Shown here in pieces: positions 1-34,608 of a stretch of DNA of 34,608 nucleotides. The number at the start of each line of letters is the position of its first letter. Within the stretch, counting starts at the first letter, position 1. Position numbers and translations under genes: made by a program. The stretch is from Viridothelium virens (lineage: Eukaryota; Ascomycota; Dothideomycetes; Trypetheliales; Trypetheliaceae), in the NCBI GenBank assembly GCA_010094025.1, contig ML991899.1, positions 1 to 34,608 on the forward strand, read 5' to 3'. Under the pieces are notes generated by a model. That model had not been told where the DNA came from and made no database searches. It saw nothing but the letters and a program-made list of their open reading frames with translations.

Positions 1-110
1 AATTAAAAATTAATAACGATATATTAGCTTTTTACATAAAAAAAAATAAATAATATGTAAAATCTGTAAATATAATAATAAACTAAAAAAGAGAAGAAAA
101 AAAATAATAC

Positions 111-256
111 AATATTGATAAACTAGGATCTGTAACTTCATCCATTAAATATAATAATTTAAAGGATGGAAATGCTATTAAAATTAGTATAAGTGCTGGT
201 GTAATTGTTCATATTAATTCTATTAAAGTTCCATGGTTAAGATATTTATTACTTAT
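111..256 (-). pseudogene. cox2: cox2-like 5' segment (partial; terminal piece or duplicated fragment)
   Basis: Read on the minus strand, this segment encodes the second transmembrane helix of cytochrome c oxidase subunit 2 (NKYLNHGTLIELIW, then [13 protein letters not shown], then [12 protein letters not shown]), with TGA as Trp. Bases 111-144 are identical to 34575-34608, where the genuine cox2 continues with the copper-site domain. Below 111 the reading frame leaves cox2 ([10 protein letters not shown], then stop). Upstream of about 256 the frame turns into a Lys/Arg-rich string (KRKRKRNKEG) that is not cox2 and reaches a stop near 340 without an ATG. Either the circle closes through 34608/144 and this is the real 5' half of cox2 with its beginning missing, or it is one of many duplicated gene fragments in this genome. 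Both fit the sequence. Confidence 0.75.
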
Positions 257-388
257 AAAATTTAATCATCCTTCCTTATTTCTTTTCCTTTTCCTTTTCC
301 TTCACCTTGTACTTGATCTGTCGTTACTTTATCTGTCGTATAAAACAAACTCATTAAATTTTTTTGTAAGAGGTGTTTCTGCAGTGTC

Positions 389-898
389 TTATAAGTCTAC
401 AGGTTTAACCGGTCTCGTTTCATCAACATCTAAGTTTGGTTTAGCTGGACTATTAAAAAAACTGGGCTCAGTCTTAGGTTTAGCAGTCGGAGATGGAAAA
501 TTACTAACCTTATCTACTTGAGATCCAGATTGGGACTGAGCACGATTTCTATTATATTCATTTATTTTATAAATATCGTGCTCTAAATTATTTTGGCTAA
601 TACTTTTAGGAAGTTCCGTACTTTCAATACCAAACTTTTTAGCTTTTTCCTCAAAAGCTAATCTATTTCTTTCTAATAAAAACATTTTATCATCATCTTC
701 CACTGCATAACCTATAATCCTTTTGCTTTTATTTAAATAGTCATTAACGATTTTATTAAGATCTCTATCACAACTGTTAGTACTATCACTACTATAACTA
801 TAAATAGTAGAAAGAGATTCTCTATTTTTATCCCTAGTAGACATATTACTACTATTAATATTATCTAGTTTTTTAGTAATGTCTCCAGCTTTATTCAA
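389..898 (-). CDS. Hypothetical hydrophilic ORF, about 169 aa (possible 3' half of a frameshifted gene)
   Basis: Not recognised. The frame is open from a TTG at 898; the first ATG is at 844, giving about 151 aa. The product is soluble-looking and rich in Ser, Asn, Asp, Glu and Lys, with an N-terminal Ser/Asn run and a Pro-rich end (NFPSPTAKPKTEP, then SPAKPNLDVDETRPVKPVDL). There is no membrane segment and no Cys. It lies directly downstream of the ORF at 907-1170, which has a membrane segment but no tail, and there is no in-frame ATG near its beginning. I infer that the two were once one membrane-plus-tail ORF like those at 14499-15152 and 17515-18222. Expression is uncertain. Confidence 0.45.
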   Translation of the reverse strand: MNKAGDITKKLDNINSSNMSTRDKNRESLSTIYSYSSDSTNSCDRDLNKIVNDYLNKSKRIIGYAVEDDDKMFLLERNRLAFEEKAKKFGIESTELPKSISQNNLEHDIYKINEYNRNRAQSQSGSQVDKVSNFPSPTAKPKTEPSFFNSPAKPNLDVDETRPVKPVDL

Positions 899-906
899 AT
901 ATGTTT

Positions 907-1170
907 CTACAGAGTTTGTTTATCTTGTCCTTCTTGTTTTGAAGAGAAAGATTCTTCTGACAGTTGTTCCATAGGATAAAGATTATGTCTATGTTTTATT
1001 ATTTTCTTTTTTACTTCTTCTAAATCAGGTAAATTATTACCTAAAGTTATAGTTTGTTTAAATAGAAAAGAGTCAAATTTTATATAAATTTCATTTATAT
1101 AATATATAATAATAGACATAATAAAATAAAAAGTAATAGAAACGGGTTCAGTATAATTAATAAAAAACAT
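907..1170 (-). CDS. Hypothetical small membrane ORF, 87 aa
   Basis: Not recognised. It starts at an ATG (1170). Residues about 8-27 form one hydrophobic segment (VSITFYFIMSIIIYYINEIY), followed by a charged tail (LEEVKKKIIKHRHN, then SSKQEGQDKQTL) ending at TAG. The ORF at 389-898 opens in another frame 8 bases further on. Together they match the membrane-then-hydrophilic layout of the other accessory ORFs in this genome. A frameshift or sequencing indel near 900 would join them. Whether it is translated is unknown. Confidence 0.45.
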   Translation of the reverse strand: MFFINYTEPVSITFYFIMSIIIYYINEIYIKFDSFLFKQTITLGNNLPDLEEVKKKIIKHRHNLYPMEQLSEESFSSKQEGQDKQTL

Positions 1171-1317
1171 TAATATGATAAATATTGTTTATTAAAAATC
1201 TGCAAAAAAACCATATAAAAAATATAAAAAGGATTTTAAAAATTTTAAACTTAAAATTATTAAATATTTTTTTTAAGAACATTTTTAATTGTGTGTTGGC
1301 TTTTTTCCAATAAGTAA

Positions 1318-1341
1318 TAGGTAAAATCTGTAAATATAATA
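1318..1341. repeat. Short direct repeat, copy 2 (copy 1 at 55-78)
   Basis: The string GTAAAATCTGTAAATATAAT occurs both here and near 57-76 at the left end of the contig, in the same orientation. The left 110 bases of the window therefore have a relative about 1.26 kb further in, and this could have confused assembly at the contig end. Confidence 0.7.
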
Positions 1342-1391
1342 GTATAAAAACGGCAAGTATTTGTTTATAATGCGAAAACTTTACTACTTGG

Positions 1392-1464
1392 TTTCTTATC
1401 TAAGATTCGAACTCAAATCTGGATATCAGAAGTATCCTGCTTTTACCATTAAGCTAATAAGAAA
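1392..1464 (-). tRNA. trnR: tRNA-Arg(TCT)
   Basis: The 7-bp acceptor stem is perfect (TTTCTTA/TAAGAAA). D stem GCTT/AAGC. Anticodon stem GGATA/TATCC with loop CTTCTGA, giving anticodon TCT. The T arm contains TTCGAAT. It reads AGA/AGG. A second Arg tRNA (ACG) lies at 22170. Confidence 0.9.
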
Positions 1465-1483
1465 TTAATTAAGTGCTATTAAA

Positions 1484-1555
1484 GCTAGGAGAGAAAATTG
1501 AATTCTCATTTTTAATGCATGAAATTAAAGTTCTAACCTATTAAACTATCCTAGC
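1484..1555 (-). tRNA. trnM: tRNA-Met(CAT), third CAT tRNA
   Basis: Acceptor GCTAGGA/TCCTAGC is perfect. Anticodon stem TTAAT/ATTAA with loop TTCATGC gives CAT. T stem GAGAA/TTCTC. Two other CAT tRNAs exist at 4753 and 4835. With three, one of them might be an Ile tRNA with a modified C34 reading ATA, which cannot be told from sequence alone. Confidence 0.85.
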
Positions 1556-1594
1556 ATAAAATATTAAAAAATATTTATAAAAAAAAAAGAATGA

Positions 1595-1672
1595 AGGGTG
1601 GAAACCCTGAATTGAACAGGGAACTTATTATTCCACATACAGTTGTTCTGCAAATTGAACTACTAATAAATA
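1595..1672 (-). pseudogene. Degenerate copy of tRNA-His
   Basis: This stretch keeps the T arm (CCCTGTTCAATTCAGGG) and the segment around TGTATGTGG of the trnH at 1825-1898, but the acceptor 5' strand has become CTATTTATTAGTAG and no longer pairs with the 3' side. The anticodon stem is also broken. It is a diverged tandem duplicate, about 150 bp from its parent. Confidence 0.75.
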
Positions 1673-1824
1673 GCTTTAACTAAAAAGACTAAACATTATA
1701 ATATTTAATTTTTAGTTTTTTACTTTATATCAGGAGGTAAAAGAAATAAAGCAAAATTTATAGGTATATCTCTAAAATAATACTTAATCTTATAATATTA
1801 GAAAAATTAAAAATGTATTAAGCG

Positions 1825-1898
1825 GGGTGGTACCCTGGATTGAACAGGGAACTTATTGTGCCACATACAATCGTTCTACCAATTGAACTATACCATCC
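1825..1898 (-). tRNA. trnH: tRNA-His(GTG)
   Basis: Acceptor GGATGGT/ACCACCC has one A-C mismatch. D stem GTTC/GAAC. Anticodon stem ATTGT/ACAAT with loop ATGTGGC gives GTG. T arm CCCTG-TTCAATC-CAGGG. It is the intact member of a pair with the decayed copy at 1595-1672. Confidence 0.88.
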
Positions 1899-2021
1899 TT
1901 TTATTTTTTTTTTATATTTTAAATATAAAGTGTAAATAATATTTTACTTATGCATATCTACTTTTATTCATAAAAAAAACAGAAAAAAAAATTGTAAATT
2001 AGCTAAAAGAAAAAAAAAAGG

Positions 2022-2177
2022 TTAAAACCCTAAAGCTGTACCAAATATAGGATATAATCGTAAAAATTTTTTAATATTATTTAAACTAAAATACCCTTGA
2101 AACAAGCAATAGAAAAATATAGTACTAGGTACTATAATATATAAATTTAAAGAATCGAAATTAATCAATTTAGACAT
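2022..2177 (-). CDS. Small chimeric ORF, 51 aa, carrying the cox3 start and leader
   Basis: It begins ATGTCTAA, and the sequence before it (2178-2205) matches the leader and start of cox3 (32507-32560): gacatattatc, a T run, then tatatcaca. After the start the protein differs from Cox3. It has one hydrophobic segment (residues about 12-27, LYIIVPSTIFFYCLF) followed by a basic stretch (NNIKKFLRLYP), ending ALGF. The size and the hydrophobic-then-basic layout are those of fungal Atp8, but the usual MPQL start is absent. I consider atp8 a weak possibility only. More likely it is a novel ORF that captured the cox3 leader. Confidence 0.4.
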   Translation of the reverse strand: MSKLINFDSLNLYIIVPSTIFFYCLFQGYFSLNNIKKFLRLYPIFGTALGF

Positions 2178-2240
2178 ATTATCTTTTTTTTTTCTATATC
2201 ACATCACATTTTTTTCTAGGTCACATTTATCACAATATAT
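2178..2240. repeat. Duplicated cox3 leader
   Basis: This short stretch upstream of the 51-aa ORF resembles the region immediately upstream of cox3 at 32515-32575, including the start context and the motif ctatatcacatt. In yeast the cox3 leader is bound by dedicated translational activators. If that holds here, the copy could place the ORF under cox3 control, which is inference. Confidence 0.6.
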
Positions 2241-2283
2241 CTTTAATAAAAGAGGATAAAATATGCTAACAAATTATGGGGGG

Positions 2284-2356
2284 GGCTATGTAAGAATTGC
2301 ACTTACATAATATGATCACAAAACCAGATGCATTGTTATTATACTAACGAGGCCTA
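2284..2356 (-). pseudogene. Degenerate copy of tRNA-Thr
   Basis: It resembles trnT at 4920-4989: GCCTCGTTAGTATAAT, the loop TTTTGTGATC and a T arm GTAAG/CTTAC. The acceptor strands no longer pair (GCCTCGT against ACATAGC) and the anticodon stem is lost. It is preceded by a run of nine G on the plus strand. A diverged duplicate. Confidence 0.65.
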
Positions 2357-2449
2357 TATATTAATAAATTTATATAACAATAATATAAATAAACATTTAA
2401 TAATATTTAAAGTATAACTTAACTTAAATATAAAAAAAATAAAAAGAAT

Positions 2450-2665
2450 AGAAAACATTTAGTTAATATTTTAATCTATTATTTACGCTATAATTTAACT
2501 AAAGCTAATTTTTTCTATCATATATTATTAAAGCTTTATTATTATAAGGTTTTACCTTTCCTACCTATTTAAATAAATAAATACCTTTAAAAGGCTTAAC
2601 TATTTTATCTTTTATATTTAGATATATACTAGCCTGACGTATACCTAAAAATCTAGCAGCCAGAC
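2450..2665. repeat. Dispersed repeat, copy 1: relic 3' end of an endonuclease ORF (copy 2 at 26850-27040)
   Basis: Both copies share the blocks acatttagttaatattt, ttacgct, gtttaactaaag and a stretch translating on the minus strand to LAARFLGIRQASIYLNIKD here and LAARYLGIRQPSISLYIKD in the other copy. This looks like a helix-turn-helix tail of the kind found at the C-terminus of intron endonucleases. Both are in the same orientation. Confidence 0.65.
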
Positions 2666-3810
2666 CTATTCTTTAAAAAATAGTAATTTTATTTAAAGCA
2701 AGGTTTGTTACTTATAATTTTAAATCAGTTTTTGAATAACTTGCTCTAAATTATTATTTGTACCTAAATTATTATTTGTATCCACCTTTAGTTATGTTGA
2801 GGCGATTCGAACACCCAATAATAAATACCAAAAATTTATGACTTACCTATTAGTCGACAACATATTTTTATAGAATTTTTTATATAAAATTTTAATTATT
2901 GAATCCTTTTTAATTTAAATTTATCACCCTAAATTTTTCAATTATTAATATCTCTTAATTTTAAAGATCTGCCTACACTTAATGAATTAGCTGCTTTTCT
3001 TACACTGCTAAATTTGTATTTAACTATAACATTACAATCTAATACTAGTAATATTGTCGATTTAGATTTTTCTCGTCATAATGACTAGAAATGTTTTCAG
3101 GATAAATATTACTAGAATAATACCTGCTAGTTTCATTTACTTTAAAATATCAACTGTTATTTCACAAGATCTCTTTATTTAAATTAATACTAACAGTAGA
3201 AAATAATATACCAAAAAAATTAGAGTTAGCTTTAATAATATTTAAATATTAAAAATTTTACAGGTTTTTTATCAAAAGCATAAAAAAAAACACCTTTATT
3301 ACATCTTATTAATATAATAATAAGAGATAATTTACTATTACCTTATTCATATGCGTAGTATGTAAAAGTATTTGTAAAGATTTACCTATACGGTAATTAC
3401 CTATTTTTAATATACTATCAATTTTATGTTTATATCCTAACATAGAGCCAACTGTTTATTAATATTGAAATAAGGTTTGTATTTATCCAAGTAAAACTGC
3501 TCTCTCTCTAACAACTTTATTTTGTTCTTAACAATGATATTAGTAGAGGGAAAACTAACATATTCCAGTAAACCAAACTATAAGTTATTTCAGCCATACT
3601 TATACACTAACCTATACAACTTAGAAATATAAAGATTAGGTTTAAAAAAATTGTATTTATACTTTGCAAGACGATTATTTATATTAATAGCTGAACCAAT
3701 ATACATTATAGACTTATCAATTTTAAACCTGTATATATAAATAGCTGAACCTCTAATTAAGGTTTTGTTATCTTGACTTATAGTTAATCCATTTATATCA
3801 ATATTATATC
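2480..3810 (-). pseudogene. Decayed GIY-YIG homing endonuclease
   Basis: Minus-strand translation from about 3790 gives a GIY-YIG core, SAIYIYRFKIDKSIMYIGSA, then NNRLAKYKYNFF and, after a stop, EREQFYLDKYKPYFNIN, which matches the order of motifs in this nuclease family. Further down come MLGYKHKIDSILKI, SSVRKAANSLSVGRS and the DNA-binding-like tail at 2600-2660. The frame is broken by several stops and shifts, so this cannot make a full protein. No intact group I intron or interrupted host gene is apparent around it. I read it as the corpse of a former intron or free-standing element between trnT-like and trnL sequences. trnQ at 2794 sits inside its span, which suggests rearrangement. Confidence 0.7.
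2794..2863 (-). tRNA. trnQ: tRNA-Gln(TTG)
   Basis: Acceptor ATGTTGT/TCAACAT with one T-T mismatch at its base. D stem GACT/AGTC. Anticodon stem TAAAT/ATTTA with loop TTTTGGT gives TTG. T arm GGGTG-TTCGAAT-CGCCT. It lies inside the span of endonuclease remains. Confidence 0.85.
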
Positions 3811-3829
3811 ATTTTACTTTTTTCCATAT

Positions 3830-3912
3830 ATAGGTAACAAGACTTGAACTTGTAAGGATATTAAACCAATCCGTCCTAAGCGGATCCTGTTTGCCAATTT
3901 CAGCACACCTAT
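3830..3912 (-). tRNA. trnL: tRNA-Leu(TAG)
   Basis: Class II tRNA with a long variable arm. Acceptor ATAGGTG/TACCTAT. Anticodon stem ATCCG/CGGAT, loop CTTAGGA, anticodon TAG. T arm contains TTCAAGT. Confidence 0.9.
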
Positions 3913-3999
3913 TTTTATATAAATATATTATATGTAATATCTTAAAAATTTAAAAATAGTACTAATTATTAAAAAAATAATAATGAAAAAAAAAAGATT

Positions 4000-4083
4000 T
4001 ATGCTATCTTAGGTTTTGCCTTTTCAGAAGCAACATGTTTATTTGCTCTTATGATGGCTTTTTTACTTTTATATGTTGCTTAA
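4000..4083 (+). pseudogene. atp9: Inverted fragment of atp9 (3' end)
   Basis: On the plus strand this encodes [19 protein letters not shown] and then FLLLYVA plus TAA, almost identical to the C-terminal 27 residues of Atp9 at 8705-8929. The preceding A-run puts the nearest ATG (3983) out of frame, so it cannot be translated as Atp9. It is the clearest plus-strand gene fragment in the window. The few differences are mostly at third positions plus Gly to Cys in the loop, suggesting a moderately recent inverted copy. Confidence 0.85.
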
Positions 4084-4160
4084 TTACGAATGTTGTCATA
4101 AACAATGTATTTAGAATACAAACCTAAGTGATGAAAAATGATACCACTCTTATAGTTGGT

Positions 4161-4232
4161 GCTCAATATAAGATTTGAACTTATAACCCCGGTTTCTTCA
4201 GAACCATGCTCAACCAATTGAGCTTATCGAGC
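4161..4232 (-). tRNA. trnF: tRNA-Phe(GAA)
   Basis: Acceptor GCTCGAT/ATTGAGC. D stem GCTC/GAGC. Anticodon stem TGGTT/AACCG, loop CTGAAGA, anticodon GAA. T arm TAAG-TTCAAAT-CTTA. Confidence 0.9.
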
Positions 4233-4380
4233 TTTTATTTATTTTCTATAAAATATTCATTTAAAATAAGTTTATATGTATATATTATATATATTTTCCT
4301 TTTACTATTTCGCTTTGTTTTTATATTATTAGCTTATATATATATATATTTCAAATTAAATTTGCTATTTTAAATGAACT

Positions 4381-4400
4381 TATTGAGCTTATCGAGCTTT
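4381..4400. repeat. Copy of the 5' end of trnF
   Basis: The string attgagcttatcgagcttt recurs here and at 4218-4235, where it covers the acceptor and D stem of trnF. It is a small partial tRNA duplicate in the trnF-trnA spacer. Confidence 0.75.
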
Positions 4401-4423
4401 AATGGTTAAAAAAGAATAAAATG

Positions 4424-4496
4424 TGGAGATATTAGGTGTCGATCCTAAAATAACGATATGCAAAATCGCAGTTTTACCTTTTAAACTATAACCCCA
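4424..4496 (-). tRNA. trnA: tRNA-Ala(TGC)
   Basis: Acceptor TGGGGTT/ATCTCCA with one T-T mismatch. Anticodon stem GCGAT/ATCGT, loop TTTGCAT, anticodon TGC. T stem TTAGG/CCTAA. Confidence 0.88.
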
Positions 4497-4507
4497 AAAT
4501 AAAATAT

Positions 4508-4579
4508 GACCCATCTGGGGTTCGAACCCAGGTATGTAACGATGAAAAAGTTATGTCTTAACCACTTGACTAATGGGCC
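4508..4579 (-). tRNA. trnE: tRNA-Glu(TTC)
   Basis: Acceptor GGCCCAT/ATGGGTC. Anticodon loop TTTTCAT, anticodon TTC, with one mismatch at the loop end of the stem. T arm CTGGG-TTCGAAC-CCCAG. Confidence 0.88.
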
Positions 4580-4611
4580 TTAAAAACTTTCATATACTAT
4601 TATATATTTTT

Positions 4612-4693
4612 ATCCGAAAAACGACTTGAACGTTCACGATCTAATATCAATAAATCTTAAGATTATCCTGTCTACCAATTCCAGCACTCGGAT
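4612..4693 (-). tRNA. trnL: tRNA-Leu(TAA)
   Basis: Class II tRNA. Acceptor ATCCGAG/TTCGGAT. Anticodon loop CTTAAGA gives TAA. D-loop segment TGCTGGAATTGGTAGACA is typical of Leu tRNAs. Confidence 0.88.
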
Positions 4694-4752
4694 TAATATG
4701 TTATATATATATATATATTAAACCTTATACATATATTTAATGTAGTAAATAT

Positions 4753-4824
4753 AAGGCTAGAATGACTTGAACACTCATCTGAGCTATTATGAGCAGCTTG
4801 CTCTACCTATTAAGCTATAACCTT
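4753..4824 (-). tRNA. trnM: tRNA-Met(CAT), probable elongator
   Basis: Acceptor AAGGTTA/TAGCCTT. D stem GCTT. Anticodon stem AGCTG/TAGCT, loop CTCATAA, anticodon CAT. T stem GAGTG-TTCAAGT-CATTC. It lacks the initiator-type acceptor seen in the next tRNA. Confidence 0.88.
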
Positions 4825-4834
4825 AATAAATAAG

Positions 4835-4904
4835 TGCGGACAGAGGATTTGCACCTCTATATATTGGTCATGAGCCAATTATGTTACTATTACATCAATC
4901 CGCA
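4835..4904 (-). tRNA. trnM: tRNA-Met(CAT), probable initiator
   Basis: Acceptor TGCGGAT/GTCCGCA. Anticodon stem ATTGG/CCAAT, loop CTCATGA, anticodon CAT. The TGCGG start and D arm GATG-TAATAGTAA-CAT resemble fungal mitochondrial initiator tRNAs, so I assign the initiator role by family resemblance. Confidence 0.9.
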
Positions 4905-4919
4905 TAAAAATATAAATAA

Positions 4920-4989
4920 GCCCAGTATAAGTATCGCACTTATTTCAACCGATTACAAAACGGGTACATTACTTTTATGCTAACTAGGC
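4920..4989 (-). tRNA. trnT: tRNA-Thr(TGT)
   Basis: Acceptor GCCTAGT/ACTGGGC is fully paired. D stem GCAT/ATGT. Loop TTTGTAA gives anticodon TGT. The anticodon stem CCCGT/TCGGT pairs only in its central three positions, with mismatches at both ends. It is still the only Thr tRNA that folds, so I call it functional. A decayed copy is at 2284-2356. Confidence 0.8.
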
Positions 4990-5189
4990 CCCCATAATAA
5001 TAAATATAATAAATTATTTTAACTAAGCTATATAAAAATAATATATGATAAAATATTATTTAGTTTATAATACATTTAGTACTTTATACCTAAAAATATT
5101 AAAATTCTTTTAGCTAAAGCCTATACATTATAATTATCATAACTATACTTTTAATATAATTATAATAAAAATATAAATTGTAGTGTTAT

Positions 5190-8130
5190 ACTACATATAT
5201 TTAAGAGTATCTTAAAGTAAGTTTCGTACCTACATGCATTCAGTACTTATCTTAAACTAACATAGCTTTCCTGCCCTGCTTACACTAAACATAAACTAGA
5301 GTAACAGTTATATCCTCTAATTACATTAATATAGATATAATATTATTAAATACAATATAAATATAATATAATTATATATATCAGCATAGCCGAATATTAA
5401 TATTAGACATCACTATAAACAACAGGTAAACCATAGGTTAATATACCCAACTCCTTTCGTACGAAGGGGCTATCTTTATTTTACTCTAATTTCCTCTAGA
5501 AGATAGAAACCATACTGTCTCACGACGTATTTAACCCAGCTCGTGTAGCTCTTTAAACGACGAACAGTCGTACCCTTCATGTCTCTTACATTCATGTGGA
5601 TGAGCTAAGCCGACATCGAGGTGCCAAACTGCGCACCCAATTTGTACTCTCTGGCGCAATTAGCCTGTTATCCCTAGCGTAGCTTTTTCAATAATCCAAG
5701 ACCTTTCCTTTTTGCATCTTGTGATCATATGCCCCGCTTACGCGACTGATAGACATGTAAGTCAAACAGTAAAGCAAGATTAAGCCATTAAACTGTATAA
5801 GTATATCTTAATATCCTTATCATAATATAACATATTATAATAAAAATTATAAATATTATTAAGAATTTTTAATTAAAAGATAATAATACATAATTATTAT
5901 ATATTTATTTTTAAACTTAATTTAATATTAATTATACATCTATTTTCCATATAGTAAAATCTTACTTAATTAATATAAATATATAAAGTATCTATTTAAA
6001 AGACAAGAATTGAATTAGCTAATATTTTACTAATATAAATTAAAAAAAAAGATTAAGGATTTTTTAACAAAATTAATTTTGGATATACCCAGGTACTTTT
6101 TATGGGATCTGTGCCCCGCATAAACTATCCACTAGCAACTGTATCATTAATATAAATCAAAAATTTTGATATTTACCTTTATTATTTTCCTTTAAAGATT
6201 GTATTACACAATTGATATGTTAAACAAAGTAAAGGTGTTTCAATTATATTTAATCAATTACCTTATACACTAAAACTTGTTCCAACATACCCAATAACTA
6301 GTAACAGTAAAGCTGCATAGGGTCTTCTCGTCTATCTAGAGGTAAACTGTATCTGCACAGTTATTATAATTTCACTGAGACAATTATTGAGACAGCTGTT
6401 GTATCGTTAAATCATTCATGCAAAGACCGTATTTAGCGGCCAGGGTATTCCGCTACCTTAGGACCCTTATAGGTAAGGCCGCCATTGATCGGGGTATCCT
6501 TCAAAACCTTCCCAAAAAAAAAAAAGCAAACCCGTTAACCAGCCGATATAGGGCAGATATCGCACTCAATACTTTGATTTATTATCTTATGCAAAGTGCT
6601 TTGTTTTAATTAAACAGTCGTACAACATCATTCTATGCCTCCTTTTCTTTAACTGATATTAATCAGCAGGAATGGCCCACCTTATCCCGAAGTTACGGTG
6701 CCAATTTGCCGAGTTCCTTAATAATTGTTATCTCAAACGCCTTTGTATACTCTACTTGCTTACTTGTGGTAGTTTCTAGGTACGGTCATATTTATATTTT
6801 ATCAAAAAAAGGTTTAAAAGAATTTATCTTTAAAAATAAATCCTTATTCAAAAATATATAGGTTTATAAAACCTTACATATTATTTTCCAGAACATTATA
6901 TACTCTATTAATGTCTTATATATATCGAGATTTACTCATCGTTTATTCCTTTAGGGCAGGTCAATAAACTTAGAGGCCGTTACTTTAAATAAATACCATA
7001 AGCTTAAGGCGAGGGTTATCCCTTTTTCGTTACTCATGTCAGCATTATCTCTTGGATTATGTTAATTAATATATCTAAAACTAAATCTATCATTTATCCA
7101 ATGTTCCGCTACCCCATAAATATAAAATTAAAATACTTATGGACAAGGTTTTGGTATATTATTTAGATCCGTTATATTTTCAGTGCTATTAATTATTTAA
7201 TATTAAATTGTTGATACTAAATAAACCAGTGCTCTGTTACGAGGTCTTTAAAAAATGGCCGCTTCTAAGCCTATTTCCTGATTGAATTAAAAAATAACTC
7301 CTTTTATTTCACTTAATAATAATTTTGGAACCTTAAACGCTTGTTCTGGGCTGTTTCCCTTTAGACATACAATCTTATCATACTATGTCCGATTATTCAA
7401 TAATTATCATTACCATTCCGAGAGCAACTACTTACCAATAAAATTTTCGCAAATCCCCCGATGTATACAAAAAACTTTGTCTAAGAACACAATTCTGTAC
7501 CTGCTATGATATTATTTGAATTACCTACTTATATAGGTTTCGCGGAAAACCAGCTATCCTAGTCAGTTTTGTCTTTCACTTACTTATCATAATTCTTCGG
7601 ATATCTTTACAACGATAAACCGTGCGGGCTTTTATAACCCTGATTATAATAAGATCACTAGGCTTCGGGTCTAATTTTAAATACTTATTCATTATTTAGT
7701 AATTGGTTTATCTGGGCAAATCTTGCTTGCATTTAATTTTAACTTGCTGACCCATTATGCAAAAGGTACGCTCTTATTCTATTTTATTATTTACTTGAAC
7801 TACTTATAAAAATACTATTTCAAATTTTTCCCTCAAGGTACTTATTTTCATATTTTTCTATCGCTTATAATCTATATTTAATTTTAGAGGAAGGTTCCCC
7901 TTTATTCAAACAAATTAGTTCTACATTTTACTTTAAATTTTTTTTCCATTTTTATTCACACTATATTTGGAATCTCGTTTGATTTTTTTTCCTAAAGCTA
8001 TTAAGATATTTCAATTAACTTTGTTTAACATGGAATTTTTCTAAGAAATTAAGGAGATACATATATTTTTTATATACGAGCACGGCATCCTATATAAAAA
8101 TTTTTCTTTCTTTAGATTATAGCTATTTAT
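5190..8130 (-). rRNA. rnl: Large subunit ribosomal RNA (ends approximate)
   Basis: Conserved 23S-like blocks appear in order on the minus strand. The 5' end is near 8100 with GGATGCCGTGC. Then come GTCCTAAGGTAGCGGAAT near 6450 and TTTGCATGAATG, followed by the domain V strings CTAGGGATAACAGGCTAATTGCG (5663-5686) and AGCCGACATCGAGG in complement. The sarcin-ricin loop is near 5455 (AGTACGAAAGGA-like, complement of cctttcgtacgaagg). The peptidyl-transferase strings run without interruption, so the usual intron sites in domains IV and V are empty. Ends are set by similarity to the E. coli 23S layout and could be off by tens of bases. A poly-A/T tract at about 6511-6522 lies in a variable helix. 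Forward open frames within it, for example at 6418, are incidental. Confidence 0.93.
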
Positions 8131-8346
8131 CCATAATATTTTCTTTATATACTTATTATCATAATAATTAATGATAAAATAATATATTTTATATCGTATA
8201 TATTATTATTATATATTATTAAAAAAATTTTAAAACATTATACACTATTCTTTATTAATAAAGATAAATATATTATGTAAAGACTTTACATTATTTTTTT
8301 TTTTATTTATTTTTTTTTACATTATACTTAATTAGTTATTATTATT
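8131..8346. other. AT-rich rnl upstream spacer with duplicated block
   Basis: No gene is seen. The last 95 bases (8250-8346), including two long T runs and ttacattatacttaattagttatt, recur at 18310-18421 in front of the second trnP. The rnl promoter probably lies here, but I cannot point to a motif. Confidence 0.6.
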
Positions 8347-8418
8347 CGGGTTATTATGATTTGAACATAACAATGCCTCATTCCAAATGAAGTGCCTAAC
8401 CTACCTGGCTTTAACCCG
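8347..8418 (-). tRNA. trnP: tRNA-Pro(TGG), copy A
   Basis: Acceptor CGGGTTA/TAACCCG. Anticodon stem CTTCA/TGAGG, loop TTTGGAA, anticodon TGG. T arm TTATG-TTCAAAT-CATAA. A near-identical copy is at 18422. Beyond 8418 the shared block includes only the 3' end of trnS(TGA), so this is probably the duplicate and the copy at 18422 the original. Confidence 0.88.
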
Positions 8419-8704
8419 TATAATACAAAGAATATCTGATTTAGCCTATCATTAGGTTTATCTACATTTTGTAGGTAGGTACTGCCTATAACGAAAGTTA
8501 TAATATTTACTTTTCTTCTAAAACCATTAAGATTACTTGTTCTTATTGTAATCTATTTAATTATTCCGTAGAAATTAACCACATAATTACCTGTATCTTG
8601 TTTAACTTTATCTATATTAGGGTTACAATCAGTAGCATAATCTATCTTTCCTGCAGAATGGGTATTTTCTGCATGAAAGAATAAAGGACAAATCAGGATC
8701 AGGA
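8418..8704 (-). other. atp9-rnl spacer with truncated trnS and a broken reading frame
   Basis: Bases 8426-8443 match the 3' end of trnS(TGA) at 18502-18525 and then diverge. Downstream of the atp9 stop, one frame reads through about 95 codons with a single TAG: HAENTHSAGKIDYATDCNPN, then VKQDTGNYVVNFYGIIK, stop, then FRRKVNIITF and VIGSTYLQNVDKPN. The last part has an inverted relative on the plus strand at 26310-26385 (IGSIYLQYVDITKGR). It is not recognised and may be the decayed end of a former ORF next to atp9. Confidence 0.5.
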
Positions 8705-9120
<416 letters not shown>

Positions 9121-9223
9121 TATATTTTCAATTTTATTTTTTAATTTATATTATATCCTAATAACAATATAAGGAATATAAAAAGGATATGGTTTTTTAA
9201 CATAGATGTTAGATTATTTAGAC

Positions 9224-9304
9224 GGAAAAGGAATGATTTGAACATCCAGGTGTTAAAACACAATATTTAGCAAATATCTCGCCCTACCGTATGGCCACTT
9301 TTCC
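9224..9304 (-). tRNA. trnS: tRNA-Ser(GCT)
   Basis: Class II tRNA. Acceptor GGAAAAG/CTTTTCC is perfect. Anticodon stem GATAT/ATATT, loop TTGCTAA, anticodon GCT. T arm contains TTCAAAT. Confidence 0.9.
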
Positions 9305-9356
9305 TAAAAAAAAACCTAAATAAAGTAATACACTTAAAATATTACTAAGATTAGTC

Positions 9357-9427
9357 AGGCCTTACCGGATTTGAACCGATATTACATTCCTTGACGAAGA
9401 AGAATTTTACCATTAAACTAAAGGCCT
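9357..9427 (-). tRNA. trnD: tRNA-Asp(GTC), with unusual C33
   Basis: Acceptor AGGCCTT/AAGGCCT is perfect, T arm ATCGG-TTCAAAT-CCGGT. Two anticodon alignments are possible. With standard spacing (one base at 26, five-base variable loop) the loop is TCGTCAA, anticodon GTC, but position 33 is C instead of the near-universal T. A shifted stem gives TCG (Arg) but needs an odd variable loop and T at position 37. No other Asp tRNA exists here, and Arg CGN is served by trnR(ACG), so Asp is preferred. Confidence 0.7.
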
Positions 9428-9437
9428 TTTTACTAAT

Positions 9438-9507
9438 ACGGCTAACCGAACTTGAATCGGTACACATCGTTTGGAAGACGATTGGTCTACCATTAACCTA
9501 TAGCCGT
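9438..9507 (-). tRNA. trnG: tRNA-Gly(TCC)
   Basis: Acceptor ACGGCTA/TAGCCGT. Anticodon stem ATCGT/ACGAT, loop CTTCCAA, anticodon TCC. T arm ACCGA-TTCAAGT-TCGGT. Confidence 0.92.
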
Positions 9508-10233
9508 TAAAAAAAAAAGTTTTTATTTCTTTTTAAGTATTATTACTTATATTTTTATAAATATTTTAGCTTTTTTACACAGAGATATTATATATAAAGC
9601 ATAACCTTTATATTACAGATTTAATAAAACTAAAATAAGTTTAACTATTAAAGTTTACATAGATAAGATCTTTATTATAATACTACTATAATAAAACCTG
9701 TTATAACTAGTAATAATAGCTATATTAATATACGTTATATTTTTATACTAGCTTTTTATTTAAAAGTATTTATTAAAAAGTAATATTTGTTATAAAAGCT
9801 AAAGGTATACTATTGTTTGTTTCAGTTAAAGCTTATAAACTTATATTAACCTATTTAATTGTTAATTATAATAAAATATAACTAATATAAATATTAAAAA
9901 TGAGATAAAACTCAAACGATATTTTATATAAACAAGTATACTTCTTATGTTAATAAACTTGGTAAACTAAACCCTAAATACTACTAATAATTAGTATAGC
10001 TAAAATAACTAAATATAAAAATTTTTTTAATTATTTATTTTAATTTAATATAGGTTTAAAGTATTTTACAAAATTATCTTACATAAGTATTTAGTTAGAA
10101 TATCTGTATATAAATTAACCTAAAGTAACTAATAGTAATATTATAATGTATTAATATATAATATAATGTATTAATACAGATATTACATATAAAACTATTA
10201 AATTATTTTTAACATTTATATAGATTATTAAAA
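9508..10233. other. 726-bp AT-rich spacer holding a nad6 fragment
   Basis: No intact gene or RNA is seen. Bases about 9795-9850 (aaagctaaaggtatactatt, then gtttcagtt and cttatattaa) match the interior of nad6 at 33215-33274 on the minus strand, where they encode SELITETNNSIPLAF. The rest is AT-rich with short direct repeats, such as atataatgtattaata near 10144-10175. Confidence 0.7.
9795..9850 (-). pseudogene. nad6: nad6 internal fragment
   Basis: This is a partial copy of about 56 bases of the segment around residues SELITETNNSIPLAF of Nad6, diverged and without flanking nad6 sequence. It is another example of fragment dispersal in this genome. Confidence 0.7.
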
Positions 10234-11697
10234 CTAAAAATTATATATTAAAGATGAAACAGAAAAATGTAGTCCCTCTAATATAGGTATGGGATATACA
10301 CCTAATAATACTGTAAATACAACTAATATTAGTAATATAAAAAATTCACGTTTATTTAAATCAGGTATATTAACTAAGAAATATTTAGAATATGAACCAG
10401 CAAAAGCTATTCTATTAAACATAAATATAGTATATGCTGCAGAAAATATAATAGAAGAACTAGCAAATATACCTAATAAAGGCAATCTTTCAAATATACC
10501 ATATAAAGACATAAATTCCCCTAAAAAATTTAAAGTAAGTGGTACACCACAATTAGCTAGTGAAAGAATAAAAAATAATATAGAAAATAAGGGCATTAAT
10601 TGAGCTATACCTTTATAATAAGTAATTAATCTTGTAGAAGATCTATCATATAAAACACCACCTGCACATATAAATAAACCAGATGAAACAAAACCATGAG
10701 CTAAACCTAAAAGAATACCACCTTCAATCCCTTGTATTGTATTACTGAATACAGCCAAAAGATATACAGCAGCATGTGATACAGAACTATAAGCAATAAG
10801 TTCTTTAATATCTATAGTTCTTAAAGTGCTAAAACTAGCATATATTATAGTTATAACACCTATTAAGTAAACTATATATGTATAATTACAGGCTGCATAA
10901 GGTAATAAGGGTAAAATTAGTCTAAGAACACCATATAAACTTAATTTTAGTACAATACCAGCTAAAATTATACTACCGCTTAATGGTGATTCTACATGAG
11001 CTTTTAAAAGTCAAGTATTCAAAAAGATTGTAGGTGTTTTTACAGCAAAAGCTATAAAAATACCGGAAAATAAAAATATTTGAGTAAAATCATTAAAATT
11101 TGTTTTATATAATGCGTCAAAATTAGTTGTACCCATTATAGAATACATTGAAAGTATAGATAATAATAAGAATAAAGAACCTAATAATGTATATAAAAAT
11201 AAATAAAAACTGGCTCTAACTCTATTACTTGATCCAAATAAACCTATTAATATAAACAACGGTGGCAAAATACTTTCAAAAAATATATAAAATAATAAGA
11301 TATCTAATACTAAAAAAACTGCTAATAGTAATGTTTCTAATAATAATATTAATATAACAAATGATTTAATATTATTTGTTATAGATGTTCAATTAGATAA
11401 TAAAGAAATAGGTATAATTAGAGTTGTTAATAATACAAAATACATAGATAAACCATCTATACCCAAATATAAATCAAATAAACTTGTTTCATAATACTCT
11501 TGTACAAATTGAAAATTATTATTATTAAAATCAAAATATATAAATATTATTATAGAAATAAATAAGTTTAATATAGATATAATTAACGCTATGTTTTTTA
11601 CTTGTTTTTTATATAAAGAAGATAATTCATTAGACTCAATTGTTGATATAATAAAAACACCAAATAAAGGTATTAGTAATAAAGAAGATAATAACAT
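10234..11697 (-). CDS. nad4: NADH dehydrogenase subunit 4
   Basis: Proton-pumping membrane-arm subunit of respiratory complex I. It is 487 aa from an ATG at 11697, about the usual fungal length, and the frame needs TGA as Trp (for example LSNWTS and LNTWLLKAHVESPLSG). Family motifs include LYLGIDGLSMYFVLLTTL near residue 75, ESILPPLFILIGLFGS, LLKAHVESPLSGSIILAG and the lysine-bearing IKELIAYSSVSHAA. The C-terminal half has GLAHGFVSSGLFICAGGVLY and NFLGEFMSLYG. Hydrophobic segments run throughout, consistent with 13-14 helices. It lies 118 bases downstream of nad1 on the same strand, suggesting co-transcription. There is no intron. The open frame on the opposite strand at 10289 is a shadow. 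Confidence 0.97.
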
Positions 11698-11815
11698 TAG
11701 TTAAATAAAAAGAAAAAGTAATTTACCACTTATTATTAATATTATTAATAAAATGTAACACCACATATATCTATGTAGTAAAATATATAAAGATGAAAAA
11801 TTTTTTTTATATCTA

Positions 11816-12901
11816 TTAAAATAAACTAATATTACATGGTATTATATCAAAGCTAAATATAATACAAGGTATTAATATAATAAAAGCTATAACTATAGGT
11901 AACAATATTGTTCAACAGAATGACATTAACTGATCAAAACGTATTCTAGGAAAAGAAGCTCTAACTCATATAAAAACAAATATCATTATACAAGATTTAA
12001 ACCCTAAACTTAAACTATATAAAAGACTCTCTAATATAGGATTAAAGTATATGTTATCAAAAATATTATAATCATATGTAAATAGACCAAAATCGATTTC
12101 AGATAATAAGTTTATTATATTATTATAGTTAAATAAATAACCACCCAGAAATAAAATAGTAGTTAATATACATATAAGAACAATGCTTGCATATTCAGCT
12201 AAAAAAAAGAATACAAATATAACTGCAGCATGTTCTGTCATAAAACCACTAACTAATTCTGATTCAGCTTCAGCTAAATCAAAGGGAGCTCTATTAGTTT
12301 CCGCTACAGAACCTATAAAAAAGATCAAAAAGATAGGAAATAATGGTATAATAAATCATATTGTTCTCTGTGTTTCTATATTAGTAGTTAGATTTAAACT
12401 TCCTGTAATTAATATAACAAGTAAGATAGCAGAACTTAAGATTAATTCATAACTTATTAATTGGGCCGTACTTCTAAGAGAACCTAAAAACGCATACTTA
12501 GAATTAGCAGATCACCCTGCTAATAGTATACCATAAGTAGATAATGAAGACACAGCTAATAAGTATAATATACCTAAGTTAATATCTAATATAGATAAAC
12601 CAGGATTATAGGGAATAACAGCATAACCTAATAGAGAAAAAATTAAAGTTATCATTGGAGCTAGAAAAAATAATATTATATTAGCTTGTGTTGGTGAAAC
12701 ATACTCTTTTAATAAAAGTTTAAGTGCATCTGCAAATGCTTGTAAAAGTCCATAATAGCCAATAATATTTGGACCCAATCTTCTTTGCATACTAGCCATT
12801 GTTTTTCTTTCAGCAACTGTTACAAATGCTACTGATAATAAAACAGGTATTGTAACTATTAATACCTCAAGTATTGATAATATAATAGTTGTATATAACA
12901 T
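11816..12901 (-). CDS. nad1: NADH dehydrogenase subunit 1
   Basis: Membrane subunit of complex I that forms the heel and part of the quinone chamber. It is 361 aa from an ATG at 12901, with TAA at 11816, read with TGA as Trp. Diagnostic motifs are [17 protein letters not shown] near residue 30, [23 protein letters not shown], the acidic quinone-cavity loop [27 protein letters not shown], and the C-terminal [19 protein letters not shown]. Between the last two lies a longer species-specific loop ([16 protein letters not shown], then YNIFDNIYF). It is followed by nad4. No intron. Confidence 0.97.
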
Positions 12902-13329
12902 ATGAAAGTAATAAAAAAAAATAGATTAAAAATATAAAGTTTTTAGTCTATTTAAAAATAAGTTTAGAACTATATTAATATTTATTATATTTAGTATATT
13001 TAAATTTGTTATATTTTGATATGGTTGTATGTATATTACACTATATAAATTTATTATTATTTTTTNNNNNNNNNNNNNNNNNNNNNNNNNNNNNNNNNNN
13101 NNNNNNNNNNNNNNNNNNNNNNNNNNNNNNNNNNNNNNNNNNNNNNNNNNNNNNNNNNNNNNNNNAAAAAAAAAAAAAATAGAGTTTTTATTTATTTTAT
13201 TTGTAATAGTATATACCTTACCTATGTATATATTGTTTTTACGAAAGCATTTTACAAGATAATAACGAGAATGGAATAACACTATGTATTATGCGGCTTT
13301 TGTAATATCTATCTATTATTTACTTTCAT
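12902..13329. other. Spacer with 100-N assembly gap
   Basis: Bases 13066-13165 are N, a round number that suggests a scaffold gap of unknown true size. It is flanked by a T run on the left and a run of 14 A on the right, so a homopolymer or repeat probably broke assembly. The visible flanks are AT-rich with no gene. Apparent open frames across the gap are artefacts. Missing items such as the cox2 5' end could in principle lie here, though nothing shows it. Confidence 0.9.
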
Positions 13330-13535
13330 TTGTTTTATTGTTTCTTAAAAACTACAGGATTTGCCTTAATATTACTTTTTGCAATTTTAAGTTTTGTTTA
13401 TTCTATATGTGTACAACCTATACCTAATAAACGTAAACGTTCAATAGTAGTATCCTTAGTATGTTTTAAACCTAAAACAGATATTGCACTCTTCAGGTTA
13501 TTGTATTCAGGCTTTATCAAATCCATATAAAAAAA
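13330..13535 (-). pseudogene. GIY-YIG endonuclease tail (relic)
   Basis: The minus strand encodes MDLIKPEYNNLKSAISVLGL, then KHTKDTTIERLRLLGIG, a TAA, then TKLKIAKSNIKANPVVF in the same frame. The order (NPEYN-like, LG-KHT, KLKIA, NPV) is the C-terminal half of intron-type GIY-YIG nucleases after the catalytic core. The core itself is absent and a stop interrupts it. It may be part of the same former element as 2480-3810 or a separate one. It adjoins the N gap. Confidence 0.65.
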
Positions 13536-13846
13536 AAATAAATTAATTAAAAAGAACAACAATACTATTATTATATTATATACATATAATAATATAATAA
13601 CATAGATTATGTATAAAGGAAACACATATACATAATTACTTATGCACAATAAAACACAAATAGATCAAAAAACCTTAAAGATCTACAAACAAATGAATTA
13701 TAGATAGGTTATATAGAAGCTAATAGTTCATATCTAAAACCTATTTTAATACTGAGCAACAAATATTGAAAAAATATTTTTTTAATTTATTTAACACCAA
13801 AATAACCTCAATACATCTTAAAAGATGATATAACAAAAAACAAAAA

Positions 13847-14140
13847 TTAAAGAATGTTCAATATATTATCGTCTATACAAACATAAAAATACTTTTTTTT
13901 TTCAATATCAGGATACTTAATCTTTAAGTATAGAATCCTGCTACAAAGCTCCTTATAAAGATCCATTATAACAATCTCCTTGTCTTCAGGTTTGTATATA
14001 CAAAAATAAATAACATAACCAATAAGTTTGGTACCTAAACGTACACACAAGTAATAACGAACACCTAACTTAAAAACCTGAGAGCCTATTTTGTTAATAA
14101 AAGATTTGTAATCAAAAGAACTATACTGAAAGTCAATCAT
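13847..14140 (-). CDS. Hypothetical ORF, 97 aa
   Basis: Not recognised. It starts at an ATG (14140) and ends in TAA. It is mixed in character with no clear transmembrane helix. Features: an aromatic N-terminus (MIDFQYSSFDYKSFINKIG), a central RYYLCVRLGTKLIGYVIYFC and a charged part (YKPEDKEIVIMDLYKELCSR, then KYPDIEKKKYFYVCIDDN). It could be a fragment of a larger plasmid- or intron-derived protein, but I see no motif that says so. It sits between the GIY-YIG relic and a spacer, away from respiratory genes. Confidence 0.4.
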   Translation of the reverse strand: MIDFQYSSFDYKSFINKIGSQVFKLGVRYYLCVRLGTKLIGYVIYFCIYKPEDKEIVIMDLYKELCSRILYLKIKYPDIEKKKYFYVCIDDNILNIL

Positions 14141-14498
14141 AAGAATAATTATTATATTTAAAAACCACTGCGTTTCGCACCATTAAGAGTAGAACCCCAA
14201 ATAGAAAGAAATAGAACAAAAGAACCCTGACCTCGGTAATAAAGCGATTCTTATGCTATATCGTTATTTATTTATTTTAAACATTTTACGGGTTATGATC
14301 GAAAATTGTGAAGCTAACAAGGATATTTTTTTTGAATAAAGAACAATACTATAAAGAAAAAATAAAAAGTAACTTTTACAAAAATAACCTCCTTTTTCTA
14401 AAGAAAGTAAATAAAATTAATTATAATTAAAACTAAGTATTTTTTCCTTCCTAATAAAAAAAAAATAGTAAATACAAAATTTAAATTTATAATTTTAT
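14141..14498. other. 358-bp spacer, nothing recognised
   Basis: AT-rich with a somewhat less AT-rich core (14160-14330, for example cccaaatagaaagaaatag and ctgacctcggtaataaagcg). No tRNA fold, gene fragment or open frame that I can support. Confidence 0.6.
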
Positions 14499-15152
14499 TT
14501 AATTTTCACTATTATTATCATTACTTTCATCTAAATCCATCTCACTAACATTATCTTGTTCCTGACTAGGATTTTCAACATAAGGTGTAACAGGACTACC
14601 ATGATGTCTACCACAATTAACGCATTCAAAAGACGGATCCTCTACCTCTAATTGTATATTATCAATATCGGTATTACCGTCTTCATAACGTTCAGGATGC
14701 TCAATTTTATCATAACAATGGTTACAATAAATTTCAGGTGGATCCTCTACATCGCTTTCTGAATTACGAGCATCAGGTCAGGTAGGATCTGGTCAATTTT
14801 CACGATCAGATTGATCAGGGTTTGATGATTCTTCCATACCAGGAAAATCCTCCATACCAGGAAAATTATTATTATCCCCATCATTATCAGGACGAAAAAA
14901 AAAATCTGTCATATTAAAAAAGTCACTATTAGCTAATAAATAAGAAAGGTCCTCTACAAAATGGTAAAGAAAAAAAGATTCTAATATATTATTAGATAAA
15001 AATATAAAAAAAATAGCATCATTAAAAACAAATATTAATATAAAAGGGAATAATAAAACAATAACACAAAAATGCGTTATAAAATAAAACCGTACCAAGT
15101 TTAAACAAAAAATACCTTTATTCAATAAAATCTTACCTAATCTTTTTAACAT
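14499..15152 (-). CDS. Hypothetical membrane protein with acidic tail and CxxC pairs, 217 aa
   Basis: Not recognised. The ATG is at 15152 and TAA at 14499; TGA is read as Trp twice (ENWPDPTWPDAR). Residues about 20-75 are hydrophobic (FITHFCVIVLLFPFILIFVF and DAIFFIFLSNNILESFFLY), giving two likely membrane segments. The rest is strongly acidic: a short repeat FPGMEDFPGMEE, then DPPEIYCNHCYDK and, about 30 residues on, FECVNCGRHHGSP. The last 25 residues are almost all Asp/Glu/Ser/Asn. Two CxxC pairs could bind a metal as a zinc ribbon, which is inference. It lies 41 bases downstream of nad3, so it could be transcribed with nad2-nad3. The layout matches ORFs at 17515-18222, 28063-28392 and 389-1170. 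Confidence 0.65.
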
Positions 15153-15193
15153 TTATTATTATTATATACACGGCTTCTTATATTCTTAATCAC

Positions 15194-15589
15194 TCATATT
15201 TTAATACTAATTATTTTACTAAAAGTAGAAAACATTTGTCTACTATCTATCTTTAATGCACCCTTACCTAATTCAAATACAAACCCTAAAGTTAATATAA
15301 TAAAAAAAGCTAAAATAATAATTAATCCATATATATTATTAATATATGCACTTACAACATAGGGGTATACTAATAATATTTCTAAATCAAATAATAAAAA
15401 TAATAATCCAAATATAAAAAAAGATATACTAAATTGTGTTCTATTCTGACCTAAAAACGAATGAAAACCGCATTCAAAGGGGCTATCTTTTTCTTGATAA
15501 GGGTTCTGTGGTGCTAATATTAAATTAATAAATAATAAAATAAAAGCCAATAAAGGAATAAAAATAAGAAAAAAAATTATACTAGACAT
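15194..15589 (-). CDS. nad3: NADH dehydrogenase subunit 3
   Basis: Small membrane subunit of complex I. It is 131 aa from an ATG at 15589. The cysteine-bearing loop DSPFECGFHSFLGQNRTQFS (residue about 40), which closes on the quinone site, is intact, as is FDLEILLVYPY. The C-terminus is hydrophobic, then GKGALKIDSRQM. The start ATG directly follows the nad2 stop with no spacer, the classic fungal nad2-nad3 pair. No intron. Confidence 0.97.
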   Translation of the reverse strand: MSSIIFFLIFIPLLAFILLFINLILAPQNPYQEKDSPFECGFHSFLGQNRTQFSISFFIFGLLFLLFDLEILLVYPYVVSAYINNIYGLIIILAFFIILTLGFVFELGKGALKIDSRQMFSTFSKIISIKI

Positions 15590-17296
15590 TTAATAATTAA
15601 ATAATACAAGTGACAGAATTCCTGCTGTGTTGATTCATTCATTGGGTAATAAGATAAATAATAATATTATATATGTTATTATTGAAATTATAATTGTTAA
15701 TGAGCTTGATAGTGTAATATTTTTTATATCACTACTTATCTCATATTCTGTTGTATCAAAAAACATTTGTTTTATAATAGCTAAATAGTATACAGCACTT
15801 ATAACACTTGTTATAATAGCTACTAAGGACATAAAAATATAACCATTGTTTATAGCAGCACTTAATACCATTTGTTTGGCAAAGAATCCTATTAAAGGTG
15901 GTATACCTGCAAAAGAAAATAAGGTTATTGCTAAACTTAAAGCCATTATAGGGTTTATATAAAAGTATCCCTTTATTTGATTAATTAATTGTATTGGTGA
16001 GTTATTTTTGTCTAATAAACTCTCATATTTCTTATTAGTATTAACATAATGATATAAAGAATAACCTATGCTAATTAGTATTATAAAAGCATTTAGATTA
16101 GATAATGAATATTGCATTAAGTAAAAAATAAATGCTTGTATTGATTCAATACTGTAAATACTTAAGGATAATAATATAAAACCTAAATGTGATATTGTAC
16201 TATAAGCATATAATCTTTTTATTCTAGTTTGGGTTAATCCTACTATAGTACCTATAATTAATGATAAAAAAGAACTAATTAATAAGTTTAAACTCCAGCT
16301 TATATTAAAATTAAATAAAGAATTACTAGTATAATTAGTCAATTCTAAAAAAAATATAAATATAGAAATTTTTGCTATTATTGCTACATAGGTTGTAACT
16401 ATTGTAGGTATAGCATCATAAACATCTGGAGCTCAAAAATGAAAAGGTGCTGCACTTACCTTAAATAAAAACCCTATACTCATTATAAGTAAAGAAAAGT
16501 GTATATAATATGGTTTATATCATACCAAATTAGATAAATTACTATTATTTACAATTTCAGATATACTTGTTACTATATATAGTCCATCTAAATTAGTAAT
16601 TCCTGAGTTTGCATATAATAAACTTATACCTAATAAAATAAAACAAGAAGATAAACTACCTAATAAAAAATAGGTAAGACCACCTGATGTAGCCAATTCG
16701 GAGTTTCTATATAATGTAGATAATAAATATAACCCATAACTCTGCAATTCTATTGATAAAAAAATAGATACTATGTCGTTACTACTAATTAACAGTATAG
16801 ATCCAATTATAACAAAAAGTATTATAAGTGAATACTCAATTATTTTAAATTGTTCTCCATATTTATTTAATATTTTTTGATTTTGAGTTTTCTGATTCAG
16901 GATTATTCTTCCAGAGTTTTCTTTGTTATTCCTTTCACTACTTACTTCATCTTCTATGTTTTTATTGCTTTCATCCTTTTCTATTATCTTTTCACTAATT
17001 AAAGTAGAGGTAGTACTAACAAACTTTCTAGGATAAAAGCTTGTTAAATTTAAGATTAAAATACTTAAAAAAAAAATAAAAAGATGAAAATATGTACTAT
17101 TAGATGTTATATTAAATAAACCACTGTAAAGACCTACACCTTTATTTATTTCTTGAAAAAACAAAGTAAAATAATTTTGTATAAAGGCATACGAAAATAA
17201 TAGTATTGTAGACCTTGAATATAGAATACTTTTATCTTGCCTGGAAGTAACCCCACTTGATAATAATTGATAAGGGAGTGTATATAATAAAATTAT
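15590..17296 (-). CDS. nad2: NADH dehydrogenase subunit 2 (non-ATG start)
   Basis: Membrane-arm antiporter-like subunit of complex I. The frame, with TGA as Trp (NLVWYKPYY and LPNEWINTAG), runs to TAA at 15590. Motifs include [73 protein letters not shown] and [17 protein letters not shown]. There is no ATG before about residue 265. Family-like N-terminal sequence extends far upstream ([20 protein letters not shown]), back to a TAA at 17297, so the start must be non-ATG. I place it at the first possible codon, ATA at 17296; ATT or TTA just after, or TTG at 17164, are alternatives. Residues about 95-150 form a hydrophilic insertion ([20 protein letters not shown]). Its 5' end is copied at 18230-18295 and 34075-34165. 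Confidence 0.92.
17200..17296. repeat. nad2 5' end, copy 1 of a three-copy repeat
   Basis: The segment tatataataa preceded by gataataattgataaggga and ttacttccaggcaagataaa (minus strand) recurs as a shorter piece at 18230-18295 and a longer diverged one at 34075-34165. All are in the same orientation. Confidence 0.8.
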
Positions 17297-17514
17297 TTAT
17301 TAATATACTATCTTAATAAATAAAAAAGATATCATTGTATTTTTAAAAGAATAAAACCTTTATTATGTATTTATAAATTTATTTAATACTATATTTATAT
17401 AAATATACTATAATTTAATCATACTAATTTAGGTAAAAAAAGTATCACGTAGTAAATACAGCTCCCATACTTAATACATACGTAGTAAGTTATACCTGCT
17501 CATTGATTAATATA

Positions 17515-18222
17515 TTAATCATCTGATCCTATATAGTCAGGGAATTCTGTACTTAAATCCGCGAATTCATCTAATAAAGATTCCTTTTTATTTTTATTTT
17601 CTTCCTTATAAATATAACTCTCCTTATTATTATTATCAGGGCAATTTACTTCTTCATTCATAGAACCCTCCTTATTATCTTTGTTGTTTTCAGGGAAATT
17701 TACTTGTTCAGCTGTAGGTGTACCTGGATATGAAGGAGCATCTTCATCTCTACAATCTTTACATATAAGTGCAAAACATATATCACATACATAACAGGAA
17801 TCCCCTTCTCTTTCTACCGCGGGATGTCTATTAGGCTTTATTTCTTTATCCTGGATAGATTTACCTTGTTCTGATTCAAAATCTGAAGCCATGTCACACA
17901 AGTTAGGATCAGTGGTATCTCTTTCATCTGCTTGGTACATAGACAGCTTTTCATGTTCACAGTTTCCTGCTTTTTTTCTTCAAGCAGTTTCAGCATCTAA
18001 ACCTTCGTTATTTGTTTTATTAGGATTAGTATCTATTCTAAGTTTAGGTTTTTCAGATGGAAACATATTAACAGGAGTAGGGGTTATACATAAAAAATTA
18101 TAACTAAATTTATCCTTATCGGATGTAACAAGATCACAATAATTATTCTCAATTTCTATTAAAAACATAAATAAAAATATAAATAAATATGTTGTTAAAT
18201 TTAATAAAATACTGTTGTTCAT
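17515..18222 (-). CDS. Hypothetical membrane protein with acidic, Cys-rich tail, 235 aa
   Basis: Not recognised. The first ATG is at 18222; the frame continues upstream to a TTG at 18309. TGA is read as Trp in ETAWRKKAG, joining what would otherwise be two ORFs. The N-terminus has one hydrophobic segment (SILLNLTTYLFIFLFMFLIE), then a hydrophilic region with KPKLRIDTNPN, a clustered-cysteine motif SCYVCDICFALICKDCRDED (five Cys in 12 residues), and an acidic tail ending LSTEFPDYIGSDD. Four or more Cys could bind metal. The upstream piece (LLYKFSYLLLSSGVT) is a copy of the nad2 5' end, so this ORF may be expressed with nad2-type signals or start in nad2 sequence. It shares the membrane-plus-acidic-tail layout with 14499-15152. 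Confidence 0.65.
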
Positions 18223-18229
18223 GTTATAA

Positions 18230-18295
18230 ATACTAATAGTAACTCCACTTGATAATAATAGATAAGAAAATTTATATAATAAGATTTTTATAAAA
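18230..18295. repeat. nad2 5' end, copy 2
   Basis: On the minus strand it reads ttatataaattttcttatct then attattatcaagtggagtta, corresponding to nad2 5' codons [15 protein letters not shown]. It abuts the ORF at 17515-18222. Confidence 0.8.
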
Positions 18296-18309
18296 TATAT
18301 ATTTAACAA

Positions 18310-18421
18310 TATTTTATAAAATTTTTATTAATAAAGATAAATATATTATGTAAATACATTACATTCTTTTTTTTTTTATTTATTTTTTTTTTTACATTAT
18401 ACTTAATTAGTTATTGTTATT
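18310..18421. repeat. Spacer block shared with 8250-8346
   Basis: It includes attaataaagataaatatat, two T runs and ttacattatacttaattagt. With trnP and the 3' tip of trnS it forms a duplicated block of about 250 bp (8250-8443 and 18310-18525). Confidence 0.85.
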
Positions 18422-18493
18422 CGGGTTATTATGATTTGAACATAACAATGCCTCATCCCAAATGAGGTGCCTAACCTACTTGGCTTTAACCCG
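18422..18493 (-). tRNA. trnP: tRNA-Pro(TGG), copy B
   Basis: Acceptor CGGGTTA/TAACCCG. Anticodon stem CCTCA/TGAGG is fully paired, better than copy A, with loop TTTGGGA, anticodon TGG. It lies beside an intact trnS, so it is likely the original. Confidence 0.92.
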
Positions 18494-18501
18494 TATAATA
18501 C

Positions 18502-18585
18502 AGAGAATATCCGATTTGAACGGATGTAGTTTTTAAACTAAATAAGTTTCAAGCTTATCACCTTAAACCCCTCGGTCAATTCTCT
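18502..18585 (-). tRNA. trnS: tRNA-Ser(TGA)
   Basis: Class II tRNA. Acceptor AGAGAAT/ATTCTCT. Anticodon stem ATAAG/CTTAT, loop CTTGAAA, anticodon TGA. Long variable arm. T arm ATCCG-TTCAAAT-CGGAT. Confidence 0.92.
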
Positions 18586-18707
18586 TATAATTTTTTTTTT
18601 ACATATTTGGTATTATGCGCTATACTACCATCGTTTGTAGAGATTTTCTTATAAAACCCAATATGACTATTAAAAGTGTTAGTATAAATTTAATTTAAAT
18701 CTACATA

Positions 18708-18929
18708 TTATTTAAATAAATCCTCTCTTAGGGGTCAACTACGCAAATTTTTGTAAATAGGTTGTCTTGCAGATATAATTTTTAAATAATTAGCTGCTTT
18801 GATTGTACCTTGATTTGCTTTTTCTTCTAAATCCTCATTTATCTCAGCAGCCATTGATGCATTATTATTACAAATCTCGTAGACTTGTACCATCTTTCCT
18901 TTTATCTGAATTAAATCCGTCATAGACAT
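18708..18929 (-). CDS. Hypothetical ORF downstream of and in frame with cox1 (73 aa from ATG)
   Basis: Not recognised. The frame begins immediately after the cox1 TAA (18990) and is the same frame as cox1, giving 93 codons. Possible starts are ATG at 18929, ATG at 18923 or GTG at 18944. The sequence is hydrophilic and helical-looking: AILAITYQGDILTVALENMS, IKGKMVQVYEICNNNASMAA, INEDLEEKANQGT, then ARQPIYKNLRSWPLRED with Trp encoded by TGA. It aligns along its length with the ORF at 25646-25987 (AYQSDV..., IYIDFNAKAS, LEDKINKE, LRHPIMRSHVRWPLEGG). Base composition is less AT-rich than the spacers. It might be made as its own protein or be the remains of a cox1 3' fusion. Two related copies beside respiratory genes argue against chance. 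Confidence 0.55.
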
Positions 18930-18989
18930 ATTTTCCAAGGCCACAGTAAGAATATCGCCTTGATATGTTATAGCTAATATGGCATCAAG

Positions 18990-21597
<2,608 letters not shown>

Positions 21598-21642
21598 TCA
21601 TAATGATATTGAACTACTTTTTAGTATTTTATAATTAAGCAT

Positions 21643-21832
21643 TTTGTTAAAAAATTGAATAAGTAAATTTAGACTTTATAATTATATAGATAAATATTCG
21701 TATTTTAATACTCAATACTCTCTTATTTTTAGTCAAGTAAAATATATATATTAATTAAATGTTAAAAATATGTATGAAAGTTAACTAGATATCGTTTTTG
21801 ATAAAAAAAAATATATAAACATAAATCTATAA
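21643..21832. promoter_or_regulatory. cox1 5' leader region
   Basis: AT-rich, about 190 bases between trnC and cox1, without tRNA or ORF. It likely contains the cox1 mRNA leader. No defined promoter motif was identified. Confidence 0.4.
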
Positions 21833-21907
21833 AGAGATATGAAGGAATTGAACCTTTAATTTATCTAATCTGCAATTAGAGTGTAAAACCTTTTACTACA
21901 TATCCCT
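21833..21907 (-). tRNA. trnC: tRNA-Cys(GCA)
   Basis: Acceptor AGGGATA/TATCTCT with one G-T pair. Anticodon stem TCTAA/TTAGA, loop TTGCAGA, anticodon GCA. T arm AAAGG-TTCAATT-CCTTC. Confidence 0.88.
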
Positions 21908-22169
21908 ATGTATAAATAAAAATATATAGGTATATATACAAAATATGTTTATTTAAATTACTTTGGATATAAATAAGGATGTTTCTATTAAATAAATATT
22001 AATTTATCTTTTTAAAAAGCGTATAAAGGCCTTATCTCTCATAATCATATAACAAATCTATAATTTTTATAATCTTTATTTTCTATAAAATACCAAAGTT
22101 TTTACTTAAATTATTTATTTAAGTGATTGTTGACTTTCTAATAATAATCACAAAGTAAGATAAATATAC

Positions 22170-22239
22170 AACGTGTATAAGATTTGAACTTATGCTATTA
22201 TGGCCGTATCATAATATTCTACCATTAAATTAACACGCT
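22170..22239 (-). tRNA. trnR: tRNA-Arg(ACG)
   Basis: Acceptor AGCGTGT/ACACGTT. Anticodon stem TTATG/CATAA is perfect, loop ATACGGC, anticodon ACG. T arm ATAAG-TTCAAAT-CTTAT. It reads CGN. Confidence 0.87.
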
Positions 22240-22247
22240 TAAATTAC

Positions 22248-22317
22248 GCCTCTAATATGAATCGAACATATATAGGGTTATTAACAGTAACCTGCTCTAC
22301 CTTTGAGCTATAGAAGC
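22248..22317 (-). tRNA. trnN: tRNA-Asn(GTT)
   Basis: Acceptor GCTTCTA/TAGAGGC. Anticodon stem GGTTA/TAACC, loop CTGTTAA, anticodon GTT. T arm contains TTCGATT. Confidence 0.9.
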
Positions 22318-22334
22318 TATTAAATTTTATAAAT

Positions 22335-22406
22335 AAGAAATAAGTGATTTGAACACCCAATCTTCCGTGTGTAAAACGGCTGCTCTACCTATTAAGCTAA
22401 TTTCTT
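22335..22406 (-). tRNA. trnV: tRNA-Val(TAC)
   Basis: Acceptor AAGAAAT/ATTTCTT. Anticodon loop TTTACAC, anticodon TAC, stem CCGT/ACGG plus a G-A mismatch. T arm GGGTG-TTCAAAT-CACTT. Confidence 0.88.
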
Positions 22407-22499
22407 AATTTTATTAAATATTATTTACTATTTAAATTTAACAAATATATTATATATATAATATTTATTATATTTATGTTTACCAATTTAATAGTTGTT

Positions 22500-22830
22500 T
22501 TAAAGCTGGTGTATAAAGTTACCACCTTGATTAGTAAAGGCTATAAAACCTATACCCATAGTAGGACATATATGCTTAACAAGAGTCTTATATATATGTT
22601 GCCTAGTTTCATGAAATAGATATCTTTCATCCATTATTTCTTGAAATGTAATTTAACTTTAATTACTACACTGTGCGGCAGCCGTCATAGCTTTTTTAAA
22701 ACAATTTCAAAAACTATAGACTTGGTCTGTTAATGGGGCTACATCTGCATATACTGTTGTAATTAATTCACCCTTAAATAAATATATAGCAAAACAATGG
22801 CAATGTGTAGTAATGCAGCAACCAGTAAAT
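22500..22830 (-). pseudogene. Broken ORF behind a copied cob 5' end
   Basis: One minus-strand frame spans this region with two close stops (TAA AGT TAA near 22660). The first part reads GCCITTHCHCFAIYLFKGEL, then TTVYADVAPLTDQVYSFWN and CFKKAMTAAAQCSN. After the stops come QEIMDERYLFHETRQHIYKT and CPTMGIGFIAFTNQGGNF. Composition is more GC-rich than the surrounding spacer. It shows a weak resemblance to the ORFs at 18708-18987 and 25646-25987: AI...KGELITT against AITYQGDILT, and EIMDERY against EMMDLRH. I treat it as a possible third, decayed member. Not otherwise recognised. Confidence 0.45.
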
Positions 22831-22873
22831 AAAAATATAATCTTAATAAAGGATTACTTTTAAGTATTATCAT
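22763..22873 (-). CDS. Chimeric mini-ORF starting with cob codons, 36 aa
   Basis: It begins MIILKSNPLLRLY, matching the Cob N-terminus [13 protein letters not shown], then continues as a hydrophobic stretch (FYLLVAALLHIAIVLLYIYL) and stops. The first 36 bases and the region upstream (to about 22940) copy cob (29640-29763). It would encode a single-helix membrane peptide under cob leader control. Expression is unknown; it may simply be debris. Confidence 0.4.
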   Translation of the reverse strand: MIILKSNPLLRLYFYLLVAALLHIAIVLLYIYLRVN

Positions 22874-22942
22874 TTTTTATAGTAATATTTAATATATTAT
22901 TATATTAATTTGTTTTATTATACTATTTTTATTAAATATTAT
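22836..22942. repeat. Copy of the cob 5' end and leader
   Basis: It shares taaaggattacttttaagta with the cob start region and ttttgttttattatactatt then tttattaaatatta with the leader at 29727-29763. Same orientation as cob. Confidence 0.85.
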
Positions 22943-23155
22943 TTATTAATTATAATATATATAAAAATATAATATATTTATAATATATATATAATATATT
23001 TATAATATACTCTAACTAAAGAGCTATGAAACATAACTTTAATATTATACTTTTTTATTTAAACATTACCTTTTAAAGGTAATAAAGTAAGTTTATAAAT
23101 ATAAAATTATATTAGATATATAGAAAACTTTTATTATTTATCTTTTTTATTTAAT
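22943..23155. other. AT-rich spacer downstream of nad5
   Basis: Contains simple repeats of atataata (22960-23010). No gene seen. Confidence 0.6.
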
Positions 23156-25114
23156 TTAACTAGTGATAGTTAATAATCCAAATATTATTATAATTAATAA
23201 TATGCTATTTATAATAGATAAATAAGGGATTAAAATATAAAAAATTAAACAAATTAAAATATATAAGGCATATGATGTAATAATACCTGTATCTAAACTT
23301 GCTATATTTCTACTTAAATTAACTAAACCTAATTCTAGACCATAAGGACCTAATAACTCTATCGAACCTTTATCAATAACTTTAGTAGTTTGTCCTCCTA
23401 GCTTTAATATTAAGTTAGTTATATAGTTATTGTAGAAAAGTTCAATTAGAAACCGTTGATTAAAAAAACCATATATATTATAACCTAAATTAGATAATTT
23501 AAAGTTTACTACAAGTTTTTCTAAATATTCTAAGGAAAATATAGAAAGTATACTTAATGATACAGTAAATATTAAAGGTATTAGTTTAAATAGTAAAGGT
23601 ACAGCAAATTCAGTGTTTAATAAAATTTCATTTAAAGGATGTATAAATAAACTATTATCAGAAAAAAAGTTAGAACCTAATCCTATAAAAATATCTTTAG
23701 TTATATAACCAAAAAATATAGAAAACAAGGCTAATATAATTAAAGGTAAACTCATAAAAATATCTCCTTCATGTGCATTTTTATAATTAATTAAAGGTCC
23801 ATTAGGATTTGTTAAAAAAGTTAAATATAAAACTTTAATAGAATACAAGGTAGTAAACATAGCACCAATAGTAGCTATAAAATATACAACTGTACTAGAA
23901 AAATAAAATTGCCCATATGCTGACTCAAGTATAAAATCTTTAGAATAAAACCCTGTCATAAATGGAAATGCAACTAAACTAAGAGATGCTATTAACATAA
24001 CAGAGTATGTTAAAGGTAAAAATTTTATTAATGCTCCATATTTTCTAAAGTCTTGATTATCTGATACAGCATGTATTACAGCACCTGCCCCTAAAAAAAG
24101 TAATCCTTTATAAAAAGCATGGTTAATTAAATGAAATAATGCTATATTATAACAAGATAAACCTACAGCTATAACCATCATACCCAATTGACTCATTGTA
24201 GAATATGCTATAACTTTTTTAATATCTTGTTGAAATAAACCAATTAGTGAACTAAATACAGTAGTAAATGCACCTATTCATAAGCAGAGTATTAATACTG
24301 TTGAACTATATTCTATTAAAGGAGAAGCACGCATTAATAAATAAACACCTGCTGTTACCATGGTAGCGGCATGTATTAAAGCACTAACAGGTGTTGGACC
24401 CTCCATAGCCATAGGTAATCAAACATGTAATCCTACTTGAGAACTCTTAGCCATAGCACCAATTAACAAACAAACACCAATTAAAGTAATTATATTTTCA
24501 CTCATATACGGAGATAGTGAAAATACTGTTGAATAATCAATGTTACCAAAACACCATATCATAACAAACATACCTATTGTTAAAAAACAATCTCCTACTC
24601 TATTGGTTAAAAGTGCTGAAATGGAACTTTGGTTTGCAGCTATTCTAGTAAATCAAAAACTTACTAAAAGGTATGAACAAATACCTACACCTTCTCATCC
24701 CACAAACATTAATAAGAAGTTATTAGCTGTAACTAGGATAATCATCATAAAAGTAAATAAACTTAAATAGCTAAAAAACCTTTGATTATGTGGATCATTA
24801 TTCATGTAACCTATTGAATATATATGTACTAAAAATGAAATAATTAATACAGGTATTAACATAGATACTGTTAAGCTATCAAAATTAAAACCTCATCATA
24901 TATTTATTGATTCAGAATCAATTCATTTAAATACCTCAATCGATACAGGTATATTATTAAATCCTACTTCAAAAAATACAATTATTGCTAAAATTGTTAT
25001 TATTAATATAGAACTAGATGCTATTAATTGTGCACCTTTTACTCCTATTTTTCTACCAAAAAACCCACACAAGATTGACCCTAATAAGGGTATTATTATT
25101 ATTGATAAATACAT
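23156..25114 (-). CDS. nad5: NADH dehydrogenase subunit 5
   Basis: Largest antiporter-like membrane subunit of complex I, with the long lateral helix at its C-terminus. It is 652 aa from an ATG at 25114, with many TGA-coded Trp ([33 protein letters not shown]). Motifs: [66 protein letters not shown] with [14 protein letters not shown], and [18 protein letters not shown]. The C-terminal amphipathic and hydrophobic part is present ([11 protein letters not shown], ..., [13 protein letters not shown]). Its ATG overlaps the nad4L stop by one base, the usual nad4L-nad5 coupling. No intron. Confidence 0.97.
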
Positions 25115-25383
25115 TATTTATATTCTATAGCTATACTTCCTCTTAATCTATAAAATGCTACTAATATACCTAAACCTATAGCAGATTCTGCTCCAGCTAT
25201 AGAGATAATATATATGGCATATATTTGACCTAATATGTCATCAAAAGTTAATGAGCTTATTAAAATTAAGAATGTAATAGCTAGTAACATAATTTCAATG
25301 GATATAAGCATTAAAATAATATTTTTTCTATTTAAAACAAAACCTAATATACCTATTAAAAATAGTATTAGTGACAAATTCAT
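25114..25383 (-). CDS. nad4L: NADH dehydrogenase subunit 4L
   Basis: Small complex I membrane subunit, 89 aa, three hydrophobic helices. Conserved [17 protein letters not shown] and [19 protein letters not shown] with the buried acidic residue (AGAESAIG). Starts ATG at 25383. Its TAA shares the A with the nad5 ATG, suggesting translational coupling. Confidence 0.97.
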
Positions 25384-25446
25384 CTTTTTTTTTTATTTAT
25401 ATTATATATCAATAGTAAAAAGTTAATCTATTTACTAACTTTCTTT

Positions 25447-25518
25447 AAGAGCTACAGGTTTCGAACCCATATCATGGTGATTAAAAGTCACATACTTTAC
25501 CTATTAAGCTAAGCTCTC
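25447..25518 (-). tRNA. trnK: tRNA-Lys(TTT)
   Basis: Acceptor GAGAGCT/AGCTCTT. Loop CTTTTAA gives TTT, stem GTGA/TCAC plus one mismatch. T arm ATGGG-TTCGAAA-CCTGT. Confidence 0.87.
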
Positions 25519-25548
25519 TTAACATCATTATTTATGACGTAGCTATAA

Positions 25549-25640
25549 TTATGCTTGTAGCCTCTGAAAAGGCAAAACCTAAGATAGCATATGAAAAGAA
25601 TTGCCCTATTAAAACAGGATTTATAGATATACCTGAGATA
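25549..25640 (-). pseudogene. atp9: atp9 3' fragment following the ORF at 25646
   Basis: Encodes SGISINPVLIGQFFSYAILG and FAFSEAT, then leaves Atp9 (SIIIATS, stop). It corresponds to codons about 37-60 of atp9 with several substitutions (Ala-Arg-Asn to Ser-Ile-Asn) and lacks the end. It is in frame with, and separated by a TAA from, the upstream ORF. Confidence 0.85.
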
Positions 25641-25645
25641 AATAG

Positions 25646-25987
25646 TTAACCTTTTGTATAAAATTTACCATAAGTACGAGTATATATACCATCAGCGTTA
25701 CCACCTTCTAGTGGTCATCTAACATGACTTCTCATTATAGGGTGTCTAAGATCCATCATTTCTAAATACATAGCTATTCTACTATTTTCTTTGTTTATTT
25801 TATCCTCTAATGCTATATTATTAGAATCAGAGACAAATGAAGCTTTAGCATTAAAATCTATGTAGATTTTTGAAAAATTAGACATAAGATGATATGTACT
25901 TAGTTGGTCGAAATTATTAATAAGTACCAAAATAACGTCTGATTGATAAGCAACTTGTTGCATATAATCAAGAACAGGATTTACCAT
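25646..25987 (-). CDS. Hypothetical ORF inserted in a copy of atp9, 113 aa
   Basis: Not recognised. It starts at an ATG (25987) directly after a copy of the atp9 leader and ends TAA at 25646, where an atp9 3' fragment continues in frame. It therefore occupies the place of the first 35-40 codons of an atp9 copy. TGA is read as Trp (RSHVRWPLEGGN). The sequence is soluble-looking: PVLDYMQQVAYQSDVILVLI, FSKIYIDFNAKASFVSD, IALEDKINKENSRIAMYLEM, MDLRHPIMRSHVRWPLEGGN, then DGIYTRTYGKFYTKG. It is a homologue of the ORF after cox1 (18708-18987). An intact frame, two copies and a borrowed leader suggest a real gene, possibly expressed with atp9 signals, which is inference. Confidence 0.6.
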
Positions 25988-26220
25988 AAATGCTTTATAT
26001 AATTTACATAGTATTTTATATGAATCTAATATAAATTAAAAAATAAAAATTTTAAATATAATTGTATTTTTATATTACTAAATGATAGTATATAGACTAT
26101 TTTGCGAGAAACAAAATTCGTTTACTTGCAGAATTTTTAAATTTAAACTTATTTTCCAAGTTACCCCTCCTGTTTGTGTATTATCTTGTAATATAACTAA
26201 TTCTTATTGTTTCATATATT
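25988..26220. repeat. Copy of the atp9 leader
   Basis: Matches 8940-9120 over about 180 bases: tttacatagtattttatatg, aatctaatataaattaaaaa, attgtatttttatattacta, gactattttgcgag, then diverging. Same orientation as the original. Confidence 0.85.
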
Positions 26221-26309
26221 ATATTACCATTATTATATTTTATGTTGTAAAATATACAGTGAACCAAATAATACAATATTTAAAAAGATTTATTGATAAT
26301 ATAACTAAA

Positions 26310-26385
26310 GATATAGGTAGTATTTACCTACAATATGTCGATATAACTAAAGGTAGGATAAATCGGATATTCTCTGTACTATAAA
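26310..26385 (+). repeat. Inverted copy of the trnS-tip region (8424-8495)
   Basis: The plus strand tataggtagtatttacctac ... aaatcggatattctctgtac matches the minus strand of 8424-8495. Both translate to a similar peptide (IGSIYLQYVD against IGSTYLQNVD). A plus-strand open frame from 26082 includes it, but its ATG lies inside the antisense of the copied atp9 leader, so I do not call a gene. Confidence 0.7.
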
Positions 26386-26849
26386 AAAAGTAATAAACAC
26401 AACGCATTAATAAAAAAAAAGGTTAATTACAATAAACATTAAGAGGGATAGGTACTCTATAATACAACAAATTCTTTTCCTATATTAAAAATATATACAA
26501 ACACTAACATAAATAAATATACACTATTTACTTTCACTTACACTAAATAAATTTGTATTAAAAAATTAAATTAATTTATATTAAAAATATAAAAATTTAT
26601 ATTAATTTATATATTTAAGTATATAATAATGGTATATAAACTATTAATAAAATTTTGCACATAAAATTTTTACTTTATGTTATATATACTGTTTTGTTTT
26701 AAAAATTTAACTCTCTATAAATAAAAATTTAACTTACAGTTTAAGCAGCATTAATTTTTCATTTACCTATTAAGGTCTATACCAAAATATTTAATAAGAT
26801 TTAAAATATCACTTAGATGTGAACAATAAATACAATAAATACAATAAAA
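26386..26849. other. 464-bp AT-rich spacer
   Basis: No gene, tRNA or fragment recognised. Low-complexity, for example aatacaataaatacaataaa near 26827-26847 and repeated ttaaaaatataaaaatttat. Confidence 0.6.
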
Positions 26850-27040
26850 ACGTTTAGTTAATATTTTTGATCTATATTTACGCTTTCTAGTTTAACTAAA
26901 GATAATTTTTTGCTATCATATAAAATTAAAGATTAGACATTTAAATTGCTTAATCTTTTTTATCTTTTATATATAGGGATATACTAGGTTGACGTATGCC
27001 TAAATATCTAGCAGCCAACCCTACACTTTCAAAAATAGTA
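26850..27040 (-). pseudogene. Relic endonuclease tail, copy 2
   Basis: Minus strand reads ESVGLAARYLGIRQPSISLY then IKD, matching the tail of the 2480-3810 element (LAARFLGIRQASIYLN). The shared block is about 190 bases. No other nuclease part is adjacent, so only the 3' end was copied or retained. Confidence 0.65.
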
Positions 27041-27181
27041 AGCTAGTGTCTTTTACTTTACTAGAATAACAACGAGAGCCGGTTTTCACGAAAGCGAAAC
27101 GTCTAACTTTTTTACTGGTGTACCCTTTAAGTATCCCATTTTGTCTAAATTAATATTGCCCTGATATAGGTCTATGGTCAA

Positions 27182-27967
27182 TTAATGTAATTCTAAACAG
27201 TCTCTTATATAAGAAGCTGAAAGAACTACAAACACGTATGCCTGTATAAAAGAGATAGCAAGTTCCAAACCACAAAATAATGTAATAAAGGATAGTATAG
27301 GTAAACCTGCAGCTAACGAGATACTTAAACTAAACATATTATAGCAAAAACCACTAAGAATACTTAAGAGCATATGCCCACTAACCATGTTAGCAGCAAG
27401 TCTTAAACCTAATGATACATTACGAGCTAAATATGATATAAATTCAATTAAAACTAAAACGGGTAATAGTCCTAAAGGGCACCCAGAAGGTACAAATAAA
27501 GAGAAGAATTTTAAACCATGTTTTTGAAAACCTAATATAGTTGCACCTAAAACAACAGTAAAACTAAGTGAAAATGTTAAAATAAAATGGCTTGTTGAAG
27601 CGAAACTATATGGTACCATACCTATTAAATTATTTATTAATATAAATGTAAATAATGCGTAGATAAAAGGAAAATAAACTTGTCCTTTTTTTTCATTTAT
27701 TTGGCTTTTTACTATACCAATAACTGTATGATATATTGATTCTTGTCCTATAGATCAACTGTTTAACATTACTTTATTATAGTTACTAGTTATTATATTT
27801 AGCGCTAAAGCGATAAAAGTAGCTATAATTAAGTATAAACTAATATTAGCTATAGAAATATTTATATCCCCTAGGATTGGTGCTTTTATACTTAATAAAT
27901 CTCTAACTTCAAATTGATCTAGGGGACTATTGTAGTTTTCTTTATTTAATTCAAGTGTATAAAACAT
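27182..27967 (-). CDS. atp6: ATP synthase subunit 6 (a subunit)
   Basis: Membrane a subunit of complex V that forms the proton half-channels next to the Atp9 ring. It is 261 aa from an ATG at 27967, with one TGA Trp (LNSWSIGQESIYH). Motifs: NNLIGMVPYSFASTSHF, GCPLGLLPVLVLIEFISYLA, and RNVSLGLRLAANMVSGHMLL, whose Arg in LRLAAN is the essential stator residue. It ends with ELAISFIQAYVFVVLSASYI. A fungal-type N-terminal presequence region (about 30 residues, FEVRDLLSIKAPIL) may be trimmed after synthesis, as in yeast. It lies between an acidic hypothetical ORF and endonuclease debris. No atp8 was recognised beside it. Confidence 0.97.
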
Positions 27968-28062
27968 TATTTATATTTTTTGTACTTAGAAAAGATATGT
28001 TTATTACTATATATTATTATAGTTGTATTAAAAATTTTAATATAAAAGATAGATCTAACTAA

Positions 28063-28392
28063 CTAAATTTCATCAGGAGCTTCAGGAAAACCTGGTCTTT
28101 CAATCTCCTCATCCTCATCATATATATCATCTACATCCCCATACATTGGAGGATATGGATCTAGATCTGGATATGGTGCGGGTTGTGGTTCTGGATATGG
28201 GAATTCTTGCGGTTCTAGAAAATTTATTTGAATAATGATATCTTTAGGTATAAAAAGATCAAAACATAAATAAATTTTACTATATAAATCGTTTATACAA
28301 CTTGAACTAAATAAAGTAAACATATCAATAGGAATAAAAACATAACAGAATAGACAAATTAGAAATATAAATATTATTATATTTTTATTCAA
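28063..28392 (-). CDS. Hypothetical membrane ORF with proline/acidic tail, 109 aa
   Basis: Not recognised. The hydrophobic N-terminus is open only from TTG (28392) or ATA (28401); the first ATG falls inside it, at about codon 24. Residues about 4-22 are a membrane segment or signal-like stretch (IIIFIFLICLFCYVFIPID). After a middle part with two more Cys comes a low-complexity tail: EPQEFPYPEPQPAPYPDLDP, then DVDDIYDEDEEIERP and GFPEAPDEI. It lies between cob and atp6 on the same strand, 129 bases after cob. It shares the membrane-plus-acidic-tail design with 14499-15152, including PGF/FPG-type motifs. Confidence 0.55.
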   Translation of the reverse strand: MNKNIIIFIFLICLFCYVFIPIDMFTLFSSSCINDLYSKIYLCFDLFIPKDIIIQINFLEPQEFPYPEPQPAPYPDLDPYPPMYGDVDDIYDEDEEIERPGFPEAPDEI

Positions 28393-28521
28393 AATTATTA
28401 TTTTTTATAAGGAAAAAAAATATGTTTATTACCAAACATTTATGTATAATATATATATATATAGATTTGTTAATTTGTTAGTTGTTATTTATTTAACTAA
28501 ACTATATATATATATATTTTT

Positions 28522-29676
28522 TTAGTTGTTATTTAAATCAACTAAACTATTTTCTAAAAGAGAAATAAATGGTATTATTATTAGAAAATACATAAAATAT
28601 ATTATAGTACAGATTTGTCCTAACTCTATAAAAGGACTTTCTACATGAACTGCACCTAATTTCATTAACAACAGGAAATCAGCTACAAATATAAAAAAAG
28701 CTATTCTACTTATAGATCTATATTGGATCCCATTCCCCTTATTTAAATCCATAAAAGGTAGAGTTAATAATATAATAATAGCAGAAAACATAGCTATAAC
28801 ACCTAATAATTTATTAGGTATAGATCTTAATATAGCATAGAAAGGTAATAAATATCATTCCGGTACTATTGCAGCAGGTGTTTGCATAGGATTAGCCATA
28901 ACATAATTTTCACTATCACCTAAAACATTAGGCATAAAAAAAACAAAGATAGATAAAATTAATATAAATAAAAAGATTGTTATTAAATCTTTAAATATAA
29001 AATAAGGTGAAAAAGGTAATCTATCATAAGTACCTGATACCCCTAATGGGTTACTTGAACCAGCACCATCATGTAATACTATTAAATGCATTAAGACCAA
29101 TGCAGCCAATACAAACGGTAATACAAAATGAAGAGCAAAAAATCTATTTAAAGTTGCGTTATTAACAGAAAAACCACCTCAAATAAACTCGACTATATCT
29201 TGTCCAACTCAAGGTATAGCACTCATTAAGTTAGTTATAACGGTTGCACCTCATAAACTCATTTGACCGTAAGGTAATACATAACCCAAGAAAGCTATAG
29301 CCATCATTAAGATAAATATAACTGTACCAATAGTTCAAACCAATGTTCTAGGTGCTTTATATGACCCATAAAATAAACCTCTTCCTATATGTAAATAAAC
29401 TAAGAAGAAAAAAGCTGATGCTGTATTTGAATGTAAATAACGTATTAATCATCCATTATTAACATCTCTCATAATGTGCTCAACAGAATTAAATGCTTCT
29501 AGTACACTAGGGTTATAGTGCATTGCTAAAGTAACACCTGTTATTATTTGTATAACTAAACAAAGTGCCAATAAAGAACCAAAATTTCACATATAACTTA
29601 AGTTAGAGGGTTGTGGTGCATCACCTAAAAAATCATTTACTAATCTAAATAAAGGGTTACTTTTAAGTATTCTCAT
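28522..29676 (-). CDS. cob: Cytochrome b
   Basis: Catalytic subunit of complex III, carrying hemes bL and bH and both quinone sites. It is 384 aa from an ATG at 29676 and intronless. Motifs: [38 protein letters not shown], heme-ligand contexts [20 protein letters not shown] and [40 protein letters not shown], and the Qo-site string [20 protein letters not shown] (PEWY). TGA is Trp (MRDVNNGWLIRYL). It ends SLVDLNNN. Its leader and first 12 codons are copied at 22836-22942. The usual intron sites are empty. Confidence 0.97.
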
Positions 29677-29773
29677 TATTACTATTAAAATTATTATTTT
29701 TCTTGTATATAGTAGTTATTTTATTATTATTTTGTTTTATTATACTATTTTTATTAAATATTAGTTTAAAAAT

Positions 29774-29857
29774 AGGAAGAAAAGGAATTGAACCTTTGAC
29801 AGCCTTAACTATTGAGTTTACAGCTCAACCCGTCATACCAACAAACGGAACCTTCCT
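29774..29857 (-). tRNA. trnY: tRNA-Tyr(GTA)
   Basis: Class II tRNA. Acceptor AGGAAGG/TCTTCCT. Anticodon stem TTGAG/CTCAA, loop CTGTAAA, anticodon GTA. T arm AAAGG-TTCAATT-CCTTT. Confidence 0.92.
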
Positions 29858-29879
29858 TTTAAAGATTTGTTGTTAATAT

Positions 29880-31425
29880 TAATTAATCCCGTGCAATTTC
29901 CACTACACGAACCGTATTTCGACTTAACACTAATTAGAGTCACGCATACGAAGATTCTATGTTTGTATACCTAAAACTATTAATATAAAATATATAAACA
30001 TTAACCAAACTTATTGCACATACTCCTTTCAGCGCCTGACGAGTGGTTAGTACCTATCTGAGATAATATTCACCGTGCCATAGTGATACACGATTACTAG
30101 TAATTACTTTTTCATGTAGTCGAATTACAGACTACAATCCATATTATTTTATATCCTATTTTAGGGATTAGCTAAAATTTGCATTTTTGCACCCCTTTGT
30201 TTAGGCATATGTGGCACGTCTCATTGCCCACAATATTAAGGTCATTACGACTAGTCTTACTCCCGGTTATCAATATCCAATATAGCGGTGAACTAATCTA
30301 TTAATATTTAAATAGAATATAGGATTACGTTAATTTAATGAATCTAACCAAAATCTCACAACATTAACTGAAGACAACAATGCAACGCTTGTATAAATAA
30401 AGATATAAAAATATATATCTATTAAATATATTCAAATTGTGGTAAGGTTTTTTGAGGGTTAACAAATTGAACGACATACTTCACTACTGGTATCAGAAAC
30501 GGTCTAATGATTTCAGTTCCTGCGTTGCCACATTACTCTTGAGGTGGAATGCTTACACTTTCATTTATAGGATAAATATTATATCTATTCTATGACATTC
30601 ATAATTCTCTGCCTGGACTACTGGGGTATCTAATCCTGTTTGCGCCCCAAGCCTTCGTCCCTCAACGTCAGTTAATATATAAAGGTTTGCTTTTGCCTTT
30701 ACCAGTCTTAACAGTATCAAAAAATTACATCTCTACTCTGGTAATACTCACACAGTCCTCATGCATATATAACTCTAGTAAAAACGTTCCATTTAAGGCC
30801 TAATTCACCGTCTAGGTACCCTTTAAACCGATTTAAGATGAATAACACTTGTCTTCCTTGTGTTGCCGCGACTGCTGGCACAAGATTTGGTCAAGACATA
30901 TAGATAAAACTTTGTCATTATCAATATTTTATCTAGAATTACATTCAAAGGTATTGAATTCTTAATTTAATAAAAATAATATATAAAGTTAAACCTAATA
31001 TACTCTTTTTATTAAAATAAAAAGGCATTCCCACAAATTGCTGGTTCAGCCGTTAGGCTATTGACCAATATTCCCCACTGCTGTACTATACATATTGGGG
31101 TTTTTTCAGACCCAATGTGGTCGATAAACCTTTCAGTTACGACTACGATATTAGGCTAGTTAAGCCATTACCTTAACTACTACCTTACCGTGGATATTTA
31201 TAATCGACTTAGAGCGAAAATATTTCTTATTTCCTTTTTACTATTTATTATAATAAATATTTATATAAGGGATTTTTTCCCTTACTCTAAGGTAGCCAAA
31301 ATATCAAATACTCACCTGTACACCACTCTATTTTAAAATATTAATAAAAATAGCGTTCGATTAGCATGTGTCAAGCATTTGTACAGCGTTCAATCAGAGC
31401 CATCATCAAACTCAAAAAAAAAAAA
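29880..31425 (-). rRNA. rns: Small subunit ribosomal RNA (ends approximate)
   Basis: Minus-strand 16S-like blocks in order: 5' end GAGTTTGATGATGGCTCTGA and TTGAACGCTG near 31385-31415, then GTGCCAGCAGTCGCGGCAAC (complement near 30862-30881), GGATTAGATACCCCAGTAGT near 30615-30640, GTGGCAACGCAGGAACTGAA near 30510-30530, and the 3' decoding region AAGTCGAAATACGG then TGTAGTGGAAATTGC near 29895-29930. No intron is obvious. Ends are by comparison with 16S and uncertain by 10-30 bases. Confidence 0.93.
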
Positions 31426-31704
31426 TACATATATTATTATTTATTTTAGATAAGCTTATATATATTTAACTAAATAAAAGTTTATTTTAGATAAGAATAA
31501 GCTTATTTATTGTTTCACTACATAAATTTGTGATTTTTAGTAAAAAAAGTCTTAAGAGCTTTCATATTACTAGGTGTTAACTTGAAATTTAGCTGCACCA
31601 TACAATGCCATATCAGTAACTATACCCTTTAAGTAGGTTTTCCTCATAGTAAGTATTTAGTATAGTGATATAAAATCTTATATACATATATATATAATAG
31701 GTAC
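31426..31704. other. rns-cox3 spacer with a 25-codon open frame
   Basis: AT-rich with direct repeats (ttttagataagcttatata near 31443-31460 and ttttagataagaataagctt near 31485-31504). On the minus strand downstream of cox3, 31576-31653, a short frame reads MRKTYLKGIVTDMALYGAAK then FQVNT. It slightly resembles the C-terminus of the 25646-25987 ORF (DGIYTRTYGKFYTKG), but too short to call a gene. Confidence 0.4.
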
Positions 31705-32514
31705 TTATGAACCTCAGTAATATATAGATAAAAAAAAAAAAAATCAAACAACATCTAAAAAATGTAAATATAATATACCCGCCTCTAAACCTAGATGGTG
31801 ATTTTCAGTTACATGATAAGCTAAAACTCTTCACAAACCTACAGCTAAGAAAGCTGTTCCAATTATAACATGTAAACCATGAAACCCTGTTCCAAAATAA
31901 AAACAAGAACCGAAAGTACCATCAGATAAGGTAAAGCTAGAAACAGAATATTCTATTACTTGAAATGCAGTAAATATAATAGCTAATATACCTGTAAAAA
32001 CTAAACCATATAAAGCACCACTACGATTTCCTTGTATTAAGGAATGGTGGGCATATGTTACTGTTATACCTGATGATAATAAAATAATTGTATTTAATAA
32101 AGGCAATTCAAAAGCATTAATGGACTCTATACCCATAGGTGGTCATTGTGCACCTAATTCAACAGTAGGTGATAATGCACTATGAAAAAAAGCTCAAAAA
32201 ATGGCTAGAAAAAAAAAGGCTTCTGATACAATAAATAAACCAACACCCATATTTAAACCTCTTTGTACTGCTAAAGTATGATTTCCTAAATATGTACCCT
32301 CAGATATGATATCCCTAAATCAAAAAGACATTGTAAATATTAATGTAAGTAAGGCTAGGATTAAACAAAATTCAATAGTATAAAAACCATGCATAGTTAA
32401 AACACCTGATGTTGTAAGAACCAATAAAGAAATACTGCTATAAACCGGTCAAGGTGACGGCGATACTAAATGAAAAGGATGTGCTTGGAAATTACTTCTT
32501 ATTATATTAGACAT
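31705..32514 (-). CDS. cox3: Cytochrome c oxidase subunit 3
   Basis: Seven-helix accessory core subunit of complex IV. It is 269 aa from an ATG at 32514, read with TGA as Trp. Motifs: [112 protein letters not shown] and [20 protein letters not shown], with the lipid- and proton-related Glu residues in place. A run of 14 T near the end encodes FFFF, then LSIYYWGS and TAA (31705). The ending depends on that homopolymer being called correctly, and YYWGS fits the family. The leader and first codons are copied at 2170-2240. Confidence 0.96.
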
Positions 32515-32599
32515 ATTATCTTTATTTTTTTTTTTTAGATATTCTATATCACATTTTAATTTAACAATTTAAATACTAAACTTTTAAATTAAAATTAAG

Positions 32600-32669
32600 G
32601 ATTCCTTAGCGAATCGAACGCTAATCCTACTCTTATCAAAAGTATACTTTACCTTTAAGTTAAGGAATC
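32600..32669 (-). tRNA. trnI: tRNA-Ile(GAT)
   Basis: Acceptor GATTCCT/AGGAATC. Anticodon stem TACTT/GAGTA, loop TTGATAA, anticodon GAT. T arm TTAGC-GTTCGATT-CGCTAA. Confidence 0.9.
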
Positions 32670-32700
32670 TTTACCTTTAAGTTAATAAATATTAAAAAGC

Positions 32701-32771
32701 AAGAGTACCCAGGTTTGAACTGGTATTTTGAAGTTTGAAGCTTCCTATTTTACCCATTAAATTATACTCTT
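32701..32771 (-). tRNA. trnW: tRNA-Trp(TCA)
   Basis: Acceptor AAGAGTA/TACTCTT. Anticodon loop CTTCAAA, anticodon TCA, which reads both TGA and TGG. This supports genetic code 4, which every respiratory frame here needs. T arm ACCAG-TTCAAAC-CTGGG. Confidence 0.92.
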
Positions 32772-32885
32772 TATATTATATATGTATATAAAGTAAAGTA
32801 TCTTTCTTTAGATTTATTATATAAATCTATCATTTAGATGATAACATTATATTTAGTATTTACAATTTTAATTTATATTTTATAT

Positions 32886-33524
32886 CTAACCTCTTTGTTT
32901 TAAGGTTATAACAATAGAACCTACCATAGCTAATAGTAATATTATTGATGTTATTATAAGTCATATAGAATAATTTGTATACATAATATTACCTATACTA
33001 GTAATATGGATATTTTCTGATAAATTATTATCTCAAACATTAGATATAACATATATTATATTATTAGTATTATCTAAATTTTCATTTATTTCATTATTAT
33101 TAGAATATAATAAATAATTAAAAAATAGATTAAGTTTATTAATATATGTACTTAATCTTATAAAATTATAAGGTAATATAATATTAACAAAGTAATAAAA
33201 AATAGTACCAGTTATAAAAGCTAAAGGTATACTATTATTGGTTTCAGTTATAAGTTCAGAAACTCTTATGTTAATCAACATCAATATAAATAAAAATAAA
33301 ATGGAAACTGCACCAACATATACTAATAAATAAGATAAACCTATAAAATTTAAACCTAGTATTATTAAGTAACTTGATATTGACACAAATAAACCAATTA
33401 AACATAAAACTGATATTATTGGATTTTTAGTTATAATAACAAAAATACCAAACAATATACAGATTAAAAATAAAATATCTAATATTTCACTCTTATAGCC
33501 ATTAGTATTAATTTCAGTTAATAT
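32886..33524 (-). CDS. nad6: NADH dehydrogenase subunit 6 (non-ATG start)
   Basis: Membrane subunit of complex I near the proton-coupling hinge. The frame ends TAG at 32886 with TGA Trp in SNVWDNN and YSIWLMI. Core motif: GLNFIGLSYLLVYVGAVSIL then FLFILMLINIRVSELI, with the pi-bulge helix. The C-terminus ends SIVITLKQRG. No ATG occurs upstream of the conserved ILFGIFVIITKNPI. The frame continues through LTEINTNGYKSEILDIL to a stop near 33547. I use ATA at 33524, but ATT (33515) or TTG (33455) are also possible. The middle carries an Asn-rich insertion (YSNNNEINENLDNTNNIIY). A fragment is at 9795-9850. Confidence 0.92.
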
Positions 33525-33546
33525 ATATAACTTAAAAATTCCTTTT

Positions 33547-33958
33547 TATTAATTTTCTAGATATAAAAAAAATATAAATAATCCTTTTTTAATATTAAAC
33601 TATTACATAGCTGAAATATAAAGTATAGCTATTAATTTTTATAGTATTTTATATAGTTTAAAAGTTAGAATATTTGGTTATTTAATCTAACATTTTAAAG
33701 CTTTATCTAAAAATAGAAAAATATATATAATATTTAATAAACTCGAATTTACATTAAATGTAAAATTGGGGTTTAACAATTTAAATATATAAGTAGATAA
33801 CCTAAAATTTTTAAATAAAAATGTTTAATTAGGCTTAAAATATTTTAAGGCAATACTACCTATATTTATATTAAACAATATTAATATATTATATATTAAC
33901 TTTTCTATAAAAAGATATAAAAAACATTGTCCTATTATAGAGGTAAGACATAATTTAC
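33547..33958. other. AT-rich spacer upstream of nad6, nothing recognised
   Basis: About 410 bases of AT-rich sequence with a small inverted repeat (tttacattaaatgtaaa near 33749-33765). No tRNA or ORF supported. It may hold the nad6 leader. Confidence 0.6.
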
Positions 33959-33959
33959 T

Positions 33960-34054
33960 TAGTTATTGCATTTATTGTAAAAATAAACATATAAATGCCT
34001 GTGGCTTAGATGAGCAATTAAACAATATTCTAGAATATTAACACATCTACTTAA
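33960..34054 (-). pseudogene. cox1: cox1 3'-end fragment
   Basis: The minus strand ttaagtagatgtgttaatat then ctagaatattgtttaat matches cox1 exon 2 near 18990-19085 (LLSRCVNSLEWCLN) and stays alignable to the last codons. Here it reads LSRCVNILEYCLIAHLSHRH. It is fused downstream of a nad2 5' fragment. Confidence 0.8.
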
Positions 34055-34074
34055 AAAAAAAGTACAAAAATAAA

Positions 34075-34165
34075 AGTATTGTAGCTCTTGAGTATGGTAT
34101 ACTTTTATCTCTCCTATAAGTAATACCACATTATAATAATAGATATAGGGATGCATATAATAACA
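34075..34165 (-). pseudogene. nad2: nad2 5'-end fragment (copy 3), joined to the cox1 fragment
   Basis: In the nad2 frame it reads LLYASLYLLL, stop, CGITYRRDKSIPYSRATIL, matching nad2 [20 protein letters not shown] and [10 protein letters not shown]. The frame is broken by a stop. In another frame the nad2 and cox1 pieces together form a 65-codon open frame (33959-34156, MHPYIYYYNVVLLIGEIK...), a chance chimera unless expressed. Confidence 0.8.
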
Positions 34166-34171
34166 TTAAAT

Positions 34172-34608
34172 TTATAATTCTTGTAGTCAAATTAAAAATT
34201 TTTCTAAAGAAACAGATTGTATTACTATTGGCATAGAACTATGTAATATACCACATATTTCTGAACATTGTCCATAAAATGTCCCTTCTCTGTTTATAAG
34301 AACAGACATTTGATTTAATCTACCTGGATAAGCATCACATTTAAGACCTAAAGCTGGTGAAGCAAAGGAATGAATAACATCTGCTGCAGTTGTTATAAAT
34401 CTTACATGTGTTAGTTCAGGTAATATAATTCTATTATCTACTTCTAACATTCTTAGTGCTCCGTCTTCTAAGTCTGATTCTGGTACTAAATAAGAATCAA
34501 ACTCTATAAATTCATCTTCATTATTTAAAAAGTCTGGATATTGGTAACTTCAATATCATTGGTGACCTTCTGCTAATATTGATAAACTAGGATCTGTAAC
34601 TTCATCCA
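34172..34608 (-). CDS. cox2: Cytochrome c oxidase subunit 2, 3' part (runs off the window)
   Basis: Electron-entry subunit of complex IV carrying CuA. The window holds the C-terminal ~145 residues: [40 protein letters not shown], then LEVDNRIILPELTHVRFITT, AADVIHSFASPALGLKCDAY and the CuA site FYGQCSEICGILHSSMPI with both Cys and the Glu. It ends KFLIWLQEL at TAA (34172), with TGA Trp. The first ~70 residues (intermembrane N-terminus and first helix) are not present; the second helix is at 111-256 if the contig is circular through the 34-base overlap. Confidence 0.96.
34575..34608. repeat. Terminal overlap, identical to 111-144
   Basis: All 34 bases, starting aatattgataaactaggatc, match 111-144 exactly. 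The base before differs (t against c), and 1-110 has no counterpart before 34575. This could be circular closure with 110 bases of alternative sequence at the left end, or a contig that ended inside a duplicated cox2 segment. Confidence 0.95.

What the first reader, a model, noticed from the sequence alone, without database searches (positions are those of the whole stretch)
17515..26220. Respiratory-gene leaders placed in front of unrelated ORFs (CMS-like chimeric ORFs)
At least four times, a copied 5' leader or start of a respiratory gene stands directly before an ORF that is not that gene: atp9 leader before 25646-25987, cob leader and start before 22763-22873, cox3 leader and start before 2022-2177, and nad2 5' end before 17515-18222. 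In yeast these leaders are bound by gene-specific translational activators (established for cox3, cob and atp9), so capture could give regulated expression. Plant CMS genes have the same architecture. The regulatory role is inference.
Basis: partly seen in the sequence, partly recalled or inferred. Interest (0 to 1): 0.8.

Follow-up and report, generated by a model that had tools for sequence, protein, structure and literature searches.

The report
Borrowed gene starts in fungal mitochondria
In a fungal mitochondrial genome, two intact genes of unknown function carry copied front ends of respiratory genes (atp9 and nad2), probably left by DNA shuffling and probably enough to get them made into protein; the layout resembles plant male-sterility genes, but no such effect is shown.

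Summary
The window is a fungal mtDNA contig (table 4, genes on the minus strand). Strong: the atp9 leader (94% over 122 nt, start codon in register) before ORF113. Strong but different: ORF235 is an in-frame fusion whose first ~40 residues resemble Nad2, so it starts upstream of the quoted ATG. The cob copy is real, but its frame closes after 37 aa and the coding-like sequence behind it is broken. The cox3 copy is ~45 nt and borderline.

ORF113 and ORF235 show gene-like codon usage. ORF113 is a distant paralogue of ORF93, which lies in phase directly behind the cox1 stop. The copies belong to a scatter of ten gene fragments; two related mtDNA contigs lack these ORFs but also lack atp9. Leader-driven expression is inferred: the yeast analogy is weak for cox3 and best for atp9, since a nuclear ATP13/Aep2-family gene is present.

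Chimeric ORFs with respiratory-gene 5' ends are already published in other ascomycetes (Sclerotinia borealis, Stemphylium lycopersici). This is a new variant of a known kind, CMS-like in anatomy only.

The parts
25994..26115 (-). copy of the atp9 leader
   Evidence: 94.3% over 122 nt to 8936-9057; 0 of 60 shuffles
25646..25987 (-). ORF113, starts at the ATG in register with atp9's
   Evidence: codon-usage z 5.1; paralogue of ORF93
25556..25642 (-). atp9 fragment (codons ~31-59) behind ORF113, same phase
   Evidence: 84% to 8753-8839
8705..8929 (-). intact atp9 gene, source of the leader
18238..18309 (-). copy of the nad2 start (about 26 nt leader plus first codons)
   Evidence: 83% over 75 columns
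17515..18324 (-). open frame holding ORF235; nad2-derived N-terminus, acidic Cys-containing tail; start upstream of ATG 18222 likely
   Evidence: z 5.8 for the part from 18222
15590..17293 (-). nad2, non-ATG start inferred
22838..22944 (-). copy of the cob leader plus 12 codons
   Evidence: 77% over 126 columns
22500..22873 (-). 37-aa frame from the copied cob start, then coding-like sequence in another frame with stops (broken)
   Evidence: z 1.9, 2.5, 3.1 for the three pieces
18708..18989 (-). ORF93, in phase directly behind the cox1 stop, paralogue of ORF113
   Evidence: z 3.7
2022..2177 (-). 51-aa ORF behind the borderline cox3 leader match (match 2212-2162)
   Evidence: z 2.4
34063..34175 (-). 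second nad2 start copy, directly behind cox2, interrupted by a stop
   Evidence: 81% over 114 columns; stop in frame
33974..34069 (-). cox1 3'-end fragment
   Evidence: 79% over 98 columns
17398..17480 (-). cox1 internal fragment between ORF235 and nad2
   Evidence: 73% over 93 columns
4000..4084 (+). atp9 3'-end fragment, inverted
   Evidence: 92% over 85 nt
9771..9877 (-). nad6 internal fragment
   Evidence: 77% over 110 columns
111..262 (-). cox2 fragment
   Evidence: 90% in protein over 42 residues; last 34 nt identical to the cox2 at the other contig end

Best explanation
Recombination or repair in this mtDNA scatters pieces of respiratory genes, roughly 35 to 150 nt long, into spacers. 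Where a piece holds a gene start it can put a foreign reading frame under that gene's expression signals. Two such products are intact and gene-like: ORF113 behind the atp9 leader, and ORF235 fused in frame to the nad2 start. Both are most likely transcribed and translated through the borrowed start. The cob product and the second nad2 copy have decayed. Shown: the copies, their register, the open frames, the codon usage, and the paralogy of ORF113 with ORF93 behind cox1. Inferred: expression, control by the source gene's factors, and any role in the cell.
For: Copies beyond chance for atp9, cob and nad2 (0 of 60 shuffles each). Open frames of 113 and 235 codons have chances of 2e-5 and 2e-10 at the sampled spacer stop rate of 9.1%. 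Codon usage z 5.1 and 5.8; mean score 0.104 for ORF113 lies in the range of the 14 core gene pieces scored with each left out (0.099-0.353), 0.051 for ORF235 just below it. ORF113-ORF93 score 114, shuffle maximum 56 of 2000; similarity above neutral simulation, 0 of 600 in each of two models. The atp9 leader copy is better kept (115 of 122) than the atp9 fragment behind the ORF (73 of 87), Fisher p=0.019. Starts are over-represented among ten fragments: 3 by the strict rule, expected 0.77, P=0.036; 4 with the second nad2 copy, P=0.0035. A nuclear ATP13/Aep2-family gene is present.
Against: No expression data. Counted dN/dS of ORF113 against ORF93 is 0.91, probably saturated. Gene conversion could explain the well-kept leader. 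The start enrichment is small and after the fact. In codon-usage scoring one antisense frame comes close to the sense frame, and for ORF235 slightly above it (0.069 against 0.051), although that frame has 6 stops and such a shadow is common in the core genes. Two relatives lack the ORFs, so they are young or dispensable.
Confidence: 0.55

Rival explanations
1. Neutral debris: gene fragments are scattered at random, some happen to carry a start, and the ORFs are fading relics of other elements that do nothing.
For: Ten fragments at 50 bits or more, most without a start; the cob product and the second nad2 copy are broken; truncated copies are common in Mycosphaerellaceae (2 to 12 per mtDNA, PMC7999263, passages); a relative shows fragment scatter without such ORFs.
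Against: ORF113 and ORF235 are far longer than chance and have gene-like codon usage; ORF113 and ORF93 keep a protein similarity above neutral simulation.
Confidence: 0.27
2. Remnants of mobile ORFs of the Allomyces/Glomus kind: an element inserted into a respiratory gene, carrying a replacement gene end.
For: ORF113 is followed in phase by an atp9 remnant, and ORF235 stands between two nad2 starts; a broken GIY-YIG relic lies at 3949-3581 (E=0.00099, just under Pfam's cut-off) and a NUMOD1-like piece at 3084-2932 (E=0.029).
Against: Neither ORF113, ORF93, ORF235 nor ORF217 matches any Pfam family at E up to 1, so no endonuclease domain, while the cox1 intron ORF is recognised as LAGLIDADG (E=5.4e-24); the ORFs sit behind gene starts, whereas the published cases carry a gene's 3' end (PMC3630166, passages).
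Confidence: 0.12
3. Assembly artefact: false joins at repeats made the chimeras.
For: The contig has a 100-N gap at 13066-13165; it is cut within cox2, whose first ~67 codons were not found in the assembly.
Against: False joins give identical copies; nine of the ten fragments differ from their source by 6 to 27%, only the 34-nt cox2 piece is identical.
Confidence: 0.05

Closest known systems
Sclerotinia borealis mtDNA ORF0044 (PMC4162613, passages)
   Same: a second atp9 copy (96%) joined to an unrelated coding tail beside an intact atp9
   Different: there the whole atp9 coding sequence without stop runs into a 213-aa tail; here the leader without atp9 codons stands before ORF113, and the atp9 remnant follows it
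Stemphylium lycopersici nad2 duplication (PMC5626475, section 18)
   Same: nad2 5' end joined to sequence of unknown homology, in a Dothideomycete
   Different: 558 nt at 99.6% with a stop at codon 17 there; about 40 codons, diverged and open, in ORF235
Truncated copies of conserved genes in Mycosphaerellaceae mtDNA (PMC7999263, passages and section 15)
   Same: partial copies of atp9, nad2, cob and cox1 beside intact genes
   Different: no intact unknown ORF behind a copied start was described in what I saw
mORF gene hybrids of Glomus and Allomyces (PMC3630166, passages)
   Same: foreign ORF in phase within a duplicated respiratory gene, atp9 among them
   Different: those encode endonucleases and carry 3' gene ends; these show no endonuclease domain and carry 5' ends
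Plant CMS chimeric ORFs (recalled; only search listings seen)
   Same: respiratory gene start or leader plus unknown ORF; ORF235 has a hydrophobic N-terminal segment
   Different: no phenotype, restorer or expression known here; ORF113 has no such segment by the same measure

Membership tests
Plant-CMS-type chimeric mitochondrial ORF | chimera of a respiratory gene start or leader with an unknown ORF | tested here: met
   atp9/ORF113 and nad2/ORF235
Plant-CMS-type chimeric mitochondrial ORF | hydrophobic membrane segment (common, recalled) | tested here: inconclusive
   ORF235 yes (2.23), ORF113 no (1.05), Kyte-Doolittle 19-residue windows
Plant-CMS-type chimeric mitochondrial ORF | expressed, causes sterility, countered by nuclear restorers | not testable with these tools
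   no expression or genetic data
Mobile ORF (mORF) gene hybrid | ORF encodes a homing endonuclease | tested here: not met
   no Pfam match at E up to 1 for ORF113, ORF93, ORF235, ORF217
Mobile ORF (mORF) gene hybrid | inserted in phase in a gene together with a duplicated gene end | tested here: inconclusive
   atp9 remnant in phase behind ORF113, but 5' rather than 3' ends are carried
Truncated copies of conserved mitochondrial genes | incomplete copy beside an intact gene | tested here: met
   ten fragments; for cox2 the intact gene itself is cut by the contig end
Leader-specific translational activation as in yeast | nuclear activator for the copied leader | tested here: inconclusive
   ATP13/Aep2-family gene present; binding not testable; cob and cox3 activators not searched

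The most novel reading that the evidence does not exclude
ORF113 and ORF93 belong to a fungal mitochondrial gene family that persists by attaching itself to respiratory-gene expression signals (the atp9 leader in one case, the cox1 stop in the other) and so to the nuclear factors of those genes: a fungal counterpart of plant CMS genes, perhaps selfish.
Probability: 0.15. Interest if true: 0.8.

Novelty: new variant of a known kind. Interest (0 to 1): 0.45.

Why it matters
If expressed, a bare atp9 leader in front of a foreign ORF is a natural test of whether a mitochondrial leader alone directs translation in a filamentous fungus. Two paralogous ORFs attached to two different respiratory genes would suggest how unknown mitochondrial genes come to be expressed at all, and would give the layout of plant CMS genes an independent parallel in fungi.

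Tried and rejected
Rejected: homology of the broken cob-start ORF to ORF113/ORF93; it looked good by eye and failed a frameshift-tolerant test (p=0.13 and 0.90). Rejected: an atp6 leader before ORF86 (p=0.008 alone, not significant among 132 leader-ORF pairs). Rejected: a nad2 origin of the ORF217 N-terminus (p=0.31 with the window's Nad2, 0.03 with the relative's). Rejected: homology among the Cys-containing tails of ORF235, ORF217 and a relative's ORF (p>0.35). Led nowhere: two viral-contig scans (no relative), solved structures with the ORF113/ORF93 profile (none), PHROGs and NCBIfam with 7 proteins (nothing below E 0.02), Pfam with the unknown ORFs (nothing over a cut-off), other copies of ORF113 in the assembly (only ORF93). 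Paper searches: (nine of ten used).
Full report
WHAT THE WINDOW IS. The window is contig C129 of a 30.7 Mb, 175-contig assembly. It carries mitochondrial rRNAs, 25 tRNAs found by ARAGORN and respiratory genes on the minus strand, read with TGA as Trp. I take it for a Dothideomycete-like ascomycete by recall of protein sequences; no tool named it. It has a 100-N gap at 13066-13165. cox2 is cut at the contig end, and its first ~67 codons were not found in the assembly by two protein searches.

THE FOUR CLAIMED CASES. Against dinucleotide shuffles the best non-self match of each gene start scores 215 for atp9, 115 for cob and 80 for nad2, never reached in 60 shuffles each; cox3 scores 51, reached in 6 of 60. 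The cox3-ORF match itself (48) is in register and was not reached in 60 shuffles seen from the ORF side. Among 132 leader-ORF pairs atp9-ORF113 stands far out (z 30), cob follows (6.4), and cox3 (5.1) ranks below an out-of-register cob-ORF151 pair (5.5). I call atp9, cob and nad2 real and cox3 borderline.

ATP9 AND ORF113. The copied leader is 94% identical over 122 nt and ends 6 nt before an ATG in the same register. Behind the ORF113 stop, in the same phase, lie atp9 codons about 31-59 at 84%. So a duplicated atp9 has its first 30 codons replaced by an ORF of 113 codons.

NAD2 AND ORF235. The frame is open from 18324. Its N-terminal ~40 residues resemble the Nad2 N-terminus of the window (63, shuffle maximum 55) and of a relative (65, maximum 56), 500 shuffles each. 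nad2 has no ATG near its start in the window or in the relative, so a non-ATG start shared by both is likely (inference). ORF235 thus begins with a Nad2-derived hydrophobic piece and continues as an acidic, Cys-containing tail. It is a protein fusion with little leader (about 26 nt).

COB. The copy covers leader and 12 codons, but the frame closes at 37 aa. The stretches that follow (codon-usage z 2.5 and 3.1) lie in another frame with stops between them. I could not show that they belong to the ORF113 family.

ARE THE ORFS GENES? With codon usage trained on the window's core genes, z against base permutation is 5.1 for ORF113, 5.8 for ORF235, 3.7 for ORF93, 6.0 for ORF217, 5.2 for ORF86, 4.1 for ORF151 and 3.0 for ORF87; the ten core genes shown have 6.2 to 17.9, ORF97 has -0.5, and the ORF behind the cox3-like match 2.4. 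Scored with each core gene left out of training, the 14 core pieces have 0.099 to 0.353 per codon; ORF113 has 0.104, ORF86 0.140, ORF217 0.063, ORF235 0.051, ORF87 0.027, ORF93 0.007 and ORF151 -0.006. One antisense frame comes near the sense frame in these ORFs, for ORF235 slightly above it (0.069, with 6 stops); a weaker shadow of the same kind appears in most core genes. At the sampled spacer stop rate of 9.1%, 113 and 235 open codons have chances of 2e-5 and 2e-10.

A PARALOGUE BEHIND COX1. ORF113 is homologous to ORF93 (18989-18708): E=1.7e-5 in the whole assembly, score 114 against a maximum of 56 in 2000 shuffles. ORF93 starts in phase right after the cox1 TAA, and seven residues shared with ORF113 lie before its first ATG, so it may be read from a non-ATG start, by coupling to cox1, or by read-through (inference). 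The pair's similarity score exceeds neutral simulation at the same DNA divergence (0 of 600 in each of two models; identity p=0.015 and 0.022), yet the counted dN/dS is 0.91 with probable saturation. Selection is likely but not settled.

THE WIDER PATTERN. Ten fragment copies reach 50 bits: three from atp9, two each from nad2 and cox1, one each from cob, nad6 and cox2. Three cover a start by the simulation's rule (at least 20 nt of leader); expected 0.77, P=0.036. With the second nad2 copy, which has only about 7 nt of leader, it is four, P=0.0035. The enrichment is modest and after the fact. A broken GIY-YIG relic (3949-3581, E=0.00099, just under Pfam's cut-off) and a NUMOD1-like piece (3084-2932, E=0.029) show past mobile elements. 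Break repair by copying is a plausible source of the scatter (inference).

RELATIVES. One scan of prokaryote genome contigs gave three loci: two fungal mtDNA contaminants, L015 (nad5 77% identical, best segment) and L016 (82%), and a bacterial homologue. Neither fungal contig matches the accessory ORFs at E up to 0.01, and ORF93 found nothing in their bins. They are a limited test: L016 is 5.2 kb, and neither contig shows atp9 (the bins' matches to Atp9 at 42-47% identity, look bacterial by their low identity). The 27.2-kb contig of L015 has a cox1 3' fragment behind nad3 and a partial tRNA-His duplication, so fragment scatter occurs there without these ORFs.

THE LEADER ARGUMENT. For it: the copied atp9 leader is better kept than the atp9 fragment behind the ORF (115 of 122 against 73 of 87, Fisher p=0.019), and a nuclear ATP13/Aep2-family gene exists (E=4.3e-21). 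Against it: gene conversion can explain the first point, and PMC3978653 (passages and Table 1) lists no COX3 activator outside Saccharomycetes and reports no detected binding of Aep1 to ATP9 mRNA.

KNOWN CASES. Sclerotinia borealis has an atp9 copy without stop running into an unrelated 213-aa tail (PMC4162613, passages). Stemphylium lycopersici has the first third of nad2 joined to unknown sequence, with a stop at codon 17 (PMC5626475, section 18). Mycosphaerellaceae carry 2 to 12 truncated copies (PMC7999263, passages). Glomus has endonuclease-bearing hybrids in atp6, atp9, cox2 and nad3 (PMC3630166, passages). The kind is known. I did not see in these searches a leader-only capture by an intact ORF, or a paralogue of such an ORF behind another respiratory gene.

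VERDICT. Partly confirmed; a new variant of a known kind; CMS-like in anatomy only.

Noticed in passing
1-328 and 34172-34608: A cox2 fragment at one contig end shares 34 identical nt with the cut cox2 at the other; the first ~67 cox2 codons were not found in the assembly.
   Followed up: partly
14499-15152: ORF217 (hydrophobic start, acidic tail with CxxC motifs, z 6.0) overlaps the nad3 stop codon by 7 nt, like a coupled gene.
   Followed up: partly
28063-28404: ORF86 between cob and atp6 is gene-like (z 5.2); its hydrophobic segment lies before its first ATG, so an earlier non-ATG start is likely.
   Followed up: partly
389-1188: Two overlapping frames, ORF87 and ORF151 (z 3.0 and 4.1), stand upstream of the cox2 fragment.
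   Followed up: partly
2929-3949: Broken GIY-YIG endonuclease relic with a NUMOD1-like piece.
   Followed up: partly
2391-2686 and 26785-27041: A 71%-identical spacer duplication, perhaps part of the same dead endonuclease family (weak HTH match E=0.08).
   Followed up: partly
8169-8442 and 18253-18517: tRNA-Pro with its flank is duplicated (85%); both copies are called as tRNA-Pro.
   Followed up: no
1570-1662: Partial tRNA-His copy beside the intact one; relative L015 also has a partial tRNA-His duplication.
   Followed up: no
L016 1-5195: The contig ends share 60 identical nt, as a circle of about 5.1 kb would, and cox1 runs into nad4L in one open frame without a stop.
   Followed up: partly
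L015 5603-5797: A 64-aa ORF behind cob with a hydrophobic start and a Cys-rich end; not shown to be related to ORF235 or ORF217.
   Followed up: partly
1360-1468: The tRNA-Arg stretch matches another contig of the assembly, C17:80697-80803, at 77%.
   Followed up: no
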